A DNA stretch of 64,000 bases from an uncultured Alphaproteobacteria bacterium. Lineage in GTDB: Bacteria > Pseudomonadota > Alphaproteobacteria > HIMB59. Positions 1-64,000 of the stretch are shown here, piece after piece. A program made the position numbers and the translations under genes. The stretch is taken from NCBI GenBank assembly GCA_902546975.1, contig CACCLU010000003.1:124001-188000 (forward strand). The letters are read 5' to 3'. Under the pieces are notes generated by a model. The model was given only the letters and a program-made list of their open reading frames with translations. It had not been told where the DNA came from and ran no database searches. Numbering within the stretch: the first letter of the stretch is position 1; each line of letters opens with the position of its first letter.

Positions 1-942
1 GTCTCTTTCATACAAAAAACGTGCTTTAAGTGATTGATTTATGATTTGATAAGCCTCTAAATTTTCATTATCAAACAAACTATTTCCTTTTAAAAAATTA
101 ATTTTTTTTAGGTTGAATTCTATTTTCTTAATACCGCTGTCTATAAGCAAAACATTTTTTCTTTCTTCGTTTATCTCAACATCGCTTTTTAGGAGGTCTT
201 GAGTAATTTCATAGCATAATTTAAAAAGTTTAATGGGAGTCTTCACAGGTCCTGAAATACCTAAAGGTGACCTTGACTCATCGATCAGTACAGAGTCAGC
301 CTCATCAATTAAAGCTATATGATGCTCATTTTGCATTTTTGGTTGATTGATTCCTCTTAAATTATCTCTCAGATAATCAAAGCAAAATTCATTATTATTT
401 CCATATACGACATGAGATTTATAGCTACTTACTTTTTCTTCAACAGTTTGGCTGTTTTGAATGTATGAATAGCTTATGTTTAAGTATTCAAAAATTGGTC
501 CCATCCAAAGAGAGTCTCTTTTCGCTAAATAATCATTAACAGTAATTAAATGAACTTTTTTATTTAAGACATAATTTAATATGATTGGAATTGTTGCGGC
601 AAGTGTTTTGCCTTCTCCAGTTTTCATTTCAGCAACAAATCCATGATAAAGAGCAATACCTCCAATTATTTGAGAGTCATAATGTCTGAGTTCAATAGTT
701 CTTTTTGATACTTCTCTCAATAGAGCACATACGAAACTTATATCCTCATCTGACAATTCCTCTTTTTGATTAGAAATATAATTTTGTTTTAAGTTTTCAA
801 TCTTATGAGTCATTGCTTCTTTTGATAAATTTGAAATATCCGCTTCTAATTGATTTATATTATTTAAATATTTATCTGAAATTTCTTTAATTAAATTTGA
901 ATTTTTTTTTGAGGAAAAAAAATTATTTATTTTTTCGAACAT
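1..942 (-). CDS. secA: Preprotein translocase ATPase SecA (N-terminal part, runs off window start)
   Basis: Reverse-strand reading from CAT at 940-942 gives MFEKINNFFSSKKNSN...RTIELRHYDSQIIGGIALYHGFVAEMKTGEGKTLAAT, typical SecA N-terminus with Walker A. Confidence 0.95.
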   Translation of the reverse strand, partial: MFEKINNFFSSKKNSNLIKEISDKYLNNINQLEADISNLSKEAMTHKIENLKQNYISNQKEELSDEDISFVCALLREVSKRTIELRHYDSQIIGGIALYHGFVAEMKTGEGKTLAATIPIILNYVLNKKVHLITVNDYLAKRDSLWMGPIFEYLNISYSYIQNSQTVEEKVSSYKSHVVYGNNNEFCFDYLRDNLRGINQPKMQNEHHIALIDEADSVLIDESRSPLGISGPVKTPIKLFKLCYEITQDLLKSDVEINEERKNVLLIDSGIKKIEFNLKKINFLKGNSLFDNENLEAYQIINQSLKARFLYERD

Positions 943-968
943 TTAATTACAAATATACTAAATTTATA

Positions 969-1676
969 TTATTTCCATGATGTAAATGTAGCAATCTCTA
1001 TTTCTAATGGGATATATTTATGATTATCAATTAATTTTGAAAATAAATTATTTGTTAATTTTAAAAAATCTTTTTTAAAGCTATGTTTCTCATTAAAAAA
1101 ATTTGAAATCCCAAACTTTCTAAAATCACTTCTAATTTTGTTCAAAGAACTATAGTTTATTTCTAGGTTATCTATACCTACTACAACATCTTTATATTTA
1201 CTTTTATTCAAATCCTCTATCAATTTTGTAGTTTCTAAAAATGGCCCAAATCTCCTATAAACTCCACCAAAAATCTTTTCATCAATTTCTAAAAAAATAT
1301 TTTGAAGTGTTCTCATTGAATTTGATGTTATGGTATTGAAGCAAAATAAACTGTTTTCGTTTAATTTAGATAAAATTTTATTAAAAATATCATTGCTATT
1401 CAAAAACAATGGTATTTGTAGAGAAAAATTTGATATAGCTGCATCAAACTTACCTTCAACTACGCTAATATCATTGACATTTATAATTTTTGTATTACTA
1501 AAATTGGACTCCTCTATGCAAAGATCTTCATCTAGAATTAGACAGTTTTCTATTTTTTTTGACATGAACTTTAATTTATCATTAATTAAACCTGACCCAT
1601 TTTTTGAAATTAAATTATCTTTGTCAAAATATGCCTTTCTTCTAATATTCCTCTTTTTTAAATTAAATTCATTCAT
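969..1676 (-). CDS. SAM-dependent methyltransferase, BioC/NDUFAF5-like
   Basis: ORF; overall layout resembles the alphaproteobacterial BioC-like/NDUFAF5 family (N-terminal KRNIRRKAYFDK..., AAISNFSLQ..). Divergent sequence. Confidence 0.6.
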   Translation of the reverse strand: MNEFNLKKRNIRRKAYFDKDNLISKNGSGLINDKLKFMSKKIENCLILDEDLCIEESNFSNTKIINVNDISVVEGKFDAAISNFSLQIPLFLNSNDIFNKILSKLNENSLFCFNTITSNSMRTLQNIFLEIDEKIFGGVYRRFGPFLETTKLIEDLNKSKYKDVVVGIDNLEINYSSLNKIRSDFRKFGISNFFNEKHSFKKDFLKLTNNLFSKLIDNHKYIPLEIEIATFTSWK

Positions 1677-1697
1677 AATGTGCTAAAGTAACTTACC

Positions 1698-2006
1698 ATG
1701 ATATCGAGATTTAATTTAGACCAAAAAAGGCTTACATTTTATGAAAATCCAGAATTATTTCATAAAGAATTTACTGAATTAATTTCATCAAATAATGATA
1801 ATGAATTTTTGTATTCTACTGAAGAACCAATTGTAGTTCTAAATAAAGATAAGACTTTAAAATTAACCCTAGTAAAAGATAAGAAGGAATTAGAGTATAT
1901 ATTATTTTCAAACCATAGTATTTCTATTTTACCTCAAGAAAAAATAAAAATTCATAAAGCTATTAGAGACGTATCAAATTACATTATTTATAAATTAAAT
2001 AATTAA
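1698..2006 (+). CDS. Hypothetical protein (102 aa)
   Basis: ORF directly abutting the nitrilase-family gene; no family recognised. Confidence 0.5.
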   Translation: MISRFNLDQKRLTFYENPELFHKEFTELISSNNDNEFLYSTEEPIVVLNKDKTLKLTLVKDKKELEYILFSNHSISILPQEKIKIHKAIRDVSNYIIYKLNN

Positions 2007-2795
2007 ATGAAGGTTGCACTGATTCAAATTACAGTCGGTTCAAACTTTGATGAAAATTTTGAAAAATCAAAAAAATTTTTACAAGATAGTTTAAACTCAA
2101 GCCCAGATTTCATTTTACTACCTGAGTGCTTTCTCTTTTTATCAAGTAAATCAAAAATTTTAATTGAAATGAATCATGACTCTGTAAAATATTTTAAAAA
2201 TTTTTCAAAGATAAATAACGTATATTTACTATTGGGATCAATTCCCATAACAGAAAATGATAAATTATTTAATCGGTCAATTTTAATTAATCCTGATGGA
2301 GATATAATTTCAATTTATGACAAAATTCATATGTTTGACATTACTTTAAAAAATGGTGAGTCATACAAAGAAAGTGATTTTTACTCATCTGGAAGTGAAT
2401 TAAAAATCACTAAAGTATTGGGTCACTCAGTTGGTCATACTATTTGTTATGATTTGAGGTACCCTAAATTGTACAGAGCTTTGGCAAAAAAAGGTTCACA
2501 AATTATTGTTGTCCCTTCAGCATTTACGCACACAACAGGTAAGGCTCATTGGCATTCTCTTATTAAAGCAAGGGCTATTGAGAATGGAGTTTTTATATTG
2601 GCACCTAATCAATGGGGAGTAAATAATGAAAAAAGAGTAACTTATGGGCATACTTTAATAGTAGACCCTTGGGGAGAGACATTAGCTGAAGCTGAAGATG
2701 GTGAAATGATCATTGCTGCTGAACTTGATTTAAATAGAGTTAGAGAGTGTCAAAACGCAATACCTGTATTAGAAAATGATAGAAATTTTGATTAA
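2007..2795 (+). CDS. Carbon-nitrogen hydrolase (nitrilase superfamily)
   Basis: E-K-C triad context: LLPECFLF, YDKIHMFD, GHTICYDLRYPKLYRALA. Confidence 0.92.
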   Translation: MKVALIQITVGSNFDENFEKSKKFLQDSLNSSPDFILLPECFLFLSSKSKILIEMNHDSVKYFKNFSKINNVYLLLGSIPITENDKLFNRSILINPDGDIISIYDKIHMFDITLKNGESYKESDFYSSGSELKITKVLGHSVGHTICYDLRYPKLYRALAKKGSQIIVVPSAFTHTTGKAHWHSLIKARAIENGVFILAPNQWGVNNEKRVTYGHTLIVDPWGETLAEAEDGEMIIAAELDLNRVRECQNAIPVLENDRNFD

Positions 2796-2834
2796 TATTA
2801 TTGAAAATTATCATTGAATGACCAAATATAAAGA

Positions 2835-3269
2835 ATGATAAAATTTGATTTAATTTGCGAAAATCAACACATATTTGAAGCTAGTTTTGATGACTCAAAC
2901 TCTTTTGAAAAACAAAAAAGGAAAAAACAAATTGAATGCCCTTTCTGTAATTCATCAACAATATCAAAATCAGTTATGGCACCAAACATTTCTGGTAAAT
3001 CAACAAGTTCAGCTAAAATAAATCGTGAAAAAAAGAAATTATTTTCAAATTATAATAAACAATTAAATAAAATTAAATCTGAAATAGAAAAAAATTTTAC
3101 ATATGTTGGAAAAAAATTTCCAGAAGAGGCTAGAAAAATTCATTATGGTGAAGCTAAAGATAAACCTATTTATGGAGAGGCAACTGAAAAAGAAAGTCAA
3201 GAATTGGTCGATGAGGGCATAGGTTTAGTAAGACTCCCTTTTAGTAAAAAAGAAAAAAATAAAAATTAG
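2835..3269 (+). CDS. DUF1178 family protein
   Basis: Start MIKFDLICENQHIFEASF, C-x2-C (CPFC), conserved C-terminal GEATEKESQELVDEGI. Confidence 0.9.
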   Translation: MIKFDLICENQHIFEASFDDSNSFEKQKRKKQIECPFCNSSTISKSVMAPNISGKSTSSAKINREKKKLFSNYNKQLNKIKSEIEKNFTYVGKKFPEEARKIHYGEAKDKPIYGEATEKESQELVDEGIGLVRLPFSKKEKNKN

Positions 3270-3922
3270 TATTTCAAAGTACCAAAGTAATTTACTAAAT
3301 CAAATTTACTTAGTTTGAAAGATTTAAAAATTGGATTGTATTGCATGCCCTCTATATCCATTAAATTTAAATTATTTTTTTGACTAATTGATTGTAATTT
3401 AGAGGGAGATAAAAAAAGATTAAAATCGTGGGTTTTTTTAGGAAGTAGCTTTAAGAGATTCTCAGCAATATCAATTGCTAAATATTTTGATAATAAATTC
3501 TTATTAAGTGTAGATATAAATATATATGCATTTTTATTGAGATTTTTAGTTAAGTTTTCAAAAAGTTGATACTTATCTTGTTCTTCTAAATGTTCTAAGA
3601 ATTCAAACAAAAAAATAACATCAAATTTTTTTTTACAATTTTTTAAAAATTTATTAGCTTCTATATTAATGAGTTTAAAATTTATTTTGTTCTTTATTTT
3701 AAAATTATTCTCGATATCAATACCTGAACACTCTGCACCCATACCATAATAATTATTAAGGAATTCGCCAGTTCCACATCCAAGATCTAAAATTTTTTTA
3801 TTCTTAAAGAATTCATAAATATCTTGTCCACTATGATATCTTAATATTTTTGACATATACTGATGTCTTATAGCCATCATTTGTTCTAATGGTTCGTAAT
3901 ACTTGCTATTATAAGTGTCCAT
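3266..3922 (-). CDS. Class I SAM-dependent methyltransferase (UbiG-like)
   Basis: Motif I ILDLGCGTGEFLNNY; IFLFEFLEHL. Confidence 0.8.
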   Translation of the reverse strand: MDTYNSKYYEPLEQMMAIRHQYMSKILRYHSGQDIYEFFKNKKILDLGCGTGEFLNNYYGMGAECSGIDIENNFKIKNKINFKLINIEANKFLKNCKKKFDVIFLFEFLEHLEEQDKYQLFENLTKNLNKNAYIFISTLNKNLLSKYLAIDIAENLLKLLPKKTHDFNLFLSPSKLQSISQKNNLNLMDIEGMQYNPIFKSFKLSKFDLVNYFGTLKY

Positions 3923-3964
3923 GTTCTTTACATCATAAATGTTAAGAGTATATTACCGTAATTC

Positions 3965-5179
3965 ATGAAAATTAAAGTTTTAAAATTTGGTGGTACATCC
4001 GTTGGGAGTATTGAAGCTATAAAAAGATCAGCAGATATTATTAATTATTGGTCAAAAAAATCAAAAGTTATAGCTGTGTTATCTGCTATGTCAGGTGAAA
4101 CTGATCGTTTAATAAATTTAACAAAATCTTTTTCAAAAAATCCAAATCCAATTGATTTTGATAACGCTATTTCATCAGGTGAAAACGTATCTTGCGCGTT
4201 AATGTCTATATGTCTCAATAATCAAAAGATTAAAGCTAAATCATTACTTAGTTGGCAAATACCGATTATAACATCATCAGAGCATATGAAGTCTAGAATT
4301 TTATCTATTAATAAAAAATTTTTATATGATGAATTAAAAAATTTTGAAGTTCTATTAATTCCTGGTTTCCAAGGTATTAACAACAAGGGAGAATTAACTA
4401 CCTTAGGTAGGGGTGGTTCTGATACTAGTGCTGTTGCTGTTGCGGCAGCGATGGAAACAGAATGTATAATTTATACTGATGTTGAGGGTGTATTTACCAC
4501 TGATCCAAACATAGTACCTAAAGCAAAAAAAATTAATAAAATTTCATATGAAGAAATGCTTGAATTAGCCTCACAAGGGGCTAAGGTTCTTCAAACTCGT
4601 TCTGTTGAGTTAGCTATGAGAAAAAATACTAAATTAAGTGTAAGATCTTCTTTCAAACCCAAAAAAATTGGTACAATGATTACTGACGAAAAAAGTGTTT
4701 TAGAAAATAATACTGTGAGTGGAATAACTTACTCCAAAGATGAAGCAAAAATTACACTTTCAAGAGTACAAGATAAACCCGGAGTCTCTTCAAAAATCTT
4801 TGGCCCATTAGCTAAAGGCAATATAAATGTTGATATGATACTCCAAAATATTTCACAAGATGGAAAGTTTGCAAATTTATCTTTTACTTTGCCAAGATTA
4901 GACTTAGAAAAAGCATTAAAAATACTAAAAAAAGAGAAATCTATAATTGGATATAAAAAAATTATTTCATCTAATAATATTTCAAAAATTTCAGTGGTTG
5001 GAGTAGGGATGAGATCTCATGCTGGAGTTGCCCAAACATTATTTGATACTCTTGGAAAAAATAAAATAAATATTCAAGTTATTACCACTTCAGAAATAAA
5101 AATAAGTATATTAATTCATGAAGATCAAACTGATTTAGCTGTACAAAAATTACATCAAGCCTTCAAACTACATAAATAA
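3965..5179 (+). CDS. lysC: Aspartate kinase
   Basis: KFGGTSVGS start, GRGGSDTSAVAVAAA, C-terminal ACT domains. Confidence 0.96.
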   Translation: MKIKVLKFGGTSVGSIEAIKRSADIINYWSKKSKVIAVLSAMSGETDRLINLTKSFSKNPNPIDFDNAISSGENVSCALMSICLNNQKIKAKSLLSWQIPIITSSEHMKSRILSINKKFLYDELKNFEVLLIPGFQGINNKGELTTLGRGGSDTSAVAVAAAMETECIIYTDVEGVFTTDPNIVPKAKKINKISYEEMLELASQGAKVLQTRSVELAMRKNTKLSVRSSFKPKKIGTMITDEKSVLENNTVSGITYSKDEAKITLSRVQDKPGVSSKIFGPLAKGNINVDMILQNISQDGKFANLSFTLPRLDLEKALKILKKEKSIIGYKKIISSNNISKISVVGVGMRSHAGVAQTLFDTLGKNKINIQVITTSEIKISILIHEDQTDLAVQKLHQAFKLHK

Positions 5180-5184
5180 TTTTT

Positions 5185-5904
5185 TTGGATAAGTTAATTT
5201 CAATCAAAGAGGCAAGAATTAAGAAAGGATTATCAATCAATGATTTATCCAAAGCTCTTAAATTAGATTTAGAAATTATACGACTTTTAGATGATAATTT
5301 AAAACTCCCTAAAAAATATCGTGCTTATCAATCAACTTATAAAAAATCTATATATAGATATTTGGGTTACGAAATTAAATATAAAAGTTTAATTAGTGAT
5401 ATCCCAATCGATTACACTAAACTTTCAATAGTCTATTTCTTATTGTTACTAGTTTTTGTAATTTTAATTTTATTATCATTAAATATATATAATAAATTTA
5501 ACAATCAAATTTCATTTAAAGAGGTTGAAAAAGATCAAATTTATAATGATGTTTATAAGATCTCTAATCAATATGATTTGTATGAATTAAGTCATAATGA
5601 TTTTATAAATAATCTTATCCCGTTAAACAGAGCTAGCTATTCGCAAAATTTATCAATTTTTGCAAAAAATAATAAGACTATTTTTTACAAAATTCAAAAC
5701 AATATTAAAAATACTTTACAATTTGGTGAAATTACCAAATCTAAGGAACTTATTCTCGATTTAGACAATGATTTTTTTATCGATTTATCTAATATAAATA
5801 ATATTGATAAGATAATTTACAGAGGTGTAGAAATTAGATTAAATAGGGAATTAAACTCATATTTATTTAATTTTAACATTAAAGATTTAGAGACTTTATT
5901 ATGA
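5185..5904 (+). CDS. Helix-turn-helix domain protein with one TM (RodZ-like)
   Basis: TTG start; N-terminal HTH ([22 protein letters not shown]), TM segment near residue 90, upstream of ispG. Confidence 0.7.
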
Positions 5905-6995
5905 AATACTCTCATTCAATAAAGAGAAAAAAAACAAAAAAAATTCAAATTGGAAATATTTTTGTCGGTGGAGACTCTCCAATTACGGTTCAGACAATGA
6001 CAAATACCCTTACACATGACATTGATGCAACACTTGAGCAGATATCTCTCATTGAGCAAGAGGGATGCGATATAGTCAGAGTTTCAGTTCCTGATGAAAA
6101 ATCATCAAAAGCATTAAAAAAAATAATTCCTGAAATTAAGATCCCCTTAGTCGCTGATATTCACTTTCATTATAAAAGAGCACTTGAGGCTGCAGAAAAT
6201 GGAGCACATTGTCTTCGAATAAATCCAGGCAATATTGGCTCTGGGGAAAAAGTAAAAGAGGTTGTTGAAGCTGCTAAGCAGAACAAAATACCTATAAGAA
6301 TAGGTGTTAATGCTGGAAGTTTAGAAAAATCAATATTAGAAAAATATAAAAGCCCAACCTCTGAGGCATTATTTGAGAGTGCTAAGCTAAATATAAAACT
6401 TTTAGAGGATCTAAATTTTGATAATTTTAAAATTAGTGTTAAAGCTTCTAATGTTTTTACAGCAGTAGAGTCATATAGAAAGTTATCTAATTTTTGTGAT
6501 TATCCTCTTCATTTAGGTATTACTGAAGCAGGAAGTTATTTTAGTGGATCAATAAAATCTTCTATAGGTCTTGGATTGCTTCTTTATGATGGTATTGGCG
6601 ATACAGTGAGAGTTTCACTTTCAGATCATCCAACTCAAGAGGTCAAAGTAGGGTTTGAAATGTTAAAATCACTAAATTTAAGAGATTATGGTGTAACAAT
6701 AATATCTTGCCCATCTTGCGCAAGACAGCAATTTGATGTTATTGAGACAGTTAAAAATGTTGAGAAAAAACTCTCTCACATTAAAAAACCTATAACAGTT
6801 TCAATTATTGGATGTGTTGTTAATGGGCCAGGTGAAGCTACAATGACTAACATAGGCATAACAGGTGGTGGAAATAACACGCATATGGTATACGTCGATG
6901 GAGAAAAAAGCCATAGGATACAAGACGAAGATTTAGTTGAGTACTTAGTTAAAACTATAGAAAATAAAGTTGATCAGATTCATCATTTAAAATGA
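5901..6995 (+). CDS. ispG: 4-hydroxy-3-methylbut-2-en-1-yl diphosphate synthase
   Basis: [38 protein letters not shown]. Confidence 0.96.
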
Positions 6996-8239
6996 AAAGA
7001 AATATTAGTTTAGTAAAAGGCACACATGATATTCATGGAGCTGAAATGGAGAAGTTTGAATTTATTATTGAAAAATTTTATTCAATCTGTAGGAATTTCA
7101 ATTTTAAATCTATACAAACTCCTATTTTGGAACAACAAGATTTATTCTCTAGGACCGTAGGCGAGCAAACTGATATTGTCTCTAAAGAGATGTATTCATT
7201 TTTAGATAAAGGAGAAGCATATATTTGTTTAAGACCTGAGGCCACAAGTAGTCTAGCTAGGTTTGCTGCTTCAAACTATCAATCGGGCTTACTTAAATTA
7301 ATTACTCACGGCCCAATGTTTAGAAGAGAAAGACCTCAAAAAGGTAGATATAGACAGTTTCATCAAATAAATATTGAGTCTATTGGTGAAAAAAGTCCTT
7401 ATGTAGATTTTGAATTAATTCTAATCGCAAAGTTATTATTTGATGACCTTGGAATTAAAGAAAATAAACATAGGTTATTAATTAATTCTTTAGGGTCAAA
7501 AGAGGATCAAATCAAATATGCTTATGAATTAAAAAAATATTTAACTGAATTTAAAAAACAGTTATCAGAAATCTCACAATCTAGATTGGATAAAAATCCA
7601 CTTAGAATTTTGGATAGTAAAGATCCAAAAGACTATGAAATATTAGTAAATGCTCCAAAAATTAGCGAACACTTATCTAAAGATAGTAAAAATTATTTCA
7701 ATCAAGTTAAAAAACTTTTAAACGATAATAAAATTAAATTTTTTGAAGACCCAAAATTAGTTAGAGGATTAGATTATTATTCACATACGGCTTTTGAGTT
7801 TCAAACAAATGAAGATAAAAGACAAAATGCAATATTAGCTGGCGGTAGGTATGACAATTTAATTAGCATGATTTCTTCTAGAGATATACCAGGAGTTGGC
7901 TGGGCAGCTGGTATAGAAAGATTAATGGATTTGATATCTATAAAAGATGAAAAGTCAGAATTAGATAAAAAGATATTATTTGCCGTCCAAGATGAGTCTT
8001 ATTTAAATAATAATAGAATTTTAAAACAAATTTACAGTTTAAGATATAATCATGAAGTTAGAGTTAGTAAAAATATAAAAAAACTTTTTAGTTATGCAGA
8101 TAAAAACAATTTCAATTTTATTCTTCTTATTGGTGAAGAAGAGATCAAAAATAAAAAAATTATTTTTAAAGATTTAAAAAATAAAAATCAGAAATCTTTT
8201 GAAATTTCCAAATTCGAGCTTAAAAATGAAATTAGATAA
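6992..8239 (+). CDS. hisS: Histidyl-tRNA synthetase
   Basis: [73 protein letters not shown]. Confidence 0.95.
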
Positions 8240-9305
8240 ACAAATCATTGATTTAAAAAACAAATTTAACCAATTAAATGAGAAACTTTTAAATTCTCAA
8301 AACTTAAAAAATGAGGAAATTATTCAAATAAATAAAGATTTATCAAAATTGGAGCCAATTATTGCTCTATCTGACACCATTAAAAATTTAGATAAGGAAA
8401 TCAAAGGCTATAAAGAAATACTTGAAAATGAAAGCGATGAAGAGCTCCGAAATTTAGCAAAACAAGAACTACCTTTGTATGAGAAAGATTTAGAAATTAA
8501 AAATAAAGAATTACTAATTGCTCTACTGCCTAAAGATGAGGCTGATGATAAAAATGTAATTTTAGAAATAAGGGCTGGTACCGGAGGAGATGAGGCTGCA
8601 TTATTTGCTGGAGATTTATATAGAATGTATGAGCGATATTCCTCATTAAAAAGTTGGAAGTTTCAGCCAATGGAGAAGAGCGAGACAGGATTGAAGGGTA
8701 TAAAAGAAGCAATAATAGAAATTAAAGGAGATGGTGTATTTAAATTTTTAAAAAATGAGTCTGGTGTCCACAGAGTTCAACGCATACCAGAAACTGAGTC
8801 TGGGGGGAGGATTCACACCTCGGCTGCAACTGTTGCTGTTTTGCCAGAAGCTGAAGACGTTGACTTAGAGATAAAAGATACTGATTTAAGAATAGACGTT
8901 TATAGATCAGGAGGGGCGGGAGGCCAATCGGTAAATACAACAGATAGCGCTGTAAGAATTACACATTTACCAACAAACATAGTAGTAACTCAACAAGACG
9001 AAAGATCTCAACATAAAAATAAAGCTAAAGCATTAAAAATTCTACGATCTAGATTATATGAAGTTGAAAGAATTAAGAAACAAGAAGAGGTTTCATCCAA
9101 TAGAAAAAATCAAGTTGGTTCAGGAGATAGATCTGAAAGAATTAGAACATATAATTTTCCACAGGGCAGAGTATCAGATCATAGAATTAACTTAACGCTC
9201 TATAAATTAGACCAGTTTTTAACTGGCGAGGCATTAGATGAAATGATATCAGCTTTGTCAGCCAGTGAACAAGCCGAAAAATTAAGTCAACTTAATGCTA
9301 ATTAA
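8226..9305 (+). CDS. prfA: Peptide chain release factor 1
   Basis: [13 protein letters not shown] and GGQ motif ([20 protein letters not shown]); start re-placed from 8199 to ATG 8226 (MKLDKQI), overlapping hisS by 14 bp. Confidence 0.95.
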
Positions 9306-10161
9306 TAATTATTTAAGTAAATTAGATATAAAAAAAATATTACTTAAAAATTTAAAATCAATTTCTGGATCTCAAGCTGAGCAAGAGTCCCAAATAATGA
9401 TTTCTTATTCATCTAATAGTGAAAATAATTTAGATATTAATAATAGTGAAGTTGATCAAGAATTAATTAATAAGATCCTAAATGAAAGAGTAAAAGGAAA
9501 GCCATTAGCAAAAATAATCAACGAAAAAGGTTTTTGGAAAAAAATTTTTTATACAGATGATTACACTTTAGATCCAAGAGCTGACTCTGAAATATTAGTT
9601 GAACAAATATTAATTGATTGTAAAAAAAATAAAAATCAAAAACACTTGAAGTTGCTTGATTTATGTTGCGGGACTGGGTGTCTCGGAATTTCTATTATAG
9701 ATGAGCTAGATAATGCATTTTGTGATTTTATTGATGTTTCCAATGATGCTCTTACTGCTTGCAAAAAAAATATAATAAAATTTAAACTGCAACAAAAAAC
9801 AAATATATTCCACTCAAATTTATTTGAAAATTATCCAATAAATAGACTGAAATATATTGATTTTATTGTTTGTAACCCACCATATATACCAACAAGAAAT
9901 TATTTAAATTTAAATAAGGAGACTTTACATGATCCAAGAATTTCACTTGATGGTGGAAAATTAGGCATGGATTATTACGTTAAAATTATTAATTTTTTAA
10001 CTAGTGTAAAGTTTAAAGGGGTTGTTTATTTTGAAATTGATCCAATTATCACTAAAAAAATGTATAAATTATTATTAGAAAAAGGTGTAAAAATAGTTTA
10101 TAAAAAAACTGATTATCTAAATTTAGACAGACTGATAAAGATAAAATTCCCTACTATTTAA
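9295..10161 (+). CDS. prmC: Release factor glutamine methyltransferase
   Basis: [14 protein letters not shown] and catalytic NPPYIP; downstream of prfA. Confidence 0.92.
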
Positions 10162-10198
10162 TTGATGGGCTTTTTTAGAGATAATCGATAAAAAATTA

Positions 10199-10588
10199 AT
10201 GAAAAATTTTGTAAAAAGAAAGCCTTACGGCGGTCAAAGGAAAATAAACTCCTCTAGATCTGGTGTTGCTGACTCTCCATATCTACAAGCTAATGGAAAT
10301 TCAAACGGTTTTAAAAGAAACGGAAAAAATCCAAAAGATCAATATAACGATTATCTTAACAAAGCAAAAGATGCTAAGGGACAAGGTGACGAAGTATTAG
10401 AGCAGTTTTACCTTCAACACGCTGAACACTATTTTAGACAAACAGATAATTCAAATAGAGGTTTTGTTGCTAGAAAAATTATTAATAAAGACAAAACTGA
10501 AAATAACGACAGCGATTTGAACAAAGACAATAAGTCAGAACGTAACTCAACATCTGATTTTGATGACTTAGCTAGTCAGTTAGCTTAA
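10199..10588 (+). CDS. DUF4167 domain protein
   Basis: KDQYNDYLNKAKDAKGQGDEVLEQFYLQHAEHYFRQ signature; follows prfA-prmC as in other alphaproteobacteria. Confidence 0.88.
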   Translation: MKNFVKRKPYGGQRKINSSRSGVADSPYLQANGNSNGFKRNGKNPKDQYNDYLNKAKDAKGQGDEVLEQFYLQHAEHYFRQTDNSNRGFVARKIINKDKTENNDSDLNKDNKSERNSTSDFDDLASQLA

Positions 10589-12054
10589 TTTATTTTATTT
10601 TTATAAATATTAACTTCTTCATCTATTTCAGAAACTAATATTTGAAATTCATTTAGTTGTTGTTTGTTAAGCTTCCTTCCTGAGGGTAATTTAAGTGTAG
10701 CTGGGTTTATTTGTTTTCCATTCACAATAATTTCATAATGTAAATGAGGTCCAGTTGATTTTCCTGTTGAGCCTACATAACCAATAACATCACCTTGCTT
10801 AACTCTTACACCACTTGATATTCCTTTTTTATAACCATTAAGATGTGCGTAAGCTGTTTTATAAGTACTATCGTGACGAATTCTAATATATTTTCCATAT
10901 CCTCCATTTCTACCTACGTACTCTACAATACCATTTCCAGCAGCAAAAATTGGAGTTCCTGTTGGAGCAGCAAAATCTACTCCTTTATGCATTTTATTAT
11001 AGCCGGAGATAGGATGTTTTCTCATACCATAACTGGAACTAAGCCTTGCACCATTTATTGGAGTTTTCATTAAGCTTTTTGTCATTCCTTCACCTTTTTC
11101 ATCAAAATATTCGCTGAATTCTCCATTGTCATAAAGATAGTATATTAATGGAGTGCCTCTTGATGAAAGCATTAAGTATTTTGGATCTTCGATTTGAATT
11201 GTCTTACCATCATTGTTTACCTTTTTGACAAACAGCATTTCAAAATTATCACCCTCATAAATATCTCTCTGAAAATCAACATCAAAACTGTAAATCCTGA
11301 TAATTTCATTAATTACTATTTCAGATAACCCTTGATCTTTCAAAGCTTTATATAAGCTTGTTTTAATTTTCCCAGTCACAAAAATTTCTTTGGAACTCAA
11401 CGGAATTTCATTAATTTCATAAATAAAATTATCATTTAGGTAAGATATGATTAATTCTTTAGTGTCAGAATATTTATAAATTAGGTCAAAAGTATTTAAA
11501 CCCTCAGCATCATATTCGCTGAATATTTTTACAGTATCCCCAATATATAATTTAGAAAAATCATAATATTCTTTTCCGTTGAGTATTACTAAGTCTATAT
11601 CTCTACCTTTTAGACCTCCTTTTTTTAAAACTTTTGCAAAACTATCTCCCTTGGAAACTATGATTTCATCAAAATTATTATTTAATTTTTCATCTTTCTT
11701 ATTTTCAATTGGTAAAGAGTCTTCAGGTTTTTTTATATTAACTTTCTCTTCTTTTTTGGTTAAATCTTTATCTAAAATATTTGATAAATTTTCAAGTGTT
11801 ATATTTTCAAAATAATTTTTTGATTTTTCTTTATCAAATATTGGATCGTCAAGACTTTCAATACTTATAACATCATAATATTTTTGAAATTTTTTTTTAT
11901 CGAAATAGTTAATATCTACATCATCATAAATATAAGCATATTCATTGTTTATTTTTACGAAATCAGAATAGCTCATATAAAAGCAAAAAAAGCTGATTAT
12001 AACTAATAAAGTTGCTAGTGATGCTTTTATTGTAAAACTATTTGTCCTTGTCAT
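10585..12054 (-). CDS. M23 (LytM) family peptidoglycan endopeptidase
   Basis: C-terminal GMRKHPISGYNKMHKGVDFAAPTGTPIFA...GPHLHYEI, N-terminal TM. Confidence 0.93.
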   Translation of the reverse strand: MTRTNSFTIKASLATLLVIISFFCFYMSYSDFVKINNEYAYIYDDVDINYFDKKKFQKYYDVISIESLDDPIFDKEKSKNYFENITLENLSNILDKDLTKKEEKVNIKKPEDSLPIENKKDEKLNNNFDEIIVSKGDSFAKVLKKGGLKGRDIDLVILNGKEYYDFSKLYIGDTVKIFSEYDAEGLNTFDLIYKYSDTKELIISYLNDNFIYEINEIPLSSKEIFVTGKIKTSLYKALKDQGLSEIVINEIIRIYSFDVDFQRDIYEGDNFEMLFVKKVNNDGKTIQIEDPKYLMLSSRGTPLIYYLYDNGEFSEYFDEKGEGMTKSLMKTPINGARLSSSYGMRKHPISGYNKMHKGVDFAAPTGTPIFAAGNGIVEYVGRNGGYGKYIRIRHDSTYKTAYAHLNGYKKGISSGVRVKQGDVIGYVGSTGKSTGPHLHYEIIVNGKQINPATLKLPSGRKLNKQQLNEFQILVSEIDEEVNIYKNKIN

Positions 12055-12097
12055 TTATTTCTTTATAAAGAAGTAAAATTAATCGATTGTTATCATA

Positions 12098-13054
12098 ATG
12101 GAAAAATCTAAAAAAATACTAGTAAATATATTTCAAGAAACTACTAAAATTTTTTGGATTTTATTCAAAGTTATTTTGCCCGTTGTCATTATAATTAGAA
12201 TCCTTGAGCTCATTGGGGCAATCCCTTTTTTAGCTAAATTCCTTGAGCCATTAACAAGTTTTATTGGCATTGATGGTTCATTAGGACTAGTTTGGATGGC
12301 TGCTATTTTAGTAAACATATATGCAGGCCTAGCTGCTTTTGCATCTCTTCAAGCAATATTCGATTACACAATAGCTGAAACTACAATTTTAGGGTTAATT
12401 ATACTTATAGCACATAGTTTACCAATTGAAGTAGCTATTGCAAAAAAATCAAGAATTTCATGGGTATTTAATTTAACTTTTAGATTTGTAAATGCTGTAA
12501 TTGCAGGAAAAATATTAAATTTAATTTTTACTAATTATAATTTATTTAATGAACCTAATAATTCAATCTTACAAGTGCCAATTAAAGATGTTTCAAATTT
12601 AGAGTGGGCTATTTCACAACTTCAAAATTTTTTCTTAATTTTTTTAATAATATTTTTTATTATATCGACAATTAATATCCTCAAAACAATTGGCATATGG
12701 AAATTAATAATTAATACTTTGAAAATTCCTTTGTCCTATTTGGGTATGTCAGAGAAAGTAGCTAATATAATTTTAATAGGCTTAACATTAGGAATTTCAT
12801 TTGGAGGAGGTTTTTTAATAGAAGAGTCTAGAAAAAATAATATTTCGAAAAAAGATATTTTACTTTCTTTGTCTTTTTTAAGTTTATGTCATAGCATAAT
12901 AGAAGATACAATATTAATTTTGTTATTAGGCAGTCATATTTCTGGTATTTTATTTTTTAGATTTATTTATACCGTTATTATAATTCTTATAATGAAAGTT
13001 TTATTAGAAACAAAAATGCAAAAATTTATACTGAGTAAAATTACATATGGATAA
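12098..13054 (+). CDS. Nucleoside-recognition (Gate) domain membrane protein
   Basis: Multi-TM protein with two Gate-like repeats (GLVWMAAILVNIYAGLAAFASL; LGISFGGGFLIEESRK). Confidence 0.72.
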   Translation: MEKSKKILVNIFQETTKIFWILFKVILPVVIIIRILELIGAIPFLAKFLEPLTSFIGIDGSLGLVWMAAILVNIYAGLAAFASLQAIFDYTIAETTILGLIILIAHSLPIEVAIAKKSRISWVFNLTFRFVNAVIAGKILNLIFTNYNLFNEPNNSILQVPIKDVSNLEWAISQLQNFFLIFLIIFFIISTINILKTIGIWKLIINTLKIPLSYLGMSEKVANIILIGLTLGISFGGGFLIEESRKNNISKKDILLSLSFLSLCHSIIEDTILILLLGSHISGILFFRFIYTVIIILIMKVLLETKMQKFILSKITYG

Positions 13055-13664
13055 TTATATTCAATTTCCTCGTTACTCAATTTATCTAATACCAAATAAA
13101 TTATTTATTGATCAAGTTGATGAATTACTTTCAAAAAACAATCTTAAATATGACAACCTTGAAATATCTCAGTATGGCCTTCATTATACTGTCAAAGCTC
13201 CTTTTTATTTAAGCCATCTTTATAATGAGGAGGAACTTATTAATTCATTTCAAGAGTATTTTTTATCTAATCAGAATAAATCTTATAAAGAAGTATTTAA
13301 TGTTTTAGGCTTAAAGAAAATTAAAAATGTTTTTGCTCTAGAAATTAATTCTAATGAAAAATTTAATTTTCTGTGCAATGATATAATGAGGTATTTTGAT
13401 TTATATAGAAAAACCCTCAATCAACAAGAAGTTCAAAAAGATATTAAGCGTTTCAGTAAATTAACTTCTTTAGAGATGGAATATTATTTAATATGGGGAT
13501 ATCCTTATTTATTTGAGTTTAACAATCACCATATCTCAGTATCAGATATCAAAAAAGAGATAATATTTGATAACTCAATCAAATCTTTGAATTACTCTAA
13601 TATCAGCTTAATGAGACAAGATAGTATAAATAGTAAATTTATCTCTATAAGTAAAAGTGATTAG
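13047..13664 (+). CDS. DUF1045 family protein (2H-phosphoesterase-like)
   Basis: RYSIYLIPN..., YGLHYTVKAPFYL, WGYPYLFEFNNHHISVS pattern of DUF1045. Confidence 0.7.
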   Translation: MDNYIQFPRYSIYLIPNKLFIDQVDELLSKNNLKYDNLEISQYGLHYTVKAPFYLSHLYNEEELINSFQEYFLSNQNKSYKEVFNVLGLKKIKNVFALEINSNEKFNFLCNDIMRYFDLYRKTLNQQEVQKDIKRFSKLTSLEMEYYLIWGYPYLFEFNNHHISVSDIKKEIIFDNSIKSLNYSNISLMRQDSINSKFISISKSD

Positions 13665-13719
13665 TCTTAATGCTAAAATTATTTACACTACAGTAATAGT
13701 TAAATAATATATTTTGCTC

Positions 13720-14598
13720 ATGGGAATTTACGTTAAAAAAAAGAAATTTAATATTTTAAACTTTTTTTTGATTTTTTTATTTTTAATTATAGTTCTTACA
13801 ACTTTATATTTTTTTAACATTTTTTCAGAAAAAAAAATTTTTGATTTATCAAATATTGAAAATACACAGTTTGAAGAAGGACCAAATCAAATTATTGAAC
13901 AAGATTTTAGCTCTTATTTAAAAAAAGAAGATGTAAATTTTGATGAGTATTTTACCAAAAAGGAATTTGATCAAAATATAAAAAAATTTATAGAGGAAAA
14001 TCCAGATTATATCTTAGGTGTTCTTAGAGAATATCAATTAGAGCAGAATAAATTAGAACAAGAAAAAACTAATCAAAAAAATATCTCGAGTATAAAAAAT
14101 TTAAATCTTGCATATCATCCTATGTACTTGGGCGACTCAAATTCCGCAAAAGTTATTTATGAATTTGTTGATTATAATTGTGGTTATTGTCAAAAATTCC
14201 ATCAAGAATTAATAAATGTAATGAAAGAAAATTCATTAAAACTTGTTATTATACAAATGCCAATTTTAGGGAATTTTTCAGAGGAATTGACTAAGTTGGC
14301 ATTAGCTTCCTCCTTGCAAGGTCAATTTAAGGTTGTCCATAATTATTTATATTCTACTGAGAGAAAATCAAAAATGGAGGATATTTTGGCCGACTTATTT
14401 CTAAGGGGTGTTGATCTTGACATACTAAAGAATGATTTGGACTCGCAAGAGGTATCAGACTTTCTATCTATTCATAGAAGTTACGCTGATGAATTTAAAT
14501 TTACTGGAACACCTGCAACTATAATTGGAAATCAAATAATTCCAGGATTTATCGATGCAGATAAAATTACTGAGATTTTGGAAAAAGAATTTTCCTGA
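13720..14598 (+). CDS. DsbA-family thiol:disulfide protein
   Basis: N-terminal TM, FVDYNCGYCQKFHQEL (CGYC), C-terminal GTPATIIGNQIIPGF cis-Pro loop. Confidence 0.9.
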   Translation: MGIYVKKKKFNILNFFLIFLFLIIVLTTLYFFNIFSEKKIFDLSNIENTQFEEGPNQIIEQDFSSYLKKEDVNFDEYFTKKEFDQNIKKFIEENPDYILGVLREYQLEQNKLEQEKTNQKNISSIKNLNLAYHPMYLGDSNSAKVIYEFVDYNCGYCQKFHQELINVMKENSLKLVIIQMPILGNFSEELTKLALASSLQGQFKVVHNYLYSTERKSKMEDILADLFLRGVDLDILKNDLDSQEVSDFLSIHRSYADEFKFTGTPATIIGNQIIPGFIDADKITEILEKEFS

Positions 14599-14603
14599 GC
14601 TCA

Positions 14604-16124
14604 ATGAAAATCAGTAATTTTTCAAAGATTTCTTCAAATATTTTTGGATCTCGTGTAACCGGATTTATTAGAGACATACTTTTTGCAAATTATTTAGGTG
14701 CCAATTTGATGTCAGATGCATTCCTTTTTGCTTATAGATTACCAAATTTATTTAGAAGAATTTTTGCTGAGGGCTCAATGAATAGTGTATTTATTCCTTT
14801 GTATGTAAACCAAGAAAAAATGAATTCAAAATCAGCAAATGATTTTATATGGATAGTTTTCAACTTTTTTTTTGTAATTACTATGTTTTTATCTTTTTTA
14901 ATATTTTTTTTTACTGAGCAAGTTATATCAATTTTAGCACCAGGATTTTTATTAAATAAAAGTCAATTTTTATTTGCAAATCAGTTATTGATTATAACTT
15001 TTCCTTTTTTGATATTTGTGACTCTGTCATCAGTGTTGAGTTCAGTTTTAAATGTTAAAGGAAAATTTTTTTTACCTTCCTTCTTATCAGTAATTCTTAA
15101 CATTTTCATGATTGTAACTTTGGTGTCATTCAAGTCTAACTCTCATTTTGCACTCGCTTGGTCAATGATAATAGCTGGTTTCACTCAATTAATCCTTTTA
15201 TTTATCAATTTAGGTACAATAAAAATATTTTGGGGTATAGGATTAAAGAGTATAAAAGTCTTGTCTAGAGAGCTTAAAAAATTCTTTGGAAGATTTCTCT
15301 ATTCTTTACTGGGCTCTGGTATTGTTCAATTAAATATTTTCATCTCTATGTTATTTGCTTCTTTAGTGGGTGGGGGTGCTATAAGCCAAATTTACTACGC
15401 TGATAGAATTATTGACTTACCATTCGCTCTTATTGCAGTTGCTATGTCTTTTACACTTTTGCCTTATTTGAGCAAAAATATTTCAGATGAGAGTAAAAAT
15501 TCTAAAGCTTTCAATGAAACAGTAATATTTTGCTTTCTTTTTGCTATCCCAAGCGCATTTGGTATTTTTATTCTGAGTGAAGATATTATAAGAGCATTAT
15601 TTGGTAGAGGTGAATTTAACAATGAGGATGTGTTAATAACATCTAAAATTTTACTGGTCTACTCTTTTTCATTGCCAGGATATATGCTCGCTCGAATTTT
15701 TAATCAAGTTTTTTACTCTTATGAAAAAGTTGAGTATCCCGTTAAAGCAGCTGTTCCAACATTTATATGTAATTTTATTTTATGTTTTCTTCTTTATAGG
15801 CCTCTGGGCGTTTTAGGTTTAGCTATATCAGGTGCTGTGAGTATATGGCTAAATTTATTTATTCAAATTTTTTACTTAAGAAAAAATTTTGGAAGTTTTT
15901 ATGAAAAATTATTAATTTTTGATTTTAAGAAATTATTAAAGATTTTAATTAGTGCAATTATTATGGTTATTTCAATTCTTATATTTAAAAAAATTCTGGA
16001 TTTGAACATTTATGTGGATTTATTCATTCAAATACTCATTGGTGTGATAGTGTATTTTTTGATTTTAAATTGGCTTAAATTAAACGAGATAAAACTAGTA
16101 TTTCAATTAAATAAATTTAATTAG
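14604..16124 (+). CDS. murJ: Lipid II flippase MurJ
   Basis: SRVTGFIRDILFANYLGANLMSDAFLFAYRLPNLFRRIFAEGSMNSVFIPLY. Confidence 0.95.
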   Translation: MKISNFSKISSNIFGSRVTGFIRDILFANYLGANLMSDAFLFAYRLPNLFRRIFAEGSMNSVFIPLYVNQEKMNSKSANDFIWIVFNFFFVITMFLSFLIFFFTEQVISILAPGFLLNKSQFLFANQLLIITFPFLIFVTLSSVLSSVLNVKGKFFLPSFLSVILNIFMIVTLVSFKSNSHFALAWSMIIAGFTQLILLFINLGTIKIFWGIGLKSIKVLSRELKKFFGRFLYSLLGSGIVQLNIFISMLFASLVGGGAISQIYYADRIIDLPFALIAVAMSFTLLPYLSKNISDESKNSKAFNETVIFCFLFAIPSAFGIFILSEDIIRALFGRGEFNNEDVLITSKILLVYSFSLPGYMLARIFNQVFYSYEKVEYPVKAAVPTFICNFILCFLLYRPLGVLGLAISGAVSIWLNLFIQIFYLRKNFGSFYEKLLIFDFKKLLKILISAIIMVISILIFKKILDLNIYVDLFIQILIGVIVYFLILNWLKLNEIKLVFQLNKFN

Positions 16125-16179
16125 GAATTTTATTTACTAATTTTTAATTTAATTTAAAAGTATTTATCCCTATTTTTGT

Positions 16180-16256
16180 GGGCGTGTAGCTCAGTTGGTT
16201 AGAGTACTTGCTCGACACGCAAGGGGTCACAGGTTCGAATCCTGTCACGCCCACCA
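16180..16256 (+). tRNA. tRNA-Val (anticodon GAC)
   Basis: 77-nt cloverleaf with encoded CCA; acceptor GGGCGTG/CACGCCC, T-arm ACAGG TTCGAAT CCTGT, anticodon arm CTTGC-TCGACAC-GCAAG. Confidence 0.93.
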
Positions 16257-16292
16257 TTTACTTTTAAACTTGATGATGTATGATTTACATTA

Positions 16293-16778
16293 ATGAAAAA
16301 ATATTTACTAAGCTTAATAATTTTTGTCCTTTCTTCTAACATATCTATAAGTGCAAATAGTTATTCTATTTTTGGAGGCACATATGACTACGACGATGAT
16401 AATACAACGAATTTATTTGGACTAAATTATCATATATCTAATAATGAAATAGATTTCTTTGATATTTTATCACTTAACCCAGTAATTGGTGGATTTATTA
16501 CAGCTGAAAGTGCATCTATGTTTTATGGTGGGTTTGAAACAAATATTGGAGCAGACTCAATTTATTTAAACCTCTCTTCATCAGCTGGCATTTACAGTAA
16601 TGGGGATGGTAAAGACTTAGGAAATACACTCCAATTTAAATCTGAAGTAAATTTATTCTATAGCATATCTAAAGAATCTAGATTTGGTATAGGATCTCAT
16701 CATATTTCTAATGCAGGCTTAAATTCAGTAAATCCAGGCACAAACAATTATTACTTAATTTACAATAGAGATTTCTAA
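16293..16778 (+). CDS. PagL-like lipid A 3-O-deacylase / acyloxyacyl hydrolase family outer-membrane protein
   Basis: Signal peptide, beta-barrel-like sequence, C-terminal GIGSHHISNAGLNSVNPGTNNYYLIYNRDF (H-x-S motif) ending in aromatic. Confidence 0.7.
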   Translation: MKKYLLSLIIFVLSSNISISANSYSIFGGTYDYDDDNTTNLFGLNYHISNNEIDFFDILSLNPVIGGFITAESASMFYGGFETNIGADSIYLNLSSSAGIYSNGDGKDLGNTLQFKSEVNLFYSISKESRFGIGSHHISNAGLNSVNPGTNNYYLIYNRDF

Positions 16779-16833
16779 GATTTTCAATAAATATCCATTT
16801 GTTAATTTGCAAAATTCGTTTATTTTTAGTTAG

Positions 16834-17694
16834 ATGACTAAAAACTTTTTAGCTTATTTATTTTTCTCAATCTTAATTGTAATAATACTTGTAATTGGAT
16901 ACGAGGAAATTAAATATTATTTTGATGCCAATCCTTACATAAATGGAATAATTCTTCTTACACTTATAATTGGTTTCCTATTGTACTCCTTTAAGATATT
17001 CACTTTAAGCTCTGAGTTTAGATTTATGAATTCTGTTGCATTTGGAAAATTAAAACTAAACGATTCATCTTTAAACAACTATCCAATAACAAAATCTATC
17101 GCAAACAATCTTGGTATAACAACCACTAACAAAAGTATAACTAAAACACTTGATGAGATATTAGATGATCTTTTATCCACTGTTGAAAGTGGTAGTGACA
17201 TATCAAAATATCTTATTAACCTTGCCATATTCCTAGGGCTTATTGGAACTTTTTATGGATTACTTTTAACAATAGGGAGTGTTTCGAATGTCATTGACAG
17301 TCTGTCAATTGAAGAACAAGACTTCACAGCATTTTTTAATAATCTAAAAGATGGCTTAAAGTCACCTTTGTCTGGAATGACAATTGCTTTTAGCTCATCA
17401 TTGTTTGGTTTAGTGACTTCCTTGATTTTAGGACTTTATGAAATAATTACTAGAGGAGTTAAGCAGAACTATTATGAATTCTGTGAAAATCAAATTCGAC
17501 TTTTTTATAGATCTAGCCCTAATACAAATAAATTTAATCAAAATACTGATAGCACCAACTTCTCTCAAAGTATTGCCTCTAAGCTTAATGAATTGGTTGA
17601 TGGCATGAAAAATTCTAATGACGATTTAAGGAATGAAGTTATTACAGAACTTAGATCTGTAAGCAAGTCTATCAAAGACTTAGACAAAAAGTGA
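16834..17694 (+). CDS. MotA/TolQ/ExbB proton-channel family protein
   Basis: LAIFLGLIGTFYGLLLTIGSV and SPLSGMTIAFSSSLFGLVTSLILG typical of MotA/TolQ channels. Confidence 0.88.
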   Translation: MTKNFLAYLFFSILIVIILVIGYEEIKYYFDANPYINGIILLTLIIGFLLYSFKIFTLSSEFRFMNSVAFGKLKLNDSSLNNYPITKSIANNLGITTTNKSITKTLDEILDDLLSTVESGSDISKYLINLAIFLGLIGTFYGLLLTIGSVSNVIDSLSIEEQDFTAFFNNLKDGLKSPLSGMTIAFSSSLFGLVTSLILGLYEIITRGVKQNYYEFCENQIRLFYRSSPNTNKFNQNTDSTNFSQSIASKLNELVDGMKNSNDDLRNEVITELRSVSKSIKDLDKK

Positions 17695-18974
17695 GCTATC
17701 TCTCTAAAACTCAAAGTTCAGATAATGGAAATATAATTTGGCCAGGATTTGTAGATGTATTGGCATCTACGTTGATGGTTATTATTTTTATAGTTTTACT
17801 ATTCACAGTCGCCCAAGTTTATTTGGGAGATCTTGTAGTAGGAAAAAATGAACAAATACAGAGTTTGGAAAAAACAATTGTTATTCAAGACGAAACTATT
17901 GTGGAACAAGATGTAACACTTACAGATAAAGAGATTGAATTAATTGACAGACAAAATCTTATTAAAAAACTTGATGAAGAGATATCAATTAAACAATCTC
18001 AAATTTTAGCTCAAGATACGATTATTCAAGACCAAGCACTTGATATTGATAAACTAAATACGATAATTGCTAAAATTACTGATGAATTATCTTTATCTTT
18101 AGCTGACAGAGAGACTCTTCAGGAAAATCTCTCTGAATTAAATAAACAACAAGAAATATTAAAATCAGATTTAATAAAACTTGGTGGAGAAAACAGTGAG
18201 CTAGTTGGACAAATTGGCGAGTCACAAAATAGAATTGAAAATCTTCTAGAATCATTAAGTTCCTCAGAGAATATAAATCAAGAATTACAAAACAAATTAT
18301 CTACTCTAGAGGAGGAGTCAGCAATACAATCAAGCGATCTAAATGAGGCTCTAAATTTGATATCTAATTTAGCCTTGGATATTGAGATACTTAGTAATGA
18401 AATTAATCTCTTAAATAACTTACTAGAGTCTAAAGAGGCAGAAATAGCTCAAAACGAGATAGAACTTGGAGAGTTAGGAGATAGATTAAATAGAGTACTT
18501 ACAAGTGAATTATTCAAATTACAAAAGTATAAATCAGAATTTTTTGGCAAGTTATCTGAAGCTTTAGCTGATAGAGACGATATCCAAATTAAAGGGGATA
18601 GATTTATTTTTCAATCTGAGATCTTATTTGATTCTGGTAGTGCAAATATACAAGAAGAAGGTAGGATAGCACTATCTCTTATTACGAAAACAATTATAGA
18701 AGTTGCGGAGTCAATACCATCTGATTTAAATTGGATTTTACAAATAGACGGTCACACTGATAAGATTCCTATTTCTACCTCACAATTTCCATCAAATTGG
18801 GAACTATCTCACGCTAGAGCGCTTGAGGTCGTAAAATTTCTTATTCAACAAGGTATCCCTGCTAACAAATTGTCAGCAAATGGTTATGGCGAATATCAAC
18901 CTATTAATACAGGAGATACTAAAGATGATCTCAAAGAAAATCGAAGAATTGAATTAAAAATTACTCAAAAGTAG
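17691..18974 (+). CDS. OmpA/MotB-domain protein with long coiled-coil
   Basis: GTG start overlapping previous stop; N-terminal TM with Asp (WPGFVDVLASTLMVIIFIVLLF), coiled coil, C-terminal OmpA domain (LQIDGHTDKIPI...NWELSHARALEVVKFL...GYGEYQPI...NRRIEL). Confidence 0.9.
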   Translation: MSYLSKTQSSDNGNIIWPGFVDVLASTLMVIIFIVLLFTVAQVYLGDLVVGKNEQIQSLEKTIVIQDETIVEQDVTLTDKEIELIDRQNLIKKLDEEISIKQSQILAQDTIIQDQALDIDKLNTIIAKITDELSLSLADRETLQENLSELNKQQEILKSDLIKLGGENSELVGQIGESQNRIENLLESLSSSENINQELQNKLSTLEEESAIQSSDLNEALNLISNLALDIEILSNEINLLNNLLESKEAEIAQNEIELGELGDRLNRVLTSELFKLQKYKSEFFGKLSEALADRDDIQIKGDRFIFQSEILFDSGSANIQEEGRIALSLITKTIIEVAESIPSDLNWILQIDGHTDKIPISTSQFPSNWELSHARALEVVKFLIQQGIPANKLSANGYGEYQPINTGDTKDDLKENRRIELKITQK

Positions 18975-18976
18975 AT

Positions 18977-19534
18977 TTATTCAATCCACATTTTGATAAT
19001 TTTATCTGGGTCATCTACCAGACCATTTTTTATAGGATCACCTTTATTGATTGCATCAACAAATTCCATTCCTTCGATTACTTCACCCCAAACAGTATAT
19101 TGCCCGTCTAAATGTGGGGTATCACCGAAACAAATAAAAAATTGACTATCAGCACTATTTGGATCATGTGCACGTGCCATACTTAAAGTTCCTCTTTTAT
19201 GTGCCATGTCATTAAATTCAGCTTCAATATTATTACCAGAACCGCCTGTACCAGCTCTTCTTAAATCATAATTATCTGAATTTGAATTTCCAAACTGAAC
19301 ATCTCCAGTTTGGGCCATAAAACCATCTATTACTCTGTGAAAAACTACCCCATCATAACTGCCTTTGGCAACAAGATCAGTTATTTGTTTGACATGTTTT
19401 GGAGCCTTATCTTCAAAGGTCTTTATTTTGACGATTCCGTCTTTAAGTTGTAAATTAATAACATCCTCCTTAGAATATAAATTGCTAGAAAATAGTAAAA
19501 ATGAAATTGAAAATAGTAATTTAATCAAACTCAT
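18977..19534 (-). CDS. Cyclophilin-type peptidyl-prolyl cis-trans isomerase, secreted
   Basis: FHRVIDGFMAQTGD, GTLSMARAHDPNSADSQFFICFGDTPHLDGQYTVWGEV; signal peptide. Confidence 0.95.
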   Translation of the reverse strand: MSLIKLLFSISFLLFSSNLYSKEDVINLQLKDGIVKIKTFEDKAPKHVKQITDLVAKGSYDGVVFHRVIDGFMAQTGDVQFGNSNSDNYDLRRAGTGGSGNNIEAEFNDMAHKRGTLSMARAHDPNSADSQFFICFGDTPHLDGQYTVWGEVIEGMEFVDAINKGDPIKNGLVDDPDKIIKMWIE

Positions 19535-19569
19535 TTGATGAAACTAACATAGTTTGCAGTCAATAAAAT

Positions 19570-19986
19570 TTATTTATTTGATAATTCTGTCGCTATAGAT
19601 TTTATTTTTTTTCTGAGCGAATTGAGGCCATTAGATCTTGATTGACCTAGATGATTAGAAAGACCTATTTCTTCAAAAAAAGATAAGGGGTTATTGATTA
19701 TAGTTTCAGGAGTTTCTTCATTATAAGCAAAATAAACTAAATAAAATAAACCTTTTACAATTACAGAGTCACTAGAACCGGAAAGGTTAATTTTTCCATC
19801 AATAAATTTTGGCACCATCCACAGATTTGATGTACATCCTTGAACACGATATTCCTCAGTTTTATAGTTATCTTCAAGATCCGGGAGTTTTTTTCCTAAA
19901 TCTATAAGGTATTGATATTTATCTTCCCAATTATCAAAAAATGAGAAATCTTCTTTAATTTTGTTGATTTTTTCATGAATTAACAT
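19570..19986 (-). CDS. sufE: SufE family Fe-S assembly protein
   Basis: YRVQGCTSNLWMVPK with conserved Cys, LGLS..R.NGL.. Confidence 0.92.
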   Translation of the reverse strand: MLIHEKINKIKEDFSFFDNWEDKYQYLIDLGKKLPDLEDNYKTEEYRVQGCTSNLWMVPKFIDGKINLSGSSDSVIVKGLFYLVYFAYNEETPETIINNPLSFFEEIGLSNHLGQSRSNGLNSLRKKIKSIATELSNK

Positions 19987-20025
19987 AGATTTTTGCCTTA
20001 TTATTTATAACTAATAAACTAAATT

Positions 20026-20151
20026 ATGAAAATTAAAAGTTCTCTTAAAACAGCTAAAACCAGAGATAAAAATAATCAACTGGTTAGAAGAAAGGGTAGG
20101 CTATATGTAATCAATAAAACCAACCCAAGAATGAAAGCCAGACAAGGCTAA
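20026..20151 (+). CDS. rpmJ: 50S ribosomal protein L36
   Basis: Not in ORF track; ATG 20026 encodes [41 protein letters not shown] (41 aa), the Cys-free L36 type. Confidence 0.95.
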
Positions 20152-20153
20152 AA

Positions 20154-21074
20154 TCAATCTAGATACTTCTCAACTTCCAACGCTGCCATACACCCCATAC
20201 CTGCAGCGGTAACAGCTTGTCTATAAATCTTATCTCTAACATCCCCAGCAGCAAATACCCCTTCAATCGAGGTTTTTGTACTATCTGGATCTGTAATAAT
20301 GTATCCACCATCATCCATTTTTAGTTGACCTTTAAATAATTGTGTAGCTGGATCATGACCTATCGCAATAAATACACCATCTATTTTCAGATTTGAAATT
20401 TTATTATCTTGTTTATTCAACAAGTCTATTGACTCTAAATCATCATTGCCATTAAATTTAGTTACTTCACTATTCCAAATAAAATCTATTTTAGAATTTT
20501 GTTTTAATCGATCTTGTAATATTTTTTCAGCTCTTAGTTTATCTCTTCTGTGAACAAGATAAACTTTTGTGGCAAACTTAGTTAAAAATAATGCTTCCTC
20601 AGCTGCACTATTTCCACCACCAATTACAGCAACCTCTTTATCTTTAAAGAAAAAACCATCACAAGTTGCGCAGGCAGATAGTCCATGTCCTTGAAATTTA
20701 GCCTCATTTTCTAAACCAAGCCATCTTGCTTGTGCTCCTGTACTAATTATCACAGTTTTGGTATTTAGAGTTGTGCCATTGTCTAAATTTAATTTTTTAA
20801 TTTTTTCGTTTAAAAAAACTTCTGTTACTTGTGAATTAATTATTTCAGTGCCAACATGTGCGGCTTGCTTTTGCATTTGCTCCATTAACCAGGGACCTTG
20901 AATAGGATCTTCGTAACCAGGATAATTTTCTACATCAGTGGTTATGGTGAGTTGACCTCCAGGCTGAAAACCACTAACTAAAATAGGCTTTAAATTAGCC
21001 CTAGCAGCATATATTGCAGCAGTATATCCAGCAGGTCCTGAACCTATGATAATAACATTATTAATATCAGCCAT
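20154..21074 (-). CDS. trxB: Thioredoxin-disulfide reductase
   Basis: IIGSGPAGYTAAIYAARA, redox CATC (GLSACATCDGFFF), GVFAAGDVRD. Confidence 0.97.
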   Translation of the reverse strand: MADINNVIIIGSGPAGYTAAIYAARANLKPILVSGFQPGGQLTITTDVENYPGYEDPIQGPWLMEQMQKQAAHVGTEIINSQVTEVFLNEKIKKLNLDNGTTLNTKTVIISTGAQARWLGLENEAKFQGHGLSACATCDGFFFKDKEVAVIGGGNSAAEEALFLTKFATKVYLVHRRDKLRAEKILQDRLKQNSKIDFIWNSEVTKFNGNDDLESIDLLNKQDNKISNLKIDGVFIAIGHDPATQLFKGQLKMDDGGYIITDPDSTKTSIEGVFAAGDVRDKIYRQAVTAAGMGCMAALEVEKYLD

Positions 21075-21693
21075 CTATTGGCCAGCTAGTGGGGAAGGTT
21101 ACATAATTTATCTGCATGCATCTTCTTTCAACCTTAATATCTTTTTTTTCAAGTCCGTGCCAAGTATTATTTCCTGATGCAAAAAAATAACCTGTATTAT
21201 GTTTGTATGGTACAGTTTTAACAAGATTCATATTAGTATCATAAAAATCTGTTCCAAGTTTTTCTGACTCATCGTATGTGTTAATAAATAACATCATTGT
21301 CATAAGTTTCTCTTTGATATCCAAATGTGGTTTTAGCCAAAAACCTTCACGATCTGAAATGTACTCAATTCTAATAAAACTATTTGATAAATTTTTTTTG
21401 ATTTTCTCTTGTATTGACTCAATAACATCCTTATCCCTCAAGTCATCAATTAAACTCATTCCATTTGATAAGTTTTTTGAATTATCGCTTTCTAAAAAAA
21501 CTCTAAGTTTGCCATCTATCCCATCTCCACCTGCATCAGCGGCTCTTGTTCCGTCAAAAGACCGAGGTGCATTAGATATATCAACATCATTTAGTTCCTT
21601 TATGAGCCCTTCTGTAAAAGGGGAATCTAGCTCCCAATGAGGGAAGGGGTCTGAATATGTTGTACAACGATTTAATATTGATTCCTTAAGCAT
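21067..21693 (-). CDS. 2-oxoglutarate/Fe(II)-dependent oxygenase-like protein
   Basis: H-x-D...H motif: WLKPHLDIKEKLMTMMLFIN ... GYFFASGNNTWHGL. Confidence 0.6.
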   Translation of the reverse strand: MLKESILNRCTTYSDPFPHWELDSPFTEGLIKELNDVDISNAPRSFDGTRAADAGGDGIDGKLRVFLESDNSKNLSNGMSLIDDLRDKDVIESIQEKIKKNLSNSFIRIEYISDREGFWLKPHLDIKEKLMTMMLFINTYDESEKLGTDFYDTNMNLVKTVPYKHNTGYFFASGNNTWHGLEKKDIKVERRCMQINYVTFPTSWPIDG

Positions 21694-22627
21694 TACTAGA
21701 TCTGAACCTTAAATTAGATTGTATCTTATTCAAGATCTTAGTTTTAAGATTTTTGTTATACTTATCAATATGGATTTCATAAGGTTTTAAATTTCGATTA
21801 TAAAATTTTGCTAAATTAAGCTTTGTAATTTTATCAAAAAACTTAAGATATCTTTTTGGGCAAAATTTTTCTTCAAACTTAAATAAAAAAGTACCTGCTT
21901 CAGATGATATAGCTTCAGATATCATGGAAATTGAGTCCCAAGTTACAATTTGTAAATTACCCTCGGATAGAAGCTCACCATACTTCCTTGGATTAAATAA
22001 ATCATCGAAGGTAACAATATTTTCATCAACAATTTTTGATAATTCTTCTATTAGCCCTCTTGGTGTTCTTCGTGATGGTATAACATTGACTTTGAAATCG
22101 TTACTTAAAAATTTTATTTCATTCAAAATTTTTTCTTGTGTTTGCTGTTGAAATTTAAAATATTTGTTTGGTCCGCCAATAATAAAATTTATTGTATTTT
22201 TATTTCTAATATTTTTTTTGAATTTAATATTATGTATAGCTAATAAAGTTGAAATACAATTATCAAAATTTAAATTATCATGTTCTGGGCAAACAATTAG
22301 ATCAAAAAGCTTATAATTTATTTTTGGGTCTTGTATGTGGATATTAAAAATTAAATCCTTAAATTTTCTTTTTAAATAAACAGATGCTTTAACACTTTTT
22401 TTACCGCAACTAATAAGAATTGTATTTTTTTCAATCTTTAATAAAGATAAATTACTATATGCAAAACTACTTGTTGGTATCAACTCAATAGGTAAATTTT
22501 TGAAAATAGATTTAAGTTTTAAATCAAAATTTTCATAAGTGTCGGATATTAAACTAGCTAATCCCTCTATCTGACTTCTCATACCAGCAGCACCTTCACT
22601 GATGGTAATTACTTTGTAGGTATTCAA
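21686..22627 (-). CDS. ELM1/GtrOC1 family protein (COG3660-like)
   Basis: VITISEGAAGMRSQIEGLA, NIHIQDPKINYKLFDLIVCPEHD, INFIIGGPNKYF, VNVIPSRRTP, QIVTWDSISMISEAISS. Confidence 0.75.
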   Translation of the reverse strand: MNTYKVITISEGAAGMRSQIEGLASLISDTYENFDLKLKSIFKNLPIELIPTSSFAYSNLSLLKIEKNTILISCGKKSVKASVYLKRKFKDLIFNIHIQDPKINYKLFDLIVCPEHDNLNFDNCISTLLAIHNIKFKKNIRNKNTINFIIGGPNKYFKFQQQTQEKILNEIKFLSNDFKVNVIPSRRTPRGLIEELSKIVDENIVTFDDLFNPRKYGELLSEGNLQIVTWDSISMISEAISSEAGTFLFKFEEKFCPKRYLKFFDKITKLNLAKFYNRNLKPYEIHIDKYNKNLKTKILNKIQSNLRFRSSNA

Positions 22628-22633
22628 ATTTTA

Positions 22634-23107
22634 TTATTTAAATCTTACTGACTTAATTTCGTATGAAGTTATACCTTTTGGCGTTGATACTTCTATATAA
22701 TCACCCTTTTTCTTTCCAATTAAAGCTCTTGCAATAGGGCTAGTTACAGATATTTTTTTTTGTTCAATGTCAGCTTCCACCTCTCCAACTAACTGATACT
22801 TAGACTCTTTATCATTATCTAAGTTTATAATTGAAACAGTAGCTCCAAATTTTACAACCGTTCCTGATAGTTTTGATACATCTATTAGTTCTGCTTGAGC
22901 AATAATGCTCTCTATCTCAGCTACTCGTCCTTCAATGAAGCTTTGTTTTTCTCTAGCTGCATGATATTCAGCGTTCTCAGAAAGGTCACCATTACTTCTA
23001 GCATCAGCTATGGCCTTGATAATAATTGGCCTTTCAACTGTTTTAAGATGTTTTAGCTCATCGAGGAGTTTTTTTTGCCCCTCTTCTGTCATTGGTATCT
23101 TTTCCAT
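22634..23107 (-). CDS. greA: Transcription elongation factor GreA
   Basis: MEKIPMTEEGQKKLLDELKHLKTVERPIIIKAIADARSNGDLSENAEYHAAREKQSFIEGR. Confidence 0.97.
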   Translation of the reverse strand: MEKIPMTEEGQKKLLDELKHLKTVERPIIIKAIADARSNGDLSENAEYHAAREKQSFIEGRVAEIESIIAQAELIDVSKLSGTVVKFGATVSIINLDNDKESKYQLVGEVEADIEQKKISVTSPIARALIGKKKGDYIEVSTPKGITSYEIKSVRFK

Positions 23108-23174
23108 TTATTAGTATTTTATTAAGTTGTAGAAAATATTGAATTTTATGTGTTATTACAATTGAATTTTTATA

Positions 23175-26100
23175 CTAAAAAGAATGATGATTTTGTATAG
23201 GTTTTACGGAAATAGGCTTATTTTTCAATGTAATCAGTGATTTAATTAATATTTCCGCACTTCTAAGGTTGGTGTAATATGGAATATTAAGATCAACAGA
23301 CGTTCTCCTTATAGTAAAACTATCAATTATTGCCTGTTTTTTTTCTGTTGTATTTATAACTAAATCAATCTTATTTTGTTTTATATACTCTACTACATGT
23401 GGTGATCCTTCAGCCACCTTGTTAACTAAATTTGAAGAAATTCCCTCTTTCAATAAAAAGTCGTGAGTTCCTTTTGTTGTGTATAAGTTATAACCATTTT
23501 CTATAAAAGATTTAGCTATTTCAGACATATTTTGCTTATCTTCATTTTTAACAGAGATGAATATATTTTTTAAGTCATTTAGTTTTTGTCCTGCGCCAAT
23601 TTGACTTTTGAAATAAGCCAAATGAAAATCCTCGTCTATACCCATAACCTCACCAGTGCTTTTCATCTCCGGGCCAAGTATTACATCGGTGTTTGGGAAT
23701 TTATTGAATGGAAATACAGCCTCCTTGATTGCAAAGTAAGGTAAAATATTATTATCAAAATTTTGATACTCTTCAGTTAGAGTTTTACCTACGATTAATT
23801 CAGCTGCAATTTTAATGAATGGTATTCCTATTGCTTTAGCCAGAAAAGGAATCGTCCTACTAGCTCTAGGATTTGCTTCAAGTATAAAAATTTCATCATC
23901 TTTGATAGCATATTGAATATTCATCAAACCAAGTATCTTTAAATCATTAACAAGAGAGATACTAAATTTTTTTATATCTGAGATAATTTTATCATTAAGA
24001 GAAAAAGGGGGTATGCTACAAGCACTATCACCTGAGTGAATACCAGCCTCTTCAATATGTTCCATAATTCCAGCTATCATTGTATTTCCCTGATTGTCTC
24101 TTAATACATCAACATCTACCTCTTTTGCATTTTGAAGAAACTCATCGATTAGAATCACATTATTTTCTAGTGCCCAATAGTTTTGATCAATGTAATCTTG
24201 CACATCATCTAAATTAGCCATTTTTTCCATCATTCTTCCTCCAAGGACATATGAAGGCCTTAACAAAATAGGAAACTTAAGCTTAGAGGATTTAGTGACA
24301 AGTTCTTTTGTTCCTAAAGAGATATCACTCTTTGGTTGTTTTAAACCTACCTTTTGAATTAATTTTTGAAATCTTTCTCTGTCTTCAGATATGTCTATCG
24401 CTTCGAAAGATGTGCCTAATATCTTATATCCATATTCTTTGAGTTTATTAGCTATTCTCAAAGGTGTCTGCCCACCAAATTGAACAACAACACCTTCAAC
24501 AGCACCATTCTCGTTTTCTTTATCAATTATATTTTTAACATATTCAAAGTCCAAGGGCTCAAAATAAAGTTTATCTGAAGTATCATAATCAGTTGAAACT
24601 GTCTCAGGATTACAATTAATCATAATTGTTTCATAATCAAGTTTCTGAAAAGATTTTACAGCTTGCACACAACAATAATCAAATTCTATACCTTGACCTA
24701 TTCTATTAGGACCAGAGCCAAGGATAATTATCTTTTTCTTATTCGTTGGTCTAGACTCACAACTAAATTCATTTGTTTCAGAGGTAAATGTTGAATAAAG
24801 ATAAGCAGTAGAAGAGTCAAATTCATTTCCACAAGTGTCAACTCTTTTAAATACTGTTTTTAAGTTATTTTTTTCCTGAAGATCGTAAATCTCATTAATA
24901 CTAATTTTTGTTAAATTACTTATATGATCATTAGAAAATCCAATTTTTTTGGCAAAAATAAATAAATTTTTATCTATACTACCACCTGCCTTTACTAATT
25001 GTTGCTCAATTTTTATAATTTCATTTATTTCTCTCAAAAAAAACATATCAATATATGTTAATTCGTTTATTTCAGTTAAAGGTATTTTTCGTCTAATAGC
25101 TTCTGCAACTATTAATAATCTATCAGGCCTTTGCTTTGTGAGTAAATTTTTTAAATTTTCATCTTTGATATTTAATAATTCATGACTGATATTTAAACCA
25201 AAGTTATCTGACTCTATTGAGTAGAAAGCTTTTAAAAGAGACTCTTTAAAAGTTCTACCTATAGACATAATTTCACCTACAGATTTCATGGCGGTATTTA
25301 ACTCACTAGGTGTTCCTTGAAATTTTTCAAAATTAAATTTTGGTATTTTGGTAACGATATAGTCTATAACTGGTTCAAAACTTGCCGGAGTTACCTTAGT
25401 AATATCATTTTCTAATTCATCTAATGTGTAACCAACTGCTAACAATGCTGCTATTTTAGCGATAGGGAAACCTGTAGCTTTAGAGGCTAATGCAGATGAT
25501 CTACTAACTCGAGGATTCATTTCAATAATCAATATCCTTCCATTTTCTGGATTTACTGCAAATTGGACATTTGAACCACCAGTCTCTACTCCAATTTTTC
25601 TTAGAATAGCAATACTTTGATTTCTTAGTTTTTGATACTCTTTATCAGTTAATGTAAGTGCTGGAGCTATTGTAATACTATCCCCAGTATGTACTCCCAT
25701 TGGATCTAAGTTCTCTATTGAACAAACTATTATTGAGTTATCTAAATTATCTCTAACTACCTCAAATTCAAATTCTTTCCATCCAATTAAGGACTCTTCA
25801 ACAAGAGTTTTTGATACAGGACTTAAATCGATAGCATTTTTGACCTTTGATATAAATTCATCTTTGTCGTATACAATACCACCACCAGTTCCTCCAAGAG
25901 TATAAAAAGGTCTTAAAATTAATGGAAAACTTACTTCATTAACTATTTTATTTAGATCAGACTTGTCATCAACTATTATACTAAATGGAGTCTCGAGTCC
26001 AATTTCAGACATCGCCTCGGCAAATAATTTTCTATCTTCAGCTACATCGATAGATCTTGGACTAGCACCTAAAATTTTGATTGAACAATTTTTAAAATAA

Positions 26101-26417
26101 TTCTCTTTGTTTAACTCTCTGATAATATTTAGAGCTGTTTGACCTCCCATTGTTGGTAAAATTGCATCAGGTTTCTCTTTATCAATTATTTTTTTTACAA
26201 TTTCTTTATCAATAGGCTCAATGTAAGTTTTATCTGCGAATTCCGGGTCTGTCATTATAGTTGCTGGATTAGAGTTAATTAAAACAACTTCATAACCTTC
26301 TTTTTTGAGTGCCTTACATGCTTGACTGCCAGAGTAATCAAATTCACATGCTTGACCTATAATGATAGGACCAGAGCCAATAACCAATATTTTAGATATA
26401 TCTTTTCTAGCCGGCAT
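23175..26417 (-). CDS. carB: Carbamoyl-phosphate synthase large subunit
   Basis: 1080 aa; [29 protein letters not shown], duplicated ATP-grasp halves. Confidence 0.97.
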
Positions 26418-27546
26418 TCTTTTCCATTAAATTTATAAATTCATCGAAAAGATATCTGCTGTCATGTGGTCCAGGGCTAGATTCTGGATGATATTGAACA
26501 GAAAACAAAGGTTGATCATTTGCTCTCATGCCATCAATAGTTTTATCAAACAATGATTTATGTGTGATTTGAAGATTAGAGGGAAAATTTTCATCTAAAA
26601 CTACAAAACCATGATTTTGAGATGTAATTTCAACTTTGTTTGTTTCCAAGTTTTTTACTGGGTGATTGCCACCTCGATGGCCTTTTTCCATTCGAGCAGT
26701 GGAGGCATTAAATGCTAAGCTCAATATTTGATGACCGAGGCATATACCAAAAGTTGGTATTTTTTTATTTATTAATTTATTTAATTCAGGCTTTATATTT
26801 TCATATACTTTTTTAGGATCACCTGGGCCATTACTTAAAAAAAAACCATCAAAATTCTTATTAATAATATCTTCAGCTTTAAAATTCATATCAAATTCCT
26901 CAATCTTACAATTTCTAGAGTATAAGTTTTTCTTAATGTTGTCTTTTGCTCCAAAATTTAAAAAAGCTATTGAGTACTTTTTTTTACCTATTTCTTGTTT
27001 TTCTATGTTCAGTTCAGATGTAAAATCTTTAATTACATCATTCTCTTCTAGAGAAAGACTTTGATCTATTTGTTTACAAATTTGCTCTATTCCTTTGTTT
27101 TCAAAATATTCCTCAGAACATAGCATTATATTTTTTGGTCCAAAATATCTTACAATTTTAGTTATGGCCCTAGTATCTAAATCAAAAAAAGCACAAGAAT
27201 TTTGATTTATAATCCAATTTGCAAAATTTGTTTGTGCTCTCCAACTTGAACTTAATTCAAATAGTTCATTACATATTAAACCAGATGCATGTATTTTCCA
27301 TGACTCGTAATCCTCATTATTACATCCAACAATACCAATCAAAGGAAAGGTAAAATTTATAAACTGAGATTTATATGAGGGATCAGTTAATATTTCCTGA
27401 TACCCCGTCATACTAGTATTGAAGCAAATTTCTGCTATCTTAAATTGATCTTTAGATAGAAACTTACCTTTGAAAATATATTTTTTATTATAAATTAAGT
27501 AACCGTTTTGATAATTAAGCTTATTTTTATTATCTAATACGGTCAT
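26407..27546 (-). CDS. carA: Carbamoyl-phosphate synthase small subunit
   Basis: [44 protein letters not shown]. Confidence 0.97.
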
Positions 27547-27589
27547 ATTAAATCATGTGTATTAGTATATTATATGAGAGGAATTTCAA

Positions 27590-28048
27590 ATGAGTTTGGC
27601 AAAAAAAATTTATGATGACGTTAAAAATGCTTTAAAAGGTGGAGATAAGAAAAAACTTTCAATAGCTAGGTATGTCTATTCTGAGTTAAAAAATTTTCTC
27701 ATTAAAGAGAATCTAGATAGGGATGTGCTTAAATTATCTGATGAAAATATAATCAAAATTGTAAAGACCCAACTAAAACAAAAAAAAGAGTCTTTAGATT
27801 TCACAATAAAAGCTAAGGATCAAGTTAGAATAGAGGACTTGGAATTTGATATCAATTACCTAAATGACTTTCTTCCGACAATGATGGATGAGAAAAATAC
27901 AATTGAAATTATACTAAACCACATAAAAGAAAATAACTTAGAAAATAAAGACTTTGGAAAAATAATGGGTTTTCTTAAACAAAACTATAATAATAAAATT
28001 GATATGAATTTAGCTTCAAAAGTTATCAAAAATACTTTCAAAGAATGA
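27590..28048 (+). CDS. GatB/YqeY domain protein
   Basis: Length, YqeY-like layout, C-terminal FGKIMGFLKQNYNNKIDMNLASKVIK; carA-yqeY-dnaG-rpoD context. Confidence 0.88.
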   Translation: MSLAKKIYDDVKNALKGGDKKKLSIARYVYSELKNFLIKENLDRDVLKLSDENIIKIVKTQLKQKKESLDFTIKAKDQVRIEDLEFDINYLNDFLPTMMDEKNTIEIILNHIKENNLENKDFGKIMGFLKQNYNNKIDMNLASKVIKNTFKE

Positions 28049-29628
28049 CGGATGATAATATTAAGGAAGTTATAAACAGAACCTCTATTGTTGAGATTAT
28101 AAACTCTACTGTACCTTTAAAGAAAAAAGGCAGTAATTATTTTGGTTTAAGTCCCTTTAAAAAAGAAAAAACTCCTTCTTTTTCAGTAAATGAAGAAAAA
28201 AAAATATTCCATTGTTTTAGCACTGGAGAACATGGAAATGTAATTGATTTTTTAATAAAAGTTAAAGGATATAGCTTTAAGGATGCTCTGTATGAACTAG
28301 CAGATAAGGCTGGTATTGAAATAAGTTATAAATCATCAAAATTAAATAATATTATTTATGAGATTAATTCTTTAACAAAAGAATTATTTTATAATAATTT
28401 ATTAAATTCTAAAAAACACTTAGATTATTTACTTAAAAATAGAAAGTTTAATATAGAAACTATTAATAAGTTTGAATTAGGATCATCAGTAAATTCATTT
28501 GAACTTCAAAAAAAACTCTTGAAAAATTTTGAAGTCAATAACTTAGTAGCAGCAGGGGTTTTTAGTAGAACTAACAACACTAAATTATTTTTTTCTAATA
28601 GAGTCATGGTTCCAATAGTTAATATGCAAAATAAAACCCTGGGATTTGGGGGAAGAGTAATTGATAATAGCTTACCAAAATATATTAATACAGCTGAAAC
28701 GAAAATTTTTAAAAAAAAACAAATCTTATTTAATGAAAAAATACTTAATAAACAAAATAGTAAAAAAATAATAATAGTTGAAGGCTATTTTGATGTTATT
28801 AAATTAGAACAAAGTGGTTTTACAAACTGTTTGGCTCCTCTTGGCACATCAATAAATCATGAAAAATTAATTGAAATCACAAAGAAAGGATTTGAGATAA
28901 TTGTATGTCTTGATGGAGATATAGCTGGAAGAAATGCCACTATAAGATTAATGAATAATTTACTTGCCGATAAAAATTTTGAGCTTGGAATAAAATTTGT
29001 ACTCTTACCTAAAAATTTTGATCCAGATCAATTAATAGAGTCAAATATGTCTGATAAATTACATAAACTTATTGATCAACCATTATCAATCGAGGAGTTA
29101 ATAGAAAAATATTTAGAAAAGTTTCACAAAAGTAATGATGTTGATAGCCAGTTTAAAGGATCAAAAGTTTTAAAAAGTTTACTTAATAACGTATCTAACA
29201 TTGATTTAAAAAAAATATTAACTAATTACTTTAATAAAATAAGTTTAAATCAGACAACATTGAAAAATAAGTCAAAGCCAAATTATCAAAAATTAGAACT
29301 CAAATTTGATTTGAAGTCAAAATTTTCTGCAGCACTAATTATATTTTATATTGAAAACCTCTCGAACAGGGAGAGAGTCTTTGATTTGATAGCAACAGCT
29401 AAATTTGATGGAAAATTTAGAGAAATTCGTGATTTGATAATTAAAAAAACTCTATTCAAATCAACAACTTTAGAGATTTATGAAGAATTAGACTCTAAGG
29501 GATTGAATTTTACAAAAAATTTACTATTTTCTAATGAAGTTCGAAGGCTGTGTAGATTTGCATCACCTAATTTTAATGAAGACCCTTATAATGAAATTGA
29601 AAAAACAATTAGTTTTATAAATAGTTAA
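28045..29628 (+). CDS. dnaG: DNA primase
   Basis: [72 protein letters not shown]. Confidence 0.95.
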
Positions 29629-29630
29629 AA

Positions 29631-31682
29631 ATGCCAAAAAAAAAAATTACAAAAAAAAAAATTAAAAAGAAAATTATAAACAAAAAAGCTTCAACAAAAA
29701 AAAATACTAAATCGTTAAATATTACCAAAAAATCATCTATTAAATCAAACCCTCTTGAAACAATCTTTAAAGAAAATGAAAGTCAACTTATTTCATTAAT
29801 TACTAAAGAATTTGATAAAGACCTAGCCTCAAAAGCAAAAACATATATTAAATCTTATTCAAAGATTGAAGACTCGATTATTTCCGTCAATGATTTCTTA
29901 AATTATATTGAAAATCTTGATGAAGTACTCTTTAAATTATTTAAGGCATATACCTCATCTTCGGACATAGACTCATCTGCGTCAAATGACGAATCAGAAG
30001 AGGAAGAAAAATCAACTGGTGTTAAAAGTGATGACCCAGTCAGAATGTATCTTAAAGAGATGGGCAATGTTGAATTGCTCTCTAGAGAAGGTGAGATAGC
30101 AATTGCAAAAAGAATCGAGTCTGGATTAGATAGGATGATGAATTCTATCCTCGAATGTCCGGCTTCAATCGATATCCTAAAAAAATGGATTGAACAAGTA
30201 AAACATAATGAAATTAATCTAAGAGAAATAGTTGATTTTGATGAATATTTTAATGAAGATAATGATCCTTATTCTAATTCTTCAAAAAGAAAAGAAATCC
30301 AAAAAATAATCAATGACAAAAAAAAAGCTCTCTTCAAAGAAAAGCAGCAACAGATGAAAGAGCAAGGAATAGAAATAGATAAAGATAAACTTCAAGAAAC
30401 TTCAAATGAAGAGGATATCGAAAATGAAAGTTTTTCTATTTCTATAATTGAAGAGTTTTACAAACCTGAGATTTTAAAAAAATTAGATAGAGTTCTTATT
30501 CTATCCGAAAATATAACTAAAATTAAAAAGAATAAAAATATTACTAAAATATCTGATGCAAAATCATTAAAAGAATTAAAAAAAAATCAGGATGAGATAC
30601 TTAATTATTTTAATGAAATAAAAATTAAACCCCACAAATTAGAAGAAATAATTACTCATCTGTATTCAATTAATAAAGAGATTCAGTCAAAAGAGGTATC
30701 TTTATTAACACTTGCCACTCAAAATAAAATCAGCAGAGATGTATTTTTGAAATATCACAATTTAAAAGATACCTATACCCTTTACCAAAAACATATGATC
30801 TCTTCAGATGAGTCGTTTAAAGTCCTATTTCAGAAAAATAGTGACAAACTGAAAGGTATTTACAAGGAGGTCCTTAATTTATCTAAAATTGCAAATCAAA
30901 ATACTATCGAGTTTAAAGAGAAAGTTAGAGAGATACAATCTGGCCAAAGAACTGCCAACCAAGCAAAAAAAGAAATGATCGAAGCTAATTTACGTTTGGT
31001 TATATCAATAGCAAAAAAATATACTAATAGAGGCCTTCAGTTTTTAGACCTTATCCAAGAGGGAAACATTGGATTAATGAAAGCAGTAGATAAATTTGAA
31101 TACAGGAGGGGTTATAAATTTTCAACTTACGCAACATGGTGGATCAGACAAGCAATTACTAGATCTATCGCTGATCAGGCAAGAACCATACGTATTCCAG
31201 TTCATATGATTGAAACAATTAATAAAATTGTGAGATCTAGTCGACAATTGATACTTGAGCTAGGAAGAGAACCTACCCCAGAGGAGCTATCTTTGAGATT
31301 GAAAATGCCCATTGAAAAAGTTCGAAAAGTTTTAAAAATTGCGAAAGAACCCGTAAGTTTAGAAACTCCTATAGGTGACGATGATGATAGTTTCCTAGGT
31401 GACTTTATTGAAGATAAAAATGCAGTGATACCTGAAGATGCAGTTATGCAATTAAACCTAAGAGAAACCACAACTAAAATTCTTTCAACATTGACTCCTA
31501 GAGAGGAGAGAGTTTTGAGGATGAGATTTGGCATAGGCATGTCGTCAGATCATACTCTAGAGGAAGTAGGCCAACAGTTTAGCGTAACCAGAGAAAGGAT
31601 TAGACAAATTGAGGCAAAAGCCCTGAGAAAATTAAAACATCCAATTAGATCTAAAAAACTTAAATCTTTTATGGACTCGTAA
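29631..31682 (+). CDS. rpoD: RNA polymerase sigma factor RpoD
   Basis: [81 protein letters not shown]-terminal [20 protein letters not shown]. Confidence 0.98.
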
Positions 31683-31747
31683 AGTTATCGATAATTTAAA
31701 TTCTTGTTTTTTTTTCATAAGATTATAATAGTAACAAATCTAATCAT

Positions 31748-31824
31748 GGGCCTGTAGTTCAGTTGGTTAGAACGCGGTGCTCATAACGCCGTTGTCGCAG
31801 GTTCGAGTCCTGCCGGGCCCACCA
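31748..31824 (+). tRNA. tRNA with CAU anticodon, probably tRNA-Ile2 (lysidine type), possibly tRNA-Met
   Basis: 77-nt cloverleaf with encoded CCA; acceptor GGGCCTG/CGGGCCC (one mismatch/wobble), loop CTCATAA, variable region TTGTCG resembling bacterial Ile-CAU. Confidence 0.85.
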
Positions 31825-31838
31825 TAAAAAAATAAATC

Positions 31839-32405
31839 TTATATCTTTTGTATTTCGATTATTAAAGCCTCTAAACTTCCTTTATTTTTCCTCAATATTT
31901 TATTGAATTCAGATTTTTTGGTTACAAAATAAGATGTATTCTCAACGATTACATCAATAATTTTAAAAGATGTGCCTGTATCTATTACTTTCCAATATAA
32001 ATTTGCTGAAGTTTTTTTATCTGAAATTACAGATTTAATAATATAAATGTTGTCTTTTACATCAACATCTTTGAGAACAATTGAACCAGAAGTACTCGAG
32101 TTAGCTAGTTTATAGATAGTTTTTATGAGATAATCTGTAAAAACATCTAAATATATTGAAAGTTCTTTTTCTGAGCTGTTATTAATTAATTTTTCTCCAA
32201 TAAGGCCATATGCAATTGATTTTACTGCAAAATTTTTACTGACAAAATATTTATACTTTTCATAATTATCACTCTCAGTCCCCTCATTATTATTAATTAT
32301 TTCTAAAAATTGGTTTGACTCTTTTTCAAACCACTCCGAAACTTCTGAGGCCTCAAGTGTTGAAAAAGAAAAAATAATACCAATTAGTATTAGTAAATTT
32401 TTCAT
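31839..32405 (-). CDS. MlaC-family phospholipid-binding protein (ABC transporter auxiliary)
   Basis: Signal peptide, length and fold pattern; adjacent to MlaA-type gene. Confidence 0.75.
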   Translation of the reverse strand: MKNLLILIGIIFSFSTLEASEVSEWFEKESNQFLEIINNNEGTESDNYEKYKYFVSKNFAVKSIAYGLIGEKLINNSSEKELSIYLDVFTDYLIKTIYKLANSSTSGSIVLKDVDVKDNIYIIKSVISDKKTSANLYWKVIDTGTSFKIIDVIVENTSYFVTKKSEFNKILRKNKGSLEALIIEIQKI

Positions 32406-32432
32406 ATAATAAATTAAATATGGTTTATCGAA

Positions 32433-33173
32433 CTATTCAATATAAATTTTTGGCACAGGGAGATTTTGTATATATTCTTCTTCGAGTTGAGCGTTTCTAT
32501 TTTGATAATAAATAGATTTTATCATTTCATACCTATCTGAAGAGGCATCTCTAACTTTATCAAGTTGTTCATCAATTTCGACTCTTTCATTTAAACCGTT
32601 GCCTATAGCTATATATTCTCGATTGGGAACATTATTTGATATTGGATCAACAAAATATTCAACTACATCTCCACTAAAATCTCTCAAATTACTTGGTCCT
32701 ATAATTGGTAATACTATATAAGGACCGCTTGATACACCTCCTTTGGCAAGTGTAATTCCAAAATCAGTTTCATTTTTTTCCATTCCTATTCTTGATGCTA
32801 GATCAAAAGTACCTAAACTAGTTAATGTATTAATTGTAAATCGTCCAACTGAATTAAAGGACTTATAAAATTCTCCTTGAAAAATAAAAGAGACTGTTCT
32901 TATTGGCTCTTTTAAATTGCTAAAAAAATTAGATACTCCCTTTTCAACTGGCTCTGGAGCGATAAATTTGTAAGTTTTTACTATCGGCCTTATGGCAATG
33001 TCGTCTATAAAAAAATTAAAATTTAAAACAGCCCTGTTTATGGGCTCTATCGGGTCATATATTTCGTCGTATGAAATTCCAGATACTAAAACTTCCTCAT
33101 TTGCATATGAGGGAGTTGTCTGAAAAAAACTAACAGATATTATTAAAAGAATTACTTTCAAATGTTTTATCAT
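32433..33173 (-). CDS. mlaA: MlaA/VacJ family lipoprotein
   Basis: YDPIEPINRAVLNFNFFIDD, GRFTINTLTSLGTFDLASRIGM, DFGITLAKGGVSSGPYIVLPIIGPSNLRD. Confidence 0.92.
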   Translation of the reverse strand: MIKHLKVILLIISVSFFQTTPSYANEEVLVSGISYDEIYDPIEPINRAVLNFNFFIDDIAIRPIVKTYKFIAPEPVEKGVSNFFSNLKEPIRTVSFIFQGEFYKSFNSVGRFTINTLTSLGTFDLASRIGMEKNETDFGITLAKGGVSSGPYIVLPIIGPSNLRDFSGDVVEYFVDPISNNVPNREYIAIGNGLNERVEIDEQLDKVRDASSDRYEMIKSIYYQNRNAQLEEEYIQNLPVPKIYIE

Positions 33174-33210
33174 AAATTAAAATCTAAATTCATTATATTA
33201 CATTCAATTT

Positions 33211-35225
33211 ATGGATCTTAGTAAATTAAATAAAGAACAAAAAACTGCTGTTGAGCACAGAAAAGGACCGCTTTTGGTACTTTCAGGTGCTGGAACTGGG
33301 AAAACTAGAGTTTTAACATCTAGATTCGTTTATATTGTAAAAAATTTAAATGTTAACTTTAATAAAATTATAGCTGTAACCTTTACAAATAAAGCTGCTA
33401 ACGAAATTAAGGAAAGAGTTAAATCAGAACTTCAAAGTAGTATTGATACCCCTTGGATAGGTACTTTTCACTCAATATTTGCAAAATTTCTCAGAAAGCA
33501 TTCTAATTTAGTAAAATTAAAATCTAATTTTACGATATTAGACATAGAGGATCAAAAAAAACTTTTAAAACAAGTTTTAGATTACTGTAAGATAGAAAAA
33601 GATATAAATGAAGGAATATATCATAATGAAATTCAAAACTTAAAAGATAATAAAATCCTTTTTAATGAAAATAAAAAAATTTCTAAATTTTCATCTATAG
33701 AGAGATTAGATGATGTTTACTCTTTTTATCAGCAAAGATTAATTGAAATAAACGCAGTAGATTTTGGAGATATTCTTCTACATAGCTATACCATATTATT
33801 TAATAACGAAGATATAAGAAATTCTTATCAAAAATTCATCGAACACATATTAATTGATGAATTTCAAGACACAAACTTAATCCAGTATGATCTAATTAAA
33901 TTAATTTTAAATTCTAATAAAAATCTATTTTGTGTTGGAGATGATGATCAGTCAATTTATGCATGGCGGGGTGCAAATATAGAAAACATCATAAATTTTC
34001 CAAAAGAGTTTAATTCTCCTGTAGTTCGCTTAACAAAAAATTACCGTTCAAATAGCTCTATTTTAGAGGCAGCAGCTTGTATTATTTCTAATAACAAGAA
34101 TAGATTAGGTAAAGATTTAGTAAGTTTTAACAAAAACATTCCTGATCAAAAAATAAATTTAAATTCATTTTACTCTCAAGAAGAGGAGTCATTATGGATA
34201 TCTGACAATATATCTAAGAAGTTTCAGGATAATAATAGTATTGGGGTTCTAGTGAGACTAACTGCCCAAATGAGAAGTATTGAGGATAAATTTATAAAAT
34301 ATGCTTTGCCTTACGAAATTATTGGAGGTCAAAGATTTTTTGATAGAAAAGAAATAAAAGATATTCTTGCTTACTTAAAACTCGCAAATAGTTTCAAAGA
34401 CGATTTATCATTTGAAAGAGTAATTAATTTACCTAAACGAGGAGTAGGAGATCAATCAGTAAAATTAATAATTGATAATGCAAGAGAGAAAAAACTTTCA
34501 TTCTTTGAGTCTTTAGAACTGTTATATAACGATAATAATTTACCAGGATCCCTTATGTTAAAAACTAAACCATTTATTGACATCATTAAAAAAACATCTG
34601 ATCTCATTAATAAAACAACTCTTGAAGATATAGGTATTTTTATAATTGAGGAGTCAGGGTATTTAAAAATGTTAGAAAATGAAAAAAATAAATTAAAACA
34701 GGTAGAAAATGAGTCAAGGATTGATAATTTAAAAGAGTTTGTTAACGCTCTTTCAGAGTTTGAGAATTTGGATGATTTCTTAGAACATGTGGGTTTGGTT
34801 AACGAAAATCAAAAAAAAACACACTCTAATTCTGTAAAACTAATGACATTGCATGCTGCTAAAGGGTTAGAATTTGACCATGTCTATTTACCAGGTTGGG
34901 AAGAGGGCATCTTTCCAAGTTCTCGTGCTTTAGAGCAAAATTCATCAAAATCATTAGAAGAAGAGAGGAGACTTGCTTACGTTGGAATTACTAGGGCTAA
35001 GTTTGATTTAAATTTAAGTTATGCAACCTCTAGATACACATATGGAATGAATAACTATTCATTACCATCAAGATTTTTAAATGAAATTTCAAATGTTGAA
35101 AAAAATTCATCAAATACTATCGAAGATCACTCTGAGTTTAATCTCACAAAAAAGATCACTTCCGATAATATACAATTAAGTCCTGGAAAAAAAAGAATGT
35201 TAGAATATTTAAAAAAAAATACTAA

Positions 35226-35229
<4 letters not shown>
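33211..35229 (+). CDS. uvrD: UvrD/PcrA-type superfamily I DNA helicase
   Basis: LNKEQKTAVEHRKGPLLVLSGAGTGKTRVLTSR, VGDDDQSIYAWRGA, LMTLHAAKGLEFDHVYLPGWEEGIFPS. Confidence 0.95.
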
Positions 35230-40572
<5,343 letters not shown>

Positions 40573-40577
40573 TTATA

Positions 40578-41450
40578 TTATTCTATAGATTGTATTATTG
40601 AATTATTAGAATTATTTTCTTCATCTGGTATTAATATTTTAATTGGATTAAATTTTTCATACCATTTATCATCATCGCTTACATCATTTATGCCGTTTAT
40701 AAGATTATATGATTTTTTATACCATTCACTTTTAGGAAAGTTATAGGCCAAAATTGAAGCATAATTTTTTGCTAATTCATATTCATTCAAAGAGTAATGT
40801 ATTTTAGTAATTAAAAATAAAGTTTCCTCTATCGAAAGACTTGAATTATGATTAATAAATATATCCTTTAAATATATTAACGACCCATTGTAATTTCCTT
40901 TATCAAAATAAAACTTTGCAATATTAAGTTTTTCCAAAGCTAAATTATTATTTATAAGTTTAATCTTTGATAGAATATCTATTTCGTATCTACTATTAGG
41001 ATATGCATTCAATATAAAATTAAATTTATCTAAAGCTAAATTGGTATTTTTTTGACTATATTCTGATTTTTTTATTAAAACATAATATGTCATTGCTTCC
41101 AAATAATAAGCATAAATTATATCTTCACTTCCTGGATAATAGTCTTTATACATTTCAGCAAGAGCTCTAGTTTTTTCATAATCTTTATTAAGAAAGTTAA
41201 TATAAGCTTTTACTAGAATACTTTTTTTTGCATAAGGACTACTTGGATAAAAAAACTCAATTTTATCTAATTCAATTAAAGCTAATTCATATTCATTAGA
41301 GGTAATAAAACTATTTGCTTTATCAAAAATTTGGTAGTCATCTAATTTGTTATTATTATAAAATCTTTGATCATTTTTTAATTCATCTTTATCATTAGAA
41401 GAACAAGAAATTATAAAAAATGATAATAGGATAAGAATCGAATTTTTCAC
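40578..41450 (-). CDS. bamD: Outer membrane assembly lipoprotein BamD
   Basis: GTG start, lipobox (FFIISCSS), TPR repeats FYPSSPYAKKS, AYPNSRYE, NFPKSEWYKKSYNL; next to recN. Confidence 0.85.
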   Translation of the reverse strand: MKNSILILLSFFIISCSSNDKDELKNDQRFYNNNKLDDYQIFDKANSFITSNEYELALIELDKIEFFYPSSPYAKKSILVKAYINFLNKDYEKTRALAEMYKDYYPGSEDIIYAYYLEAMTYYVLIKKSEYSQKNTNLALDKFNFILNAYPNSRYEIDILSKIKLINNNLALEKLNIAKFYFDKGNYNGSLIYLKDIFINHNSSLSIEETLFLITKIHYSLNEYELAKNYASILAYNFPKSEWYKKSYNLINGINDVSDDDKWYEKFNPIKILIPDEENNSNNSIIQSIE

Positions 41451-41452
41451 AG

Positions 41453-42094
41453 ATGAATTATAGCCTTAGAAAAAAAAATAAAATAGTCAAATATATAGTC
41501 ATCCATTACACAGGAATGAAAAATCTAAAATTAGCTTATAAAAAATTATCAGATAAGAATTCAAATGTAAGTGCTCACTATTTAATATCCCGAAATGGAA
41601 TTATTTTTAATTTATTATGTCCTAAATATAAAGCTTGGCACGCTGGAAAATCTAAATGGAGAAACGATACAAATATCAATGAATATTCAATTGGTATTGA
41701 ACTTGAAAATAAAGGACATGATTTTGGTTACTCAAATTTTTCAAAAAAACAATACAAGTTATTAAGAAATTTAATTTTTTTTTTGAAATCAAATTTCAAT
41801 ATTTTAGATAAAAATATTATCTTTCACTCAGATATATCTCCAAATAGAAAAACTGATCCTGGAGAGAAGTTTTTTATAAATAAAATTGGAATTCAGAGAT
41901 TTAAAAAAAAAAGAATAAGAGATAATTATAGTATAGATGAAATGTTAATTTTATATGGCTTTCATATTTCATACATTAGAAAATATAAAAAATTTTGTAT
42001 AGAAGCCGTTAAAAGATCGTTAAATTATGAAAAAATTAATTCATCTCAATCAAAAAAATTTTATAAGGATTTTAGTAATTTATTATTTAAATAA
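41453..42094 (+). CDS. N-acetylmuramoyl-L-alanine amidase (Amidase_2, AmpD-like)
   Basis: KYIVIHYTGM, SAHYLISRNG, SIGIELENKGHDFGY, FHSDISPNRKTDPGEKF. Confidence 0.93.
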   Translation: MNYSLRKKNKIVKYIVIHYTGMKNLKLAYKKLSDKNSNVSAHYLISRNGIIFNLLCPKYKAWHAGKSKWRNDTNINEYSIGIELENKGHDFGYSNFSKKQYKLLRNLIFFLKSNFNILDKNIIFHSDISPNRKTDPGEKFFINKIGIQRFKKKRIRDNYSIDEMLILYGFHISYIRKYKKFCIEAVKRSLNYEKINSSQSKKFYKDFSNLLFK

Positions 42095-42112
42095 ATTATG
42101 TATATTACACAC

Positions 42113-42437
42113 GGGTAGCGTGCAGTCGCTTTGTTTTACAAAGAGGAAAGTCTGAGCTCGTGTAGAAAGTGATAACGGATAACATCCGTCGAGGGTAACC
42201 TTAGGGAAAGTGCAGCAGAAACAAACCGCCGCAAGGTAAGGGTGAAAAGGTGAGGTAAGAGCTTACCGGATATGTAAATAGTATCGCAATATGCAAACCC
42301 TATCACGAGTAAGATCTAATAGAGGTTAAAACTTTTTCTACAGTTGACCTGGGTTGATCGCTAGATTTAATTAGTAATAGTTAAACTAGATAAATGACTG
42401 CAGTTTTTTAAACACAGAACTCAGCTTATAGCTACCC
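42113..42437 (+). ncRNA. rnpB: RNase P RNA (class A)
   Basis: P1 helix GGGTAGC...GCTACCC; conserved GAGGAAAGTC, GGGTAACCTTAGGGAAAGTGCAGCAGAAA, ACACAGAACTCAGCTTATAGC; TATATT -10-like box at 42101-42106. Confidence 0.95.
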
Positions 42438-42462
42438 TATACTATTGCCTATTTAATAAAAA

Positions 42463-42487
42463 TCCCATATAATCCCATAAAATACCA
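42463..42487 (-). promoter_or_regulatory. Putative MraZ-box operator: three direct repeats at 10-bp spacing
   Basis: Bottom strand reads TGGTA-TTTTA-TGGGA-TTATA-TGGGA (TCCCA at 42463 and 42473, TACCA at 42483 on top strand) immediately before mraZ; MraZ is known to bind TGGGN repeats with 5-nt spacers. Confidence 0.65.
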
Positions 42488-42492
42488 TGCTT

Positions 42493-42903
42493 ATGTTTTT
42501 ATCTTCTTTTTATGGAATTATTGACTCTAAAAATAGAGTTGCTATCCCATCTTCATTTAGATCAACAATAAAAAACTCAAAAGAAAAAACATTTATATTT
42601 AAAAGTTTAAAGTACGAATGTCTTGAAGTGCACTTATCCTCTAAGATTAATTCTTTAATTAAAAGTTTTGATGAAAAGGATTTTTTTTCAAAAAAAAATG
42701 ATCATTTTAAAACTGCAATACTCTCTGACTTGGAAGAAATAACCATAGATAAGGAGGGAAGATTTATAGTAAAAGAAAAACTTCAAAAATTTTCAAAAAT
42801 ATCAAAAGAAATAATATTTATAGGAAAAGGCAATCATTTTGAAATTTGGGAAAAAAAATTAGGAGATACTCACAAGAAAATATCAAGAGCAAAATTTAAA
42901 TGA
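42493..42903 (+). CDS. mraZ: Division/cell wall cluster transcriptional repressor MraZ
   Basis: MFLSSFYGIIDSKNRVAIPSSFR; start of dcw cluster; start at 42493 preferred over 42487. Confidence 0.93.
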   Translation: MFLSSFYGIIDSKNRVAIPSSFRSTIKNSKEKTFIFKSLKYECLEVHLSSKINSLIKSFDEKDFFSKKNDHFKTAILSDLEEITIDKEGRFIVKEKLQKFSKISKEIIFIGKGNHFEIWEKKLGDTHKKISRAKFK

Positions 42904-43802
42904 TAAATAACCAACATATACCTATAATGGAAAATGAAATTTTATCATTTATTGATGGTAAGAGAAATTTATCAATTTTAGATTGCACATTTGGTGGTGG
43001 AGGACATTCAAAAAGATTTTTAGAAAATGGGCACTTCGTTACTGCTATTGATAAAGATGATAGCTCTTTAATTATTGCTAATGAATTAAAAAAAAATTAT
43101 TCAAATATAATTTTTTATAAATCAAATTTCAAAAATCTGGACTCATTAGACCTAACTATTAAAAAGTTTAACTTTATATTATTAGATTTAGGTTACTCAT
43201 CAAATCAATTAGAAGATAGTAAAATTGGTTTATCATTTAAAATAGACTCTAATTTAAATATGAATTATCTTGGCGGTGATTTAAATGCACATAGAATAAT
43301 CAATTATTACGATAAAGAAGAACTTCAAAGAATTTTTAATGTATATGGTGAAATAAATCAGGCTGAAAAATTAGCTAACTTTATTGTAAATCAAAGATCT
43401 CAAAAACAGATAAATACAAACTTTGAATTTGTAGAGTTACTTAGAAAAAGTGGAGTTAACTTTAGATCAAAAAAAATTCATTTTGCAACACAGGCTTTTC
43501 AAGCCTTAAGGATAGAGTCAAATAGTGAGTTAGAAAATTTAATGACTTTTTTGAGAAAAGTTCATGACTATTTAGAAATAAATGCATATTTAGCAATTAT
43601 TTCATTCCACAGCTTAGAGGATAGAATAGTCAAGAACTACTTCAGAGACAATAAAATTAAAAAAAATAAAAATTTTCAAAATAATAAAAATTGGGGATAT
43701 GAGATCCTCACTAAAAAACCTTTAATAGCAACAAAACTTGAACTTTTAAAAAATAGTAGGGCGAGATCTGCAAAATTGAGAGTAGGGAGATTCATAAATT
43801 GA
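42900..43802 (+). CDS. rsmH: 16S rRNA (cytosine1402-N4)-methyltransferase
   Basis: HIPIMENEILSFI, DCTFGGGGHSKRFLENG, IISFHSLEDRIVKNYF. Confidence 0.96.
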   Translation: MINNQHIPIMENEILSFIDGKRNLSILDCTFGGGGHSKRFLENGHFVTAIDKDDSSLIIANELKKNYSNIIFYKSNFKNLDSLDLTIKKFNFILLDLGYSSNQLEDSKIGLSFKIDSNLNMNYLGGDLNAHRIINYYDKEELQRIFNVYGEINQAEKLANFIVNQRSQKQINTNFEFVELLRKSGVNFRSKKIHFATQAFQALRIESNSELENLMTFLRKVHDYLEINAYLAIISFHSLEDRIVKNYFRDNKIKKNKNFQNNKNWGYEILTKKPLIATKLELLKNSRARSAKLRVGRFIN

Positions 43803-44095
43803 TTAATCATATTTCAAAATTTTTTTTATTATTTATATTTATTATTTTATTTTTAAGTTTCAAAAACCAAATCAAGATACTTGAAAACAAACTTTCAAAT
43901 TTAAAAACTAATTATTTTAAAGATCATCAAACTTATATTGATAAAGAAATACTTCTATCAAAGCAAATAAATCAATTACAAATTAACAAATTAAATAATT
44001 ATGATTTTGTTAAAAATAAAAAAATTATTAAATTTGATAGAAATGAGTTTGATGGCTTTACAATAATAAAGGTCAATTATGTTCAATCTGAGTAA
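43799..44095 (+). CDS. ftsL: FtsL-like cell division protein
   Basis: Short protein with TM and coiled coil between rsmH and ftsI; positional call. Confidence 0.7.
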   Translation: MINHISKFFLLFIFIILFLSFKNQIKILENKLSNLKTNYFKDHQTYIDKEILLSKQINQLQINKLNNYDFVKNKKIIKFDRNEFDGFTIIKVNYVQSE

Positions 44096-45545
44096 TGAAA
44101 CAGACTATAAATTACTTTCTAAAACAAAAAATTATTACAATTTTTTTATTTTAACCATTTTATCACTTTTCATTGCTGTTTTTACAAGATTAATATTTTT
44201 AAGCTTTGATAATGGTAATATTTCTAAACCTAATGAAAGGGATATAAATTTTAAAGCTTTACCAACTATCTACGACTTAAATAAAAATATTTTAGCTTAC
44301 TCTGATTATAATTATTCAATAAAAAATATCAAAAACAAAGTTAAGTATTTAAAAAGAAATATCCCACTAAAAGATATTTTAGAACCAATTTATGAAGGTA
44401 ATCCTTATATTAAATTTGAAAAAATTCTCACTAGAAAATACCCACATAGTGCCATCACAAATAATATGATAGGACACACAAATATTGATCATAAAGGTGT
44501 ATCTTTAATTGAGAAATATTTAGATCAAAAAAATAATGATATTGATTTGTCTTTGAATATTCAGATACAAAAGAAAATATATGACTCCTTATTTAAGGAT
44601 ACAATAATTTTAAATCCAGATTATTCTATTAATGTTTTAGTTGATTTAAGTAGAGAAGAAATTGTAAGTAACGTTTTTTTAGATAACAGAAATGTTGAAG
44701 ATAGGTTCGATCAAACCTTATTACCTTTGAAAGATCTCAAATTTGATTTTGGATCTGTTTTCAAAACATTTACAGTTTTTTCTGCATTAAAAAATCAGAA
44801 AATTGACATTAATGAGTATTTTGATGTAGATCAACCAGTATACATTGGTAGTAAAATGATTAATGACTATCCAAGAAACAGCGAAATACCCATGCAAGTA
44901 GGAGATATATTAAAAAAATCATCTAATAGAGGGGCGATTTTAATTAGAAGAAATTTGGATTGTCAAAATGAATTTAAAGCTGATTTGGATTTTATAGGTC
45001 TTTTAAACTCTACTCAAATCGGATTTGGAATGACCTCCGTTGAACCAACTGTAAATAATTTTAGAGGTAGATATTGTGACAATATCCCTTTTGGTTATGG
45101 ATTGTCAGTTTCTCCAATTCAATTAATTAATGCGTATGGAAAAATAATTACAGGTAGAGATAATTTCAATGCTTCATTTGAAAAAAATGAAATACAAAAT
45201 AAGAATAAATATAACAAAATATCAAACACTGTTAATAAACTATTATTTTATGCGAATGAGACTGATAATGAATTATACAAAAACTTCTTAGTAGCAGGTA
45301 AAACTGGAACGGCAGATCAAATTACATTTAATGATGAAAAATTTCAAAATGTTACATATATAAGTTTTTTTCCTTACAATAACCCAAAATATTTAAATTT
45401 AACATTTATGCAAAACCCCAAGGAATCCTATGGAAAATACATGACTGCTGGGAATACAGTAAAACCAACTTTTTATAATCTTTTGAAAGAAATATACATA
45501 TATCTGGACTTATCTATTGTTAATACTAAAAGTACAGATATTTAA
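44079..45545 (+). CDS. ftsI: Peptidoglycan transpeptidase (class B PBP, FtsI)
   Basis: S-x-x-K (FGSVFKTFT), S-x-N (KSSNRGAI), KTG (VAGKTGTADQ). Confidence 0.94.
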   Translation: MFNLSNETDYKLLSKTKNYYNFFILTILSLFIAVFTRLIFLSFDNGNISKPNERDINFKALPTIYDLNKNILAYSDYNYSIKNIKNKVKYLKRNIPLKDILEPIYEGNPYIKFEKILTRKYPHSAITNNMIGHTNIDHKGVSLIEKYLDQKNNDIDLSLNIQIQKKIYDSLFKDTIILNPDYSINVLVDLSREEIVSNVFLDNRNVEDRFDQTLLPLKDLKFDFGSVFKTFTVFSALKNQKIDINEYFDVDQPVYIGSKMINDYPRNSEIPMQVGDILKKSSNRGAILIRRNLDCQNEFKADLDFIGLLNSTQIGFGMTSVEPTVNNFRGRYCDNIPFGYGLSVSPIQLINAYGKIITGRDNFNASFEKNEIQNKNKYNKISNTVNKLLFYANETDNELYKNFLVAGKTGTADQITFNDEKFQNVTYISFFPYNNPKYLNLTFMQNPKESYGKYMTAGNTVKPTFYNLLKEIYIYLDLSIVNTKSTDI

Positions 45546-46924
45546 TGAACTTAACTGACTTAAAAAAAAAGGGTTTTAAAATTGTTACAAATTGGCAAGA
45601 CTGTAACAAAAATACTATTTTTCTATTTGATAGTAAAAATCAAACAAAATTTATTAAGTATATAAATTTAGCCACCAAAAAAAAATGTAATTTCATTATT
45701 TGTAATATTAATTTTAAGGGGAATATTAAAAAAAAATCGATTAATTTTTTTTTCTATAAAAATAACAAGGATTTAGAAAAAATAGTTAAAATATTTTATA
45801 GCTTAAATCGTCTTAAATTAATTTTTGTTACAGGTACAAATGGTAAAACCTCTATTGCTTATGGTGCAAATAAATTATTTAATAAAAACGGACTAAGATC
45901 TTGTTATATAGGTACTTTAGGTTTTTTTATTAATTCAAAAAGAATTAAAAAACTGAGCAATACTACACCTTCATATTTTGAAATTCTTAATTTACTTCAA
46001 TTAGCGAATGATAATTACATAAAATTTGTATTTATAGAAGTTTCCAGTATTGGATACTGTGAAGGAAGAATTGGAAATTTAAATTATAATTATTGTATTT
46101 TAACAAATTTAGAGTCCGATCACCTTGATTACCATAAAAACATAAATGATTATCATTTAGCTAAAATAAATCTTATTAAAGATCATAGATTGAAGAACTC
46201 AATTTTATTTCTACAGGATTATAATTTAAAAAATAAATTTAAAAGCTTTGATAAAAACTTACTTACTCAAGATAACTTTATATCTAAAAATAAAATATCT
46301 ATAATCAATAGAAGTTTTAATCAATACAAAATAATTTTAAAAGACAAATCTTATAAAATAAACTCATATAATGATTTTATGGTCAAAAATATTATTACTA
46401 TATTGATGATTTATAATAAAATTAAAAAAAAATTTCCATTAAAAATTACTAAATCACTATTTCCACCTGGTAGATCTGAAATTATTTATAATAAAAAAAA
46501 TAAAGTAATAATAATTGATTATGCTCATTCAAAAGATGCATACGAAAACCTGTTAAACAAATTCCCTCTATTAAATAAAAGTGTAATAATTATTTATGGT
46601 TGTGGCGGTGATAGAGATAAAACTAAAAGACCGCAAATAGCTAAGGTAATTTCAAAGTATACAAAATTACAGATAATTACTGATGATAATCCAAGATATG
46701 AAGACCCATCAATAATCAGAAAAACTCTTATAAAGTATTCTTCAAACCCAATTGAAATCCCTAGTAGAAGAAAGGCTATAAAATTTGGAATAGATTACAT
46801 AAAAAAAAATGATGGTATTTTAATTATTGCTGGAAAAGGTCATGAAGATATACAAACATACAAAGATAAATCCTACTTATTTAATGATAAAGTAATTTCA
46901 TCAAATTATGCTAAAAACTTATAA
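45545..46924 (+). CDS. murE: UDP-MurNAc-tripeptide synthetase MurE
   Basis: FVTGTNGKTSIAYG, TNLESDHLDYHKN, YGCGGDRDKTKRP, TDDNPRYEDP (DAP-type DNPR). Confidence 0.95.
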   Translation: MNLTDLKKKGFKIVTNWQDCNKNTIFLFDSKNQTKFIKYINLATKKKCNFIICNINFKGNIKKKSINFFFYKNNKDLEKIVKIFYSLNRLKLIFVTGTNGKTSIAYGANKLFNKNGLRSCYIGTLGFFINSKRIKKLSNTTPSYFEILNLLQLANDNYIKFVFIEVSSIGYCEGRIGNLNYNYCILTNLESDHLDYHKNINDYHLAKINLIKDHRLKNSILFLQDYNLKNKFKSFDKNLLTQDNFISKNKISIINRSFNQYKIILKDKSYKINSYNDFMVKNIITILMIYNKIKKKFPLKITKSLFPPGRSEIIYNKKNKVIIIDYAHSKDAYENLLNKFPLLNKSVIIIYGCGGDRDKTKRPQIAKVISKYTKLQIITDDNPRYEDPSIIRKTLIKYSSNPIEIPSRRKAIKFGIDYIKKNDGILIIAGKGHEDIQTYKDKSYLFNDKVISSNYAKNL

Positions 46925-48206
46925 AATTATTGAGGATTTAAAGTCGAAATATAAATCTGACATTGTTTTTGACACAAGATTAATAAAAAAAAATGATATT
47001 TTCATTGGTTTAAAAACAAAAAATAATGATGGTAGCTTGTATTTTAATGAAGCAATAAAAAAGAAAGCAGCGTTGGTAATTGTAAATATTAACAATACTC
47101 ACCCAAAATTATTACATGTTAAAGATACCCATCTATTTATAAAAAAGTTTTGCAAATTTATATTAGACTCCTATAAAGGTAAAATTATTGCTGTAACTGG
47201 ATCTGTAGGCAAAACAACATTTAAAGAGAATATTTTTCACATTCTAAAAAATAATAATATTAGCACATATAGATCTTATAAAAATTTTAACAATATCCAG
47301 GGTTTGCAGTTTTCTATAATGAATATGAATTTAAAAAGTAAATATTCTATATTCGAATTAGGAATTAATAACCCTAAAGAGATGCTTAAATTAGTAAATA
47401 CTTTACAACCACACTATTGCTTAGTGACAGGTGTTGAAAATTCTCATATTGGTAATTTTAAAAATTTTAGGCATCTTGTAGATAACAAACTAAAAATATT
47501 CAAATCTAAAAGACTTATTAGTGGATTAGTCAATTATAATTATGAACCTCATTATATAAATAAAAAACTTAACCAAAAAGTAGATGTTATAAATTCTGAA
47601 AATCTGAAAAAATTTATTATCTCAAACAAAAAAATATACAAAGTAAATTTTATTTACAATAATAGAAAATACTCTATAGAGTCCTCTAGAGGGGAATTTT
47701 ATATAAACATAGCTATCATATCTTTTCTATTTATTAAAAAATTTATAAAGACAATAAAATTTAAAAATTTTTTTTACCATGAGTCAATTATTGAGTCTAG
47801 GGGTAAAGAAGTTCTGACTTATATAGGAAGTAAAAAAATTAAATTTTATGATCATAGTTATAATGCAAGTCCATATTCACTAAATAAACAAATTTTATTC
47901 TTTAGTAAGAGAAATATTAAACAAAAAGCGTATATTTTAGGATCTATGAAGGAACTAGGAGATCAATCAGAATTTTTTCATATGCAAATTATTGAATTAG
48001 CAATTAAATTAAATTTAAGAAAAATAATTTTTATAGGAGACGAATTCTATAAGTTTAAAAAAAAATTTGATAAATTCATTTTTTATAAAAACTATATGCC
48101 AGCTATCAATTATTTGAATACAGAAATTAATAATATAAAAAATATATTCGTAATGGGTTCAAGATTAAATAAACTAGATAAGATAATAAAACAATATGTT
48201 AGGTGA
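46908..48206 (+). CDS. murF: UDP-MurNAc-pentapeptide synthetase MurF
   Basis: AVTGSVGKTTFKENI, FELGINNPKEM, DHSYNASPYS. Confidence 0.92.
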   Translation: MLKTYKIIEDLKSKYKSDIVFDTRLIKKNDIFIGLKTKNNDGSLYFNEAIKKKAALVIVNINNTHPKLLHVKDTHLFIKKFCKFILDSYKGKIIAVTGSVGKTTFKENIFHILKNNNISTYRSYKNFNNIQGLQFSIMNMNLKSKYSIFELGINNPKEMLKLVNTLQPHYCLVTGVENSHIGNFKNFRHLVDNKLKIFKSKRLISGLVNYNYEPHYINKKLNQKVDVINSENLKKFIISNKKIYKVNFIYNNRKYSIESSRGEFYINIAIISFLFIKKFIKTIKFKNFFYHESIIESRGKEVLTYIGSKKIKFYDHSYNASPYSLNKQILFFSKRNIKQKAYILGSMKELGDQSEFFHMQIIELAIKLNLRKIIFIGDEFYKFKKKFDKFIFYKNYMPAINYLNTEINNIKNIFVMGSRLNKLDKIIKQYVR

Positions 48207-49272
48207 TTTATTATTTTCTCTAAGAGATATAGAATTTTTATTTAATTTATTTGGTTATATTTCTTTTAGGTCGGGCTTATCCTTGGTCACCTCATTTTTA
48301 ATAGTCTTAATACTTATGCCTCATTGGGTTAGAATTCAAAAAAGTGCTTTTCCTAGTGGACAACCTATAAGGAATGATGGTCCGGATACACATTACCATA
48401 AAAAAGGTACTCCAACGTTAGGTGGGGTGCTCATTCTTTTTTCAATAATTTTAAGTTCAATTTTGTGGACTTCCAATTTCTCAAGTTTTAACTATATATT
48501 GATATTGACATTAATTTTATTTGGATTGATAGGTTTTTTTGATGACTTTCAAAAAGTTAAATTAGGTAAGGGAATAACTTCTAAAATTAAATTTTTATGT
48601 CAACTGTCAGCTACATTAATTATCTATTTTGCTATTAAATATAATGGATTTGATTTAAACCAATTTAGCATTCCTTTTTTAAAAAATGTTTCAGTTGAAC
48701 TTGGCTATTTTTACTTTGTTCTAATTCTATTTATTGTAATTGGTTCAACAAATGCAACAAACTTGACTGATGGATTAGATGGATTAGTGACAATGCCTTT
48801 GATATTTGTATTTCTTACATTTGCTGTATTTGCATATGTTTTGGGTAACATGAATTTTTCTGATTATCTTTTAGTTAATTATATAAACGGATCAGGAGAA
48901 ATAGTAATTTTTTGTACCTCAGCAATTGGAGCGTTACTGGGTTTCTTATGGTTTAACTCAAGTCCCGCAACTATATTTATGGGAGATACAGGATCACAAT
49001 CTTTAGGCGCTTCATTAGCCGTAACGTCCATCCTTCTAAAACAAGAAATAGTATTAGCTGTTGCTGGGGGTCTATTTGTAATTGAAACTTTATCTGTCAT
49101 GATACAAGTTACATATTTTAGATTATCTAAAGGAAAAAGAGTATTTTTGATGGCCCCACTTCATCATCATTATGAAAAAAAAGGACTATCAGAACAAAAA
49201 ATAGTAATTAGATTTTGGATATTAAGTTTCCTATTTTGTTTGTTAGCTTTATCACTTTTAAAAATTAGATAA
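48196..49272 (+). CDS. mraY: Phospho-MurNAc-pentapeptide transferase MraY
   Basis: KKGTPTLGGVLILF, NATNLTDGLDGL, FMGDTGSQSLGASL, MAPLHHHYEKKG. Confidence 0.97.
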   Translation: MLGDLLFSLRDIEFLFNLFGYISFRSGLSLVTSFLIVLILMPHWVRIQKSAFPSGQPIRNDGPDTHYHKKGTPTLGGVLILFSIILSSILWTSNFSSFNYILILTLILFGLIGFFDDFQKVKLGKGITSKIKFLCQLSATLIIYFAIKYNGFDLNQFSIPFLKNVSVELGYFYFVLILFIVIGSTNATNLTDGLDGLVTMPLIFVFLTFAVFAYVLGNMNFSDYLLVNYINGSGEIVIFCTSAIGALLGFLWFNSSPATIFMGDTGSQSLGASLAVTSILLKQEIVLAVAGGLFVIETLSVMIQVTYFRLSKGKRVFLMAPLHHHYEKKGLSEQKIVIRFWILSFLFCLLALSLLKIR

Positions 49273-50517
49273 TTGATAAAATTAAATAAAAAATTTTTAA
49301 TTTATGGATATGGTGTAAGCGGGAAATCAGTAGAAAAATATCTTATAAATAATAATTGTAATTTTAATATATATGATGATTTTAAAAAAATTATGAATAA
49401 AAGAGTAATTAGCAAAAAGTATTTAGAAAATAAAATTAATCAATATAGTTATTTCGTAGTATCTCCATCAATCAAGATTGAAAAAAATCATTTTTTATAC
49501 AAACATAAAAATAAAATTTTAATCGATTTAGATTTTTTAAGTTTAGAAATATCCTCGCAAAAAATATTGGGCGTAACAGGAACAGAGGGTAAATCTTCAA
49601 CTTGTAGTTATATTAATCAAATACTTTCAAAAAAATATAAAACTAAAATTATTGGCAATTTTGGAAATACTATTTTGGACAAAACAAATTTAAACAAATA
49701 TTTATCAAAAATAGATATTTTAATTATTGAATTAAGTTCATATCAATTAGATAAATTGAAATTTTTAAAATTACATTATGCTTTGATTACAAATATATTT
49801 AGTGATCATTTAGATTACCATACAAATATTAAAAATTACATTAGCTCTAAATTTCGAATACAAGATTTTTTATATAAAAATTCACCTCTATTTTTATCAA
49901 ATTACTTATTTCTAAAACATCGAAGTCATGTAAAAATCAATAAAAATAGATTAATTTTGAATGATGAAAAATTAATTCCTAAAAAAGAACTCCCCAACCA
50001 TATTAGAGAATTAAATTTATACTCAATTAAAAATTTGATTTATTTTATCGATTCACGAATAAAAATAAAAAATATTAATGTTTATGATGATTTAAGTCAT
50101 AGAATTCAGCTAATTTATAATAAAAATTCTCTAAAAATTTATAATGATAGCAAGTGCACTAACTTAAATAACGCTGTTTATAAAAATAATTTAATAAATA
50201 GTTCAAAAAAAATTTTAATCCTTGGGGGCATACTTAAGAAACAAGATAAAAATTTAAAATTTAATATTAAAAATACATTAGTGCTAACATTTGGTAATCA
50301 AAGAGATTTATTTATTAATCAATTAAATCTTATTGACTCTAATTATTTTAAATTTAATAGACTTATTGAATTAATAAAATTTCTTAAATTAATAGTTAAA
50401 TTACGTAAATTTGAATATATACTTTTTTCTCCTGGTGGTGAGTCTTTTGACTCTTTTAAAAATTATATAGATCGTGGAAATTATTTTAATCGACTTATAA
50501 AAAAAGCCATATCTTGA
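49273..50517 (+). CDS. murD: UDP-MurNAc-L-alanine:D-glutamate ligase MurD
   Basis: TTG start; GVTGTEGKSSTCSYI, IELSSYQLDKLKFLKLHYALITNIFSDHLDYH, YNDSKCTNLNNAV. Confidence 0.9.
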   Translation: MIKLNKKFLIYGYGVSGKSVEKYLINNNCNFNIYDDFKKIMNKRVISKKYLENKINQYSYFVVSPSIKIEKNHFLYKHKNKILIDLDFLSLEISSQKILGVTGTEGKSSTCSYINQILSKKYKTKIIGNFGNTILDKTNLNKYLSKIDILIIELSSYQLDKLKFLKLHYALITNIFSDHLDYHTNIKNYISSKFRIQDFLYKNSPLFLSNYLFLKHRSHVKINKNRLILNDEKLIPKKELPNHIRELNLYSIKNLIYFIDSRIKIKNINVYDDLSHRIQLIYNKNSLKIYNDSKCTNLNNAVYKNNLINSSKKILILGGILKKQDKNLKFNIKNTLVLTFGNQRDLFINQLNLIDSNYFKFNRLIELIKFLKLIVKLRKFEYILFSPGGESFDSFKNYIDRGNYFNRLIKKAIS

Positions 50518-51614
50518 AAAATATACTTTTTAGAGATGACAAAAGTTTATTAGGATCTAATTGGTATATATTATCAAAAAAACTTTTTATAATTCCATTT
50601 ATTTTATCATTCATTGGCATCCTTGCTATTTATTCTTTAATAGGTACTGAATATTCTATTTTATTAATACTAAAACATATTATTTTTTTATCTGTATCTC
50701 TGAGTGTTTTAATTTTTATATCTTTATTGCCTAAAAATAATTTAAGAAAATTTCTAAATATCTTGAGTATTTTTTTTATTTTACTTTTATTAATTGTGCC
50801 AATTTTTGGATATGAAATTAAAGGTGCAACGAGATGGTTAAGTTTTAATTTTATTTCTATTCAGCCTTCTGAATTACTAAAAGGACCTCTTATTTGTATG
50901 TTTTCTTGGTTTTGTTATTTATATACTAAAACAAAAAATAATTTTTATTTATTATTAAGTTTTGCAATATTAAGTACAGTTATAATACTTCTACTTCTCC
51001 AACCAGATATAGGAACATTATTGGTTTATATTTCAATTTTTTCTTTAATTTTAATTTTATATTTTAGAAATTTAAAACTTCTAATTTTATTAGCCTTTAT
51101 AGGATTATTTTTTCTGTTAATTGCCTATTTTTCATTTGATCATGTTGCATACAGAATTGATAATTTCCTAAATGGTGACAATTCTCAAGTTTCGAAAAGT
51201 TTATCAGCAATTAAAACTGGTGGGTTATTTGGTGTAGGTTTGGGTGAAGGTCAACTTAAATACTCAATACCTGAGTCTCATAATGACTTTATATTTGCTA
51301 TTTTAATTGAGGAATTTGGTGTCTTATTTGGTCTATTTGTTGCCTTTTTGTATCCAGTATTTTTCATAATGGTAAGAAGATCTATTTTGAGTCCATCAAA
51401 TTTATTTATTACTAATACGATTTTCAGTTTATGCTTTTTGATGTGTTTGCAAGCATTTGTGAATATAGGTTCTTCTATTAAACTTATACCACCTACTGGA
51501 ATGACATTGCCATTTATTAGCTACGGAGGATCATCAATGCTTTCTTATGCTATAATATTTGGTACAGTCATCAACTTTAGTAAGAATGAAGAGAGTACTG
51601 CAAATAATTCATAG
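50514..51614 (+). CDS. ftsW: Peptidoglycan glycosyltransferase/ lipid II polymerase FtsW
   Basis: KGATRWLSFNFISIQPSELLKGPLI, SHNDFIFAILIEEFG, LPFISYGGSSML. Confidence 0.95.
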   Translation: MKNILFRDDKSLLGSNWYILSKKLFIIPFILSFIGILAIYSLIGTEYSILLILKHIIFLSVSLSVLIFISLLPKNNLRKFLNILSIFFILLLLIVPIFGYEIKGATRWLSFNFISIQPSELLKGPLICMFSWFCYLYTKTKNNFYLLLSFAILSTVIILLLLQPDIGTLLVYISIFSLILILYFRNLKLLILLAFIGLFFLLIAYFSFDHVAYRIDNFLNGDNSQVSKSLSAIKTGGLFGVGLGEGQLKYSIPESHNDFIFAILIEEFGVLFGLFVAFLYPVFFIMVRRSILSPSNLFITNTIFSLCFLMCLQAFVNIGSSIKLIPPTGMTLPFISYGGSSMLSYAIIFGTVINFSKNEESTANNS

Positions 51615-52257
51615 TGAAGTTGCTGACGTAAGCGTAGTATCAAAATTTTTTCAAAAAAAACATAAAACCTCTACAATCTTTTATAAAAATTTACATTTTT
51701 TAAAAAAAAAAGATATCGATCAATTTGATTTATTTATTTTTCACGGTGGTAAACAGAGTGCAAATAGTAAATCAAAGGCTATTTCTTATGAATATAAATT
51801 TCTGAATTATATAATAAAAAAAAATAAAAAGATTGTTGGTATTTGTTTAGGTGCTCAATTAATTGCAAAAATTTTTGGTTCAAAAATATCTAAATCAAAA
51901 ACTAAATTATTTGAGTGTGGTTATAAGAAAAATTTGAAAAAAAATAATAAAGTTTTTAAAAATAATTTATCTTTTTTACAATTTCACACAGAGGGTATTT
52001 CCTATAATAAAAATATGGAATTATTATCTAAGGGTATTTTGTATGAAGTAGACTCATTTAAAATAAACAGAAAAGATATATATGGTTTTCAATTCCACCC
52101 AGAGGTAACGTCTAATACTATTAAAAGATGGCACGATATAGTTAAAATAAAATATCCATACATAGATAATTTAAATAAAATAATGAAAGACTTTAAAAAA
52201 TACCAGTTTAAAAATTATGATTGGTTTCAAAGTTTTTTATTAAAGCTTTTAAAATGA
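51586..52257 (+). CDS. Class I glutamine amidotransferase-like protein (COG0518-like)
   Basis: Nucleophile elbow VGICLGAQLIAKIFG, FQFHPEVT; likely start ATG 51586 (MKRVLQIIHSE), overlapping ftsW by 29 bp. Confidence 0.85.
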   Translation: MKRVLQIIHSEVADVSVVSKFFQKKHKTSTIFYKNLHFLKKKDIDQFDLFIFHGGKQSANSKSKAISYEYKFLNYIIKKNKKIVGICLGAQLIAKIFGSKISKSKTKLFECGYKKNLKKNNKVFKNNLSFLQFHTEGISYNKNMELLSKGILYEVDSFKINRKDIYGFQFHPEVTSNTIKRWHDIVKIKYPYIDNLNKIMKDFKKYQFKNYDWFQSFLLKLLK

Positions 52258-53174
52258 TAAACATTATATTTTCAGAAGAATACAAAAATCATGATACAGG
52301 AAATCATCCTGAGTCAATCAAAAGGATAGATGTTGTAAATAATTTAATAAAAGAAGAGTATTCAAAACATAATTTTATTGAACCGACTATTGCTGAAAAA
52401 CAAATTATATCTTTGGTACATGATATTAATTATGTGAATTATATCTTTGATTCTATTCCTACTTCCGGTTTTACTCATCTTGATCCTGATACAATTGCTT
52501 GTCCAAATAGTTTAAATAGTTATCTTCTAGCTGTTGGTGGTGGTGTTGATGCAGTTAACTATATTATAAATAATAAAAATAACGGCGTTTTTTTTTGTGC
52601 ACATAGACCGCCAGGTCATCATGCTGAGAGCAATAAAGCTATGGGCTTTGGGGTATTTAACAACGTCGCCATTTCAGCTCAATATGCATTAAATACTGGA
52701 AAATTTAAAAAAATATTAATTGTAGATTTTGATGTGCATCATGGAAATGGTACTCAACATATTTTTGAAAATAACCCTAATATTTACTACGCATCAAGTC
52801 ATCAATACCCTTATTATCCAGGGACTGGATCACTTGACGAAGTTGGTGTTGGGAATATATTTAATTGTCCATTGCCTAGTGATTGTGATACTAGCACTTT
52901 TAGATCCTTATTTAGAAAAAATATAGTTGATAAAATTGATACAAAATTTGATTTGATATATTTCTCTGCTGGTTTTGATGCACATAAACTAGATCCTCTA
53001 GCATCTATAAATTTAGAGGATGATGACTTTTACTGGGTGACAAAAATTATATTGGAAAAATTTGCAAATAATGTTCCAATAATATCTGTCTTAGAGGGCG
53101 GATACGATATGATAGGTTTGCATAATGGTTTAAATAACCATCTTAAAAGATTAGTTGAGTACTCAAATGAATAA
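52254..53174 (+). CDS. Histone deacetylase / acetylpolyamine amidohydrolase family
   Basis: NHPESIKRIDVV, CAHRPPGHHAESNKAMGFGVFNNVAISAQYAL, ILIVDFDVHHGNGTQHIF; start ATG 52254. Confidence 0.93.
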   Translation: MINIIFSEEYKNHDTGNHPESIKRIDVVNNLIKEEYSKHNFIEPTIAEKQIISLVHDINYVNYIFDSIPTSGFTHLDPDTIACPNSLNSYLLAVGGGVDAVNYIINNKNNGVFFCAHRPPGHHAESNKAMGFGVFNNVAISAQYALNTGKFKKILIVDFDVHHGNGTQHIFENNPNIYYASSHQYPYYPGTGSLDEVGVGNIFNCPLPSDCDTSTFRSLFRKNIVDKIDTKFDLIYFSAGFDAHKLDPLASINLEDDDFYWVTKIILEKFANNVPIISVLEGGYDMIGLHNGLNNHLKRLVEYSNE

Positions 53175-53391
53175 AAAAAAAGAAAATAACTTTGAAAGTG
53201 CACTAAAAAGATTGGAGGAAATATCTGATTTATTAGAGAATGAAGATACTCCCCTTGAGGATAGTATAAAGCTATTTGAAGAGGGAATAGAGCTAAAAGA
53301 ATTTTGCGAAGACAAACTAAAATCTGCAAAACTTAAAATAGATAAAATTGTGAAGAGAAATAAATCTTTAACTTCAACCGAATTCAAATAA
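53167..53391 (+). CDS. xseB: Exodeoxyribonuclease VII small subunit
   Basis: FESALKRLEEISDLLENEDTPLEDSIKLFEEGIEL. Confidence 0.95.
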   Translation: MNKKKENNFESALKRLEEISDLLENEDTPLEDSIKLFEEGIELKEFCEDKLKSAKLKIDKIVKRNKSLTSTEFK

Positions 53392-53403
53392 CTTAAAATT
53401 CAA

Positions 53404-55269
53404 ATGTCAATTTTAAGTAAAATTAACCTGCCTAAAGATTTAAAGAAATTATCATTTAATCAATTACGAAAACTTAATGATGAGTTAAGAGATTATACAA
53501 TTCAAGTAGTATCGAAAACAGGAGGTCATTTAGGAGCTAGTTTGGGAGTAATAGAATTAACATCAGCTTTACATTATGTCTTTGATACTCCAAGAGATAA
53601 AATTATTTGGGATGTAGGTCATCAAACTTACCCCCATAAAATATTAACTGGTAGAAAAAGCAAAATTCATACATTAAGAAAAAAAAATGGTTTATCAGGT
53701 TTTACTAAAAGATCTGAGAGCATTTATGATCCTTTTGGAGCCGCACATAGCTCTACTTCTGTTTCAGCCAATTTAGGGATTACGGCTGCCAGAGATATGC
53801 TCAATCAAAATTTTGATGTTATTAGTATTATTGGTGATGGTGCTATTAGTGCAGGATTGGCTTATGAAGGTCTTAACAATTTAGGGCATTTAAATAAAAA
53901 TTCCCTGATTATTTTAAATGATAATGAAATGTCTATAGCAGAACCAGTAGGTGCAATGAGTAAATATCTTGTAAAACTATTAAGTTCAAAATCATATGAA
54001 AGCTTTAGAGATATTATAAAAAATTTTACTAAAAGATTACCCAACGAAGTAGGGGATTTTGCAAAAAAAACTGAGGGTTATTTAAAAGGATATTTAACTG
54101 GAAATACATTATTTGAAGAACTTGGTTTGAACTATTTAGGCCCTATTGACGGACACAATCTAAAATTATTGGTTCAATTATTTAAAAAATACAAAAATAA
54201 GGAATTACATGGTCCTGTTTTTTTACATTTAATTACTAAAAAAGGAAAAGGTTACAAACCTGCAGAAAGTTCAAAAGATAAATTTCATGGCGTATCTTCT
54301 TTTAACTTAAAAACTGGTGTTCAAAATAAATCTAAAGAAAAAACGTTCACGAATGTTGTAAGTGACACTCTTTTAAAATTAGCAAAAAAGGATAATAAAA
54401 TAGTTGCTATCACAGCTGCTATGCCCTCAGGAACAGGTTTGGATAAATTCAAAGAAATTTTTCCAAATCGTTTCTTTGATGTAGGAATAGCAGAACAACA
54501 TGCTGTAACCTTTGCTGGAGGTATGGCGACTGAAAAAGTTAAGCCTTTTGTGGCAATATATTCCACCTTTTTGCAAAGGGCATATGATCAAATAATACAT
54601 GATATTGCAATTCAGTCTTTGCCAGTTAGATTTTTAATAGATAGATCAGGTTTTGTTGGTGCTGATGGAGCTACTCATGCAGGATCTTTCGATTTGAGTT
54701 ATTTATGTTGCTTACCAAATTTCATAGTTATGGCTCCTTCAAGTGGAGAGGAATTAAAGAATATGATTAAATTATCTATGAGTATTAATGACAAACCATC
54801 TGCAATCAGATATCCAAGAAATTTAGCCAATGATTACAATGAAAAAGCTAAGTTTAATAAAATTAAATTGGGTGAAGCAAAACTAGTAAAAAAAGGAAAA
54901 AGAATTGCTTTTCTCAGTTTAGGCACTCGGCTACAAAAAATCTTGGAGGTTTCTGAATTAATTAAAAAGAATTATAAATTTCAATGCAGTGTGTTGGACA
55001 TGAGATTTGCTAAACCGATAGATAAGAAATCCATTAATTCTTTGATAAAAAATCACGAAATTTTTGTAACTATAGAGGAGAACGCAATTGGAGGATTTTC
55101 AAGTCAAGTAAACAACTATTTATTAAATGAGTCATCTAAATCACCAAAAATTTTAAATTTTTTCATGGAAGACAAATTTATTGATCAATCTGATATTGAG
55201 GATCAATACATTTTATCAGGTATTTCTTCAAAAAAAATATATGAAAAACTAACTAATTTTTTAAAGTGA
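53404..55269 (+). CDS. dxs: 1-deoxy-D-xylulose-5-phosphate synthase
   Basis: TGGHLGASLGVIELTSALHYVFDTPRDKIIWDVGHQTYPHKILTGRK, GDGAISAGLAYEGLNN, YLGPIDGHN. Confidence 0.97.
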   Translation: MSILSKINLPKDLKKLSFNQLRKLNDELRDYTIQVVSKTGGHLGASLGVIELTSALHYVFDTPRDKIIWDVGHQTYPHKILTGRKSKIHTLRKKNGLSGFTKRSESIYDPFGAAHSSTSVSANLGITAARDMLNQNFDVISIIGDGAISAGLAYEGLNNLGHLNKNSLIILNDNEMSIAEPVGAMSKYLVKLLSSKSYESFRDIIKNFTKRLPNEVGDFAKKTEGYLKGYLTGNTLFEELGLNYLGPIDGHNLKLLVQLFKKYKNKELHGPVFLHLITKKGKGYKPAESSKDKFHGVSSFNLKTGVQNKSKEKTFTNVVSDTLLKLAKKDNKIVAITAAMPSGTGLDKFKEIFPNRFFDVGIAEQHAVTFAGGMATEKVKPFVAIYSTFLQRAYDQIIHDIAIQSLPVRFLIDRSGFVGADGATHAGSFDLSYLCCLPNFIVMAPSSGEELKNMIKLSMSINDKPSAIRYPRNLANDYNEKAKFNKIKLGEAKLVKKGKRIAFLSLGTRLQKILEVSELIKKNYKFQCSVLDMRFAKPIDKKSINSLIKNHEIFVTIEENAIGGFSSQVNNYLLNESSKSPKILNFFMEDKFIDQSDIEDQYILSGISSKKIYEKLTNFLK

Positions 55270-56343
55270 TTTTGATTTGTGAATTAGTAACAAATCTGCA
55301 ATAACAAAATTGGTCATAGCTATTCCCACTGGTACAGCTCTAATGCCTACGCAAGGATCATGACGTCCTTTAGTTTTGATTTTAGTATTTTTAAAATTCT
55401 TTGTAACAGTATTTTTTTCACTTAGCACTGAGCTTGTAGGTTTAACAATATATCTAAAAATAATATCTTGTCCTGAAGAAATACCACCTAATATTCCTCC
55501 AGCATGGTTAGTATGAAATTTAATTTTTTTATTTTCAAAGTTAATTTGATCAGATCCATTAGTGCCATCATAGTTTACTAAATCAAAACCAGTACCAAAC
55601 TCTATACCTTTTACAGCATTTATGCTCATAATTGCTTTTGATAACTCAGAGTCAAGTTTTTGATATATTGGCTCTCCTATACCTACAGGACAATTTGAGA
55701 CTCTAACTTCAATGACAGCACCTAGTGATGAACCTTTTTTGCGATGTGTAAGAATTAGCTCTTCCCATTTTTTAAGGATTGACTTATCCGGTGAGAAAAA
55801 AGGATTTTTGTTAATAAAGTTATTATTCCAAGTTGAGTTTTCTATCTTCTCATTACCAATTTGTATAACAGCACTTGTAACTTTTATTTTATTTTTTAAA
55901 ATTTTTTTAAGAAGTAATTCCGAAAGAGCACCTGCAGCAACTCTCATGGCAGTTTCCCTAGCACTAGACCTTCCTCCACCTCTATAATCATAATTTTTAT
56001 ATTTCATAAAATAGGTGTAATCGGCATGACCAGGTCGAAATTTATTTTTTATTTCTGAATAGTCCTTGCTTCTTTGGTCAGAGTTGTAAATTATCATTGA
56101 TATCGGAGCGCCCGTGCTTTTACCGTTAAAAACTCCAGAGAGTACATTAACTTCATCTTTCTCTTTTCTTTGTGTTGTAAATTTTGACTGACCTGGTTTT
56201 CTTAAATCTAGTCTTGTTTGAATATATTTTGTGTCAATAGGTATTCCTGCTGGAAAACCATCAACGACACAACCTATAGCATCTCCATGACTTTCTCCCC
56301 AAGTTGTAAACTTTAATAAATTTCCAAAAGAATTATGTGACAT
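55261..56343 (-). CDS. aroC: Chorismate synthase
   Basis: TTWGESHGDAIGCVVDGFPAG, RGGGRSSARETAMRVAAGA, GRHDPCVGIRAVP. Confidence 0.97.
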   Translation of the reverse strand: MSHNSFGNLLKFTTWGESHGDAIGCVVDGFPAGIPIDTKYIQTRLDLRKPGQSKFTTQRKEKDEVNVLSGVFNGKSTGAPISMIIYNSDQRSKDYSEIKNKFRPGHADYTYFMKYKNYDYRGGGRSSARETAMRVAAGALSELLLKKILKNKIKVTSAVIQIGNEKIENSTWNNNFINKNPFFSPDKSILKKWEELILTHRKKGSSLGAVIEVRVSNCPVGIGEPIYQKLDSELSKAIMSINAVKGIEFGTGFDLVNYDGTNGSDQINFENKKIKFHTNHAGGILGGISSGQDIIFRYIVKPTSSVLSEKNTVTKNFKNTKIKTKGRHDPCVGIRAVPVGIAMTNFVIADLLLIHKSKSL

Positions 56344-56350
56344 GAACTAT

Positions 56351-57172
56351 TTATTTTTTACTAAACTCATTTAATAATCCCGCCACACCCTCAGCTTCAT
56401 CAACTGCTACCATTCCAACTGTATGATAACCGCAATCAACATGGTGAATTTCACCGGTTACACCAGATGAAAGGTCGCTTAAAAGGTAGGCTCCTGTGTT
56501 ACCAACATCTTCAAGTGTAACATTTCTCTTTAATGGAGAATTTAGCTCATTCCATTTTAAAATAAATCTAAAATCACCAATACCAGAAGCTGCAAGAGTT
56601 TTAATTGGGCCTGCAGATATAGCGTTAACCCTTATATTTTTATCCCCCATATCAACAGCAAGATATTTTACTGAGGCCTCAAGCGCTGATTTTGCTACTC
56701 CCATTACATTATAATGTGGCATAACTTGCTCTGCTCCATAGTAAGTTAACGTTAAAATACTCCCGCCATTATCCATTAATTCATAGCAATATTTACAAGA
56801 CTCAGTGAAGGAATAACAAGAAATATTTAGACTATTTAAAAAATTCTCTTTTGAAGTTTCAACATACTTACCTCTTAGCTCATTTTTATCTGCAAACGCA
56901 ACAGCGTGAACAAAAAAATCCAAATTTCCCCATTTATCTCTAATTTTTTCAAAAGCTTTTTTTACGGACCCTTCATCACTAACATCACATTGTATCAATA
57001 AATTGGAACCAACAGATTTAGCTAAAGGATCTATTCTCTTTAATAGAAGATCATTTTGATAAGTAAAAGCTAATTCAGCACCAAAATTTGCGCATTGTTG
57101 AGCTATACCCCAAGCAATGGACTTATCATTAGCCACTCCCATTATTAGTCCTTTTTTATTTTTTAAATCCAT
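56351..57172 (-). CDS. fabI: Enoyl-ACP reductase FabI
   Basis: GLIMGVANDKSIAWGIAQQC, YNVMGVAKSALEASVKYLAVD, NAISAGPIKTLAASGI. Confidence 0.96.
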   Translation of the reverse strand: MDLKNKKGLIMGVANDKSIAWGIAQQCANFGAELAFTYQNDLLLKRIDPLAKSVGSNLLIQCDVSDEGSVKKAFEKIRDKWGNLDFFVHAVAFADKNELRGKYVETSKENFLNSLNISCYSFTESCKYCYELMDNGGSILTLTYYGAEQVMPHYNVMGVAKSALEASVKYLAVDMGDKNIRVNAISAGPIKTLAASGIGDFRFILKWNELNSPLKRNVTLEDVGNTGAYLLSDLSSGVTGEIHHVDCGYHTVGMVAVDEAEGVAGLLNEFSKK

Positions 57173-57203
57173 TTTTTGCTAAAATTAATATAATACTCAT
57201 ACC

Positions 57204-57791
57204 ATGTCAGATAAATTAAATCCAATTATTAAGTTTAAAGAATGGTTTGATTTGGCCACTGAAAAAGAGATCAACGACCCTAATGCAATGTGTCTATCGA
57301 CAGTTGACGATAAAAATACCCCTCATTCAAGGATGGTTCTATTAAAAGATTATAATAATGAAGGTTTTATTTTTTACACAAATTACGAGAGCAATAAAGG
57401 AAATGACATTTTAAAAAATACTAATGTTTGCCTAAATTTCCATTGGAAGTCATTATTAAGACAAATAAGAATAGAAGGTAAAGTTGAAAAAGTTTCAAAA
57501 GAAACATCAGATAAATATTTTAATTCAAGACATTATTTAAGTCGAATAGGGGCGTGGGCATCTAATCAATCAAAGGTCTTAAAATCAAGAGAAGATTTAG
57601 AGAATAAAATTGAATTTTATAAAAATAAATATCCTGAAAAAGAAAATTTCCCTCGTCCTGATTACTGGGGAGGGTTTATAGTAAAATACTCAAAAATCGA
57701 GTTTTGGGAGGATATGCCTCATAGAATTCACAAAAGAGAAGTCTTTGAGTTTAAAGATAATGATTGGGTATCGTATACCCTTAGCCCTTAA
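57204..57791 (+). CDS. pdxH: Pyridoxamine 5'-phosphate oxidase
   Basis: DPNAMCLSTVDDKNTPHSRMVLLKDYNNEGFIFYTNYESNKG, RIEGKVEKVS, terminal RIHKREVFE..DW. Confidence 0.95.
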   Translation: MSDKLNPIIKFKEWFDLATEKEINDPNAMCLSTVDDKNTPHSRMVLLKDYNNEGFIFYTNYESNKGNDILKNTNVCLNFHWKSLLRQIRIEGKVEKVSKETSDKYFNSRHYLSRIGAWASNQSKVLKSREDLENKIEFYKNKYPEKENFPRPDYWGGFIVKYSKIEFWEDMPHRIHKREVFEFKDNDWVSYTLSP

Positions 57792-58242
57792 TTTTAGAGT
57801 ATTTACTCCATCTTTTTAACAAATCAGAACTAGAGGACTCTTTGTGATTGCCACCCACACCAAACTTTAATTCAATATTATATTCCTTTGCTGTTTCATA
57901 TTCTAAAATTTTAGAAGTATCTGATCTATCACCTCCATTAGCAAAAATAATTTTTTCATTTGGATATTTATTTCTTACTTTAATTAACAAATTATTTGCA
58001 CTTCCCATTTCATCATCTTCGAATTCCATAGCTTCATTTACCACTTTTAAGCTATCAACAACATATATTCTATGTTGAATATCCATAAAAAAATTTCCTT
58101 TTTTATCAATTAACCATTTATTAGAATTTACACCTACAATTAAAAAATTAGAAAACTCTAAACATTCTTTCATCATCATAATATGCCCAGGATGGATAGG
58201 ATCAAACCCTCCAGAAACAACACTAATAATTTTATTTTCCAA
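57781..58242 (-). CDS. Adenylyl/cytidylyltransferase family protein
   Basis: VSGGFDPIHPGHIMMMKECLE, HxGH nucleotidyltransferase motif. Confidence 0.88.
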   Translation of the reverse strand: MENKIISVVSGGFDPIHPGHIMMMKECLEFSNFLIVGVNSNKWLIDKKGNFFMDIQHRIYVVDSLKVVNEAMEFEDDEMGSANNLLIKVRNKYPNEKIIFANGGDRSDTSKILEYETAKEYNIELKFGVGGNHKESSSSDLLKRWSKYSKIKG

Positions 58243-58876
58243 TTGAAATAGACTCTAAATAACTTTTTAAATTATCGTAATCTTTATCTGAAATGTAATT
58301 TGGAGAAATAGTTAATATATCTTTCCATGATGTGAGATAATTTAAATTCACTTTCATTTTAGATATATTGTTTTTAGCTTTAGGGTAGATACCATAGTAA
58401 AAAACTACATAAATATCTTTAACTTTAAGTTCATTTTGTCTTAAAGCCCTTATGAAGTGTAATTTACTTCCTCCATCAGTTGCCATATCCTCTACTAATA
58501 TTGACTGAGTATTCTTTTTAAACTCTCCTTCTATTAACTTACCTTTTCCAAACCCTTTAGGACTCTTTCTTATGTATATCATTGGATATTTCATCTTTTG
58601 ACAAAGAAAGGAAGAGTAGGGAATACCAGCCGTTTCGCCTCCAGCAATAAAAGTCGAATTATCTTTATACTTCAATTTAATTTGTTTGCTCATTTCATTA
58701 ATAATTAATTCTCTTTCTTTTGGAAATGAAATTAATTTTCTACAATCAACATAAACAGGACTTTTTTTGCCGGATGTAAGAGTAAATTGTTTTTTGAAGT
58801 TGATATTAACGCATCCAATACTTAAAAGTAAGTTTGCTATCTTTTCTTTATTATTTTTGATTTTGACCTTCGACAT
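58232..58876 (-). CDS. pyrE: Orotate phosphoribosyltransferase
   Basis: [29 protein letters not shown] motif [18 protein letters not shown]; start ATG 58876 (MSKVKIKN). Confidence 0.88.
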
Positions 58877-58980
58877 TTTTCTGAACAATATTTAACATCA
58901 TTCCATACTTTTTCCCATTTCTTTCTCCAATTAAATGGTCTTTGGCATACGACACAAATTTTAAAATCTTTTTTATTCAG
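58837..58980 (-). CDS. DUF2256 family small zinc-finger-like protein (non-ATG start)
   Basis: Not in ORF track; reverse-strand frame after TAG at 58981-58983 reads (L)[46 protein letters not shown], matching DUF2256 KxCxVCxRPFxWRKKWxxxWxxVKYCSxxCR. Confidence 0.85.
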
Positions 58981-59460
58981 CTAAATAATCTTCTCAATAT
59001 CTTTATCATCGAGATTACCATTAATTATAACAAGAGGGCAATGTAACGAATTAGATTTTTCATATATAAGTTTGTCAATTAAGGGCCCTGGTTTGCCTAT
59101 ATCTTTACTTGTAGCAAGAATAATAGTTGAGTTAGATGAATATTTATTTAAGAAACTTATAAACTCATCAATCTCATTATATTTAAATATTTCGGATTTT
59201 GCTTTAATTTTTAATTTATCTGAGATGAAGTTATGCACTTCTTTGTGTTTTAATTTTTCGGTTATGACCTGATCTTTATCCAAAATTTTTTCAGCCCCTG
59301 ATGTAAGCATCATACCTTCGCTTGCACTTTGAATAAAGCTTACAGTAGTAATATTAGATTTAGTTATTTTTGCTCTCCTTATAGCAAATTTAACTGCAGT
59401 CCACATTTCAGCACTTTGATCAATAACTACAAAATAATTTCTGTTATTATTTTTTTTCAT
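58981..59460 (-). CDS. Universal stress protein (UspA) family
   Basis: YFVVIDQSAEMWTAVKFAIRRAK..., C-terminal SLHCPLVIINGN. Confidence 0.8.
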   Translation of the reverse strand: MKKNNNRNYFVVIDQSAEMWTAVKFAIRRAKITKSNITTVSFIQSASEGMMLTSGAEKILDKDQVITEKLKHKEVHNFISDKLKIKAKSEIFKYNEIDEFISFLNKYSSNSTIILATSKDIGKPGPLIDKLIYEKSNSLHCPLVIINGNLDDKDIEKII

Positions 59461-60134
59461 TTTTTTCTAAATATTAAATTTGTAACTAAACTAAGCAATA
59501 ATGATATAGCAATCAAAATTATAATATAAATAAAAGACTCAGTTTTTAACAACTTTTCCAGTTTAAATGAAATTCCTCCTTTTTTTATTTGCAAGTTTTT
59601 AGATACCATTTTAACAATTTCATTGTTTCTTAATTCGTACATATAAACTTTTATATTTCCAGGTGAGATATTATCTGGTATCAAAAATTTTTTTAAAAAT
59701 AAATTTCCATTTAAACTTTCAAGCTCCTCTTCTATGTACAAATTTTTTACATTCATTGCTTTTCTTATTTTATGAAGTTCAAGAGAGTGATTACTTATTA
59801 GTAAATGTCTATCCTTTAATTTAGAAAATAAAAAAATTTCATTCAAAGTTTTTTTGGGAGAAGTGAAGATCGCAAAAAAACTAGGTTGATTATTCAACTC
59901 TTTTGTCTCATTAACCCATAAAAAACCCTCTTTAACTTTTGTCGTCAATTTAGCTTTTTTATTCTCTCCTTCAAAAATGAAGATGACATCACTGTCTTTA
60001 TTTTTATTTCCAAATAAAACTATTTCTTTTCCTAAAAAATTTGAGTTTATTTCAATTTCAAATTGATCTAAGGAAAAATTGGATGCAAAACCAATTTTAA
60101 AAAAAAATATGATTATTAAAATATATTTATACAT
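59457..60134 (-). CDS. TIGR02186-family membrane-anchored exported protein
   Basis: Signal peptide, single C-terminal TM, pattern and adjacency to TauE/SafE gene. Confidence 0.72.
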   Translation of the reverse strand: MYKYILIIIFFFKIGFASNFSLDQFEIEINSNFLGKEIVLFGNKNKDSDVIFIFEGENKKAKLTTKVKEGFLWVNETKELNNQPSFFAIFTSPKKTLNEIFLFSKLKDRHLLISNHSLELHKIRKAMNVKNLYIEEELESLNGNLFLKKFLIPDNISPGNIKVYMYELRNNEIVKMVSKNLQIKKGGISFKLEKLLKTESFIYIIILIAISLLLSLVTNLIFRKK

Positions 60135-61029
60135 AATTTATAATGAATAAGTTCTCAGGTGTTCTAAATAAATCATAAGCTAAAAATGATGAAATAATTA
60201 ATAGTAACATACCAAATGTTACCTTTAAATTTTCTTGATCAAGTATATCAACTATCCTTGCAGCTAGTGCAGCTCCAATAGAGCTACTTACTATTAATCC
60301 TAAAGCTAATACAAAATCTATATTTTGATTTATGTATATTTGCAAAAATAAAGATATAAAGGATACTATAGTGATGTTAAATAGAGATGTCCCTATTACT
60401 GAAATAGTTTTCATACCTAAAAAATAAATCATACATGGAATAAGTATAAAGCCACCACCAATACCAGTTAGCCCTGTCAATACACCTATAAAAAAACCAA
60501 TTATAAGTGGTGCTAGTAAACTTATATATAGTTTAGATTTTCTATACTTAATTTTAAAAGGAAGTCCATGTATCCAAGAGTGCTGGTGTAATTTAAATTT
60601 TTTATTTTTATGTACGATATTAACTTTAGCTGTTTCATAAAGAATAAATACAGCAGTAATAATTAAAAGAATTATATAGATACTATTTAAATAGTTATCA
60701 ATTAAACCAATATTTTTTAAATTATTTAAAATTAATACACCAAAAAGTGTCCCCGCTAATCCACCAATAACCATTGTTAAACCCATCTGATAGTCAATGT
60801 TTTTTCTTTGAAAATGACTTACAACACCAGTTGATGTTGAGGCGAATACTTGAACAGTTGTAGTTCCAACTGCAACAGCTGGAGGAATGCCAACCAGTAT
60901 CAAAAGAGGAGAAGATATAAAACCTCCACCTATGCCAAAGAGCCCAGATATAAAACCAATTCCAACTCCAAGGGAAATTAATATATAAATATTTATGGAT
61001 ATTTCAGCAATAGGTAGGTAAAAATTCAT
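60127..61029 (-). CDS. TauE/SafE family membrane permease
   Basis: GLFGIGGGFISSPLLILVGIPPAVAVGTT ... GLTGIGGGFILIPCMIYFLGMKT duplicated motif. Confidence 0.93.
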   Translation of the reverse strand: MNFYLPIAEISINIYILISLGVGIGFISGLFGIGGGFISSPLLILVGIPPAVAVGTTTVQVFASTSTGVVSHFQRKNIDYQMGLTMVIGGLAGTLFGVLILNNLKNIGLIDNYLNSIYIILLIITAVFILYETAKVNIVHKNKKFKLHQHSWIHGLPFKIKYRKSKLYISLLAPLIIGFFIGVLTGLTGIGGGFILIPCMIYFLGMKTISVIGTSLFNITIVSFISLFLQIYINQNIDFVLALGLIVSSSIGAALAARIVDILDQENLKVTFGMLLLIISSFLAYDLFRTPENLFIINYV

Positions 61030-61073
61030 ATATTGAAATAAAATATTATACTTAAAATTAATAAAATAAATTA

Positions 61074-61607
61074 ATGATTAAATACACTTTAGCATTTGCT
61101 TGTTCAAGCGATGGTTTTATTGCAAAATATTCTGGAAATAATCCATTTGAATGGACTAGCTTGGAAGACAAAAAACACTTAGACAAACTAATAAAGAATC
61201 ATAAATGGCAAGTTATGGGCAGAAAGACTCATGAATTAAATCCAAACGAGTCTAGATCAAGAATTATTTTTTCTAGAAAATACCAAAAAATCAAACAAAT
61301 TAAAAATTCAATAAATCAATATTATTTTAATCCAGATATTAATCAGTGGGATGAATTTGAAAGTCTTTGCAAAGAAAGTGTTTTAATTTTAGGGGGAACA
61401 AGTGTTCATGATTATTTCTTATATGCTGATTTAATTGATGAAATTTTTATAACGATAGAGCCTATTAAATTTGGAAAAGGCTTACCAGCTTTTACATACA
61501 TAAATTTTAGGGACTTAGTTCCTTACTTAAATGAGAAAGGTTATCGTCATTCTGAAAAAAAAATTAATGATAAGGGCTCTTTGTTAGTTAATTTTTCAAA
61601 AACTTAG
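61074..61607 (+). CDS. DHFR/RibD C-terminal-like reductase
   Basis: ACSSDGFIAK, WQVMGRKTHE, VLILGGTSVHDYFLYADLIDEIFITIEPIKFGKGLPAF. Confidence 0.8.
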   Translation: MIKYTLAFACSSDGFIAKYSGNNPFEWTSLEDKKHLDKLIKNHKWQVMGRKTHELNPNESRSRIIFSRKYQKIKQIKNSINQYYFNPDINQWDEFESLCKESVLILGGTSVHDYFLYADLIDEIFITIEPIKFGKGLPAFTYINFRDLVPYLNEKGYRHSEKKINDKGSLLVNFSKT

Positions 61608-62189
61608 AAGTTTTGTATAATCATTTTTGTCGTTTACATTAAAAAATTCTATTTTTTTATTTTTTTTAAAATTTATATAATCAAATCCAATTTCTTTAGC
61701 AAATTTCATAATTTTATAACCATTATTTTTTAAAAGGACTTCATTTAATTCCGTAAATATTTTTGATGACCAAAAAGAGAACATTGGTTCGATAATATTA
61801 TCAATCTTACAAATATAAACTTTACTCTTTTTTTCTGTAATTGAGATAAAATTATCTATGATACCTGTGTTTATTATTGGGGCATCAGTGGGAAAAAGAG
61901 CAAACCATAAATCCTCTTTTGAGTTTTTATATAGATCAAGAGCGCTATGTAACCCAGCTAGTGGCCCTTTGTAACCGCCAATTTTATCACTTACAACTTT
62001 ATGACCAAATATTTTGTACTTACTGATATCTCTATTAGCATTAATAATAATGTCATTAGACTTTCCTTGAAGACTTTCTATTAAAATTTCAATAAAGCAC
62101 TTATCTTTAATTTTTAAAAAACTTTTATTTTCATAACCCATTCTGGAGGATTTACCACCCGTTATTATTACAGATACAAGCTTACTCAT
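61596..62189 (-). CDS. mobA: Molybdenum cofactor guanylyltransferase MobA
   Basis: VSVIITGGKSSRMGYENKSFLKI, GYKGPLAGLHSAL, FPTDAPII. Confidence 0.9.
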   Translation of the reverse strand: MSKLVSVIITGGKSSRMGYENKSFLKIKDKCFIEILIESLQGKSNDIIINANRDISKYKIFGHKVVSDKIGGYKGPLAGLHSALDLYKNSKEDLWFALFPTDAPIINTGIIDNFISITEKKSKVYICKIDNIIEPMFSFWSSKIFTELNEVLLKNNGYKIMKFAKEIGFDYINFKKNKKIEFFNVNDKNDYTKLLSF

Positions 62190-62994
62190 CTTTGGTATAT
62201 CTGAATTCTCCAGATAAAATATTTAACCTTTTACCTCTAATTCTTCCAATCATTGTTAAACTTTTCTTTCTAGCTATTTCAACTGCCCAAGCAGTGAAAC
62301 CTGATCGAGATAATAGTATTGGTATTTCCATTTTGATACATTTCAATACCATTTCACTTGTCAGCCTGCCAGTAGTGTAAAAAGACATTTCTTTTGCGTC
62401 TATTTTCTTATCAAGTATCAAACCAGCAATTTTATCAACAGCATTATGTCTCCCCACATCTTCAAAATAATACAAAGGTTTATCTCCCTGACATAAGACG
62501 CAACCGTGTATTGCACCTACAGATAAATATAAACTTGGCTCAGTATTAATTTTTTTGGATAAATTCATAAGCTGTTGATGATCTATTCTTATTTTTTTAT
62601 TCAAGGAAATGGTGTTTATTTCTTCAAATAAGTCTCCAAATACAGTCCCTTGTGCACAACCAGAGGTATTTACTTTCTTCTTTAATTTTTCTTCATAATT
62701 AGTTTTACTCTTTGTTCTTACAACAACTGTCTTTAGGTCTTTATGAAACTCAATCTTTTTTACATCGTCTATATTATTAAGCATTCCCTGATTGAATAAA
62801 TAACCTATAGCTAAATATTTTGGATAATCTCCTATAGTCATTATTGTCACTATTTCTTGGTTGTTTAAGAATAGCGTGAGTGGTTTTTCTTCAATAATTG
62901 GAATTTTTGTTATTTCGCCTTTTTCATTAATTGATTTTTTTAATTTAAATAAAGTTCTGTTATTTACACTTGGTTTGATTAAAAAATCTGTCAT
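62182..62994 (-). CDS. fdhD: Formate dehydrogenase accessory sulfurtransferase FdhD
   Basis: YLAIGYLFNQGML, SGCAQGTVFGDL, GAIHGC..., FEDVGRHNAVDKIAG, TTGRLTSEMV, LLSRSGFTAWAVEIA; start ATG 62994. Confidence 0.93.
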   Translation of the reverse strand: MTDFLIKPSVNNRTLFKLKKSINEKGEITKIPIIEEKPLTLFLNNQEIVTIMTIGDYPKYLAIGYLFNQGMLNNIDDVKKIEFHKDLKTVVVRTKSKTNYEEKLKKKVNTSGCAQGTVFGDLFEEINTISLNKKIRIDHQQLMNLSKKINTEPSLYLSVGAIHGCVLCQGDKPLYYFEDVGRHNAVDKIAGLILDKKIDAKEMSFYTTGRLTSEMVLKCIKMEIPILLSRSGFTAWAVEIARKKSLTMIGRIRGKRLNILSGEFRYTKDE

Positions 62995-63023
62995 TTTTTT
63001 CTTGATTGTATTATGGTGACAAG

Positions 63024-63512
63024 GTGAAAACAATAGCTGTTATTGGATGGAAAAATAGTGGCAAAACTACTTTAGTGAGTAATTTAGTAAAATTTTTTAA
63101 AGAAAATAAAATAAAAGTTGGTGTGGTAAAGCATGCTCACCATTCTTTTGACATTGATCATCCTAATACAGATAGCTATAAAATTAGAAAATCCGGAGCA
63201 TATAAAACTACACTAGTATCAGATAAAAGACTTGCATTCATAGAAGAGAAAGCTGAGTCAGATATTAATTTAGAACGTCTGGTAGAAATTAACAAAGATT
63301 GTGATTTGCTAATATTTGAAGGATTTAAGAGATTTGATGATTTGATAAAGTTAGAAGTAAGCTTACAAAAAAATAACAAAGACTACCTCTACAAATCTAT
63401 AAATAATGTTAAATATATCGTTACAGACGATAATATCGATCATCCGATTCAGACCTTTAATCACAGTCAAATAGAAAAAATTGCCTCTAAAATATATTAT
63501 GAAAACTCCTAG
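63024..63512 (+). CDS. mobB: Molybdopterin-guanine dinucleotide biosynthesis protein MobB
   Basis: GTG start; MKTIAVIGWKNSGKTTLVSNLV, KHAHHSFDIDHPNTDSYKIRKSGA. Confidence 0.93.
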   Translation: MKTIAVIGWKNSGKTTLVSNLVKFFKENKIKVGVVKHAHHSFDIDHPNTDSYKIRKSGAYKTTLVSDKRLAFIEEKAESDINLERLVEINKDCDLLIFEGFKRFDDLIKLEVSLQKNNKDYLYKSINNVKYIVTDDNIDHPIQTFNHSQIEKIASKIYYENS

Positions 63513-64000
63513 GTTAATATCTTTAAAACTTGCGCAAAAAATAATTATTCGGGAAAAAAAGAATTTATTTCAAGAGTCTAAGATTAAATTAAAGGAAGCA
63601 CATAATACAGTAGCATCAAGAACAATTACTTCACCAATAAATCTACCCTCACAAAATACTGCAGGATTAGATGGTTATATTGTTTCTAATAAAAATCTCA
63701 AAAACGTGTCAATATCTAATAAGTTTCTAAATGCTGGACATCCATATAAAAGATTAAATCCCAATTTAGCCTATAAAATAAATACAGGAGGTATTGTTCC
63801 AAAAAACTTTAAAAATTTTATTTCATTAGAAAACGCAAAAGTTGAGGGAAAAAATCTACTAGTCCAATATTCAAAAATATCTAATAAAGATATAAAAAAA
63901 AAAGGTGAGGATTTAAAAAAAAATAAAATATTGATAAAAAAAAATGAAAAAATTGATTTCATAAAAATTGCATTACTTTCATCAGTAGGTATAACAAATT
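63499..64000 (+). CDS. moeA: Molybdopterin molybdenumtransferase MoeA (N-terminal part, runs off window end)
   Basis: ATG 63499: MKTPRLISLKLAQKIIIRE...LPSQNTAGLDGYIVSNKN...AGHPYKRLNPNLAYKINTGGIVPKNF; overlaps mobB end. Confidence 0.85.
   Translation, partial: MKTPRLISLKLAQKIIIREKKNLFQESKIKLKEAHNTVASRTITSPINLPSQNTAGLDGYIVSNKNLKNVSISNKFLNAGHPYKRLNPNLAYKINTGGIVPKNFKNFISLENAKVEGKNLLVQYSKISNKDIKKKGEDLKKNKILIKKNEKIDFIKIALLSSVGITN

Follow-up and report, generated by a model that had tools for sequence, protein, structure and literature searches.

Probable repeated conversion of the DnaG primase zinc domain to a zinc-less form in Alphaproteobacteria

The DnaG primase of Alphaproteobacteria has, in all likelihood, undergone the same change more than once: in a functional single-copy enzyme, the N-terminal domain appears to have been converted, in an all-or-none manner, to metal-free template recognition. 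DnaG starts every new DNA strand, and the template is normally read by a small domain held together by zinc. With less assurance, we consider it fairly probable that each conversion involved the same approximately five coordinated substitutions (C-H-G-C-A to S-x-S/A-S/T-E/K), i.e., that a complete switch from a zinc-dependent to a metal-free form was repeated within one class, with function kept and with sister lineages found in both states.

The dnaG gene of the window

The window, i.e., the whole stretch of 64,000 nucleotides that was analysed, comes from a contig of an uncultured alphaproteobacterium and contains dnaG on the + strand, in a frame that is uninterrupted from the ATG at 28045 to 29628. 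The encoded DNA primase of 527 amino acids scores 350.7 bits with TIGR01391 (bacterial DnaG), above the curated cut-off of 283.6, and its core domains PF08275 (92.8 bits) and PF13662 (Toprim, 62.4 bits) are present. The N-terminal domain (residues 1-97, 28045..28335, + strand) is matched by PF01807 (Zn_ribbon_DnaG / CHC2 zinc finger) with 110 bits and belongs to this family by homology and by predicted fold, while at the ligand positions it reads S-x2-K-x17-C-x2-T in place of C-x2-H-x17-C-x2-C. A PF01807 profile search of the source genome (assembly of 1.29 Mb in 12 contigs, 94% complete) returned one match, and a second dnaG with intact ligands, against which the sequence-only reading had warned, is thus absent from this 94%-complete assembly. 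The C-terminal region to which the helicase binds is the least conserved part of DnaG (PMC6163395). No Pfam match to a helicase-binding (DnaB-binding) domain was found in the window DnaG; the protein is short, and its C-terminal portion (29140-29628) may have a reduced or divergent helicase-binding part.

Immediately upstream, a YqeY-like gene (27590..28048, + strand; PF09424, 82.9 bits) overlaps the start of dnaG by 4 bases, and rpoD (29631..31682, + strand; sigma-70 regions) follows dnaG immediately downstream. The dnaG locus contains rpoD in most of the genomes fetched, both zinc-less and canonical, which speaks against an unrelated dnaG inserted elsewhere in the genome.

Recognition of primer start sites is ascribed to the zinc ribbon of DnaG, whose four ligands, a histidine and three cysteines, have been called highly conserved (PMC6163395). 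It had been claimed from the letters of the window that three of the four ligands are replaced there, and reading of the codons together with the alignment confirms this: the first cysteine is Ser36 (agt, 28150..28152), the histidine is Lys39 (aaa, 28159..28161) and the fourth cysteine is Thr60 (act, 28222..28224), while the third, Cys57 (tgt, 28213..28215), is kept; all lie on the + strand, and the spacing (x2, x17, x2) is as in the canonical domain. Two further positions on the same strand differ from the canonical form. Ser59 (agc, 28219..28221) replaces a glycine that is found in 99% of canonical primases, the zinc-less ones having serine in 79% and alanine in 21%, and Glu62 (gaa, 28228..28230) replaces the usual alanine, the zinc-less primases having glutamate in 49% and lysine in 41%. 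No residue of the 33-residue stretch around the motif differs among the 29 compared genomes of the window's genus, so the substitutions are not a sequencing error. In one genome of this genus (G364:C1:498771-499053) the zinc domain of dnaG is split over two short open frames, probably by a frameshift or an assembly error.

Distribution of the zinc-less domain

The class was sampled by drawing 289 genomes, 277 of which have the domain, and at least one DnaG locus was fetched for most families. The first 202 distinct DnaG proteins comprised 161 with C-H-C-C and 41 zinc-less ones. Alignment of the DnaG N-termini, which the sequence-only reading had proposed together with the mapping of ligand loss on a tree, was carried out for 311 distinct alphaproteobacterial proteins and divided them into 166 with C-H-C-C and 145 of the zinc-less form S-x-[C/D]-[S/T], a set to which targeted searches and the window's genus contributed many of the added zinc-less proteins. 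Intermediates between the two forms numbered 0 of 311. In the zinc-less consensus, position 36 is serine, 39 is polar or glycine, 57 is cysteine or aspartate and 60 is serine or threonine; Gly59 is replaced by serine or alanine in essentially all zinc-less proteins and Ala62 by glutamate or lysine in most. Cys57 has become aspartate in at least three zinc-less families, and thus the third cysteine does not count as a conserved leftover of the zinc site in zinc-less primases. By Jensen-Shannon separation of the two classes, columns 36, 39, 60 and 59 stand at 0.97-0.99 and column 62 at 0.72, the next column reaching 0.41; outside the domain no column of the 311 sequences separates the classes well (best 0.345), so that compensating changes in other parts of DnaG were rejected.

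Zinc-less carriers among the matches listed include Caulobacter, Hellea, Algimonas, Litorimonas, Bradyrhizobium and Afipia, as well as Methylobacterium, Xanthobacter, Rhodomicrobium, Chelatococcus and Parvibaculum; the scan confirmed at least 593 places, of which the best 80 were kept. Among 399 Pseudomonadota genomes the zinc-less pattern matches 39, all of them Alphaproteobacteria, and this is a lower bound because the pattern used TCN serine codons only and misses the window itself (AGT). The suggestion that the loss is an alphaproteobacterial trait thus holds insofar as the form was met in this class only, and does not hold for the class as a whole, since about half of its sampled sequences are canonical. 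Zinc-less DnaG is neither peculiar to the source genome or to streamlined marine bacteria nor class-wide. Both states occur even in the window's order, where the window's genus is zinc-less and the other sampled family, also of small genomes, keeps CPFH...CFGC in the members read.

Several unusual records were encountered in this material. A single SPFH pattern match (L462, G677:C27:13136-13324), which falls into neither of the two classes, was considered as a partial intermediate and rejected, because it belongs to a second, short primase-like protein and the genome's own dnaG is canonical; this protein of about 400 amino acids (SPFH...YDFSIGEGG) has lost the cysteine and kept the histidine, and is possibly part of a mobile element. 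Two canonical DnaG (L088, G087:C19:2989-4218, and L114, G228:C246:3381-4601) are interrupted by a large in-frame insert with the appearance of an intein (CxAAETxVI.RDG.RPIASL ... EDNILTGN|CFGCG); it starts at the third zinc cysteine, which would place an intein inside the zinc site. Two records titled Candidatus Marinimicrobia (L265 and L268) have dnaG and rpoD of alphaproteobacterial type and are probably mislabelled or mis-binned; on rpoD, L265 groups with records labelled Rhodospirillaceae.

Conservation and predicted fold

Zinc-less domains are at least as constrained as canonical ones. At a core identity of 35-40% and with the six motif columns removed, domain identity is 0.55 in zinc-less pairs versus 0.39 in canonical pairs. 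Moreover, at matched core identity a zinc-less domain resembles a canonical one more closely than canonical domains resemble each other, which points to slower evolution of the zinc-less domain.

The fold was proposed to be retained, and structure prediction agrees: the AlphaFold2 model of the window domain has a mean pLDDT of 92.3 (96-97 around the former zinc site) and aligns by Foldseek to the solved zinc domain 1D0Q with a TM score of 0.90 and an rmsd of 1.0 A. For a canonical domain of the same order, taken as control, the pLDDT is 91.7 and the TM score 0.86. AlphaFold2 may, however, produce the family fold regardless of how stable the protein is. In C. difficile primase, a lysine beside the zinc ribbon (K70) affects the choice of the trinucleotide (PMC5204125). 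His56 of the window, which is kept beside the third cysteine, stands opposite a lysine of A. aeolicus primase in the alignment, and on our reading position 56 would be the equivalent of K70.

State changes on trees

For the tree tests rpoD was the independent marker, and the one-clade tests were made on 43 taxa, a set free of long-branched lineages such as the window's own. The distribution of the two states calls for 13-14 changes on the rpoD tree and 15 on the DnaG core tree, of which strongly supported branches force 4-5, and for 17 changes on a wider DnaG set (FastTree), of which they force 8; support for the deep branches is weak in both the rpoD and the DnaG trees, and the number forced by strong branches alone is 4-8. 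Forcing all zinc-less sequences into one clade costs delta lnL 258 on rpoD (p 9e-53) and delta lnL 128 on the DnaG core (p 9e-5), and both markers reject it. A single vertical origin of the zinc-less domain is thereby rejected, which leaves repeated losses or an exchange of the domain. The clearest event is found in family f30, where a zinc-less genome (G028) and a canonical one (G159) are sisters on rpoD with a canonical outgroup. An independent-pairs test yielded 4 strongly supported pairs, too few to reach significance. The conversion appears to have arisen in several alphaproteobacterial lineages, the window's genus probably among them; depending on where this long-branched lineage joins the tree, its loss may be an event of its own.

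Alternative explanations

Repeated loss is a simpler reading of the sequences than domain exchange. A serious, if unlikely, alternative is that the zinc-less domain had one or a few origins and then spread by recombination that replaced the first ~100 codons or the whole of dnaG. On the same taxa and with the motif columns removed, the domain itself needs 9 state changes (4 on the 43 taxa) versus 14 (10) for rpoD and 15 (8) for the DnaG core, the domain without its six motif columns fails to reject one zinc-less clade (p 0.098), and the string TVVPDKGF beside the motif is common to distant families, all of which speaks for exchange. However, the 63 flanking columns alone do reject one clade, if marginally (p 0.047), and among control blocks of 90 columns each taken from the core, three of four reject it and one fails (p 0.07), which indicates the limited power of such a comparison. 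In the f30 pair, the downstream flank of the zinc-less member is still like that of its canonical sister (IGWVMR), and the closeness of zinc-less domains to canonical ones fits slower evolution and not transfer.

The other alternatives concern the zinc itself and the use of the domain. The sequence-only reading had suggested zinc sparing, by which a streamlined marine genome would adapt to scarce zinc. This would agree with the small genomes in the window's genus (1.3-1.4 Mb for nearly complete assemblies) and with the second core protein of the source genome that is without its zinc site, the cysteine-free, zinc-free type ribosomal protein L36 (rpmJ, 20026-20148, + strand). This explanation is nevertheless improbable: RpoC and ClpX of the same genome keep all their zinc cysteines, L36 alone of these being cysteine-free, which rejects a genome-wide loss of zinc; the carriers of zinc-less DnaG, Caulobacter, Bradyrhizobium and Methylobacterium among them, have genomes of 0.8-8.8 Mb and include many non-marine genera; and the small genomes of the other family of the order keep the ligands. 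Classical zinc-sparing pairs are zinc-regulated paralogs, and the source genome, with its one PF01807 match, has no pair of zinc-dependent and zinc-free dnaG. Continued binding of zinc, or of another metal, through nearby residues, a point raised at the outset, is also improbable. The window protein, like most zinc-less primases, retains Cys57, His56, His63 and Glu62, and these could in principle bind metal weakly. Yet 8 distinct domains among the 156 zinc-less ones examined (97 residues each; L111, L112, L432 and L460 are included) contain no cysteine and no histidine in the same motif frame, so that a classical zinc site is impossible in those, and carriers of such domains that were searched by family (G183, G189, G657 and G671) have one PF01807 match each. 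Besides the replacement of Cys57 by aspartate, Cys57, His56 and His63 vary among relatives. We infer that zinc is absent from the window domain as well. Finally, the domain might be degenerate and unused, with the primase initiating without it; animal Twinkle, which has lost primase activity (PMC10557236), shows that such decay of a primase module can occur in this superfamily. This is hardly tenable for a single-copy dnaG with intact catalytic domains, in which, over the 29 genomes of the window's genus, the median dN/dS of the domain is 0.017 versus 0.088 for the catalytic core, i.e., five times lower.

A possible mechanism of metal-free template recognition

Under the preferred reading of repeated conversion, the zinc site would have been removed as a unit, with C36 changed to serine, H39 to a polar residue, C60 to serine or threonine, G59 to serine or alanine and, usually, A62 to glutamate or lysine. 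Hydrogen bonds and a salt bridge formed by the small hydroxyls at positions 36, 59 and 60, the polar residue at 39 and the charged one at 62 could close both knuckles. This network, together with the more strongly conserved rest of the domain, most likely holds the two beta-hairpin knuckles that zinc formerly clamped, and the domain would still serve the Toprim core by recognising start trinucleotides on the lagging-strand template. That template reading is retained we infer from the strong conservation and the predicted fold. Work on the T7 primase treated the zinc motif as needed for template recognition (PMC6163395), and by this analogy a loss of template recognition in the zinc-less domain is possible.

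Significance and comparison with known systems

In roughly half of the alphaproteobacterial DnaG sampled, with standard model genera represented, the ligands described as "highly conserved" are missing. We found no description of a zinc-less DnaG in the open-access literature, either in general or as typical of this clade; the subscription literature lies outside that search, and an earlier notice there is possible. The natural pairs of zinc and zinc-less primases make the role of zinc in this enzyme directly testable, and they are a reason for caution with zinc-directed primase inhibitors against Alphaproteobacteria. If the proposed reading is true, a core replication protein encoded by a single gene copy has lost its metal convergently, and nature has provided a replicate experiment on a zinc ribbon that loses its metal without losing its function.

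The closest known system is the canonical DnaG zinc domain (CHC2 ribbon, PF01807; 1D0Q and 2AU3), which the zinc-less form resembles in length, predicted fold, surrounding motif, place within DnaG and the operon adjacent to rpoD, and from which it differs by the absence of three or four ligands and by the switched residues at G59 and A62. DnaG of Caulobacter, Bradyrhizobium, Methylobacterium, Xanthobacter and Parvibaculum, among other genera, share the pattern S-x-x-polar ... [C/D]-x-x-[S/T] with the window, although in several of them the third cysteine is also aspartate and thus none of the four ligands is left. Zinc-free (C-) ribosomal proteins, such as L36 without cysteines, are likewise metal-free forms in which the zinc ribbon of the same protein has been replaced; the classical cases are pairs of zinc-regulated paralogs, whereas dnaG is single-copy. 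The primase-like domain of animal Twinkle is another module of the DnaG/gp4 type that has changed in evolution (PMC10557236), but priming was lost in Twinkle, while the window DnaG is the only DnaG-type primase found in its genome and is strongly conserved.
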